Source: Glandiceps talaboti
Lineage: Eukaryota > Hemichordata > Enteropneusta > Spengelidae
DNA length: 64,000 nt
Direction: 5' to 3'
Assembly (NCBI RefSeq): GCF_964340395.1
Contig: NC_135553.1
Span: 24,560,449-24,624,448 of the forward strand
Shown piece after piece: positions 1 through 64,000 of the stretch. Positions within the stretch are counted from its first letter, which is position 1. Each line of letters begins with the position of its first letter. Position numbers and translations under genes: made by a program. Below the pieces are notes generated by a model. That model saw only the letters and a list, made by a program, of their open reading frames with translations. It searched no databases and was not told the DNA's origin.

Positions 1-605
1 GGATATTGTAACTACTTTAACACTTCTTCCATTTCATCTCTCTTCCCACTCTGTATCCTAGCACCCACTTTTCGTCCATCATTTGCTGTCACTGGGAGCT
101 TCCATTTAATCACTGACAGCTTAAATTTGTGTAAAAATGGTCATTTTTCACCGAGTGCTTGTGCACTGAACTTGCACATGACAGTAATGTGGGTTGTATG
201 TATATATGTTTGTGGGGGCAAAAGTTTGTCATGACCTGACTGGTATATGTTATCTGGAAAGACCAGATGACAGAAAACGAAAGGATTTATGATTGATGAT
301 TCCTTTATATATCAGTTGTGGTAGTAAAGATAACATTATCACCAACCTCAGAAGGAAATGTTCCTATCAAATGAATGCAAGTAGGATATCTAGTCAAACA
401 ATTAACTTTTATCCACTTTCGAAAAAAACAAACTATGAGGAACTTCATAAAATGTGATATTATCAGTACATATTAGTAGTATATGTTGTGTTATATCTCA
501 AGGACTTCTATTTTGATACACCAACTACCAGAACTGCAATAAGTTTGACAGTGTGTTTATATGTACAGTATTTCAACAAATAGAGTTGCGATTGCATATT
601 GTTTT
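1..605. other. Non-coding sequence, nothing recognised
   Basis: AT-rich sequence with stops in all frames. I see no convincing splice-bounded coding stretch, RNA gene or repeat here. Confidence 0.5.
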
Positions 606-860
606 AAAGGGGAACACCACACCAGCAAACTTTAGGTTCTGGAGAGTCATTTGATGATTTTACATCACTTATATTAAGTTTAATTGCTGAGAAACCCTGA
701 GGTGAAAGTTAATTAGCCCTCAATCAGCAACTGTTGAGAGGATTAAGCTTAAATTTACCCTGGATTCCTACAGTCGGGGGGGAGTCAGCAGACATGTGTA
801 TATAAAATTAGGACATAAATATTCATTAGTAATTGTATAAGCATATCTGCTGACTCCAAT
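606..860. repeat. Dispersed repeat (AGGGGAACACCAC family), copy 1
   Basis: The stretch opens with TTAAAGGGGAACACCAC and ends with an inverted repeat, GGAGTCAGCAGA at about 781 and TCTGCTGACTCC at about 847. A second diverged copy with the same opening, and a similar GGAGTCA...TGACTCC hairpin at its far end, lies at 62473-62770. The shared ends and internal hairpin suggest a non-autonomous DNA transposon. The TTAA at the left edge could be a target site, but I could not define a matching right edge. Confidence 0.5.
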
Positions 861-992
861 GAAGTATGTCTAGGTCTTACGATCTTCACAGAACAATTAC
901 GATATAATTTGGAATAAATTTCAACTTGATTTTGGCACAACTGTACCGAGTGCTTTAGGCATGGTGAAATATGTGTCACAGCTAGTACTCTG

Positions 993-1005
993 TGTGTGTG
1001 TATGT

Positions 1006-1043
<38 letters not shown>
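993..1043. repeat. (TG)n microsatellite
   Basis: Nearly pure TG dinucleotide run with a few TA interruptions. The short His/Thr reading frames on the minus strand here are by-products of the CA repeat. Confidence 0.9.
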
Positions 1044-1582
1044 CATACGACTGCCATATTTGTATAGAACAGTCATGACTTTAATACTGTATAAGTAAAA
1101 GTTCAAGTCTTCCTACATTTATGTGCTTCACACAAGAGTAGATCTTTCAGTTATAAATGCCCTATTTTTTAATGATAAACTACATTTTTCTTTTCAGAAT
1201 GCTCAGTATTTTTTTTAACGGGATGAGGATGGCAAGTATAGATATATTAACTTAATTACTAATAGTATCAAATTATATCCATAAACATTGTACATAGCAA
1301 ATCTGGTTTATTCCAGATATGCAGCTGATGTAATTGATGAGGGTATAAATTTTCTCCTCAACTTAGATGGACTTGTCTGCTTAACTTAATTGAAATGGAC
1401 AAGGTGCGGATGTGAGGACAACAACAAATCTATCAAGGAGTTAAGATTTCCAATCAAAACCTAGAGAAAAAAGAGAACACACCCCCAAATGTTTCTGTAT
1501 ATCACAACAGGTCACTCCAAATCATTCCATTACTTTTGTAAACCCTTTACAGTTGTACTGACTACAAACTCTGTCTAGTTCA

Positions 1583-1664
1583 GCAGACGTGGACTCCTAC
1601 AAATTGAGTTTGACGGAAGACAACTTGGTCGACTTGTGCACCATCTACAGACAATAATCCAAGG
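1583..1664 (+). CDS. Candidate internal coding exon, unidentified
   Basis: A pyrimidine-rich acceptor (TCTGTCTAGTTCAG) is followed by about 82 bases open in one frame and then a good donor, AAG|GTAAGG. The open frame reads RRGLLQIEFDGRQLGRLVHH and continues LQTIIQ. It has the amphipathic look of a helical-repeat protein exon, but I do not recognise the family. No neighbouring exon was found in the first 7 kb. It could be a lone exon of a gene reaching beyond the left edge, or chance. Confidence 0.35.
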
Positions 1665-2400
1665 TAAGGATGTACAGAATTTATTGCAATCATTGCATGA
1701 ACTCAACCAATTAATTATTACTAAACTATTATAATATATTTGTCAGCTGAACAGACCATAAACCAGGTTTAAGGTTGATATTTTTTTTCACCAGTATTCC
1801 ATAATTTCTATTCTATTTTCAACTTGGGTCAAACATTTGTCATCAAATTGCTTTCACAGTCTTTTGTCAGGCATTTGCCTTAGGGAGGCAATTTTGACTT
1901 GTTCATGAAAGTATATTTCTGTTTTGTATTTGATATGAAGTAATCTTTGAATAGTATTAGTAAAAATGACAATTTTGACTTCAGAATTTTTATAAATGTT
2001 TTTAGCACAAGTGAATACTGCATAATATGTACTTCAGGCTAGCTATAGTCATAGTAAAGTGTTTGTGCATGTGTGTGTGTATGAGTCTGTGTCTGGGCAT
2101 GTGTGAAAACAACTTAAAGTCAGAAGCTGCCACACTGATACTTTGGTATTTGGTCGGGGACATACATTTAACACATAGGATGTTAGCTGAGAAATTGTTC
2201 AAATGAAAATGATTGTACCACAGGTGTGTTTTTGGTTGAAAAATATCATATTTAGTACACAAAAAGCTTGCAATCTCTGGTTAGAATGAAAGGTTATTGT
2301 TTTATTGATGTCATTAAATCATGAAATTTTTGATGGGGGATACTTGAACACCTATACATGTAAATTGCACCAAGATTAAAGTCTGTTTGATTTTGCTTGA
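1665..2400. other. Non-coding sequence
   Basis: AT-rich sequence with a short GTGTGT-rich patch near 2060-2100. No gene or ordered repeat is supported. Confidence 0.5.
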
Positions 2401-2409
2401 AAACACTTT

Positions 2410-2560
2410 TTTTTTAAAACAATAATAATAATACTTTATTTCCACTAGATTAAAAATGATACAACTGAAATTATAAAAATATATAAGTATTAAGGCCAGA
2501 AAAATAAAAAAAAGCTGTTCAACAGGAAACCTAGTACCTCACACTGGGCAGTCAAAGGTC
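2410..2560 (-). mobile_element. Probable non-LTR retrotransposon 3' tail
   Basis: Read on the minus strand, an AAATAAAGTATTATTATTATTG end follows a GTGGAAATAAAG-like stretch. This is the style of LINE 3' ends with a short tri- or tetranucleotide tail. No reverse transcriptase is attached. A minus-strand open stretch at 2863-3078 may be part of the same relic but has no recognisable motif. Confidence 0.3.
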
Positions 2561-3753
2561 TTTTTTTTTGCCATATATAATGGAGGTAAAACAGTTCAAG
2601 TTGAGTTTACAGTCATTTTGATATTTATCCCTTTTCAATTTATCTGTATGGCAAGCGATTTCTTAGTTACACAATTTATGGTTAAACAAATCTTGTAGCT
2701 ATACTCTCTCCCTCCTCTCTCAAAAACATTAAATGGCCCACCATGAATTATTGCATGTATCCCCTCTGTCACCTACTACACTGGAGATGTAACATTATAC
2801 AGTATAATGATGCATTAAAATAACAGTGATAACTGCAAGTACAATAACAGTCCATAACGAGATTACTTTACAAAGGATGTAGATTTCACCTGCATAAAGA
2901 GATGTCTCAAAATGAGCTCTAATCTGTACTTGGAGGTACTTATAGCCAGCCACCTTCCATCTTGATGTGGGAGAAAGACATTATCAACATGATTGTGACT
3001 GATTGGGATTAGACATCTCCAAGGATGAAAACTTTTTTGAAAATAAGACCATGTAGGAAGCCATTTTAATAAAGGCATAACATATCAAACCATTTAAAGA
3101 CATAATTTAAAGTCACACCATTGTTCTTAAAATCACTTGAATAATTGGTCTTAAAATACCAGAATTGAAACAATTTCACAATGCAGTACATATTATCTAG
3201 CTATGAAGTGTATTTTGTTGTGGCAATTTAAAGCTGCAAGATATTTTGTAGATGCACAATTGGTAAATGACTTCTCCTGAAGTTTAATTTGGTTCCGAAA
3301 ATCACAAATGAAGAGCAAAAAATGTTTCAAGTCCCCCTCTTCCAGACTATTTGAATTTGATAGCCCACTGACCTCTCCTCAGTGCCCTTCCCATTGTCAT
3401 AAATTCTGCTTGTTCCTTTCATGCATGTTGGATATGCAACAGCTTAGTTTAATCTGAATTCACTCTTGTATGGAACAAAGTGTGCATAGTAGTCCAGCAG
3501 CCATTTTACTGACATGTGAAGACTGCATGTGGATATACCGTATTACCCATCACCTAAAAAACATGAAAAATGAAAAGCCAAAAATATGGGTGTGTTGGGC
3601 CCACTGAACAGCTTTATTATTTTCCTTGGCCTAAACAACAAAATAAATTTGTGAGCAGATGTGGAAATGAGGACAAAAATAATTTAACAAAAAGAACTGT
3701 TATGGTTTGACCTCACTCACTGATAAAAATTAGTCAATATTATACACATTTAA

Positions 3754-6223
3754 AGGTGATTCAAAATGCTCACATTCACTATCGCTAATTTGCTAGACGA
3801 CATGTTTGTGAAATCCATTCTGGTTTTAAAATTTTTCAAAAGCGTCTGCAAACACCTTAAAATGACCCTTTTTCAGTCACTTCCCTTCGGATTTACTTCG
3901 AGAGTTTTCGGGTATTTCCGGTCCCACCTAGACCACAGGATTTTATGACGTCATAAGGGGTATACGTTAGCACTAAGACTATGACGAGCGTGGTCACTAG
4001 GTGAATAAAACTCAACAGCATTGTGAAAAAATACATTGCTAGTGGTTGTAACAGACATCAGTAAACAAAAACTACACTCTACATGTCTTATTAACCAACA
4101 TTTACCGATATTTACTCACACTTTCTGACTAATTGGCAGTGTCTGTGGGTATAAATGCTAAAATATGATCTCCCCATATTATGGCAAAATAAATCAAAAC
4201 GGCTCGACTAGTTATATATAAACACTTGTAATGTCGCGTGTTTCACATTCATTGACTTTTATTTATCTGATTTTTTATTATTTGCCGATAAGAAGCATTA
4301 CGATACCGTCGTGACGTTTTGACGGCATCCCCGGGCCAAGGACGGCATATTTTAGCCCAATCGTACTCGCGTCGCCTTTTGAACAGTGCATTTAACAACA
4401 ACGTAAACATATTTCATCTCGAATAAATATACTAGCTATTAGAATACCAATGGGAAACTTCAAGAAGGCGTATCGGGACATGTGCCACAATATATTTGTT
4501 GGTCCCATAATACACTAATTGATTCGATTCAAGTTGCTCCGAGCATAAGGAAGCACGCTCCGAGTCATTGCATCATGTAAATGGAACTGTGACCGACCTA
4601 ATTTTGTTGTCCATATATAAAATGAGAGTGACCTGTAAATTTTTCACAGTTTTCGTTGTGGTCTTGTATTGTCACATGTTTGGCTTGTGAACACAAGTTT
4701 ACATCTATTATTGTCTAGGACGTAATACTCTAGTCCGAGTCTGAAACCCATATAAAACCTAAGATACTCGCATTTGGATCGGAATGAACAGAAGTACTGA
4801 GGTCTCATCGACTTGTTGGGGACTCGAATTATTGCTTGTTTTTATCACGGTATACAGGTGATTATTATATATCGGTAGAGGGGTAGTGTTGTCAAGTTTT
4901 GTGCAGTCACCGCGGCCGCGGCAGTAAGCTTATACTAGGATAGTTCCGCCGATTAAAGTTAAAGCAGTGTATGTGCAATCATGGTACAATGTACGTATGG
5001 AATCGGGAGAGCACAGCGCACATTCGTGTCGGGTTAAATTTATCCACGTGTTGATGTAATCCATATTTATCAATCAGATATATTGTAAATATATCTTCAA
5101 GTTGTATATATATATCTTCAGATATATTGTAAATATATCTTCAAGTTGTACAGAAATAACGTCTCTAACTTCAAAACAAACCCTGAGAAATTGGACCGGA
5201 CGTGGCTAAGTATCTAGTTGCAGGCTTTCTTTCATAACCGTGTGCTGGGGTCACGACCTTGATTGCCGACGTCAATATTGTCCAATCATATTTAATATCA
5301 TTAACACATCGCGACATTTGATTTGTTGGTTTCCTAAACTGTATACTTCGAATACCATGATTCGTTACAAAATTCTTCTAATGAATATTAAATAGGCTTG
5401 TTGCATTAAATTAAGTGATATCGCAACAAGGGAAACCATACAAGTTTTCTTCCAGACGAGTTGCTAAAGTCATGTAAATGACAACACTAAACTCACGAAA
5501 TTTCCTCAATTCTTTACAATTTTATTGCTGATAATATGGCAATCTAATAGCTAGTTTATTTATTCAAGATAAATATGTTTACTTTGTTGCTAAATGCGCC
5601 GTTCAAAAGGCAACATCAGTGAGTCACATAGTGGGCTAAAATATGCTGTCGACGCCATGCGTGTCGAAGATATTGTAATGCTTCTCCTCGGCAAATAATA
5701 AAAAAATCAGATAAATAAATTGAAACACGCGACCGACATTACAAGTGTTTATGTATATATACACTGTAGTCTAGCCGTTTTGATTTATTTTGCCATAATA
5801 TGGGGAGATAATATTTTAGCATTTATACCCACAGACACTGCCAATTAGTGAGAAAATGTGAGTAAATATCGGTAAATGTTGGTTAATAAGACATGTAGAG
5901 TGTAGTTTTTGTTTACTGATGTCTGTTACAACCACTAGCAATGTATTTTTTCACAATGCTGTTGAGTTTTATTCACCTAGTGACTACGCTCGTCATAGTC
6001 TTAGTGCTAACGTATACCCCTTATGACGTCATAAAATCCCGTGGTCTAGGTGGGACCGGAAATACCCGAAAACTCTCGAAGTAAATCCGAAGGGAAGTGA
6101 CTGAAAAAGGGTCATTTTAAGGTGTTTGCAGACGCTTTTGAAAAGTTTTAAAACCAGAATGCATTTCAAAAACATGTCGTCTAGCAAATTAGCGATAGTG
6201 AATGTGAGCATTTTGAATCACCT
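3754..6223. mobile_element. 2.47-kb foldback element with about 700-bp inverted arms and TTAA ends
   Basis: The left arm (3754 to about 4450) and the right arm (about 5530 to 6223) are inverted copies with only scattered differences. The two arms even carry the same 60-residue shadow reading frame on opposite strands (3766-3948 and 6029-6211). The outer ends are AGGTGATTC and GAATCACCT, each flanked by TTAA (3750-3753 and 6224-6227), the target duplication used by piggyBac-type elements. The unique centre (about 4450-5530) has no transposase-length frame and includes a small duplicated TATATCTTCAAGTTGTA block near 5090-5150. It is best read as a non-autonomous long-TIR or foldback transposon. 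The piggyBac assignment rests only on TTAA and could be wrong. Confidence 0.75.
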
Positions 6224-6329
6224 TTAAAGTAAGAAATGATAATAATGGCCATGATACAGAACTTATAATGTGCGATGATAAATAATAACAAATATTAAGA
6301 TATGGCATCTATTATTGGTTTAGGAGGTA

Positions 6330-6830
6330 CTTTCTTGAAGTCAGTTTTAAACTTACTCTGACAACAGGTATCTCTTAAATATGACAGGATTGAATTCCAA
6401 ATTTTAGCACTAGTAAATTTTGTGCTGAATTAACCAAAAATATTTTTGTATTTGGGGAAGTAAAGATCATTTTGTTTTTCTTGCCTTGTGTCATGAGCAT
6501 GACTGATTTTGGAGAAAATATTTGATAAGTGTGGCGGAACTCTTTATTTATGACACTGTGCACAAAAATTCCTATTTGATAATCCCGTTGTTTGTAAATA
6601 TCTCAGATATGAAGGTGTTTAAATAAGGGAACTGAATAGGCATTATGGCTACTGAATGTGATCATATGAACAATTTTCTTCTGAATAGTGAGAATTTCTT
6701 TGAGATAAGACTGATAAGTGCTACCCCAAACTTGAAGACCACATGACAAATGGGGAAGAACACTTGTATTGTACAGCAACAAACGTATGCAAGGCAACTA
6801 CCAAATGAAGTCTGTAAAATATACCGGTAC
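6330..6830 (-). pseudogene. Non-LTR retrotransposon reverse transcriptase C-terminal relic
   Basis: Minus-strand translation gives a piece containing LLLYNTSVLPHLSCGLQVWG followed by TYQSYLKEI and IQKKIV..ITFS. This is the characteristic thumb-side end of CR1/Jockey-type reverse transcriptases (the Y..L.YPHLSYG..VWG pattern). A second frame (6375-6563) continues with matching spacing but is separated by a stop and a frame change. The relic is too short and broken to be active. It lies just outside the right end of the foldback element at 6223. Confidence 0.7.
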
Positions 6831-6839
6831 ATGTTAACT

Positions 6840-7060
6840 TGTTTTAATTTCTATAAAAAATAATTACCCAGGCAAACTCCAACAAAAGATTTAGTATCTA
6901 AAGTAGAAATGTTCACATATTTCAAGTAAATTGAACCCTTGACAGTGAGAGATTTGTGATCTAATACCAATGACTGTATAGTTTTGCCAGAATTGACTTT
7001 TAGCTTGTTGGTGTCACAATAATTATTACATTATGGAAAGCAGAATATAGATTTTACTAA
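6840..7060. other. Non-coding sequence upstream of the C1q gene
   Basis: AT-rich sequence with no supported feature. It may include the promoter and non-coding 5' exon of the collagen/C1q gene, because that gene's first coding exon begins with a spliced 5' leader. Neither can be placed. Confidence 0.35.
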
Positions 7061-7061
7061 A

Positions 7062-7210
7062 GGCCAGGGTGGAGGAGGAGGAGGGGTGTCGATAGATTTT
7101 TCCATCGCGGCAAAGAAAAGTCACTGATCCCCCTATCTGTAAAACTAAAAGCTGCCCCCTATCACTTAATTCTAAAACATACTGACACCCCCTCCCCCTC
7201 CCCATATATC
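7062..7210. repeat. G/C-tract inverted repeat hairpin
   Basis: A G-rich arm (GGAGGAGGAGGAGGGGTGTC, about 7070-7090) pairs with a C-rich arm (GACACCCCCTCCCCCTCC, about 7185-7203) across a loop of about 95 bases. It looks like a small hairpin-type repeat element. Confidence 0.5.
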
Positions 7211-7654
7211 ATACATGACAGGTATTTGATCGTGACTCAGAGTGGACTGCTTGACTAAATACTTTATAAGATAGCATCATACTAAATTAACAACTACACA
7301 GGGTAAATATATTGAAAAAGAATTTAATAGCATCTTGACTTTAAAAGGTATAACCACTTGCAAACTTTCTTGCAATAGAAACATTAATGTGAAATTTATA
7401 TTTAACTGATATTTTCAAAATGAAGATTCACATAGGTATAATGTCCAGCAGAATTTTGGGTCAGTGGTTTATTGATTGTGTGTAGTTTGAAATTTGTTTA
7501 CAAAAAGTTCAAATCTAACTCTTCATTATTATCATATTACATTTCTATGATCACACTTATAATGTATATTTGGCATAATGGTATAAATGGTTTTTTTTCA
7601 CTTTATACTAAAAATATACTTTATTCATTTTTAATTTTTAGAAGACTACATTCC

Positions 7655-7845
7655 ATGATGGATAAATTGGTGTTGATTCTTCAACTGGTAGTAATTATTC
7701 AAACATCCACAGCACAAATCAATCAGGATGGTCAATGTTTAAGCATCTGTTCAAATTCATGGCCAGATACCAGAGGTCCTGCTGGCCCTCCAGGACAACC
7801 TGGTGCTCCAGGTATTGCTGGACCAGTGGGTAGACAAGGGCCAAG
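7655..7845 (+). CDS. Collagen/C1q-domain secreted protein, first coding exon (signal peptide and collagen start)
   Basis: The start was chosen because an acceptor-like TTTTTAATTTTTAG ends at about 7641, 13 bases before ATG, so the exon carries a short spliced 5' leader. A second ATG follows at once. The protein begins with a signal peptide (MMDKLVLILQLVVIIQTSTA, predicted cut before QINQDGQ), then a two-cysteine segment (QCLSIC) that could link chains, then Gly-X-Y repeats (GPAGPPGQPGAPGIAGPVG). Two donors are possible. AAG|GTAATT after 7845 keeps the longest collagen run but ends in phase 2. CCAG|GTATTG after 7811 ends in phase 1, which is what all three downstream exons need. I favour 7811 or an unseen linking exon. 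The family forms secreted trimers used in innate recognition or extracellular matrix. Confidence 0.75.
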
Positions 7846-7869
7846 GTAATTGAACTTTTCTCTATTAGG

Positions 7870-8190
7870 ACCTTCAGGCCCCTCAAGGACAACCTTAATT
7901 ATGTTCCAGATTATGACTGAACTTGTGGGATTTACTGTCCCAAAGTTGACCTGTATCACATATAATCATCCCAGCCATAAGTGACCTTTAGTTATTTTCC
8001 AGTTGCCATTATACTCAAAAACAAGTCATTGAGAATGACATAGCCCCGCTATGATTGGGTTTTAAGGAATTATCACTACTCTGATCACGCAACAACACTT
8101 GTGAACCTAAATCAAACAGACTTAGATATGTTGGGTCTGCTTGTTGGACATGGAACATGCCTACAACAATAAAAGATTGGTCGGGTATGG
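7870..8190. other. C1q gene intron start
   Basis: A TTTTCTCTATTAG acceptor-like site at about 7869 is followed by a short frame opening GPSGPS, but the implied intron (about 24 bases) is too short. It is probably coincidence or a decayed collagen exon. No other feature is seen before the 151-bp repeats. Confidence 0.35.
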
Positions 8191-8990
8191 GGGATCATAT
8201 CACAATGAAAATGGATATGGACATGTATGTCATAGAACACTGTCCTAATACCAACTTTGAATGTGATCTGTTCAAGCATGTCTGAGTTATGGCTTTGGAC
8301 ATAGAAAAATCGCAAACAAAATGGCTGCCAGGCGGCCATATTGGATCGTATCACAACAACAATGAATATGCACATGTATGTCATAGCACACTGTCCTAAT
8401 ACCAACTTTGAATGAGATCTGTTCAAGCATGTCTGAGTTATGGCTTTGGACATAGAAAATTCACAAACATAATGGCTGCCAGGCGGCCATATTAGATCGT
8501 ATAATGACGAAAATGGATATGCACATGTATGTCATAGAACACTGTCCTAATACCAACTTTGAATGAGATCTTTTCAAGCATGTCTGAGTTATGGCTTTGG
8601 ACATGGAAAATTCACAAACAAAATGGCTGCCAGGTGGCCATATTGGATCGTATCACAACAACATTGGATATGCACATGTATGTCATAGAACACTTCCCTA
8701 ATACCAACTTTGAATGAGATCTGTTCAAGCATGTCTGAGTTATGGCTTTGGACATAGAAAAATCGCAAACAAAATAGCTGTCAGGTGGCCATATTGGATC
8801 ATATCACAATAAAAATGAATATGCACATATATGCCATAGAACACTGTCCTAATATCAATTTTGAATGAGATCTGTTCAAGCATGTCTGAGTTATGGCTTT
8901 ATAGACAGGGAAATTTTGCAAACAAAATGGCTGCTAGGCGACCATATTGGATCGTATCATGAAACAAATTGACGTGCATATGTATGCCAT
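8190..8990. repeat. 151-bp tandem repeat, about five copies
   Basis: The word ACATGTATGTCATAG and its diverged forms recur at 8221, 8372, 8523, 8674 and about 8825, exactly 151 bases apart, with a partial sixth near 8976. Each unit also holds TCTGTTCAAGCATGTCTGAG and AAAATGGCTGCCAGG. The array lies in the first large intron of the collagen/C1q gene and ends where the 31-bp array begins. Confidence 0.85.
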
Positions 8991-9064
8991 TGTATGTTGC
9001 CCCTGTACTAAGTGTGAAAAAAATCAGTCCAGGCATCTCCAAGAAAAGACTGCGGACGGTCTCC

Positions 9065-12000
9065 TATTTGTACTTACTCCTACTTCTCTACTGGTACTTT
9101 TCCCATACTCCTACTGGTCTACTTGTACTTTTCCCATACTCCTACTGGTCTATTTGTACTTTTCCCATACTCCTACTTCTCTACTGGTACTTTTCCCATA
9201 CTCCTACTTGTCTATTTGTACTTTTCCCATACTCCTACTGGTCTACTTGTACTTTTCCCATACTCCTACTTCTCTACTTGTACTTTTCCCATACTCCTAC
9301 TGGTCTACTTATACTTTTCCCATACTCCTACTGGTCTATTTGTACTTTTCCCATACTCCTACTGGTCTATTTGTACTTTTCCCATACTCCTACTGGTCTA
9401 TTTGTACTTTTCCCATACTCCTACTGGTCTATTTGTACTTTTCCCATACTCCTACTTCTCTACTTGTACTTTTCCCATACTCCTACTTCTCTATTTGTAC
9501 TTTTCCCATACTCCTACTGGTCTATTTGTACTTTTCCCATACTCCTACTGGTCTACTTGTACTTTTCCCATACTCCTACAGGTCTAGTTGTACTTTTCCC
9601 ATACTCCTACTTCTCTACTTGTACTTTTCCCATACTCCTACTTCTCTACTTGTACTTTTCCCATACTCCTACTTCTCTACTTGTACTTTTCCCATACTCC
9701 TACAGGTCTATTTGTACTTTTCCCATACTCCTACTGGTCTACTTGTACTTTTCCCATACTCCTACAGGTCTATTTGTACTTTTCCCATACTCCTACTTCT
9801 CTACTTGTACTTTTCCCATACTCCTACTGGTCTACTTGTACTTTTCCCATACTCCTACAGGTCTAGTTGTACTTTTCCCATACTCCTACTTCTCTACTTG
9901 TACTTTTCCCATACTCCTACTTCTCTACTTGTACTTTTCCCATACTCCTACTTCTCTATTTGTACTTTTCCCATACTCCTACTTGTCTATTTGTACTTTT
10001 CCAATACTCCTACTGGTACTTTTCCCATACTCCTACTGGTCTACTTGTACTTTTCCCATACTCCTACTGGTCTACTTGTACTTTTCCCATACTCCTACTG
10101 GTCTACTTGTACTTTTCCCATACTCCTACTGGTCTACTTGTACTTTTCCCATACTCCTACAGGTCTAGTTGTACTTTTCCCATACTCCTACTGGTCTACT
10201 TGTACTTTTCCCATACTCCTACTGGTCTACTTGTACTTTTCCCATACTCCTACTGGTCTATTTGTACTTTTCCCATACTCCTACTGGTCTATTTGTACTT
10301 TTCCCATACTCCTACAGGTCTAGTTGTACTTTTCCCATACTCCTACTGGTCTACTTGTACTTTTCCCATACTCCTACAGGTCTAGTTGTACTTTTCCCAT
10401 ACTCCTACTGGTCTACTTGTACTTTTCCCATACTCCTACTGGTCTACTTGTACTTTTCCCATACTCCTACTGGTACTTTTCCCATACTCCTACTTCTCTA
10501 CTTGTACTTTTCCCATACTCCTACTGGTCTATTTGTACTTTTCCCATACTCCTACTTCTCTACTTGTACTTTTCCCATACTCCTACTTGTCTACTTGTAC
10601 TTTTCCCATACTCCTACTGGTCTATTTGTACTTTTCCCATACTCCTACTTGTCTATTTGTACTTTTCCCATACTCCTACTTCTCTACTTGTACTTTTCCC
10701 ATACTCCTACTGGTCTATTTGTACTTTTCCCATACTCCTACTGGTCTATTTGTACTTTTCCCATACTCCTACTGGTCTATTTGTACTTTTCCCATACTCC
10801 TACTTGTACTTTTCCCATACTCCTACTTGTCTATTTGTACTTTTCCCATACTCCTACTGGTCTACTTGTACTTTTCCCATACTCCTACTGGTCTATTTGT
10901 ACTTTTCCCATACTCCTACTTCTCTACTTGTACTTTTCCCATACTCCTACTTCTCTATTTGTACTTTTCCCATACTCCTACTTGTCTATTTGTACTTTTC
11001 CAATACTCCTACTGGTACTTTTCCCATACTCCTACTGGTCTACTTGTACTTTTCCCATACTCCTACTGGTCTACTTGTACTTTTCCCATACTCCTACTGG
11101 TCTACTTGTACTTTTCCCATACTCCTACTGGTCTACTTGTACTTTTCCCATACTCCTACAGGTCTAGTTGTACTTTTCCCATACTCCTACTGGTCTAGTT
11201 GTACTTTTCCCATACTCCTACTGATCTATTTGTACTTTTCCCATACTCCTACTGGTCTACTTGTACTTTTCCCATACTCCTACTGGTACTTTTCCCATAC
11301 TCCTACTGGTCTATTTGTACTTTTCCCATACTCCTACTGGTCTACTTGTACTTTTCCCATACTCCTACTGGTCTATTTGTACTTTTCCCATACTCCTACT
11401 GGTCTATTTGTACTTTTCCCATACTCCTACTGGTCTACTTGTACTTTTCCCATACTCCTACTGGTCTACTTGTACTTTTCCCATACTCCTACTGGTCTAC
11501 TTGTACTTTTCCCATACTCCTACTTCTCTATTTGTACTTTTCCCATACTCCTACTGGTCTATTTGTACTTTTCCCATACTCCTACTTCTCTACTTGTACT
11601 TTTCCCATACTCCTACTGGTCTACTTGTACTTTTCCCATACTCCTACTGGTCTATTTGTACTTTTCCCATACTCCTACTTGTCTATTTGTACTTTTCCCA
11701 TACTCCTACTGGTCTAGTTGTACTTTTCCCATACTCCTACTGGTCTACTTGTACTTTTCCCATACTCCTACTGGTCTACTTGTACTTTTCCCATACTCCT
11801 ACTGGTCTACTTGTACTTTTCCCATACTCCTACTTGTCTATTTGTACTTTTCCCATACTCCTACTGGTCTATTTGTACTTTTCCCATACTCCTACTTCTC
11901 TACTTGTACTTTTCCCATACTCCTACTGGTCTACTTGTACTTTTCCCATACTCCTACTTCTCTACTTGTACTTTTCCCATACTCCTACTGGTCTACTTGT

Positions 12001-12670
12001 ACTTTTCCCATACTCCTACTGGTCTATTTGTACTTTTCCCATACTCCTACTTGTCTATTTGTACTTTTCCCATACTCCTACTTCTCTACTTGTACTTTTC
12101 CCATACTCCTACTTCTCTATTTGTACTTTTCCCATACTCCTACTGGTCTACTTGTACTTTTCCCATACTCCTACTGGTCTACTTGTACTTTTCCCATACT
12201 CCTACTGGTCTATTTGTACTTTTCCCATACTCCTACTGGTCTACTTGTACTTTTCCCATACTCCTACTGGTCTATTTGTACTTTTCCCATACTCCTACTT
12301 CTCTACTTGTACTTTTCCCATACTCCTACTTGTCTACTTGTACTTTTCCCATACTCCTACTGGTCTATTTGTACTTTTCCCATACTCCTACTTGTCTATT
12401 TGTACTTTTCCCATACTCCTACTTCTCTACTTGTACTTTTCCCATACTCCTACTTCTCTACTTGTACTTTTCCCATACTCCTACTGGTCTACTTGTACTT
12501 TTCCCATACTCCTACTGGTCTATTTGTACTTTTCCCATACTCCTACTGGTCTATTTGTACTTTTCCCATACTCCTACTGGTCTATTTGTACTTTTCCCAT
12601 ACTCCTACTGGTCTATTTGTACTTTTCCCATACTCCTACTGGTCTATTTGTACTTTTCCCATACTCCTAC
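9065..12670. repeat. 31-bp minisatellite, about 116 copies, in the C1q gene intron
   Basis: The unit is about GTACTTTTCCCATACTCCTA then CTGGTCTACTT. Variation is concentrated in the last third (CTGGTCTA, CTTCTCTA, CTTGTCTA, CAGGTCTA), and occasional short units lack the last part. Because 31 is not a multiple of three and the plus-strand unit lacks stops in every frame, long open frames appear in all three plus frames. These are artefacts. In the sense of the C1q transcript the array is pyrimidine-rich. Eight units contain CTCCTACAG|GT, which resembles a 3' splice site after a polypyrimidine tract. The array ends precisely where the duplicated C1q block begins at 12671. Confidence 0.95.
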
Positions 12671-12838
12671 TATGTGTGTGTACGTGTACGTACGTGTGTC
12701 GCTATGATTAGTATTCAGCTTCTGGGCCGAACATGGCAGACGATGTTCAGCGCTGTGTATATTATATGTTGTTTTGCGTTTCTCGGTCTACAAATTCACT
12801 GGTATAGGCAAAACTATAAAATAATAACAATAATGTAC

Positions 12839-12954
12839 GCCCTCCCAGTCCATAATGGACTCAAGCAAACTTTGCACTCCATAATGGGCTCGGCTGTCGC
12901 CTCGCCCATTATGTCGTTCAAAGTTTGCTTTCGTCCATTATGGGCTGGGAGGGC
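12839..12954. repeat. Palindromic hairpin with four CCATAATGG-type words, copy A
   Basis: An inverted repeat with outer arms GCCCTCCCAG / CTGGGAGGGC and inner arms GCAAACTTTG / CAAAGTTTGC. It carries CCATAATGG or its complement four times. The identical element is at 18160-18275 in the duplicated block. It looks like a small palindromic mobile element just upstream of the C1q exon. Confidence 0.75.
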
Positions 12955-13116
12955 ATGCATTATTGTTTAAATATTGATTATTTAATAATAATATATATTT
13001 CTATATTTAACCTCACTATTAATATTCAACAACTTATACCATGTGTTTTTCTAGTATCTTTTTTGAAAACTCTCACAACTCAGATTCTCACAATATACAA
13101 TTATGTTGATTTATAG

Positions 13117-13655
13117 GTACTGGGGTCAAAGGTCAAACAGGTCGTCCTGGAAAGGTTGGCCCACAAGGTGTCAAGGAAGATAAAGGAATAAATGGTGGAG
13201 TTGGATTAGCAGGTGTAAAAGGTCAGAAAGGTGAGACACCCAACCAGGTCAAGGTAGCATTCTCTGTAGCAAGACAGAGTGGTATGTCTGGAACCAGTTC
13301 TGAACAAAATATCACTTACACTCACAGCATTGTACAAGAGAATGCCAATATTGATATCAATACTGGTGTGTTTACCTGTCAAGTACCTGGTATCTATTAT
13401 TTCTCTTTTACATTCTATTCTTATTCTGGTAAGATATTGTGGATTTTATTGAAACTCAATGATGAGTACAAGTTTAGAATCTATCAGCCATCACAATCAG
13501 GATATAGAATGCAATCTCAGAGTGGTATGCTACATCTAGGTCAAGGTGATCAAGTCAAATTAGTGTTAGGGGCAGGTACACATTATAGATTTTACTACAC
13601 TACTACTGCTAATTCTCATTATACCAACACCTTCAATGGTTATCTCATCTCATAA
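13117..13655 (+). CDS. Collagen/C1q terminal exon, copy A
   Basis: The exon follows TTGATTTATAG and needs one base from the previous exon (phase 1). It encodes about ten Gly-X-Y triplets (GVKGQTGRPGKVGPQG...), then a C1q domain from about VKVAFSVARQSG to the C-terminal NTFNGYLIS and stop at 13653-13655. Typical C1q marks are the ITYTHSI strand, TGVFTCQVPGIYYFSFTF, MLHLGQGDQVKL and the final GYL.S. Compared with copy B, one triplet glycine is replaced by glutamate (GVKED against GVKGD), which would interrupt the triple helix, and one C1q residue differs (SGKIL against SGKKL). Either it is an alternative last exon or a degrading duplicate. Confidence 0.85.
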
Positions 13656-13719
13656 TTGATAAATGTAGTAATTTCTTCTATATTATGACAATTATCTCTT
13701 TGTTTATACAATAATAAGT

Positions 13720-14392
13720 GATAGATTGATGTCTTACATATACCATATGTTGTCTTTGATCAATACTAGATACCATATTTGATAGATTGATGTCTTACAT
13801 ATACCATGGAATGTCCTTGATCAATACTAGATACAATATTTGATAGATTGATGTCTTACATATACCATGGAATGTCTTGGATCAATACTAGATACCATAT
13901 TTGATAGATTGATGTCTTACATATACCATGGAATGTCTTTGATCAATACTAGATACCATATTTGATAGATTGATGTCTTACATATACCATGGAATCTTTG
14001 ATCAATACTAGATACCATATTTGATAGATTGATGTCTTACATATACCATGTTGTCTTTGATCAATACTAGATACAATATTTGATAGATTGATGTCTTACA
14101 TATACCATGGAATGTCCTTGATCAATACTAGATACCATATTTGATAGATTGATGTCTTACATATACCATGGAATGTCTTTGATCAATACTAGATACCATA
14201 TTTGATAGATTGATGTCTTACATATACCATGTTGTCTTTGATCAATACGAGATACCATATTTGATAGATTGATGTCTTACATATACCATGGAATGTCCTT
14301 GATCAATACTAGATACCATATTTGATAGATTGATGTCTTACATATACCATGTTGTCTTTGATCAATACTAGATACCATATTTGATAGATTGA
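13720..14392. repeat. 61-bp tandem repeat after C1q exon A, about 11 copies
   Basis: The unit contains GATAGATTGATGTCTTACAT, ATACCATGGAATGTC and GATCAATACTAGATACCATA. It starts about 65 bases after the stop codon, so it is either within the 3' untranslated region or just past it. The same array is about three times longer in copy B, so copy number changed after the duplication. Confidence 0.9.
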
Positions 14393-14524
14393 TGTACTTT
14401 TCCCATACTCCTACTGGTCTATTTGTACTTTTCCCATACTCCTACTGGTACTTTTCCCATACTCCTACTGGTCTATTTGTACTTTTCCCATACTCCTACT
14501 GGTCTACTTGTACTTTTCCCATAA
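14391..14524. repeat. Detached fragment of the 31-bp array
   Basis: Four to five units of the 31-bp repeat (TACTTTTCCCATACTCCTAC...) abut the end of the 61-bp array at GATTGATGT|ACTTTTCCC. The run ends in TTTTCCCATAATGGATC. With the main array at 9065-12670 it brackets duplication copy A. Confidence 0.92.
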
Positions 14525-14627
14525 TGGATCTAGACATACTAAAATCATCAATTCTGTTCTCATCAAACTCTTTGGACAAACTCAATCACAATTAAATTTC
14601 ATCCATACAATATCTTTTAATATACAG

Positions 14628-14717
14628 GCCAACCTGGTGTAATAGGACCAGCTGGTACACAAGGTGTCAAGGGTGACCCAGGTTATAAAGGTGAAATTGC
14701 ATTCATAGGACAACCAG
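14628..14717 (+). CDS. Internal collagen (Gly-X-Y) exon of the C1q gene
   Basis: A 90-base exon between acceptor AATATACAG and donor CCAG|GTGAGT, symmetric phase 1-1, so it can be included or skipped without changing the frame. It encodes GQPGVIGPAGTQGVKGDPGY followed by KGEIAFIGQP, collagen triplets with one imperfection (AFI in place of a Gly-led triplet). It lies between the two C1q exons, so it can only join to copy B. Joined to exon 1 at the 7811 donor it gives an unbroken GAP-GQP-GVI register. Confidence 0.8.
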
Positions 14718-14739
14718 GTGAGTACAACTAAACTGGCCA

Positions 14740-15630
14740 TATGGATGAGGATTGGGTATTTATTTTGGATTTATAATTTATAAAACAATTTTATGATGGC
14801 TTCCTATTTGAAAAATTAATGTGAAACAACATATGTCAAGCCCTTGTTTGTAACTGCAAAAGATTAATAAGTGTGTCAAATCTTTGTTTATATATACATA
14901 CAAGAACAAACTTTTTACAATTTCTTTCTTTTTTTTTGGCTTTTTGCAATTTACTGAGTTACAAACACAGACTATGACAATGTTGTTTCACATTGTTTTT
15001 CAAGTAGGAATTAAGCCATGTGATAATTTTTTTATAACTTAGAAATCCAAAAACAAATTAACCCAATCATCCATATGACCACTTAATATTTTTCGCAGTC
15101 AATTCGCTAAAAATCTTGAGATTTAGAAACAAGCGACCTATCGGTCAGAATAGCTCCGCTGGTTTTTTTTTTAATTTAATTTTTTATTTTGGTGACATGT
15201 AGAAGTGGTTCAGGTCTTCAGCTCTTCACTATGCAGTTTTGTTTTAGCGATGCAATAAAGTGGTTAGTGGTTTCATATGATGTCTCACTATAAAACACAT
15301 TTTACACAGAAGTTGGTAATGTATTGTACTTTTTATACCATAGTCACCATTTTATGACAAAAATCTACTGTTATGAAAAATTGCACAAAATCTCAGAAAA
15401 AAATGACTGGGAAATGCACACAAGAAAAAGAAAAAAAGAGGATTTTGAGGTTGGCTAAAAATAATTCCAGTGTCTTACAGCTGTAACCCTGGAAAATTTT
15501 AATGATGAATGAAATAAACTAGGGATCTAAAATAATTTTGAGGCAATTTGAATTTCAATTTTCTAACAAATTTACAAAGTCAACAACATTCAACTTGTAC
15601 TAGTTGTGGTAGATATATATAGGGAAGAAA
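14740..15630. other. C1q gene intron
   Basis: AT-rich intron sequence with homopolymer runs and no supported gene, RNA or ordered repeat. Confidence 0.5.
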
Positions 15631-15638
15631 TGTATTAA

Positions 15639-16193
15639 TCGCCATCTTAGTTTCCGTACGGCGACAATCTCAAGTACCCGGAAGAGAGTCATTCTCAGCC
15701 ATACGTTACAGTGGTAACACTCGTTCATGTTCGGTTACCTTTCACAAAGAAAACACAACGAAATGGTTGAAATGATCTTTTTTTTTATTTCTTTTCATCA
15801 CAACAACAAAATCTACGTGATCAAAAGTGTTGTAAACTAAACCAGAAAGAATTATCGGACTGGCTAAACTTCCCGATGAACTGGAGTAAGGTCCTACTAC
15901 TTCCAAGCATGGATGTATTAATACATCCATGTTCCAAGTAAGCCTCGATAGTACTATAGTACGTGAGAAAATCGTCTCAAACTAGCGATACAACTTTCAA
16001 AATATAACTTGACATGTCTTCATTTGTTAGAGTTATACAATTCAAGACGGGTTTTCACTCGAAAACAACAATTCTGTGAATAATGACACTCTGAACGCAG
16101 CGATTTCTCGGACGATGTTACCACTGTAACGTATGGCTGACAACGACTTGCTTCCGGGTTAGTCCCTCGTGCATACGGGTGGATTGTCGGCGA
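15639..16193. mobile_element. 555-bp inverted-repeat transposon (MITE) with TTAA ends
   Basis: Imperfect inverted arms of about 75-90 bases share ATTAATCGCC, the CCGGAAG block and AGCCATACGTTACAGTGGTA. TTAA lies at both edges (15635-15638 and 16194-16197). The centre contains a perfect palindrome, CATGGATGTATTAATACATCCATG (about 15909-15932). No transposase frame is present. It lies in the intron between the collagen exon and C1q exon B. Confidence 0.65.
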
Positions 16194-16197
16194 TTAA

Positions 16198-17991
16198 TAC
16201 ATACATCGTCTGATATTTTAATTCACAGTGTTTCTTGTGACCGGCGCCTGTCAGCAGACTCTGCCATTTTTTTCATCATTCCATTGTATTTAAACCTTGT
16301 ACTTGACATTTCGCAATATTTATAATTCTCAACAAAATACCTCAACATGCCTCACTTCGCTCGTACTCAAAGCAGCCCCGCGCGGTATGATCACTGACAC
16401 TGATGACATGATGAGAGAGAACCTTTTCGGATTTACATGTAAAACGGGGAAAGATACGCAAAACATAATGCAAAGTCTGAAGCCAAATTAAAGTTGTAAT
16501 TATTTTAATTATTTTTACTTGCCAAATATTTGCATTTTGGAAAGGCAAGACACGTTCATGTCGTTTAACTTTACATGTGAACTGTGGGCCACAACTTCAA
16601 CCGCATGCCTGGCATGCCCTTCCTTACGCAAGTTGTCTGAATTCTGGTTCACTGTCATTCCAAATTGCACGACAATATAGAATTAACCACAAGTTACATG
16701 TTATCTGAAAACATCACACTTTTATAGTGGGTCTGAAGTGTGATTTTAGTGAGTACCAAGAACGTCCTGTGTTGATACTCAAGATACTTGCTGTGGAAAA
16801 TCGCTCGGTCAAATGAGGTCACCTACAGCTTCTGGTCGAATCAGGATAGAGTATGCAAATGAGGATGTTGCGGACTGGCTGATTATGTAGAAGGGTGCAG
16901 AATTGGATTTGAAGTTTACAACCCTGTTTCGAACAAACGCTTGTCATTTGGGTGCCCAATGCGTAGAATTATGACTATAGCACATATTACATTGCTTGTT
17001 TGACGTCAATAGTGTCTTTTGAAAAGTGGCAGTTTACTTAAAGTCTCGTCGACTGATTTCCAATATGGCGTCGGTCATTATGCTCATTAACATATTCATT
17101 TTTTTTTCAAATTACAAAAAAAAAATCATAAAAAATAAAAATGAGGATGTGCTGACTTGAAATTAACAAATCTGAGTAAGCTACCCCCTGCGCATCAACA
17201 CGCCAGATATCAAAGCAATCTAATAAGAGGTTTTCAAGGAGTTGATGAAAATGACATTTTATGAAAAAAAATCATAAAAAATTGAAAATGGCACAGATCA
17301 ACTTGGCATGAACAAATCTGAATAGCCTCCCCCCAGGGAACATGCACACCAAATATCGAAGAATTCCGACTGTCACTTCCAGAGTAGATAGTAAAAATAT
17401 AAAAGTTTGACGGACACCTATGATTCACTCTACTCTCTATACCTCAATACCCACCTATACCTAAAGCTACGCTTTCAGCTTTCGCTGACAGCGGAGCTAA
17501 AAACCTCATCTTTAGTTCATTATATCTTTGAAGTTAGTTACTGTGACTCCGGGTATCAAATTTCAGAGTCACATTTAACTAAATACTACATATTATAATA
17601 GGACTGAGTTTGACTAACAGACATAAATCATTGTTTAGAATTAAATAGTTTTAAGTATATTCAGTTGTGCTACAAAGCTATTGGTATTATCTTCAAATAA
17701 TGATATTAATATGTGCATAATATGTTTTATTTAATATTATATTATAGCATTACCAATTCCAGTGAATTTTGTGACGTCATCGCTGTACATTATTACTGAT
17801 AATGTACTTCGTTATTGGACATCGCAGCCCTGGAACGAGCATAACAATACAAGCTTATGTTCGTAAGGCAATAAAGGTGTGGGTATTTAAGAACAGGGAA
17901 ATTATGGGGTAAATACACCATAAGAATTTTTTTTAAAAGATTGAAATTAAAATGAAAGAAATTTGTGTTCACAGCAGTTCATTGAAGTGCA
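16198..17991. other. C1q gene intron with degenerate repeats
   Basis: Two diverged stretches of about 130 bases (about 17095-17220 and 17250-17400) share A-rich AAATCATAAAAAAT, ACAAATCTGA and C..CACCAAATATC motifs and resemble the repeat region at 24.6-25.7 kb. Short open stretches at 16297-16550 have no recognisable product. Confidence 0.4.
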
Positions 17992-18159
17992 TATGTGTGT
18001 GTACGTGTACGTACGTGTGTCGCTATGATTAGTATTCAGCTTCTGGGCCGAACATGGCAGACGATGTTCAGCGCTGTGTATATTATATGTTGTTTTGCGT
18101 TTCTCGGTCTACAAATTCACTGGTATTGGCAAAACTATAAAATAATAACAATAATGTAC

Positions 18160-18275
18160 GCCCTCCCAGTCCATAATGGACTCAAGCAAACTTTGCACTC
18201 CATAATGGGCTCGGCTGTCGCCTCGCCCATTATGTCGTTCAAAGTTTGCTTTCGTCCATTATGGGCTGGGAGGGC
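18160..18275. repeat. Palindromic hairpin with four CCATAATGG-type words, copy B
   Basis: Identical to 12839-12954 and carried by the segmental duplication. Nested complementary arms end in GCCCTCCCAG / CTGGGAGGGC. Confidence 0.75.
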
Positions 18276-18437
18276 ATGCATTATTGTTTAAATATTGATT
18301 ATTTAATAATAATATATATTTCTATATTTAACCTCACTATTAATATTCAACAACTTATACCATGTGTTTTTCTAGTATCTTTTTTGAAAACTCTCACAAC
18401 TCAGATTCTCACAATATACAATTATGTTGATTTATAG

Positions 18438-18976
18438 GTACTGGGGTCAAAGGTCAAACAGGTCGTCCTGGAAAGGTTGGCCCACAAGGTGTCAAGGGAG
18501 ATAAAGGAATAAATGGTGGAGTTGGATTAGCAGGTGTAAAAGGTCAGAAAGGTGAGACACCAAACCAGGTCAAGGTAGCATTCTCTGTAGCAAGACAGAG
18601 TGGTATGTCTGGAACCAGTTCTGAACAAAATATCACTTACACTCACAGCATTGTACAAGAGAATGCCAATATTGATATCAATACTGGTGTGTTTACCTGT
18701 CAAGTACCTGGTATCTATTATTTCTCTTTTACATTCTATTCTTATTCTGGTAAGAAATTGTGGATTTTATTGAAACTCAATGATGAGTACAAGTTTAGAA
18801 TCTATCAGCCATCACAATCAGGATATAGAATGCAATCTCAGAGTGGTATGCTACATCTAGGTCAAGGTGATCAAGTCAAATTAGTGTTAGGGGCAGGTAC
18901 ACATTATAGATTTTACTACACTACTACTGCTAATTCTCATTATACCAACACCTTCAATGGTTATCTCATCTCATAA
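18438..18976 (+). CDS. Collagen/C1q terminal exon, copy B
   Basis: Same structure as copy A: phase 1 acceptor after TTGATTTATAG, about ten Gly-X-Y triplets, then a C1q domain ending GYLIS with the stop at 18974-18976. Here the collagen run keeps GVKGDKGING without the Gly-to-Glu change. With exon 1 and the 90-base collagen exon it makes a coherent secreted collagen-like C1q protein of roughly 260 residues, depending on the exon 1 donor. C1q-domain proteins with collagen stems form trimers that bind carbohydrates, lipids or microbes in many invertebrates. The ligand here is unknown. Confidence 0.88.
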
Positions 18977-19040
18977 TTGATAAATGTAGTAATTTCTTCT
19001 ATATTATGACAATTATCTCTTTGTTTATACAATAATAAGT

Positions 19041-21036
19041 GATAGATTGATGTCTTACATATACCATGGAATGTCTTGGATCAATACTAGATACCATATT
19101 TGATAGATTGATGTCTTACATATACCATGGAATCTTTGATCAATACGAGATACCATATTTGATAGATTGATGTCTTACATATACCATGGAATGTCTTTGA
19201 TCAATACTAGATACCATATTTGATAGATTGATGTCTTACATATACCATGGAATGTCTTGGATCAATACTAGATACCATATTTGATAGATTGATGTCTTAC
19301 ATATACCATGGAATGTCTTGGATCAATACTAGATACAATATTTGATTTGATGTCTTACATATACCATGGAATGTCTTGGATCAATACTAGATACCATATT
19401 TGATAGATTGATGTCTTACATATACCATGGAATGTCTTGGATCAATACTAGATACCATATTTGATAGATTGATGTCTTACATATACCATGGAATGTCTTT
19501 GATCAATACGAGATACCATATTTGATAGATTGATGTCTTACATATACCATGGAATGTCTTGGATCAATACTAGATACCATATTTGATAGATTGAAGTCTT
19601 ACATATACCATGGAATGTCTTTGATCAATACTAGATACCATATTTGATAGATTGATGTCTTACATATACCATGGAATGTCTTGGATCAATACTAGATACC
19701 ATATTTGATAGATTGATGTCTTACATATACCATGGAATGTCTTGGATCAATACTAGATACCATATTTGATAGATTGATGTCTTACATATACCATGGAATC
19801 TTTGATCAATACGAGATACCATATTTGATAGATTGATGTCTTACATATACCATGGAATGTCTTGGATCAATACTAGATACCATATTTGATAGATTGATGT
19901 CTTACATATACCATGGAATGTCTTGGATCAATACTAGATACCATATTTGATAGATTGATGTCTTACATATACCATGGAATGTCTTTGATCAATACTAGAT
20001 ACCATATTTGATAGATTGATGTCTTACATATACCATGGAATGTCTTGGATCAATACTAGATACCATATTTGATAGATTGATGTCTTACATATACCATGTT
20101 GTCTTTGATCAATACTAGATACCATATTTGATAGATTGATGTCTTACATATACCATGGAATGTCCTTGATCAATACTAGATACCATATTTGATAGATTGA
20201 TGTCTTACATATACCATGGAATGTCTTTGATCAATACTAGATACCATATTTGATAGATTGATGTCTTACATATACCATGGAATGTCTTGGATCAATACTA
20301 GATACCATATTTGATAGATTGATGTCTTACATATACCATGGAATGTCTTTGATCAATACTAGATACCATATTTGATAGATTGATGTATTACATATACCAT
20401 GGAATGTCTTGGATCAATACTAGATACCATATTTGATAGATTGATGTCTTTATATACCATGTTGTCTTGGATCAATACTAGATACCATATTTGATAGATT
20501 GATGTCTTTATATACCATGGAATGTCCTTGATCAATACTAGATACCATATTTGATAGATTGATGTCTTTATATACCATGTTGTCTTGGATCAATACTAGA
20601 TACCATATTTGATAGATTGATGTCTTTATATACCATGGAATGTCCTTGATCAATACTAGATACCATATTTGATAGATTGATGTCTTACATATACCATGGA
20701 ATGTCTTTGATCAATACTAGATACCATATTTGATAGATTGATGTCTTACATATACCATGGAATGTCTTGGATCAATACTAGATACCATATTTGATAGATT
20801 GATGTCTTACATATACCATGGAATATCTGTGATCAATACTAGATACCATATTTGATAGATTGATGTCTTACATATACCATGGAATGTCTTGGATCAATAC
20901 TAGATACCATATTTGATAGCTTGATGTCTTACATATACCATGGAATATCTGTGATCAATACTAGATACCATATTTGATAGATTGATGTCTTACATATACC
21001 ATGTTGTCTTTGATCAATACTAGATACCATATTTCT
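19041..21036. repeat. 61-bp tandem repeat after C1q exon B, about 33 copies
   Basis: Same unit as at 13720-14392. Subtypes differ around the CCATGGAATGTCTTGG, CCATGGAATCTTTG and CCATGTTGTCTTTG positions, with some units of 59 or 57 bases. The array starts about 65 bases after the stop codon. CCATGG and GATC-containing dyads recur in every unit. Confidence 0.95.
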
Positions 21037-21177
21037 GAGAGTCTGTTACAACAGTAATTTACCACATAACAATGTTTACATGATGGAATTTAAATTGATA
21101 ACTTTATTCTACACATTACTTATTGTAATTATAGAAATGACTCAACGTAATGTCTTGGACTACAAAATATAATACCT

Positions 21178-21222
21178 TAAGGGAAATACCGCTGTAACAT
21201 TGCTGTAACAGCAGTATTTCCC
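21178..21222. repeat. Short hairpin
   Basis: GGGAAATACCGCTGTAACA pairs with TGTAACAGCAGTATTTCCC across a loop of only a few bases. The next 300 bases contain many GCTGTG / CACAGC words but no clear tandem period. Confidence 0.6.
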
Positions 21223-21649
21223 ACAGCCATGTACCCTCTGTGTGAGCAATGCTAGTCGGATAAGAACAAAAGGGTTCCTACAGGGTATTATTCCACCATA
21301 GCTGTGATGTATGTGCACGACTGTGTGCTAGGTATGCAGTACACAGCTATGGAAATGGGATGTGCAAAACAGTCGAGGCACAGAAGGCACTATTCCACAT
21401 CCATGCAACAAGTACATTTTTCAAAACCCTGTACCAGGGTTGTGAAAAAATATACCCTGAGGCTGTAACAGGGCTGTGAGGCACACAGCTGGTACATAGC
21501 TGTGCTCTTCTTCCTAGTGCTAGGATGTACAACGTTCCCTAGGTGCAGATTGAATGAATACCTGTATGTACTTTTTTTGCAATTTTTGTGATTTGTCAAA
21601 GAGTTTCATCTCTTGACTGTATGCAATCAAGACTACTTCAGTTACTTAT

Positions 21650-23528
21650 GCTATCTAACTATTTTGTATTATTAGTTGATTCATATACAGTACATGTATG
21701 TAGTGGAAATATTTACTATCTAGCTATTTTGTACTATTAGTTGATTCATATACAGTACATGTATGTAGTGGAAATATTTACTATCTAGGTATTTTGTATT
21801 ATTAGTTGATACATATACAGTACATGTTTGTAGTGGAAATATTTACTATCTAGGTATTTTGTATTATTAGTTGATTCATATACAGTACATGTATATAGTG
21901 GAAATATTTACTATCTAGCTATTTTGTATTATTAGTTGAATCATATACAGTACATGTATGTAGTGGAAATATTTACTATCTAGCTATTTTGTATTATTAG
22001 TTGAATCATATACAGTACATGTATGTAGTGGAAATATTTACTATCTAGCTATTTTGTATTATTAGTTGATACATATACAGTACATGTATATAGTGGAAAT
22101 ATTTACTATCTAGCTATTTTGTATTATTAGTTGAATCATATACAGTACATGTATGTAGTGGAAATATTTACTATCTAGCTATTTTGTATTATTAGTTGAA
22201 TCATATACAGTACATGTATGTAGTGGAAATATTTACTATCTAGCTATTTTGTATTATTAGTTGATTCATATACAGTACATGTATATAGTGGAAATATTTA
22301 CTATCTAGCTATTTTGTACTATTAGTTGATTCATATACAGTACATGTATGTAGTGGAAATATTTACTATTTAGCTATTTTGTATTATTAGTTGATTCAAA
22401 TACAATACATGTATGTAGTGGAAATATTTACTATCTAGCTATTTTGTATTATTAGTTGATTCATATACAGTACATGTATGTAGTGGAAATATTTACTATC
22501 TAGCTATTTTGTATTATTAGTTGATTCATATACAGTACATGTATGTAGTGGAAATATTTACTATCTAGCTATTTTGTATTATTAGTTGATTCATATACAG
22601 TACATGTATATAGTGAAAATATTTACTATCTAGCTATTTTGTACTATTAGTTGATTCATATACAGTTCATGTATGTAGTGGAAATATTTACTATCTAGCT
22701 ATTTTGTACTATTAGTTGATTCATATACAGTATGTAGTGGAAACATTTACTATCTAGCTATTTTGTACTATTAGTTGATTCATATACAGTACATGTATGT
22801 AGTGGAAATATTTACTCTCTAGCTATTTTGTACTATTAGTTGATTCATATACAGTACATGTATGTAGTGGAAATATTTACTATCTAGCTATTTTGTACTA
22901 TTAGTTGATTCATATACAGTACATGTATGTAGTGGAAATATTTACTATCTAGCTATTTTGTATTATTAGTTGATTCATATACAGTACATGTATGTAGTGG
23001 AAATATTTACTATCTAGCTATTTTGTATTATTAGTTGATTCATATACAGTACATGTATGTAGTGGAAATATTTACTATCTAGCTATTTTGTACTATTAGT
23101 TGATTCATATACAGTACATGTATGTAGTGGAAATATTTACTATCTAGCTATTTTGTATTATTAGTTGATTCATATACAGTACATGTATGTAGTGGAAATA
23201 TTTACTATTTAGCTATTTTGTATTATTAGTTGATTCATATACAGTACATGTATGTAGTGGAAATATTTACTATTTAGCTATTTTGTGTTATTAGTTGATT
23301 CATATACAGTACATGTATGTAGTGGAAATATTTACTATTTAGCTATTTTGTACTATTAGTTGATTCATATACAGTACATGTATGTAATGGAAATATTTAC
23401 TATCTAGCTATTTTGTATTATTAGTTGATTCATATACAGTACATGTATGTAGTGGATATTTACTATCTAGCTATTTTGTACTATTAGTTGATTCATATAC
23501 AATACATGTTTGTAGTGGAAATATTTAC
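21650..23528. repeat. 65-bp satellite-like array, about 29 copies
   Basis: The unit contains CTATCTAGCTATTTTGTATT, ATTAGTTGATTCATATACAG and TACATGTATGTAGTGGAAAT at a 65-base period. Differences are single bases (TATT/TACT, GATTC/GAATC) plus a few short deletions. Each unit includes the palindrome TACATGTA. There is no coding potential. Confidence 0.95.
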
Positions 23529-23839
23529 CATTTCAGAATTATCAAAGCAATAAAGAGACCAGTTAGATTTATAGTCTCAAAAAATTGGGTTTGTGATTTT
23601 TTCTGAGAATGTTTACTTTGTCTGTTGAAATGTTGTGAAAAAGAGTAAACTTAAAATCATACTTTTAACCAATACAATGCATCTGATTAATTGGAGCTCA
23701 TTATCCCTTTTCATCTCAGTGTCAAAATAATTCAGATGCTGATGATCCAAAGTCAGTAGATTATTTAAACGTGAGCTAGCTTAGATTTGTACAATGTATG
23801 TACAATGTATGTACATGTATATGTACATGTATGTGTGTG

Positions 23840-24107
23840 TATTATATATATGAATGCATGTATGTATGTATGTATGTATGTATGTATGTATGTATGTATG
23901 TACGAATGTACGTACGTACGTACGTACGTACGTACGTATGTACGTACGTACGTACGTACGTATGTATGTATGTATGTATGTATGTATGTATGTATGTACA
24001 TATGTACATATGTATGTATGTATGTACGCATGTACATATGTAAGTATGTATGTATGTATGTATGTATGTATGTACGTACGTATGTACGTACGTACGTACG
24101 TACGTAC

Positions 24108-24138
<31 letters not shown>

Positions 24139-24150
24139 TGTATGTGTGTA
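23840..24150. repeat. (TATG)n / (TACG)n tetranucleotide array
   Basis: About 300 bases of TATG and TACG repeats in alternating blocks, ending about 23 bases from the donor of the DPY19-like exon. (TACG)n is self-complementary and made of alternating purines and pyrimidines, so it could form cruciforms or Z-DNA. Long Tyr/Val/Thr and Tyr/Ile/His frames on both strands are artefacts of the repeat. Confidence 0.95.
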
Positions 24151-24172
24151 ATACTAAGTATACAGTGCTTAC

Positions 24173-24454
24173 CTCTATATTTGAAAACCATAACCTGTTC
24201 TCATGTAATGTCCATAAATATAAACAATATCGATAGGCAATGATGATGGCTGCTACAACTGCACAAAGGTAACTAACTTGAGTGGTGTACCATAAAACAA
24301 TTGATGATTTCTTATCAGGGTCTTCATTTTCACTTTCTGAGTCAGAACTAGAACTATTTGTCATCACATCATCTTTTGACATACTGTCATCTTCTCTTTC
24401 AATCTTTGGCTCATTTTTCTCTTCAATCTTCCTGTGTCTCAGTTCTGTTGCCAT
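24173..24454 (-). CDS. DPY19-like C-mannosyltransferase, first coding exon
   Basis: A 94-codon exon, ATG at 24454, ending at donor GAG|GTAAGC in phase 0. It opens MATELRHRKIEEK, then an acidic, serine-rich cytoplasmic stretch (about residues 20-50), then a hydrophobic segment (about 60-80: YLCAVVAAIIIAYRYCLYLW) and TLHENRLWFSNIE. DPY19 proteins start with the same layout: ELRxRK, an acidic tail, a first membrane helix, then a HExxxWFSN-type motif at the lumenal side. The family attaches mannose to tryptophan in thrombospondin repeats in the endoplasmic reticulum. I could not find the expected second exon in the 24 kb downstream, so the gene is seen only through this exon. The family call is by N-terminal resemblance alone, and which paralogue it is cannot be told. 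Confidence 0.6.
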
Positions 24455-24569
24455 ACTAGTGTAGTACTACTATTAATTGAATAAATAAATTAAAACTGGG
24501 TTGTCGATTTTCATTTGAGAGAGGAAAAAAATGACACCGAAAGCCGCTTGACAGACCTAATGTTTTAAA

Positions 24570-25681
24570 GGCTCAGTTCAGATCAGGATTAACATTTGGG
24601 GTATAAATAAAAATACCACCAATGGCGTTGTAGCACAACTGTAGTTTTTAAAAATGTTTATCCATATGCTAGTCCATGCTAACAATAGGTGTTCATTTGC
24701 TGAATGACTATCCAGTTGCCTATCCAACCATGTTGTTATCTTTATGATATATGCTATCATTTGGCTGTTGCTATGGGTGTGGTCATGTTGTTAGATATAT
24801 TTGCATACATTTTTGTATGTTTTTGTTCACTTGTGTATGAATTCCTGATATTATCTTTGCAATATACGTGATCATTTGGCTGTTGCTATGGGCGTGGTCT
24901 TGTTGCTAGGCAAATTTACATACATTTTTTGAATGTTTATTCAATTGTCTATTAATCCCTGTTGTTATCTTTGTGAAATACACAACCGTTTGGCTGTTGC
25001 TATGGGCGTGGTCATGGTTGATAGGGTATTTGCATACATTTTTTGAATGTTTACTCATTTGCCTACCAGATGATGTTATTTGACCAAAATATACTGCCAT
25101 TTGGTTGTTGCTAAGGGCGTGGTCATGGTTGCTAGGGCCAATTTTGTCAAAATATTTTGAAGAAAATCTGCAGAATAACACTTTCAGAAACATCTCACCA
25201 AGTTTCAGACCCACTGACCAGTACTTTTTGAGACCAGTAGTTTTTGACCAAAAATGAACATTTTTACACCTAATTTGCATATCACTTATTGAATCATTGT
25301 ATGCATAATGTTTCTTTGTCAATACATCCCTAGATGTATTTCCATTAAATTTCAGCCCAATCTGCTCAGTAGTTTTGAAATTATAGATTTTTAACCAAAA
25401 AGACACATTTTAGCTCTAATTTGCATATTACTGATGGAATCATCATGTCATGAACAAATCTTACTTTACACCCCCTTAAGAATGTTCCCACTAAATTTCG
25501 CATCAATTTGCCCAGTAGTTTCTGAGTATAAGTTTTTTGACAAAAAACCCACTTTTTTTACCCAAATAACATACCCGTGATGCGATCATTTTGATTTGAA
25601 CAATTTCCCAGCTAGACACCCAAGGTAATGGACCCACCAAATATCACGGTAATCGGTTCACCGGTTTTTGACTTTAAGTTG

Positions 25682-25725
<44 letters not shown>

Positions 25726-25780
25726 GACGCTGAGCGATCCATATAGCACTACTGAACCTCAGTTCAGTTGTGCTAAAAAA
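24570..25780. mobile_element. Non-autonomous repeat element with internal tandem units and a CA tract
   Basis: At least four diverged units of about 120-130 bases share TTTGGCTGTTGCTATGGGCG followed by TGGTC (near 24760, 24885, 25000 and 25115). Further units share AATTTGCATATCACT-type words. The block ends with (CA)n at 25685-25721, then AGACAGACGCTGAGCGATCC. GTAGCACAACTG at about 24628 and CAGTTGTGCTA at about 25766 form an inverted pair near the ends. There is no transposase frame. Confidence 0.5.
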
Positions 25781-25784
25781 AATG

Positions 25785-25915
25785 AGTTGTCTGTCAGAGC
25801 TATAGAAACTGTTGGTCCAGAACAAAAGAATGACCCTGAAATGACTCAATTGATAACATAACATTAATGTAAGAACATGGGATTGAAACCTTAGCCTTTA
25901 ACTATGATGATAATC
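25785..25915 (+). repeat. SINE-like dispersed repeat, copy 1
   Basis: Contains TCAGAGCTATAGAAACTGTT, GGTCCAGAACAAAAGAATGA, then GGGATTGAAACCTTAGCCTT. Related copies lie near 34850-34995, 38865-39010, 44085-44235 and 61505-61650, all in the same orientation. Confidence 0.65.
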
Positions 25916-25919
25916 ATAT

Positions 25920-27230
25920 AATATGATCATTACATATATGATAAATTATTTGATAAATGCATTTAAACATTAATTGAATCAAATTTTATATATGAACTAT
26001 ATGAAAAAAATGAACAAAAAGAACAAAAAACAAGTGTATTTCAGAAGAGTCGGTAAGAGGCTAGAAAATACAGTAGCTACTAATCTTGTCTAGCCACTAA
26101 AAAAAACTAAAAACAGAAATATTCTGAAAATTATGGATATATTATATATATAATGTGTTTGCTACAAGACCTTGTTGGAATAAACATCAAAAGAGCAAGA
26201 CTGTACAAGTGTGGCTTGAGTAAAATTACGAAATCAAGATATTGATCAAGAATCAACTTTTCTTTATTTTCATCTCCGACTAATACAAATTTTGTCTGGA
26301 CTGCGGTAAAATTGACAGATCACTAGTCTACATTTTACTTGAAATTCATGGACTTCTGAATAAGAATAATAATTTCATGAATTATATATTTTACATCTAT
26401 AAACACATGTATATTATTTATATTATTGAATTATTATGTATTTTATCTCGCCATATTATTCGTGATATAAATATTTGGGAATTCGACTACCGGACAATGT
26501 TTCCAGCTTCGGTTTAAACTGTAAACACAATCATGACAATGTCAAATCGAATACTTATTACTAATATGTTTGATAGTAAATACACATGATATATCGCTAT
26601 GCTGCCACACTGACACTATTCTGAAGGAAAAATAACAATAACAGACAGCATGTCATTGACATCAGTCATTCAGTGGTCATTGCTGTTGTACACAGTGTGT
26701 ATTTACATTTAGAATGGTATCGATTCAAATATACCCGCCTTTGTTTGGGGCCCGACGTCTACATGCATAGCCTATGGCTCCGGGCTATGGCCAATGTACG
26801 CTGGTGCATATTACCTAAAGCTTAATAAGCAGGCTATAATGCGAATTTTCACATTTACTGTACCTTTCTCTGTGAAGATGCTGTTGTTACAGACGTAAGT
26901 AATAAGGAAACAGTAGCCACAGGATCGAGAAGACAGCATCCGGAAGTCGGAAATAAAAGCGCCCTCTCCAGGTCGGCGAGCGTTATGCTCTGCCGTACAG
27001 ACTCAGCAGTGGATATACTAGTATGCTTTTTAATACCCCCCCCCCCCCCGCCCCCGTAATCATGCCCTCACGAAAAACGAATGTTCTAATAATAATTTAT
27101 ATTAATAATAATCTTTCATATACCGTCACAAGTAACTCCATATATATGACGGAAAAGTGAATGAATGAATGAATGACGGATTGTTGACGTTTATAAACTT
27201 TAAAGGTAGCTATGAATCCAGTTTAGAGGT
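25920..27230. other. Intergenic sequence
   Basis: AT-rich; holds a poly-C run near 27038-27048 and a small GAAT tandem near 27157-27175. This is probably part of the upstream region of the DPY19-like gene. No gene is supported. Confidence 0.5.
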
Positions 27231-27241
27231 TCATCGCACAG

Positions 27242-27480
27242 GCATTTGTTTCCTGAGTTATGTCTCAGAATATTTCTATCAGAATACAATAAAATGTCGA
27301 TAATATCGTTAATAACACTTGTTTTCTTTCGCAGTGAGTGAACCTGCGCGATCACAGAAACAAGTGTAATTTTATCCCTTTCGTATATAGTTGGTTATGT
27401 ACGTCAATATTAACGATATTATCGACATTTTATTGTATTCTGATAGAAATATTCTGAGACATAACTCGGGAAACAAATGC
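27242..27480. repeat. Near-perfect 73-bp inverted repeat
   Basis: Arms 27242-27314 and 27408-27480 match as inverted copies with a single visible mismatch (CCTGAG against CCCGAG), separated by 93 bases. Core words are GAATATTTCTATCAGAATAC and AATAAAATGTCGATAATATC. A transcript would form a long stable hairpin. No matching copy was found elsewhere in the window. Confidence 0.85.
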
Positions 27481-27519
27481 ATGTGGTTCATCCCTAATCC
27501 CATAGATAATTATGTAACT

Positions 27520-27790
27520 TACGCAATAAAATTTCGTGATTGATGGTGTCAAAAGTTTTTTAGAAATCAATGAATATTCCCCAAAGATTGTATTTCCGTT
27601 GTCCACATTCTATTAGTTATTTCTGTGACAATAATGTCGAAAAGGGCCAATTTAGTGCTGTAGCGTTTCCGAAAACCATATTGAATATCTGATAGAATGT
27701 TGAATTTGTAAAAATAGGAAACATTTCTGCTCGTTACGTACCAACTTGGAACTTGTAAGCAACAGGAGAAGCTGCATTAATAAGAAACAT
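27520..27790 (-). pseudogene. Non-LTR retrotransposon reverse transcriptase fragment (fingers/palm start)
   Basis: Minus-strand translation reads YGFRKRYSTKLALFDIIVTE, then GIFIDF-KNFDTINHEIL after a frame change. This is the conserved QYGFR...ST..AL...I / G.FID..KAFDT.NH.ILL signature of LINE reverse transcriptases. It is interrupted by stops and frameshifts and is clearly a relic. Confidence 0.75.
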
Positions 27791-28540
27791 TCCATGCCAA
27801 TGTCATGAATTTGTAATTACTGTGTTTGGGTTCAGATATGACGTTGTTTATACATGTCGCCAAAAACCTAGTTAGAGAAATGAATATCTTTTATTGCAGT
27901 AGCTCACATGTGTGTCAATAGATACACTAATATCGTATGTCTGGATATGCTAAGTGGCCTTTGATTCATTCCCATGATGCTCATACTATTGATATTGTTA
28001 TCTTTGGAAGATCATCCCATATGTGTGACTTATTGTGATTTTGTAACGACCATAGCGTCGCATGTTTCATGACATGGGTTAATTTGACCGCAGAGCTGGG
28101 AGCACCTGTCTCTCCTAGCATTGGGCCCGCCATACATCGTCAAGTGCAGTTTATCCTTTTACTACAATACTTGATGATCTAAAGTTTTGATACCAACAAA
28201 ACAAAAGTTGAGAACGTATAGACTAACGGAAAAGGAATGTCAGGGGAATGTCCCGCGCAAAACGCTCCATAATGGCTCAATTTAGACTGGGTATCAAACC
28301 CAAAATAGGAACAGGCAGATTTCGAAATTTGTGATCCTGAAGTCGAAAACAGGAAATGTGACATTTGCCAAAATTCAAGAGGATTGAAGTCGAACTTGGA
28401 CCTTAGGAAATTATTAGACAAAGCATACATTAAAATTACACAAATTTGTGTCATTTACATTGATTTCGTAAATAACTAAACTTCCATTCCATATAGGGAG
28501 TTAACAGCATTCGACTCGAGAAGCCAGAGAGGATCAGTCT

Positions 28541-28546
28541 GACGTA
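28541..28546. other. Unassigned sequence downstream of the histone H3 gene
   Basis: A point within the AT-rich region 27790-28690, which holds no other supported feature. The minus-strand open stretch at 28179-28454 has no recognisable motif. Confidence 0.2.
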
Positions 28547-28670
28547 CAAGCATCAGGGTTGATAATATTAGCGAGATATGAAAAAAAAAGCAAAAAGAAA
28601 TTGGAATTGCGTATAAAAAGTGTAAGCTTATAAGACGATGATCTGATACTCTATCGGTTGGTATAGGTAG

Positions 28671-28680
28671 TTCTCTTTTT
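28671..28680 (-). promoter_or_regulatory. Histone downstream element
   Basis: AAAAAGAGAA on the minus strand, 12 bases past the histone stem-loop. A purine-rich AAGAA/AAAGAG element at this spacing base-pairs with U7 snRNA for 3' end cleavage in animal histone mRNAs. Confidence 0.75.
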
Positions 28681-28692
28681 GGAGGATGTGGT

Positions 28693-28708
28693 GGCCCTGA
28701 AAAGGGCC
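28693..28708 (-). terminator. Histone mRNA 3' stem-loop
   Basis: GGCCCTTTTCAGGGCC on the minus strand, 29 bases after the H3 stop. It is an exact match to the animal consensus: six-base stem, four-base loop TTTC, GG...CC base. SLBP binds it in place of a poly(A) tail and couples the mRNA to S phase. Confidence 0.97.
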
Positions 28709-28737
28709 TTTTGGTTTGTGTATGCCAAGCACACAGT

Positions 28738-29154
<417 letters not shown>

Positions 29155-29227
29155 TCAGAGAATCGGACGTGTGTTGTACAGAGAATTGGAGAAAGTAAGA
29201 GAATACTCAAGTTCAGAAACTCCACAC

Positions 29228-29235
29228 TTTATATA
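29228..29235 (-). promoter_or_regulatory. TATA box of the H3 gene
   Basis: TATATAAA on the minus strand, about 80 bases upstream of the H3 ATG. This gives a leader of roughly 50 bases, normal for histone genes. A CRE-like TGACGTAA lies just upstream (29243-29250). Confidence 0.85.
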
Positions 29236-29263
29236 CACTTTGTTACGTCATCAAATAGTGCTA

Positions 29264-29390
29264 ATTGGTCAAAACCTGACAAAGCTCTAAACGTTCATTG
29301 GTCAGTAATTTTAATCTATCATCTAGAATATCCATTGTCATGGTTATTAGTGTGTAAACAATAGAAAAGATAAATCTTCTAGCTGATTGG
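29264..29390 (-). promoter_or_regulatory. Three CCAAT boxes of the H3 promoter
   Basis: CCAAT on the minus strand at 29264-29268 (GACCAAT), 29297-29301 and 29386-29390 (both CTGACCAAT). These are likely NF-Y sites upstream of the TATA box. Confidence 0.75.
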
Positions 29391-29871
29391 TCAGTTAATG
29401 CATACTAATGTTTCTCAGGATCCTATCTTTGCAGGTGTCAAAGCTTTAACGAGCGAAAATGTCCAGTCTCCAAATTATTCCCATCACCAAAATCCTCACC
29501 AGACTTATGTGCAATGACGATTTTTTGCAATATTTGCTATAAACTAATTAACGTAACTAGCATGCACTGTATAGTAACTTACCAATGCCTATAAGTGACT
29601 TCTGACCTCCATAAAAACAATCATGCAATGGCTACTTTAGCCCAACGACTTGACTATCTAGCTTGACCATGGATATGTATTTACAGTAAGATGCACTCTA
29701 ATACATAGAGGGGGATGATCTTGCTAATACATTCAGTAGGAGTACAAGTCGGATGGCCAAATCTCTGGGCTATGTCCAACTAATGCTGGCCACAATAACA
29801 GAATACTCTTGAATCACATGCATTATTTTGTGTCACTGTAGATGTTTATGGTGCCTCCATTCCAAACATGG

Positions 29872-29903
29872 ATGGAGGTATAAAAATATTTTTATACCTC
29901 CAT
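29872..29903. repeat. Perfect 32-bp palindrome
   Basis: ATGGAGGTATAAAAAT is followed by its exact complement, ATTTTTATACCTCCAT. A related hairpin with the same ATGGAGGTATA / TATACCTCCAT arms is at 47039-47064. Confidence 0.9.
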
Positions 29904-29939
29904 GCTCCAACTGATGCATGTGCTGGTGTTTCTCATTTG

Positions 29940-30075
29940 TTTCAGTGAGATACATCTATCACTTCTAATGTGTGTGTGCACGCCAATCAGTGAGATACAT
30001 CCATCACTTCTAATGTGTGTGCGCACAATCTGTGAGATACATCTATGACTTCTAATGTGTGTGTGCACGCCAATC
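29940..30075. repeat. About 43-bp tandem repeat, three copies
   Basis: Units start GTGAGATACATCTATCACTT and continue CTAATGTGTGTGTGCACGCC at about 29946, 29990 and 30031. Confidence 0.8.
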
Positions 30076-30078
30076 AAC

Positions 30079-30387
30079 CTTGCTAATGACTATATAATAT
30101 ACAGAAATGAACTTTAAATCAGTAAATTCAACCTAGTCTAGTCTACCTTATCAATTCTTATCATACATTCGCTCAAGCCTCAAAACATACGATATTACAG
30201 CTCAGCTGCTTAAAAATGTACAAGGTTATGTGCATGTGCAATATAGAGTTAGACTGCTTGCATAACTTACCATTGTCATTTTGTGGCTCGAGCGAACGTC
30301 AGACAAGAATTGGCAGAATAGACAAGACATAGGTTGAATTTAGTGATTTAAAGTTCATTTCTGTATTTTATATAGTCAGTAGCAAGG
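30079..30387. mobile_element. About 310-bp palindromic MITE
   Basis: Arms of about 100 bases, TTGCTAATGACTATATAATA... and its inverted partner ending TATATAGTCAGTAGCAAGG, share AATGAACTTTAAATCA and AATTCAACCTA. The loop is about 100 bases. There is no coding capacity. Confidence 0.75.
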
Positions 30388-30389
30388 GT

Positions 30390-31650
30390 ATGGGTGGTTT
30401 GTGTTCCCAATATCAGTGTGAATGAAATCTGTGTAACCTCAGGGTGTTAGATAGGAAGCCAAGTACAGTAACCATACCAGAGTGGGTTGAAGACATGTCG
30501 GAACCTCATAGTGTATATTTCCAGAGTTATCGGTGACCAGAAAAGAATATGTCAACGTCCCTGATTGTAAGATGGCAACACCACAAGCAGGTATCTACAC
30601 AGGGTAAAGGATGAATAACCAATTTTGTTCTTGTATTTTCCGTTAATATTATTTACACATGTACTTCCATTAGTCGGATCATAGACCCTACACATGTAGG
30701 TCTATGGTTGGATCAGTAGATGTTTACACTCACTGCACAATGTGTTAATTGGGCAATTAGCCTGTGAGTTTGTTCTAGGATTAGCAATCTAATAATTAAT
30801 GCAAAACTGGTAAACTCTGATAAGACACTGATGACGTTATGAAATAGGGAAAAACAGTGAGAGGAAACAATATTTAAAACTTTATTTGAAATATAGAGAA
30901 AATATTAGAAATCAGGAAAATCAAGAGAACAAAATTGATCCATCCTTTACCCTGTGGTATCTAGTGGTCTGAGGCTAAAATGATTATTTATCTCTGAAAT
31001 GCCAGACCTTAAGTACCATAATACACGAAAAAGTACAAAAATGCAAAATAACACATTCATTTCACGTGTACTGACACTTCTTTAATAAGACCAATATACT
31101 GCATAGAATTGCAGACATTACAAGATGCTTCAAAAGTGTAGAAATCTAATCATACAGTATGTCACTGTTGTTCAACATGACATGACATGCTATGACATGG
31201 TCTATTTTGACACTTGGAGTCAAATATTGCAGGCTTTATTTTGTATCATTTACAGGTAGGAAAGCATGAATGTTGGCATGGAAATATTGTATATAAACAT
31301 GAGGATGAAATAGAGAACCTGCAGATCTTGAATTGTGTTGTGTAAAGATCTGAAGAGTTATAATTTTTGTGTAGTTAATAACTTTTTATGACCACACTTT
31401 AGAACAAAGCTTCATATATTCAACATAAGTGTTATTTATTTAGGCATGGATGAATGTAAACTTGACAATAATGACTGCTGTCAATCTTTGAAAAGGAAAA
31501 CATTCTGTGTGATGTAAACCTCAGACTGTCGATGTTTTAGAATGGCCGTAGGGAAAATATCTGTGTGATGTAGAATTCAGACCACTGATGGCTTAGAATG
31601 GTCAGTGTTACAATCAGACCACTGATGGCTTAGAACGGTCAGTGTTACTA
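30390..31650. other. Region downstream of eIF3b
   Basis: Holds the eIF3b 3' untranslated region (minus strand). Candidate AATAAA signals on the minus strand are at 31435-31440 (about 215 bases after the stop) and 31235-31240. Nothing else is supported. Confidence 0.5.
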
Positions 31651-31652
31651 TA

Positions 31653-34221
31653 TTATTCATTGTCATTAATCTCAATAATCTCTTCTTTGACAAAGAATTC
31701 TATCACTTCTTCATCCCAGTCTTCTATGTGGCTGTCAAACTCATCCGTGTCAATACCTGTCAAGAGATATATCACAACATTTTAAAGGCAGTTCAGCTGT
31801 GAGGGGATTTCATTTCAATACTGCCCTCTAGTGGTGTAATAGAGCACTAGTATGAGTTGGGGTAGACAGAAGGCTTTCAATATGATATATACTGGTAACA
31901 CACTTTTCAGTCATTTTTGAAAGAGAAGTCATAAGATGCCCAAGTTTACAGAAAATGAAGGTAAAACTTTTCATCATTTTTACCAAATGCAACGCACTAA
32001 AAGAAACAGTCAAGGAAATGAGTGTAAATGAAATTCATGACATCCTAAAACAGAAGACGTAACGCTACATTTGCCAAGAAAAAATGGGTTATTTTCAAAT
32101 TATGCCACAGTTCTGAATAATTTGGCTTACAATTCCACCAACAATCCCCAACATTTCTACTAAATCATAACTTAAATTTTATGACAAATACAAATATGGT
32201 GACCATTCAGTCAAACTATCATGCAGGTCACATGATAGAGTGATGTGATGGTGATGACAGTGCCACAGTCTAACGCCTTCAACAACACCTTCAGCACTAT
32301 GCAACCTTTGGTTGTTTTTAAGTAGGTGGAAAATAGCTCAACGGTCTAGCAGCTAGACTAAGGTATGGAATGCTATGTGATGTGAAACACACAAAATCCC
32401 AAATTTAAAAATCTTGCCACTGAAATTGATGAAATTCTATGACCAAGAATTAGGGTGCATTTGTCGTCATCTCTAAGAAAATATCACCTACCTCCACGCA
32501 GAGAAAGTCGTTCCTCTTTATTCCCATCGTACACTGTCCTGCATTTTTCCAAATATGCACGGAAATTATCCATCATTTGCCGTCTTTTGTCAACTAATTC
32601 CTGGAAAGGGAAATAGAAAGACATTTAATACATCATTGATATGCAACAAGTGTCTCTGTTATGTCTTAAATTTCTCTCTATTTTCTGACTTGGCTCTCTG
32701 CAAAAGTAATTTTAACTCTTTTGCTTCAAAAGTTAATGATCAATGTCTTACTTGATTCAACATTAAAAAAAATTATGCTTAACCCTTTGAACCCTAAGCT
32801 CCCCAGCGTAACGTGACGTATACCCTGAGCTCCCCAGGGTAACTGTTCCGAAATATCATATTCTTTCTGAAATCATATTTGTCTGCCCGTATATATTTTT
32901 TTAGGTGTAAACATGAATAAATGATAAATAAATGATAAAAACTGACTGTCCAACCTATAGGGGAGGGAAAAATGTTCTCCTTTTAGCTCCAGTATGTCCC
33001 CTTCCATTGCCACACCCCCTGCCACGCCCACCTCCCCTACCACGACCCCCTCCCTCTGCCACACCCTCTGCCAACAGGTGCTAGGTCTAAATTATCATCG
33101 TCTGAAACATTTGAAGTAGCTGAATCAACGTGGCAGAAATCGCCGTTTACACTAGAATGCTCACTTGATAAATCACTATCATGGCCATAATTGTTACCGT
33201 GCACATTTTCCTCATCCGAACTCAACACATCTTGCAGCAATTGAGCATTTGTAATACATCTACGAGGCATTTTTGAAGAGCGAGGTCCGATAAAGTAATA
33301 CACAGCGACGTTAACAATGGCGGCACTGTACGTCATCACTATGTTTGGATGCCAAACACGTGTAGTAACGGGCTGTTTGATTGGCTGTTATATTGCTAGG
33401 CGATACGGCCGGTATACCGGCCTTTCGGATATAAAGTCAACTTCCAATAGGCCGGTATACCGGCCTTTAGGGTTCAAAGGGTTAATATACAAAATAAAAA
33501 TTGACACTAAAATTCGGAAATTGAACTGAGAGCAAAATTTAGTCTAGTCTTAAGATATACAACATGTTGTGCTGTGCCATCTGCCAGCATTCACATCTGT
33601 ACTGAAGTAGAGCTATTCCCAGCACACTGTAATCAGTTCTGGTTGCAGCCAATCAAACATCACATCAGTGCAGTAAGGTTGTATCTGCCTATACAATTGC
33701 ATAGCAGATAAGACCTTTCTACACTGACAGGACAACATAATGATAAGATAAGAGATGTTGAAATGACCATGATGTCAGACTTTCCATACTACTTCATGAC
33801 AACCTACCTGGTATATATTATCAAGTACAATCAAGTATCACCATGACAACAATCATTCTAATCACAACACACAATTCACATTTTTTAACGCTAATATGTC
33901 AAGAAAGTTCAAAACAGTCAAAATCATTCAGTGCTGTCAAAAAAGTCATGTATTCTACTTTCACACTTTTAGTTCCATGCTCTGCTAGAACTGCGATTCT
34001 CTAAATATTCGGTGATGAATTGTTCACTGAGACACTATATTGTGGTATGACATCCCTACCTTAGATGCCTTAGACTGACTCATTCTGTCCTTTACTTCAA
34101 ACTGTTTAGAATAATTCTTCATGTTCTTCTTGATATCCTGGAGAATAGACAAGAACAACATGACGTTAGATTTTATCGGACAACATTGACTTATTGCAGT
34201 AACATTTTACAGTTTATATTG

Positions 34222-34267
<46 letters not shown>

Positions 34268-37200
34268 CGATCATCATGAAAATTAGTTCGTTTCAAAATG
34301 ACAAAATATCATTTCTGTTTACAAGGTATTCAAATAAATTTGGTACATCTGGTGATTTTGTTTAGATCTGTTGAAAGAAAAAAATTGGCTTGATTTTGAA
34401 AATTAACCCTGACAGTCAAGGTCAAAGTCTCAAAAGATACCTTGCATCTGATAATATGGGGGTAGACACAGGAATGGGGGAGGAGGATAACAACTACAAT
34501 ATCATTTTTACGAATGACATTTCTACAAAGCAAATCCCAAATTTCACTGATGTCTCATCAGCATCATCAGAAACTTATTGACTGTGAGTAGAGATTTCAT
34601 TACTAAATATGAACCCACAGTATTCATTCTTGTACAAATTATTGTTATCTGTTTTACTTCATTTCACATATTTCATATTTGCTAATGAGTATGAAGCAGA
34701 GAGCTGATGAAGAAGGATATATACCTAAAATATAAATTTCAGAAAGATTTTGACTTGGACAGAACACAACATTCATATGCAAATTCTACATGTCTTCATT
34801 TCTTTGGATTTATTACAAATCTAACTTTGACTAGGATTAAAATTCAGGTGTGAAAAACAGTTGTCTGGTTGTACTCCCAGTACTGCACAAAAAATTGGTC
34901 TGAACAATAAAAAGTGATTCTATGTTATTATTATCGCTCTACTGATAAGATAACATGAATGCAACAACCTGGAATTGAAATCCTTGACTATGACTTTCTC
35001 ACAAATACTTATCAAAGACATTCTCTCTTACCTTCAGTTGTTTGACCGATAGGAGAGTTGGAGGTCTTGGTCGCCATAGCAACTGACAAAATCTATCCAT
35101 GGTTTGCTTGTGGAGAATTCTTCCCTGGAAGTTCCATATCCAGTAAGCATTGTCGACCTAAGTTAAAAGTAATGAACAACATCAAAATGTAGTCATCGCA
35201 GGGTTTCAAATTTACACTAAAAAGAAAAAGAACTGTTTCTGGTCAGGACAGTTTGTCTAAAGTGGTGCTATGGGGTAAATTTTTTTTTATTCTCAACCAG
35301 TCACTCGATCTACTATTTATGGTAGTTACTGTTCTTTTATTTAGTACTTTAGAGCAAGTGTGTATATGGGGCAGATGTCATTTGCTTGTACATGATTGGC
35401 TGTGCAGTTGTCTTCACTGAAGTAGGGAGGATTATTTTTGTGTTTCTCCCCTAGATCTGCAGACTACATGAGCTGGACAAACACGAAAAAAAGGACCAAT
35501 GTGAGGGTATTTAAGTGATGCATGTGCTGACCAGAAACAATTCTCCTTTTTTTGGCCTAAAGGACTTCTTTTTCAAAGGAAGGGTCCATATGGACAAGTA
35601 GTGACAAAACCCCTAAGGTCATTCATACTTTCCTTGGTTGAATAAAGAAAAATACTGGGGAATAAAATCTAATGATTTGAAATGAAAGGTATGACTACGA
35701 ACCTTGTGTCCCCACCAACTGACTCCTGAAATGATATATCTACCAGTCGGATCCCATTCTACGTCAGTTGCCATGAAATGCTCAGCAGTGTTCATGACTG
35801 TAAAGTCAGCTGTGTCAATAAACTCCATGGCACCACTCATACTGCAACACAGTGAATAAACCCATAAGATTTCACACAAACCATTTCAGCCATGAAGTCA
35901 TGACATGTGTAGGTCATATTGAAAACATGACAGATTTCCAGATATGAATACTTTACCATGTAATAGCTCTCAGGATGAATCAATCCTGCACAATTCCTCA
36001 TTTCAAATATTTACGAAATTGTCAAACCACTGCCTTCTAAAATCATAATGTCTATGTTCTCTTTGCAGTTATTCAAAGTAAAGATTCTTCCACTGAACTC
36101 ATAGTCATTCCAAATTCTGAACTCAAATGAAAACTTTTATTGTGCTATACTGAGCAAAGTCATGAAATATGTAAATGATAGAAATGTCCAAACACCTCTG
36201 AAATAATCAGTGTTCTCCTTTGAACATTTTCACAAGAGGGCTCAGCAATATCTTGTAACTCTGGCTGCAATCCATGAAGAGAGAGGGTGTCTTGTATCTG
36301 TTAGCTGCTTTGATAGTATTTATGCAGAAAATGAAGAAGTGGGGAGTATGACTTTTAATACATCAAGCAAGAGGGTGATCAGAGTTTACAAGTAAGCTTA
36401 GCACCCTTGTTATATCATCCAGTGAGAGGGTGATCAGAGTTTACAAGTAAGCTTAGCACCCTTGTTATATCATCCAGCGAGAAAGCTGATAATATTTTTA
36501 TAAACAAATCATGATTACTTACTTCTTTAGACCAGCAAGTACTACAAACTGTCCGGAAGGAGCCCAAAAGATGTGATTTGCCATCTTTTTATCCATCACC
36601 TCTGTCAAAATGGAGACGAAATGAAAGATTCAGTCAACAAGCATTGTCATCAATGATGAGTTATTTGTTGTCAAATAGTATATCTTATACCATTCACAAG
36701 CCAAGATGAACAAAAAACATACAGAATTTGCACTCTGGTTGTTCTACATCATCACAACATGTGTCTATGTCACAACAACGCGTGTCTACATCACTGGTTT
36801 TGCTGTGTTTGAAAACATTCAAAAGTGCCATTACTTTCCCAAATGTTTCTATGATATTACTGCTGTTGCCATAATTATGTTATTCTTCAATATTTTTTTG
36901 GATATCATGCTCTATGATAGTCACAACAGACATTATGACAAGATGTTCATTACCTCACATTCCAACAAAGATTATACTTACTCAGCTGTTCAACTTTGCC
37001 CTTTGTCACATGATAAAAACTGGCTGATATGCGAGGGTTTTCTCCGTGAAGAACGGCAAACTTTGAACCATTCGGCTCCCATGCAAATGCCAGTATGCCT
37101 TCCTTTATTTCAACTTGTTCCACAGGAATCTGTTTTTCCCTCATACGGAATATTTCAAAGTTACAGAACATAGCCTGGTAAATGAAACACAAAGAAACAG

Positions 37201-40200
37201 AATAAATGAGCATCCTACAAATTGTAATACCAATATTTGTCTCTCCCTATTTTGATAATAATGCTGTTGTCACAGTTACGTATTCATGTTATCTAGTATG
37301 CTTGCTATATAAATGCCGTCAATATTGCTATTGCTTCTGGCACGATTTTTAAATTTTCATCCATAACCTACACTTATTCAGATGCCCAGTGTGCAGAAAT
37401 TTGGTATATTTTGGTTAACCCACTGAGCAGCCATGTATGAAACAAGCGTCACAAATGAGTGCCTCAGATGAGAGAAAATAAGGGTTAAAATCACATGGCA
37501 GTACATGAAGCTGTCAACAAAATGTTGTTAACACAATTTGAGTTCTAAAATTTGCGTGATCTCAGAATACTTTAACTGGTTGAAAATGTAACCAATATAA
37601 AACACTAGGACATGATGAATTTTCAAAGGCTATGGTACTCAAATATCTTGGCCCTCACTTCTCGGCCAAAGGCTGCCTCCGAACAGCACCCCTAGTGGCC
37701 AAACTACACAATCTTTTGTCTTTCTGATAACCAGACTATGGTATATTGCTTACACAAATCATACTGAACTATGCAACAGTATCAATGGAATGATAAAATC
37801 TCTATGAAACTGTGTCAGAAAGTGCTCTCGTTCAGTAACGTTAAGGAGAATATTATCAGATTTAACTAATATTATGTTTTAAGAGTAAATCTAGGTACAT
37901 ACAATAAATGCCTGGTCTAAATTTACATTTAGCACACTTAATAGGTTCATACAACAAAGCCAAGTTCACAGTGAGTGGCTAACAAGTCACATTCTTACCT
38001 TCTTACTCTTTGTGAATCGATCTACTTTGACACACAAAAACTCTCCCTTGTTCTGCCAATGCATTTTACATTCCCCAACATTAAACAGATTTTTCACACG
38101 GATTTCTTTTCTGGAAGGTATTTCTAGGAGTGTGACACGGGCTGGTATATCGTTACGCTCTGGGGTCCAATATGCAATGACGTAATCACTAGGTGACCAT
38201 GAGAAATCCCTTCAAGAAAAATAATGACGGTCATACTGGAGGGGCACATTGTGATTATAATGAGTGAGGGGGGTTGGGGGTCAACAAATTCACTTCATAA
38301 TCCATTCTTGGTCACCATGACTAAGTCTACGACTTGAGGAAAGAAGTACATGCTATCATACACTAATCTTTGGCCCTATTTACACAATGTCATTTTGAAA
38401 TGAAAATGCATTTATTTTGTTGTGTTTGCATCTTCCATTTACAGAGATGTCAGAAACACACATGACAATGCAACATTTTGAAAATGCTGAATGCAGATTG
38501 TTTTCCTTCAAAAAGAGTCTTGTTTTCCTTCAAAAACATGTCTAAGTATGAAAATGGAGATTCAAATATGCATCACACAAACGACCGAAGAAGGAACAAT
38601 TAAAAAACGCTGAAACCATTGATGACATACTTACGCATGCACTAAACTATTGTGTTATGTTTGCATGTATGCAACAGCATCATTTTCAATTTGTTCCACA
38701 TTCGGTGTCTGCTTAAATGGTCAAAATGTTTGTCGGCCTATAGGCTATAGTGTAAGCACATTAAAATACATTCAAACGAAATAACATTACAGATTTTTAT
38801 TGTTTTGATTTGACAATGTCACTATATACATGCAGACTTAAACGACAAATGTCATATTAAGATTTAGGTGTGAATGATAGTTGTCTAGTAGATCTGTAAA
38901 GAATTACCATATCTAATCCAGATAAGATATTACTAATACTAATCCAAAACCATGGGATTCAAACATTGGATTTTAAAGACCTGGTATTGAATCTTTGGCC
39001 TTTAACAAGTAGTAACTAAGATAACCAAATCGTACACAATAAACAAATATAAACACATCTTGTACTTACTTAATTTCTTCGATCTTTATACTTTTCTTTT
39101 CTAAAAGACCAAATGACTGAAAAATAAAGATGACATGATATAAAGTACATACACCATTATGTGTTTGATACATACACCACTAAGTGTTGTAATGGATACT
39201 TACTGGTGTTTGATACATACACCACTATGTGTTTGATACATACACCACTATGTGTTGTAATGGATACTTACTGGTGTTTGATACATACACCACTATGTGT
39301 TGTAGTGGATACTTACTGGTGTTTGATACATACACCACTATGTGTTGTAGTGGATACTTACTGGTGTTTGACACATACACCACTAAGTGTTGTAGTGGAT
39401 ACTTACTGGTGTTTGATACATACACCACTATGTGTTGCAGTGGATACTTACTGGTGTTTGATACATACACCACTATGTGCTGTAGTGGATAGTTACTGGT
39501 GTTTGATACATACACCACTATGTGTTGTAGTGGATACTTACTGGTGTTTGATACATACACCACTATGTGTTGTAGTGGATACTTACTGGTGTTTGATACA
39601 TACACCACTATGTGTTGTAGTGGATACTTACTGGTGTTTGATACATACACCACTATGTGTTGTGGTGGATACTTACTGGTGTTTGACACATACACCACTA
39701 TGTGTTGTAATGGATACTTACTGGTGTTTGATACATACACCACTATGTGTTGTAGTGGATACTTACTGGTGTTTGATACATACACCACTAAGTGTTGTTG
39801 TGGATACTTACTGGTGTTTGATACATACACCACTATGTGTTGTAGTGGATACTTACTGGTATTTGATACATACACCACTAAGTGTTGTTGTGGATACTTA
39901 CTGGTGTTTGATACATACACCACTATGTGTTGTAATGGATACTTACTGGTGTTTGATACATACACCACTATGTGTTGTAGTGGATACTTACTGGTGTTTG
40001 ATACATACACCACTAAGTGTTGTTGTGGATACTTACTGGTGTTTGATACATACACCACTATGTGTTGTGGTAGATACTTACTGGTATTTGATACATACAC
40101 CACTAAGTGTTGTTGTGGATACTTACTGGTGTTTGATACATACACCACTATGTGTTGTAATGGATACTTACTGGTGTTTGATACATACACCACTATGTGT

Positions 40201-43200
40201 TGTAGTGGATACTTACTGGTGTTTGATACATACACCACCATTGTGTTGTAGTGGATACTTACTGGTGTTTGATACATACACCACTATGTGTTGTAGTGGA
40301 TACTTACTGGTGTTTGATACATACACCACTATGTGTTGTAGTGGATACTTACTGGTGTTTGATACATACACCACTATGTGTTGTAGTGGATACTTACTGG
40401 TGTTTGATACATACACCACTATGTGTTGTAGTGGATACTTACTGGTGTTTGATACATACACCACTATGTGTTGTAGTGGATACTTACTGGTGTTTGACAC
40501 ATACACCACTATGTGTTGTAGTGGATACTTACTGGTATTTGACACATACACCACTATGTGTTGTAGTGGATACTTACTGGTGTTTGATACATACACCACT
40601 ATGTGTTGTAGTGGATACTTACTGGTGTTTGACACATACACCACTATGTGTTGTGGTAGATACTTACTGGTGTTTGACACATACACCACTATGTGTTGTA
40701 GTGGATACTTACTGGTGTTTGATACATACACCACTATGTGTTGTGGTGGATACTTACTGGTGTTTGATACATACACCACCATTGTGTTGTAGTGGATACT
40801 TACTGGTGTTTGACACATACACCACTATGTGTTGTGGTAGATACTTACTGGTGTTTGACACATACACCACTATGTGTTGTAGTGGATACTTACTGGTGTT
40901 TGACACATACACCACTATGTGTTGTAGTGGATACTTACTGGTGTTTGACACATACACCACTATGTGTTGTAGTGGATACTTACTGGTGTTTGATACATAC
41001 ACCACTATGTGTTGTGGTGGATACTTACTGGTGTTTGATACATACACCACCATTGTGTTGTAGTGGATACTTACTGGTGTTTGACACATACACCACTATG
41101 TGTTGTAGTGGATACTTACTGGTGTTTGACACATACACCACTATGTGTTGTAGTGGATACTTACTGGTGTTTGATACATACACCACTATGTGTTGTAGTG
41201 GATACTTACTGGTGTTTGACACATACACCACTATGTGTTGTGGTAGATACTTACTGGTGTTTGACACATACACCACTATGTGTTGTAGTGGATACTTACT
41301 GGTGTTTGATACATACACCACTATGTGTTGTGGTGGATACTTACTGGTGTTTGATACATACACCACCATTGTGTTGTAGTGGATACTTACTGGTGTTTGA
41401 CACATACACCACTATGTGTTGTGGTAGATACTTACTGGTGTTTGACACATACACCACTATGTGTTGTAGTGGATACTTACTGGTGTTTGACACATACACC
41501 ACTATGTGTTGTAGTGGATACTTACTGGTGTTTGACACATACACCACTATGTGTTGTAGTGGATACTTACTGGTGTTTGATACATACACCACTATGTGTT
41601 GTAGTGGATACTTACTGGTGTTTGATACATACACCACCATTGTGTTGTAGTGGATACTTACTGGTGTTTGACACATACACCACTATGTGTTGTAGTGGAT
41701 ACTTACTGGTGTTTGACACATACACCACTATGTGTTGTGGTGGATACTTACTGGTGTTTGATACATACACCACTAAGTGTTGTAATGGATACTTACTGGT
41801 GTTTGACACATACACCACTATGTGTTGTAGTGGATACTTACTGGTGTTTGATACATATACCACTATGTGTTGTAGTGGATACTTACTGGTGTTTGATACA
41901 TACACCACTATGTGTTGTAGTGGATACTTACTGGTGTTTGATACATACACCACTATGTGTTGTAATGGATACTTACTGGTGTTTCATATGTACTAAGACT
42001 ATCTGGCCCCATCCGTGAGAAGTATTTGCCATCATAACTCCATCTGAGTAAAACAAAAAAGTTATAAATGTGAAAATGCACACCCTATACTTGCCTGCAT
42101 AAAACTGGTACTTGGTGTACATAGGACACAAATAACTGAAAAGAACTGTATTCTTGTATGCAAATCAATGCATGAACATTCCATACATATGCACAGTTAT
42201 TCAACTTTCAAGTGAAAATTTGCCATTTCAGATAAAAGACTTTAAAAGTTATGTCATCTGTAATGAAGTTTGCTGAATTTTTTGGACTATCGGTAGTTGA
42301 GAATGTTAAATATTTGCTATGAGACACGAACAAGTAATGATAATTCATAAAGACTGCTAGTATTTATACCTACTTTGGCCCTCATTTCTGATCCAAACAC
42401 TGCTTATGAACAGCACTCCTAGTGGCCATACTACATAATCTTTTGTTTTTCTAATAAGGAATATGACACATTGGATGGCTAACACTTACTTGAATATTGG
42501 CCAATGTGCAGCATTTTCACAATGGAAGCCTCGTTTCTTAGCTCCTGTAAGTACATTCCAGATGATAATAGCCTGTGGATCATCCTTGGTGTCAACCATA
42601 GGACTAAATGTCACAATGTAGCTAAAAACAGACACAGAAAACACATTAAACTTTCACATTGTATCACACAAGATGGAATAGCAATGTCTGATATCTCATA
42701 ACCATTACGGATTGTACAGCAATCTATTACTGTATGAATTTAGACTGCCACTGTAATATGCAAGTTGTAAACAGCACAACAATAGTTGTAGGCAATGAAA
42801 TTTTGTATTTGAACTCTTCAAACTTTTTAAAATATCGGATTCCATACATTTGTTGTCTCATTGCCAAAAACAAGAGAAAATACACGAACACTCTAATTTG
42901 ACAATCAATAACACTTTGCAACCCCCCCCCCCCCCCCCACCATTTCAAACAGGGAAATACAAACACAGACATGAAACCCATTATCATTCACAGGGTGAGA
43001 AATGCATAGAAATACAAACACAGACAATCTATTACCTTTCACAGGGTGAGAAATACATAGAAATACGTATACACTGATATTTGAAATCCATTACCTTTCA
43101 CAGGGTGAGAAATCAATGAGCTGTACTCCAGGGTGGTTGAATCTCATAATTTGTTTGAACTTTTCACCAGCCCACAGAGCTATACCTCGTTGATGGAATG

Positions 43201-46200
43201 TGGCAAGATAAGTACCTTTAGGTGACCATCTCACATAGGTTTCTGTCCATCTCTACAGGGTTAAAAGTGTGCATACCAAAAATTATTACATGAGATTACT
43301 TGCACTGGTACACGTGCATACTAGTAGTATTTTCCCTGCACTACTGAAAACATTATTGCATACCTGCAAGCAAATGATACGCAAATGAGTATGGAACCGT
43401 TTGCAACACATGAAATTGTATGATTTTTATGATTTTTATGGAAATTTGCAGTTTCAGATAATCATATTTAATAATAACAGAACCCAATGCCACGTGAGTT
43501 CCAGTGTGAGTACTCACAGGTATTTGCACTCGTACTTGCAGTGTTTCCTACTGCACTATCACTCACTACACCCATGAAAGTACGACAGCAGAGAACACTC
43601 ATACAAATATCCCAAGTATGCCACACTTGCATTCACGTGTCATGGGGTTCTGTCACATTATTTGCATCAGTATACCTACAATTGGTATTTGCAGTGCAGC
43701 ATCATACCACAGAACATGTCACTCCATGGTTGATAACAAACAAACAATCTATAGGTAATGATTTCAAAATGACATTCTGAATTCTGTAACTCTACATTTT
43801 GAAACTTACAGCTCTTTCTTCAATGGGTACGGGACCTGAACTGGTATTCCAAGATATGCCTGTTTTTTCACCACCATCGTAAATGACACTGAATTGATCA
43901 TTACAGTCAGGGTCTAATAACCACCATTTCTTGTTACCCTGGAAACAAAAATAACATATCAAAATTTATTGATTGCCTTCTAGTCATACATTGCAACAGC
44001 CACTACACAAAATGGAGTTGTTTACATCACAAGAAATAAACCGAGTTTGAGGCCTAGTTTGGAATTTGATTAAAATGTAGATATGAAAAGTTATCTAGCA
44101 GAGCTATGGAAAAAGTTAGTCCAGAACAAAAGGAAGACTCTTTTCAATTCATATGGCTCCACTAATAAGCTGACACAAAAGGAAGACCCTGGGATTGAAA
44201 CATTGGCCTTTAAAATCAGAGTTTACATGACTTTTGTACTTCAGTGTTGGTATAATCTTGGCTTCAGTGGATTTATGTGGCCTGTTGGCAAGACTGGCCT
44301 TTGTTAGTGATCAAATGCTGTATACATATTTCTCATCAAGCTAAGGTGCATATCAGGCACTGGATAGGACCAGGCCCCCTAACAGAAATCAAACTGTACT
44401 TTTACTGCTGTAGTCCCCAGCTCTTTTTGCAAGTTTGCAAGTTTGCAAGTTGTTGTTTGTTCATTTTTTGCAGCGTTCACACTATTTCTTGAGTATTTCC
44501 GGTCTGCAGCTATGATAGCAATACAAATATAACACAAGCCATTTTTTCAGTCTTCATACGTTAGTACTTACATGGTCTTTGTATGGCTGCTCTGTGGGGG
44601 GTTCCCACTCATCAGATACATTGGCATATCTGAAAAAAAAAAACATCATCAAATTAAGATTTGAGCATATTGTACATAATTTGTACACTTTAGCATACCT
44701 GAATATTAATGCAGATAATAACAATAAACTTTCAAATATTGACTCACTTGTCAAAATCTGTGAACAAATTAACAGCAAAGGTGTGTTGTTTGTCCAGCTT
44801 GTAACCATTCAGATGTTTCACTGCTTCTGATGCATTGGCTGGAGAAGTGTACTCCAAGAAGATGTATCTGTAAGGGAGAAAACATAATATATATATATAG
44901 ATAGATAATATGTGGTATATTTTTAGATCTAACTTTGAGCCCAGATTTTACAGCATTGATCTGGCAATGGATTGTGTCAAAATGGTAAATAATATTTCAT
45001 AAGAAAATGACATAAGTAGATAAATTCAAGAAATGATCACAGTTGACGGTGCACAATCCCACAGACAAATAAGAAGGGAACAAAGATGAGGTTATCTTAG
45101 CCAAATTCCTTTATGCTTATGGGCCCCACAAAAGTGATTTTCACCAATCATGCATCACACAACCTCTCCTAAATTGAGTTATACAAACTGACTAACTTGG
45201 CTTAGAAGTACCCTGCTGTATACTGGGGCATGGCATTCTGGGAAACAAAGTCACTTCTTTAACCCTTGCCCAAACAATGCTGAGGCGATTGGGTTTTTTT
45301 TAAACAAAGAGACAATCATAAAATAAAAGAATACAATTTACAGAATTCACAAAAATGAAATCCTACCCTTTAGTCTTCTCATCATCTTTAGGATAGTGTT
45401 CCGTGATAATTTTTCCATGCTTGGAAAAAATTTTCCGGATGACATTCTGTAATTTCTCCAGTCGTTCTTGTCCAACTTGTGGGACATTATCAACAACTAT
45501 CACAGAATCAATGCCATCAGCTTCTTTGGGTTTCTTCTTCAAAAGATCTCCCAGCAATTCTGATTTGAAGTTCATAGAAGGAACCACATTTTAATTTACA
45601 TATCTTTCATTAAAGGTGCACAGTCTGTACGTTAGCCCACAATTTGTTTGACTTAAGTCAATTTACAGAATACAAAGATATAGTCAAACTTTTTAAGGAG
45701 CAACTCAATGACAACATAGCATGATATACTTTCAGAGTATGCACATACAATGTACAGGCTAGTCAACTGAGGATGTCAATTTTTGAATTTTTTGGTAACC
45801 AAAAAATTCTGTCATAATGCTATTCTTATTTGTATCTTGATACATGGTGACAGCTATACTTATTGCTAGACAAAATTCAAAACATAACATAAGGGTATTT
45901 CAATATGAAACAAAATTAGCCACCAAGAAAAAGAATATTACAAACTGGGACCCTTTAATTTAAAGTTAGGGTGTTTAATGTGAATCAAAATGTTACTTTC
46001 ATCATAACTATTCTTTTTATACAAAGTTGTGAGGATAGTACATATATAATGATGGAAGCAGGAATTCTGCTTGAAAGAATAGGTTTTTTTTTTGGATTTA
46101 AGGGTACATCATTCATTACCCCACCACATTGTACCCAGAGACTTAGCTATCTGGTTTCTGGGATACCTAGATGCCATACTGTAGTGGTTTTACTATGCTC

Positions 46201-47436
46201 TCGGTCCTCCACTAGAACCGCTACAGATTTATCGTGTGTAAGCTCCTATCCAAAATGTGTTCAGAATCCTGAACACATATTCAAACTGTCTTTTTGTAGA
46301 CAATATCCCTCACCTCTTTGAAAGTCAAGCATATCCTACGTCATAGTCTATAAATGTGTCGCTCTTGATCAGATTAATGCTTCCTCAATGTTATTTCAAG
46401 TGGAAATCATACATTCTCGACGTTTCAGCTAACATTTTAAAATTTGGCAGACGTGTTGACTAATACTGCACATGCGCCATGTACTAGAACGACATAATGG
46501 CTGCAGAGAAGGACTCTGACGTAGTGGTTCGAAGTATTTATTGCCGTTTTGAACAGAGAATGAACAGACTCGAGTACTTACATAGTGAATTTTGGTATTG
46601 AAGTGATAATTGAAGATAGGGAATTGACTATTTTTATGAGAAAACCATGGAAATAATTGTCGAGATTTTAGATTGGCCAGATTTGTTAATACTATAATAG
46701 CATTGTAGCTTTGTTTTTCTTTGCAAACCCCGTGAGAAAATAAACAGTAAAACAAAAAATGGTGAGTCACACAAAATAAAATATAAAAAAGAATAAAAAA
46801 AGTATTGTAAATAAAAACAAAGCTATAATTATTGCCACTATGGGATACCCCACATCATTCACCCATAAATTCAAACTGCAATGAAGAAATGTACTAACGC
46901 GCTTCATCATGGTTAATATGGCAACCAAACTGATTAAAATAATTTCAAAGGATTTAACATTCTTAAACTTTTTCATCTGACAACATATTACAGCTAAAGA
47001 TTTTAGTTTTAACTTCTAATTTCTATGCATGTCCGTGTATGGAGGTATAAAAATATACCTCCATGGTCCGTGTAATGAGAAAAGGGTGGTAGTACTACTA
47101 CTACTAAAGGAAAATATCGGTGAATATATTCATTTATTAAAGGGGTTGTTCATTAGTTGGGACACTTACAGGATTTGCTCTCCTACTTCTGTCAATTATA
47201 AGCATAATTAATGTATTCGAGGTATTTCATAAAATATGTTTTGACATATGGATTGATACACATTATCCGATCTATCAATAAGAGGACAAGTTTGGTTGGT
47301 TCAGTCTTGACTTGCTACAATAACTCGATCACTCACCTTCGTCGCTAATATCATCGACAAAATCCTCCGGATCATTGAAATCTGGTTCCTCCTCTTCACC
47401 CCTGTCACTTAAATTGTCGTCCTGGTATTCTTCCAT
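31653..47436 (-). CDS. EIF3B: Eukaryotic translation initiation factor 3 subunit B, complete, 17 exons
   Basis: Scaffold subunit of eIF3, which binds the 40S ribosome during initiation in the cytoplasm. Coding exons in transcript order: 47337-47436, 45367-45559, 44748-44867, 44572-44629, 43810-43938, 43095-43252, 42490-42621, 41977-42043, 39070-39116, 37999-38209, 36982-37174, 36523-36601, 35703-35841, 35032-35157, 34060-34137, 32492-32600, 31653-31756. They total 2043 bases (680 residues), and every junction keeps phase. Residues 1-45 are acidic. An RRM follows (SVIVVDNVP near 53, KGYIFLEY near 97). An eIF3b beta-propeller runs to about 560 ([45 protein letters not shown]). The C-terminus [15 protein letters not shown] binds partner subunits. 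The acidic N-terminus is shorter than in vertebrates. Introns carry a 45-bp array, a piggyBac relic and SINE-like copies. Confidence 0.96.
32783..33481 (-). mobile_element. Non-autonomous piggyBac element (699 bp) in eIF3b intron 15
   Basis: Terminal inverted repeats CCCTTTGAACCCTAA are perfect over 15 bases at both ends and are flanked by TTAA on each side (32779-32782 and 33482-33485), the hallmark of piggyBac transposition. Near the right end, two perfect 16-bp palindromes, GGCCGGTATACCGGCC (33407-33422 and 33450-33465), lie 43 bases apart and may be transposase sites. On the minus strand a frame from 33270 encodes an acidic N-terminal remnant ([20 protein letters not shown]...) running into an RG-rich stretch. 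It frameshifts near 33040 and has no catalytic core. It is therefore an internally deleted derivative of a coding piggyBac. Confidence 0.85.
34226..34268. repeat. (CAA)n microsatellite
   Basis: About 14 CAA units in eIF3b intron 14. Confidence 0.9.
34850..34995 (+). repeat. SINE-like dispersed repeat, copy 2 (diverged)
   Basis: Has the ordered words TTGTCTGG, AAAATTGGTCTGAACAA, CTCTACTGATAAGATAACAT and GGAATTGAAATCCTTG shared with the copies at 25785, 38865, 44085 and 61505. Confidence 0.5.
37640..37760. repeat. Dispersed repeat pair in eIF3b introns
   Basis: CTTGGCCCTCACTTCTCGGC ... GAACAGCACCCCTAGTGGCC ... ACAATCTTTTGTCTTTCT is repeated in diverged form at 42370-42470 (TTTGGCCCTCATTTCTGATC ... 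GAACAGCACTCCTAGTGGCC). Same orientation. Confidence 0.6.
38865..39010 (+). repeat. SINE-like dispersed repeat, copy 3 (diverged)
   Basis: Has GATAGTTGTCTAGTAGATCT, CCATGGGATTCAAACATTGG and TTGAATCTTTGGCCTTTAAC in the family order. Confidence 0.5.
39150..41976 (-). repeat. 45-bp tandem array of 5' splice-site units in eIF3b intron 8, about 62 copies
   Basis: In transcript sense each unit reads CACTACAACACATAGTGGTG then TATGTATCAAACACCAGTAAGTATC. The real exon 8 ends ...TATGAAACACCA|GTAAGTATCC, so the 3' part of each unit matches the exon-intron boundary with one or a few mismatches, and the array starts at that donor. Variation falls elsewhere in the unit (TATG/TAAG, GTAGT/GTAAT/GTGGT/GTTGT, TGATA/TGACA). 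CCAGTAAGTATC is kept in all units I read except one near 39490. GTAAGTAT is complementary to U1 snRNA positions 1-8. Reading from exon 8 into the intron meets TAG after seven codons. Five 46-bp variants (CACCATTGTG) fall near 40240, 40781, 41052, 41368 and 41639. Confidence 0.95.
42921..42938. repeat. Poly-C tract
   Basis: A run of about 18 C in eIF3b intron 6, G-rich in the sense transcript. Similar tracts lie at 27038-27048 and 61757-61773. Confidence 0.85.
44085..44235 (+). repeat. SINE-like dispersed repeat, copy 4
   Basis: AGTTATCTAGCAGAGCTATG, then GTTAGTCCAGAACAAAAGGA, GGCTCCACTAATAAGCTGAC and GGGATTGAAACATTGGCCTT. It is the closest match to the copy at 61505-61650. Confidence 0.65.
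45205..45300. repeat. Dispersed repeat (GCTGTATACTG family)
   Basis: CTGCTGTATACTGGGGCATG GCATTCTGGGAAACAAAG and AACAATGCTGAGGC recur in diverged form at 53470-53580 (with an inverted or rearranged second half). Confidence 0.5.
45560..47336. other. eIF3b intron 1
   Basis: A long AT-rich first intron. Besides the GGAGGTATA hairpin at 47039-47064 I see no gene, RNA or ordered repeat. Confidence 0.5.
47039..47064. repeat. ATGGAGGTATA hairpin, second copy
   Basis: Arms ATGGAGGTATA and TATACCTCCAT separated by AAAA; same family as the perfect palindrome at 29872-29903. Confidence 0.8.
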
Positions 47437-49897
47437 CCTATTTATTTGGTGTTTCTACTTTTTTTTTCGTGTGCACATGTGGTGTCGAAATTACCAGCGC
47501 TGTAATGGCGAGTGATTTTGGAACCTCCAGCTTAGTTAGTGTTTGACACTAAGTCTCAATGGAACAAGGTTGTCAGAGGTGATTTAACACAGGACCTGCT
47601 ATTAAGTTCACAATACTTATTGTAAACTCCTAGTGAATAATTTTTATTCAATTTCCCTAATTGTAAAACACCAGTGTTGACGAATACCGTAATACGGTTA
47701 TAAGGACTTTTCAGGATTATTGTAAAGCTAAGTGTCCCTGAGGTCAGTCTGCCAGCCTCGTTATGAACATATGTGACCTGACAGAGGTTCACGAGATTAC
47801 ACGAGTCACATGAGTCATCGAACCTTTCAACGAGACCAGACGACAAGAACAACTTAGAAAGTTTACATTGACCTTGAAAACCTTAATCAGCTGATCAGAC
47901 GTATATCCCATGTGCACCGCATTAGATTACCGGCGATCTTTCGTGATTAGAATGCGGATTAGTTACAGACAAGTTTTGCGAGTAAGTATATATGAGAATG
48001 CTGTGCTGAGAGATTCGTCTGTTGGCCAAGTGTGCGCGAGCGAAAGTGTATCAACGTCACGTAGCGTAAATTATAACCGCAGTGACAGGCAGATAATATA
48101 TATATATATTTTTTAAAGCATCAATAGTGCTGAAAAAATAAATTTGCCAGATGTTGTACGATATCTAAGCAAGTAGATAGATGGTTGAAACCGAAAATGA
48201 ACGGTATACCGTATACGGTAGTCAACAGTGTTGTAAGCGTTATACGGTTGTTTTTCGGTTATTGGTGTTATGTTGCATCACCTCCCTTGATTGTTTGGTC
48301 TCACTTTTGGGGGATTTTTTAATGAATGTGGCATATAAAATAGTCCATATATTCTTATAAATGAGGGAAATGTTTAGTCGTTTCAGTGTAAAACTGAAGG
48401 TGCACAAATTTAAAGTTATATTGGGAAATGTCACCTGGCATATAAAAATGTAATAATAAAAATGCTGTTGACATGGTGTGCAGCTTGTGAAGTTGTGATG
48501 TATCAAATGTTAATCATAAGATCTTGTAAGTTGTAGCGTTGTAAACGTTTGGCCCAGAATGTTCAAATCTTTGGGGAAGAAGGTAATTTGGCTATACTTT
48601 TCTTGAAAATTACTTACAAGTTGAGGTTAATAATTTTTCAGGTTTCACATTTCAAATATTTTTTTTTTTTAAATTTATGAACCATTAACTTTATCTACAG
48701 TGAACCATTAACTTTAACTACAGACTTTACACATAACACACCATGGCCTAGTCCTGCTTGCATTCAGAGTAAGTCAGGACTCCATTGGTGTTGGGGGACA
48801 GTCAGTATTGCGTCCCATACTCCGCATGCAAGCAGGACTAACCATGACCATGAATTCATTTTTTTCTGAAATAATAGTATTTTTGCCATCAAAAGTAAGT
48901 TAGACCATCAATTTTATCCTTGAGGTGATAATATATTACATCATGTATGTGCTATATAGTATGTGTCTTGGAAATAAAATATGTAAAATCTTGCTGTTAT
49001 TTTATTCAAGAAACCTGACTAATTCTCACTTAAAACTGAGATGAAAAATAAAGGTTGACCACATAATATTTTTGAATAGAGCTCAGAGCGATCTCAAAAT
49101 TTACCCACACCACATATTCAAAATGTCCACCAAACAATGGGTGACATCTGTGGGTAGATACTAGATTCATCATTTCCTTGGAAACAAGTGTTGAACAATC
49201 AAATTTCTATGATTTTTTAAAAAAGAAACTGGAGTAAGTTTTCTTATGGTATAGTTAGAGGTGATTCAAGTTATTTTGATTTTTTTAAAAACTTGGTCCT
49301 GAGGTGCTTTCTTTCTTTCTTTAAATTAACATTACATTCAGCATTATTTGGGTGAACTCACTGCTGACTTTCAAGAATGGCAGAAAATATATATAAACTT
49401 TTCAACAAGTAATTGATACCTGCAGTAAGGCTTTTAGACTGTGGGATGCCTCACTCATTTTGCTCCAGTTAACTAATTTAGTTATAATCAGCCTGTTTGG
49501 ACTCATCCCACAGAACAGATCCTTTGTTTAACTTTCAACAAAAGCACTGTTAATTCATGAGATATCTGATTGTACTAAAATAACAATAGTTAGGATAGTG
49601 ATCTTGAACATTGCATCAAAGCAAATGATATAGACAAAGTACATACTGATTCATACCAAGAGGTGAACATGCAAAGTTTGGCATTTCATTTGGAAAAGTC
49701 ATGCATTTTCTCTCCCACACACAAATACTTCATAGGTACATCAATGAGTATGTCTATTTGAATGAATACAAGAAGAGATAACGTTTAATTTCACCTTGAG
49801 AAAACCTTACCTGACTTTAATGCATATATCTTGAAACCAAGCTGGTGAATCTCTGTGGATCTTACCCGACTGTTTTAATCTTTTGCAACTTTGACAG
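47437..49897. promoter_or_regulatory. Divergent intergenic region between eIF3b and SLC25A19
   Basis: The two genes point away from each other. The first SLC25A19 coding exon begins right after an acceptor (TTTGACAG at 49897), so its non-coding first exon must lie upstream, possibly close to the eIF3b start near 47.5-48 kb. No TATA box is convincing near the eIF3b ATG. A shared promoter is plausible but not shown. Confidence 0.4.
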
Positions 49898-49904
49898 GTC
49901 TGAT

Positions 49905-52840
49905 ATGGTTGGCTTTGATTCAGCAAAGGAAGTGCATCTGTCATCCCTTCAGTATGGAGCTGCTGGTGCCATTAGTGGCGTGGTGATGAGGGTATTTGCC
50001 CAGCCACTGGATGTACTCAAAATACGATTTCAGGTAAAGAACGTACACACCATAATTATTTGAGGGTGTTTGCCCAGATTCTGATGCACATGAAAGAGAA
50101 GACTACATTTTGAAAAAAATGCTGCAGGAGCATGTTTGGACAAAGAATTTGACATACAAAAATCACAATCTATTGTGTAATGATACAAAAATATAGATCA
50201 AGAACAGAACTATGTGAAATTTATAATATTGTTGTTTTGATTTTAGCTTCAGGTAGAGTCTATGTACAGTAAAAGAGCCAAGTACCATGGAGTGACACAG
50301 GCTACTCAAACTATCTTTAAAGAAGAAGGAGTAACAGCATTCTGGAAAGGACATGTACCAGCTCAATTTTTATGTATTGTCTTTGGCAGTGCACAGGTAA
50401 TCACAAAATAGTTCAATACTATCACCAATGTACAGTTTGTACATCAGTCCACCACTGTTATCACAGTGTGCCAGGTTCTTGCAAACTGGACAGTTCAAAG
50501 CAATCCATTGTGTCATCTCTTTCAGTTTATAGTATTTTTTTAGATAGGTACTGAATAGTGAGTGAATGTATTCAATGTGGAAAATGTTTCAGATATAAGA
50601 GATAAGCATCAACCACTACAGAAATGTGTGTTTATTAGCGATAATGGTATCTAATCAACTATGACAGAAAAATTGGTCCCCTTTGTCCTGATGTAAAGTT
50701 TATAACCTATCACCTTGATTACTTGATCTGATTGGATAAACATTGGTGATAACAAAAAAACAAACATTCAAACTGCCAAGTTATGGTGCAATTAGATATT
50801 ATTCCTAATTTTTCTCTTCATTCAGGTGCAAAAAATATGAGTGACATAAGGGGCATTGTCACTATGAGTGAGACGAGTAGTGATGAAAGCTGTATGTCAC
50901 ATGTATTGTCCAGCTGAATGATGACAACTGTTGGAGAATAACAATATAAATACACCCATGCAAGATTAACTCAATAAAAAGTGGGGGAAATGGTGGCAAA
51001 TTTCATATGTGAGCACCACAGAACCAATAACATAGATCCATGTCATGATGTAGAACAAACAGGGATAGGAATTCTGTATTTACTGTTCAGACATCAATAA
51101 CTTGACTTGTGCATGGTGCCAGAGAACTTGTCTGATTCATTCAAAAATGACATGGGTAGGATTGATGTCCATCAATAAAGTCTTTCTCTTTCTTCTTTTT
51201 TCTTTTTCTAGTTTATTTCATTTGAATGGATAACACAAGTTGGTTACAGTGCATTACCAGAGAAGTGGAGTAGTGGTCACTACAAGCCAGTGTATCATTT
51301 CCTGTGTGGAGGTATTTCAGGCTGTTTAGCAAGCACAGCTTCACAGCCTTTCGATGTAGTCAGAACGCGACTTATAGCACAAAGTGAACCCAAGGTATGT
51401 GTGTGATTGATGAGATTTACAGCATCACTAGACAGCCTGACGGGATAGATAGGTTGTGTTAGTGAATCACTAGACAACCTGACAGGATAGATAGGTTGTG
51501 TTAGTGAATCACTAGACAACCTGACAGGATAGATAGGTTGTGTTAGTGAATCACTAGACAACCGGACAGGATAGGTTGTGTTAGTGAATCACTAGACAAC
51601 CTGACAGGATAGATAGGTTGTGTTAGTGAATCACTAGACAACCTGACAGGATAGATAGATTGTGTTAGTGAATCACTAGACAACCTGACAGGATAGATAG
51701 GTTGTGTTAGTGAATCACTAGACAACCTGACAGGATAGATAGGTTGCGTTAGTGAATCACTAGACAACCTGACAGGATAGATAGGTTGTGTTAGTGAATC
51801 ACTAGACAACCTGACAGGATAGATAGATTGTGTTAGTGAATCACTAGACAACCTGACAGGATAGATAGGTTGTGTTAGTGAATCACTAGACAACCTGACA
51901 GGATAGATAGGTTGTGTTAGTGAATCACTAGACAACCTGACAGGATAGATAGATTGCGTTAGTGAATCACTAGACAACCTGACAGGATATATAGGTTGTG
52001 TTAGTGAATCACTAGACAACCTGACAGGATATATAGATTGTGTTAGTGAATCACTAGACAACCTGACAGGATAGATAGGTTGTGTTAGTGAATCACTAGA
52101 CAACCTGACAGGATATATAGGTTGTGTTAGTGAATCACTAGACAACCTGACAGGATATATAGATTGTGTTAGTGAATCACTAGACAACCTGACAGGATAG
52201 ATAGGTTGTGTTAGTGAATCACTAGACAACCTGACAGGATAGATAGGTTGTGTTAGTGAATCACTAGACAACCTGACAGGATAGATAGGTTGTGTTAGTG
52301 AATCACTAGACAACCTGACAGGATAGATAGGTTGTGTTAGTGAATCACTAGACAACCTGACAGGATAGATAGGTTGTGTTAGTGAATCACTAGACAACCT
52401 GACAGGATAGATAGGTTGTGTTAGTGAATCACTAGACAACCTGACAGGATAGATAGGTTGTGTTAGTGAATCACTAGACAACCTGACAGGATAGATAGGT
52501 TGTGTTAGTGAATCACTAGACAGCCTGACGGGATAGATAGGTTGTGTTAGTGAATCACTAGACAACCTGACAGGATAGATAGGTTGTGTTAGGGAATCAC
52601 TAGACAACCTGACAGGATAGATAGGTTGTGTTAGTGAATCACTAGACAACCTGACAGGATAGATAGGTTGTGTTAGTGAATCACTAGACAACCTGACAGG
52701 ATAGATAGGTTGCGTTAGTGAATCACTAGACTGATATTAAAGCTTTTTGTCAAGAGGCCTATGATGTCCTTCCTTTTTTTAGCCCTAAACAGTCAAGTCC
52801 AGATGGGGCTATAGGATTGGATTCCATTAATTTGTGTGTT

Positions 52841-52885
<45 letters not shown>

Positions 52886-54238
52886 CTGTTGTGTGTCTCT
52901 GCATGTGTATGAGTGTCTGCAGTTTGTGTGTGTATTTGTGTGTGTATGCATGCAGTATCCATATGTGCCTGACCATATCACTGACATAACACAGTCCAAT
53001 TTTATTCCATGTATCATAGTCACGCTGGTATTCAGAATATCAATTTCTACACCTATCTTTTGTGTTCTGTATATAGTTGTACAAGAGTGTCCCCGATGCT
53101 GTCAAGAAGATGTACAAACAAGAAGGCGTGACAAGTTTCTACAAGGGTCTGGTACCAACTTTGATGGAGATTTTCCCTCATGCTGGACTACAATTTGGTT
53201 TCTATGCCTTCTTCAAAATGATTTGGGATAAATTTTACATGAAGAATATGAAAGAGGGTACAGGTATGTCTCTTAATGTAGATGATTTCTCTGTTTTCTT
53301 GTCAGCACGATTATTAAGGAACTTTGTAACAAAAAACAATTGAAAAGATTTTGGTGCGTGTATATATGATTTAACAAAGGCAAGGCTGACTTTCTTTATG
53401 TTTAGGACAGTTTAATACACCAACTCTGTAACCCCTGGCCTCTCTAAAATAGATTTACAAATGTGGATTAGAGGAAGCATGCTGTATACTGAGTTGTTGC
53501 AGCATTCTGGGAAATAAACAAGCTTAGGGGCTAAACATCTCTTGAAACAAAAGCCTCAGCATTGTTTTGGCAATGGTTAAACAGGTACTTGGCTCTGAAC
53601 TTTATTTGTTTCCCAGAATAACTCACCAAAGTGCACAACATACCTCTTCAAGGTCGGATTTTCCAATTCATGTAACCATGTTAGAGAGGTCGCACAATGC
53701 AGAATTGGTGAAAATAACATTTCTGGGTTTCATTATTATACGTAAACATAGTAACGATAAATTCAGCATTATCTTACTGCAGTTATAAAATTAAAAAGTT
53801 TTCTTTGAAATGTTGACTTAATTTCAAGATTCAAAAATCATTAATAATTTGAATGATCATTGACAGTGGACTTCAATAATATAACCTACAGTATACGCCA
53901 CTGTTTCTGTTTTATGTTTGTATTGTGCAGGTGCTATGGAAAGTCTGGTATGTGGCAGTTTCTCAGGAATTTGCAGCAAAATAATTATTCTGCCATTAGA
54001 TGTGGTGAAGAAACGATTACAAGTTCAAGGTTTTGAGAAAGCACGGACTTCTTTTGGCAAAGTACAGAAATACAATGGTGTGGTTGACTGCTTCAGACAG
54101 ATTCTGAGAGAGGAAGGCTTTCAGGGGTTTATGAAAGGATTTAAACCATGTGCTCTCAAGGGAGCCGTCTCTGCGGGACTTACCTTCTTTGTGTATGAAC
54201 AGTGTTGTTATCAAATGAGAAAGTGGCGTGATAGTTGA
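49905..54238 (+). CDS. SLC25A19: Mitochondrial thiamine pyrophosphate carrier, complete
   Basis: Imports thiamine pyrophosphate across the inner mitochondrial membrane in exchange for nucleotides. Coding exons: 49905-50033, 50247-50396, 51212-51394, 53077-53263, 53931-54238. They keep phase and give 318 residues, close to the 320 of the human protein. Three carrier repeats are seen, each with PX[D/E]XX[K/R]: PLDVLK at 34, PFDVVR at 139, PLDVVK at 238. Family-specific stretches include MVGFD at the start, [17 protein letters not shown] with [29 protein letters not shown], and [13 protein letters not shown]. The ATG at 49905 is chosen over the in-frame 49845 because an acceptor lies between them and because the MVGxD start is conserved. 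Intron 3 holds a 42-bp array that begins about 30 bases after the donor. Confidence 0.95.
51424..52733. repeat. 42-bp tandem array in SLC25A19 intron 3, about 31 copies
   Basis: The unit is GAATCACTAGACAACCTGAC followed by AGGATAGATAGGTTGTGTTA GT. Each unit contains the near-palindrome TAGTGAATCACTA. In the sense transcript it also carries CCTGACAG, which looks like a branch-point word fused to an acceptor AG. Variation is low (GATAG/GATAT, GGTTG/GATTG, TGTT/CGTT). The 382-residue minus-strand frame is an artefact of a period divisible by three. Confidence 0.95.
52838..52876. repeat. (GT)n microsatellite
   Basis: GT-rich run shortly after the 42-bp array, followed by more TGTG-rich sequence to about 52950. 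Confidence 0.85.
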
Positions 54239-56630
54239 TGACAAGACTGACCAGATTCACTGCTGCAGGCAGTTGTGTATTGTCGTGCATTGTAAATGAT
54301 ATGGCTCTATATTCTTGTGCAATGTACATGGGAAAAATTAACTCAGGTTTTTCAACAAAAACATGAGGTGATACAGCCTTAATACCACTGAGATTTTCCC
54401 CACACCACAATGTAGAAGTGCCTATCAAATTAATATAGATGAAGATACAGGCTTGGTTTACTTTATTGTCAGTCTTTCTTCTCTACTGTTTGAATTATTA
54501 TTTTTTGTTGTGGATTTGTACATAGAAGTGATAGTGAAATGAGCCTGTCCATCAATTTGATAGTAAATGTATTAAAAGTGTACTTCATAATTTGCAGTTA
54601 ACAGGAGTGTACTTCACAGTAACAATGAACAATTTAGACTTTGCATAGATATGGGAAACAACCAACAGTTCTTTGGGACTTTATTTGAGGGGTAAGATTA
54701 CTGGATCCACTGTTCCAGGATATAGCACCTACTATCAAGCAGACATATCATAGGAAAAGCAAAAAATGACGTACAGTTCAGTTATGAGACTTCGAGTTAT
54801 GAATTAGTTAAGACATACCTTCCTGTGTATTTATTCTGTTCTGTACAATGTTTTTCAATTCCGTAAAGTCTGTGCAATTGCCAATTGGCCAAGCCCTATA
54901 CCACACAAGCTTGAACACACACAGCATTGCTGTGAAAAATGTAATTGTAAACGAAGTGGGCCTGCTAAAAGATTTTTCCAGCACTTATTTATAACCACAG
55001 AGCTATTATTTGTGAAATGTTCACAAGTAATATAGTATTTTTAGAGGATTGAACAAGTTGACTGTGAGGTTTTCATTCAATATGAACAGTTTTTATTTAT
55101 AGTTACTGGGATTTGTAACATTGGTATCAGAGTTTACATTAGAATTTACACAGGTGGGGGGATTTTTGCTGATTTTGTTGTGGATGTTTTTTTGCATACA
55201 GACTTTAGTCTGAACAATACACTCTATTTTAGTACTATGCATTACCAAATTTGCCAAATGTATATTGCAATAAGTAATATTTTATAGATAAACAATTTTT
55301 AAATGAGCCTTCAACTTTTGAGAGAAAAACATTGAGTGAATATTAGGATGAGAATTCTTTTCATTGGTATCATTTACATAACCCAAATTTTACTAACATT
55401 GGATCTGACAATCAGTGCTCTACTTCCCTCAAAGTTTTCTTGAAAATCTAAGACAAGTATACTATGGAATTATACAGTAATATATGTGTTGTTCTATCCT
55501 CAGCACTCTTCTCTTTCAGAGAGTTGGCCATATCAATGCATGATGAGGGTGCCCCAACACAGCATATTCTTATTTTTCTTACAGAGGGCCCAGTTGTTCT
55601 TACAATTTTGGGGAGACAAGTATAATTCTTTTCTTTTCTTTTGAAAATGAGAAATGAAACAAAAGACACAGGAAATGGCTCAAAAGTAGCATGAGATCGA
55701 GAAGAATGGAATGCACACAGATGCAGTATATGCATCATGTATCCAGGAAGTCAACTATTGCTAATGATGCAAATATACAAACAAATAAACCACAAAGTAG
55801 GCCAAACATTGTCTTTAAGTTAAAGAGGCACAAGCTGAGTTGATATGTTTTGAGGATGTAGTTTATGCCACATATTGAAAGGTACTCCCAGTAGTCTACA
55901 CACTACTGATGTATACCTAACCATCACTTGCAATTGACTGAACTCAAAGCTGGTATTAAGATACAACTTATAAACAATCAAATGACCCAATTTATTATAT
56001 GTATCAAAAAATGTATGTGAACTCCCAACTGTGCGATCAATAGTTCTAAGAATGCCAGAACACAAAGTGTGATGTCATAGAAGGTATGCATTGATATTAA
56101 CATTATACTAGAATAGTAAATCAAATGTTTTGTAAGTATTTTCACATAAGCACATAAACTCAGCTTGTTCCACTTTAATCAAACACCAGTCTTGGAGGAC
56201 TATAAAAATTGTAAAAAATGTTAAATAAAATACAACTGTTTTTGATAGAATGTACCAAAAGCAACTTTGGAAATACAGAGTATTTTATCATATTTATTGC
56301 TGTCATTTTTTGAAAGTATGAAATGCTTTGACCTTGTATATAGAATTCAGGATTGTAGAAAATATGTATACATACGGACAGTATTTTTACAACTAAAACT
56401 CAAGTTATAATATTCAGTATTTATAAACTTTTTTTGTGTTTTCTGAGCAGTGCCATATACTTGAAGTGGGATGGATATTTTGGACAATATCAATAAATAA
56501 TCAAGTACAGTACAGTACTGTATGAGGTTCAAATTGTGTTGTAATTTGTAGAATTGCTGGTCATCTTGCAAGTCTTTCCTTGCCCCACAAAACCATTAGT
56601 TGTTCATTATTGTGTGGTTAAACATTAAAC
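54239..56630. other. SLC25A19 3' untranslated and intergenic region
   Basis: No other gene is seen. AATAAA on the plus strand occurs at 55784-55789 and 56224-56229, implying a long 3' untranslated region if used. An ATTAAA near 54572 is a nearer alternative. Confidence 0.4.
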
Positions 56631-56639
56631 ACTTATTAG

Positions 56640-57300
56640 CCCCAAAGGGCTTAGCCCGCCAGGGGCTTCTATGTTGGGCCCCGTCCGTCCATCCGTCCGT
56701 CCACCTATATTTCCAGTATGCATGTGCCAATTTCAACCAAAACTGGTACAAATGTCATATGTTATAGAGGGCATATGCACGACACTTGGTTTTACAACCC
56801 TCACGACAGCAGCGAAAAGGCGGCCATATATGTCTTAATAATCACACTTTGCCCAATAACTCTTGAAGTTTGACAGATAGGAGACCTCATTCAAGTGTCT
56901 TCACCCATGTTATCAATCGTGAGCTTTTTAATGGCACATTGACTTTTGACCTTGACCTCCATCTTCAAGGTCAAATAGCCATATTATTGTCAAAGTATGT
57001 ATGTATATCTCTGATATGCATGGACTGATTTCAACCAAACCTTGTACAAATGTCAGATGCTATAGTCTGCATATACACATCTTTCCTTCATTTCACAATA
57101 CCCACAATAACAGCATAATGGCGGCCATATTTGTCATAAATATTCACATTTTGGCCGATAACTCTTGACGCTTAACAGATAGAGACCCCATTCAAGTGCC
57201 TCCGTTGTGGTTATAAATAATGAGCTTTCTAATGACACACTTACTTTTGACCTTGACCTTCATCTTCAGGGTCAAATAGCTATGTCTTCCTATTTTGAAA
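56640..57300. repeat. Dispersed repeat with two internal units (CCGTCCGTCC family)
   Basis: Begins GGGGCTTCTATGTTGGGCCC with a CCGTCCGTCCATCC tract. Two diverged units of about 300 bases follow, sharing ATTTCAACCAAAxCTxGTAC, GGCGGCCATAT, ATTCAAGTG and TTTTGACCTTGACCT. It is probably a non-autonomous transposon. No frame is kept. Confidence 0.6.
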
Positions 57301-57859
57301 TCATTAAGATAATATAAATATTAATGCCAAGGTGCCTGAAATTGTCAAGGATCTACACATAATAGATAAGAAATGAACAACCCTTTCAGGTGTTGTCAGT
57401 GTATCTTTTTGATTGCCTTAAAGGCCATGCCATAGTTGTTGTCCTTTTTGAACTGAAAGCCTGCGACATAATGTACAAACTAAACAATTTGTTGTAGTCA
57501 CTACAAGAAATACTTTTTTGGGGCTATGTCTTCCATGAAGCCTTGTTATTGTCAATTTACAAAGATCACATCAATTCCTCTCTCAGTACTTCATTTTTTG
57601 TGATTGAGAATTATATTTGTTGACAAGTTTACAATGAAAACTATTAACATACATAGTATTACAATGAAAACTGTCACCTGTCCTGAATATTATCAAACAG
57701 CGCCCTCTAGCAGTTCCAGTAGGAAAATACTATCATGGAATTTCATGTATAATGGTATCTACTTGTAAGCACCAATGTCCCAGGAGTTTCCTACCTGAAC
57801 TGAACTGATCCCCCTCGTCCCAGTTTCCTACCAACTCTGCAGTCATCGCTATCTATATG

Positions 57860-58345
57860 AACTGATCGCCCTATGACCCAGTATCCTTCCTATTGTCTGT
57901 AATCATCAATATCCATATGAACTGATCCCCCCCCACCCCCCCCCATCCCAGTTTCCTACATACTGTCTGTAGTCATCAATATCCATATGAACTGATCCCC
58001 CCCACCCCCACCCCCATCCCAGTTTCCTACATACTGTCTGTAGTCATCAATATCCATATGAACTGATACCCCCCCACCCCCACCCCCCATCCCAGTTTCC
58101 TACATACTGTCTGTAGTCATCAATATCCATATGAACTGATCCCCCCCCATCCCAGTTTCCCACATACTGTCTGTAGTCATCAATATCCATATGAACTGAT
58201 CCCCCCCCCACCCCCCCCCCATCCCAGTTTCCTACATACTGTCTGTAGTCATCAATATCCATATGAACTGATTCCCCCCCCCACCCCCCCCCCCCATCCC
58301 AGTTTCCTACATACTGTCTGTAGTCATCAATATCCATATGAACTG
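57860..58345. repeat. About 69-bp tandem repeat with poly-C tracts, seven to eight copies
   Basis: Units end with TCATCAATATCCATATGAAC TGAT and carry CCCCCCCACCCCC of varying length before ATCCCAGTTTCCTACATACT. The C tracts make length vary between about 60 and 74. The minus strand is G-rich and could form G-quadruplexes. It lies between the converging SLC25A19 and USP7 genes. Confidence 0.9.
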
Positions 58346-58540
58346 ATTGTTTATTTAACAAACTCACATGACATTAACACAACTAGACTGTAAGATACAT
58401 CATGGTGTTCCACCCTTATCAGCCATTGGAGGGGTTGACCGATGTGTGAGGGCGCCCCATCACAGCGTACCTTACAGACTACGACACACAAACTAGGGCG
58501 CAAACAAACCATATAAAACAACAGTTTTGTTTCAGAACTC

Positions 58541-58546
58541 TTTATT
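58541..58546 (-). terminator. Candidate USP7 polyadenylation signal
   Basis: AATAAA on the minus strand, about 435 bases after the USP7 stop, with GT-rich sequence not far beyond. Confidence 0.5.
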
Positions 58547-58979
58547 GCTGATGACTGAAACAAAGCAAGACTTACCAAAGTTCACTTGAGAATAATTACA
58601 AATACAATGATTTTCCACCACGATAACTTGCTGCTGCCTCTACTAGTGTATGCACTGGACATTAGCAGATAACCATTATACAGTCCCTTTGATAAGGAAT
58701 GTAGCAAGACTACTACATCCATCCTCTACTATTCCCACCCCTATTTCACAGTCATGTAGTCTCACCCACCTTGAAATACAATGAGATTGTTCCACTTTCA
58801 AGAAAGTTCAGGTGAGTGAAGGGATAAATACCTATCATCGAGCATTCAAGGTGTAGAGTTTTTTTTCCCCGGGAGGCTTTCTGTACATGCATAGTTCAAC
58901 CAGTTTTTTTTTAAAGCCAGTGCTAAACACAATCTCTGACAATAAATAAAATATGCATGAGTTTACTGTACAGAAGTTC

Positions 58980-63914
<4,935 letters not shown>

Positions 63915-64000
63915 CTACAAGGGATGGGGATAAAACACACAACAATATCATTATTAGACTATTTTAAAATCACAAACACTATAAACGCAATGTGATGCTG

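Follow-up and report, generated by a model that had tools for sequence, protein, structure and literature searches.

Most of an eIF3b intron in the hemichordate Glandiceps talaboti, from the donor at 41977/41976 onward, consists of a 45-bp tandem repeat. We consider it very probable that this array is a minisatellite of the type called a "mirage", seeded on an exon edge and expanded under near-neutrality, with splicing still using the exon-adjacent donor. The array lies in a window of 64,000 nucleotides, the whole stretch of DNA that was analysed, and coordinates refer to this window unless a sampled piece or another contig is named. The repeat overlaps the edge of a coding exon, its copies form repeated blocks, and similar structures are found at the exon edges of other genes.

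The tandem array and its host gene

The joined exon series of the host gene matches solved eIF3b (E 6.2e-101), which bears out the assignment made in the preliminary description. Two eIF3b exons are found on the minus strand within 39.1-42.05 kb. The one before the array (67 nt, 41977..42043) lies within the eIF3b protein match and ends CCA/GTAAGTATC, its tail being the proposed seed of the repeat. The intron that follows (41976-39117, minus strand, 2861 nt) opens with GTAAGTAT at 41969..41976 on the same strand, which is read from the sequence as the authentic 5' splice site and is complementary to U1 5' ends. It closes with the AG of the 3' splice site (39117..39118, minus strand), and the next eIF3b exon starts at 39116.

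Tandem Repeats Finder places the 45-bp repeat at 39229-41988, with 61.2 copies and 95% matches. When the array was cut at the donor, 62 donor-position units of 45-46 bp were counted with the authentic donor included (39167..41984, minus strand; unit 1 overlaps the exon by 8 nt, and a 23-bp short copy lies inside the span). This confirmed the earlier estimate of about 62 tandem donor-bearing 45-bp units beginning at the exon donor. The spacings between donors (n=61) are 45 bp in 55 cases, 46 bp in five and 68 bp in one, the last consisting of one unit and then the 23-bp short copy. Splice signals are thus present in many copies, with GTAAGTAT intact in 61 of the 62 units when the authentic donor is counted. 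The core is broken in unit 56 alone (39460..39504, minus strand, with the array split at the donor), where GTAACTAT is found at 39504, in agreement with the single exception that had been described before. As unit 1 is the authentic exon edge, the intron holds 61 candidate decoys, 60 of them with an intact core. From -8 to +9, 58 of the 62 units are identical, as counted by hand from the unit rows. No donor follows the last unit. The distal edge of the array (39146..39234, minus strand) is composed of the 23-bp short copy (39212-39234), unit 62 (39167-39211) and a partial short copy (39146-39166), and both short copies are without the donor segment.

The 62 units fall into 17 types. In the string of unit types, units 10-19 (41128..41578, minus strand) and units 23-32 (40541..40991, minus strand) have the same series, so that one block is repeated 13 units apart. 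These block duplications, together with the small number of types, point to recent homogenisation within the cluster, and intact cores are what would remain after such a process.

Proposed seeding on the exon edge and alternative readings

The unit had been described as built from the exon-intron boundary, and comparison with the exon supports this. In a gapped alignment, the 3' part of the unit agrees with the final 29 nt of the exon at 22 of 29 positions. None of 2000 exon-tail shuffles equalled this match, a result which shows the array reaching before its first donor, as at any array edge, and which is informative about exon origin only for stretches proven to be coding, as in eIF3b, SURF1, histidine ammonia-lyase and Pellino. 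The last 17 nt of the exon match the unit at 14 of 17 positions without gaps, a score reached by none of the 19028 17-mers of the window. From the exon-tail match, the unit can be understood as exon tail plus intron head, spanning the exon-intron boundary of its own host gene. The three mismatches between unit and exon within those 17 nt sit in columns that are invariant among the units (columns 41, 42, and 46), suggesting that one copy diverged before the expansion.

In the mechanism that we propose, a tandem duplication would have included some 28 nt from the end of the eIF3b exon and some 17 nt from the start of the intron, and the intronic copy would then have diverged slightly. Growth to about 62 copies inside the intron may have proceeded through slippage and through exchange or duplication of multi-unit blocks. 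The strong donor in each copy would be there because the donor lay in the seed, and not through upkeep. Slippage from a boundary duplication was one of the options given in the preliminary description, and it fits best because exon edges of other genes show the same structure.

Reading on past the exon, unit 1 encodes VSIHYNT and then an in-frame TAG, so any use of a decoy, or retention of the intron, would bring a stop into frame. For this reason the exon-adjacent, 5'-most donor is most likely the one used by the spliceosome; the array would then be removed with the intron and most likely does nothing. It should be kept in mind that competing identical donors do not always resolve to the exon-adjacent copy. 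For the 151 nt around the first units, folding was somewhat better than in shuffled sequences (z -2.33, with 5 of 200 as good), which leaves room for a role at the RNA level.

The same in-frame TAG is what would make decoy use unproductive if the decoys were maintained by selection, with competing donors shunting some transcripts to stop-containing, decayed mRNA and in this way tuning eIF3b output. The 61 intact cores and the 58 units identical across the donor region also speak for such maintenance. However, variability within the core was not significantly lower than in the other columns: 12 of the 46 columns of the aligned units vary, 1 of 8 within GTAAGTAT and 11 of the 38 outside it (Fisher p=0.66 over 62 units, a comparison of low power since variation is low), and 20 of the 46 windows of eight columns contain at most one variable column. 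The claim that variation avoids the core was correct in that 11 of the 12 variable columns fall outside it, but this is no more than chance gives, and the proposed check of intact cores against variation elsewhere in the unit revealed no special avoidance. Arrays of the same kind in unrelated genes, and the donors of the SURF1 array described below, which vary at +6 and +7, also argue against maintained decoys, a reading that we consider improbable.

A U1 search of the genome gave 17 matches above the family cut-off and 3 below, and the four U1 genes that were read among those matched all start with ATACTTACCTG. With such 5' ends, GUAAGUAU pairs with U1 positions 1-8, so the perfect 8-nt pairing noted earlier is upheld by the genome's own U1. 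This complementarity of the core to the U1 of the organism would be expected of selected decoys. It would also suit an array acting as a platform on which dense U1 binding stops premature intronic polyadenylation or sequesters U1 locally. Without the array, though, the 2861-nt intron would be very short and would leave little to protect, and the core shows no special conservation here either, so we rate a U1 platform as somewhat less probable still than maintained decoys. Lower again stands the possibility that the assembly inflated a far shorter array: the repeated 10-unit block could be over-assembled, but the 17 unit types follow an ordered pattern, other long arrays are present in the same assembly, and the boundary origin would hold even for a short array. 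Tandem arrays inside mobile elements are known, yet carriage of the repeats by such an element (Helitron core repeats or introner-like), and not local boundary duplication, is the least probable explanation of all, given that the unit matches the adjacent coding exon, that outside the array the 15-mer ACACCAGTAAGTATC is matched exactly 4 times, compared with 3 times genome-wide for its reversed-letter control, and that the boundary arrays which were read have different unit sequences in different genes.

Similar arrays in the genome

Exon-edge seeding as proposed for eIF3b was also looked for in a sample of nineteen 10-kb pieces, with coordinates picked regardless of content, and two window flanks (209.9 kb, 5 kb of it N). 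This sample contains 18 arrays with a period of at least 20 and at least 3 copies, and the sampled genome is rich in minisatellites. One of the 18 is a boundary array, a number to be read as a lower bound, the other 17 having been judged by eye and by submitting six ORFs to Pfam. It is found at a SURF1 exon edge (piece L025), where a 49-bp array carries 7 donors at exact 49-bp spacing. The SURF1 exon was identified by Pfam (1.2e-8) with a match to residue 55 of 56, and the donors of its array vary at +6 and +7, as in GTAAGTGT and GTAAGATT. The six ORFs near sampled arrays gave one Pfam match, a Hikeshi exon in L019 that lies about 240 bp from the array and not at its edge. In another piece (L024, 9320-10000), a 76-bp array begins within the final codons and stop of an ORF of 99 aa, which has no Pfam match.

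When three GTAAGTAT spaced 30-60 bp apart were sought across the genome, 3801 matches were obtained, against 2124 for the reversed-letter control. Among the matches listed, 14 other distinct GTAAGTAT arrays were taken from contigs C1, C2, and the start of C4. We could follow 12 of the 14 to their 5' edge (the arrays of L035/L053 and L041/L054 being the other two), and 5 of these 12 begin at an apparent exon donor. Exon-edge status was judged by eye, as an open frame (with an acceptor where visible) ending at the first donor; this is a subjective call that would miss non-coding exons, and arrays judged non-exonic (for example L042 and L046) can likewise have an open frame, up to about 50 aa long, that ends at a donor. 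For two of the five, histidine ammonia-lyase and Pellino, the family assignment is supported at a value below 0.001, and the protein match stops no more than two residues short of the donor. The histidine ammonia-lyase exon ending at its array matches a PDB structure at 6.2e-9, to residue 34 of 36, and Pfam at 2.1e-5, which is below the curated cut-off. For the Pellino exon, which also ends at its array, the values are 1.7e-13 in Pfam, to residue 33 of 33, and 2.9e-11 in PDB. A plexin-like exon at an array edge has a weak match (0.096), and no family was found for the edge ORFs of L037 and L048.

The other seven of the 12 edges have no recognisable exon, so that many arrays with donors do not qualify as boundary arrays; a search with the peptides of L042 and L045 found no family match. 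In two arrays, L046 and L036, the units carry an AG/GTAAGT acceptor-donor junction, and no exon was recognised at the edge. Junctions of this form resemble recursive splice sites.

Boundary arrays are therefore firm in four genes (eIF3b, SURF1, histidine ammonia-lyase, and Pellino) and probable in three (two unnamed ORFs and the plexin-like gene). For each of the seven, the sequence preceding the first donor matches the unit, with 0 of 2000 shuffles as good, and every boundary array that was read has a unit sequence particular to its gene. With SURF1 and the others showing the same structure, the eIF3b array is not unique.

The donor word itself does not appear to be preferred. On contig C1, 6 distinct arrays carry GTAAGTAT and at least 10 carry the control word, although two of the 10 look like a TATG microsatellite; these counts indicate no preferential donor seeding for the GTAAGTAT word. 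Outside arrays, the donor word and the reversed word are about equally frequent (16 vs 19 in 227 kb). The search with CAGGTAAG gave 1912 matches against 579 for the reversed-letter control, and the matches clump. Strong recruitment of donors by arrays was rejected because the matches clump for both words and on the C1 counts; the CAGGTAAG excess over the control may reflect some seeding bias. A broader proposal, which we find doubtful, is that, throughout the lineage, new minisatellites arise preferentially at 5' splice sites, lengthening many introns with copies of their own donors, and that splicing picks the exon-adjacent copy by position alone. If true, such a bias would keep decoy donors, and with them seeds for new introns, constantly available.

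Known systems and other features of the assembly

The original report of mirages is said to be the one in Nucl Acids Res 2002 30:2871. In lancelets, they are described as tandem repeats spanning exon-intron boundaries of Adh3, globin, troponin C, and PGBD5 (PMC3087553, PMC3902484). From Adh3 data and globin RT-PCR, regular splicing seemed undisturbed (PMC3087553), and length and somatic instability are cited (PMC3087553, PMC3902484). As in those accounts, the eIF3b copies span an exon-intron boundary, many of them carry splice signals and the cluster is homogenised, and the unit of 45-46 bp is inside the published range of 10-72 bp for Adh3, with 150-160 bp for globin (PMC3087553). The eIF3b array differs from them in its length, about 62 units against 6 and 3 in two BflGb6 haplotypes (PMC3087553, PMC3902484), and in its host, a hemichordate and not a lancelet, where it is known from the sequence of one assembly. 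Among the papers listed in our literature search there was no report of mirage-type arrays in hemichordates, which is weak evidence of absence. The Rogers model, as presented in PMC3087553, derives new introns from tandemly duplicated AG/GT proto-splice sites; it shares with our reading a duplication that carries splice signals, but no new intron is evident at eIF3b, where the array sits inside an intron. The C. elegans minisatellite CeRep25B, described as mostly intronic and with a proposed link to splicing (PMC4039745), is one family at several loci, whereas the boundary arrays found here each carry the sequence of their own exon.

The published boundary arrays that we cite were reported gene by gene in lancelets, and here they occur in several genes of one hemichordate genome. 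With about 60 intact donors beside the authentic one, differing from it essentially in position, the eIF3b array offers a natural experiment on donor choice and also on whether such arrays can seed introns.

Two other repeats in the window were considered as boundary arrays and left unsupported: a 55-bp repeat at 36361-36482, on our reading of the sequence, and a 42-bp array at 51424, whose unit does not span an exon edge. The latter (51424-52731, plus strand, about 31 copies) begins some 30 bp into an intron of a mitochondrial-carrier gene. Near-identical duplicated C1q-type exons are found at 13110-13655 and 18431-18976 on the plus strand, the first of them identified as C1q by Pfam, and a 61-bp tandem array begins about 64 bp beyond each (13719, 19040). 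A 31-bp array of about 117 copies (9075-12671) lies upstream of the first of these exons and probably belongs to an intron of the same gene. An uninterrupted histone H3 ORF (28738-29154, minus strand) is located between other genes.

The mitochondrial genome (15,435 bp, 53% GC) was found on the 51,222-bp contig C40 (L012, L013), which holds three COX1 copies head to tail. Its genes were named from ORFs, with COX1, COX3, and CYTB checked against solved structures. The order of genes and tRNAs is broadly vertebrate-like and differs from that given for Asymmetron and for Branchiostoma/Epigonichthys (PMC2034537). On this difference, and because ATA is found mostly at isoleucine positions, a lancelet source, which the mirage literature had suggested, was rejected in favour of a hemichordate. 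CYTB lies between ATP6 and COX3, in contrast to the nd5-cob neighbourhood given for hemichordates in PMC2697986. According to the same source, ATA=Ile is common to echinoderms and hemichordates, and AAA is absent in Balanoglossus (PMC2697986). Here the AAA codon occurs twice in the ten mitochondrial genes counted, both times at the ND5 end. COX1, COX3, and CYTB together contain 25 ATA codons, and when these were compared by eye with the best solved match, 14 stood opposite Ile, 4 opposite Val, 1 opposite Met and 6 opposite other residues.
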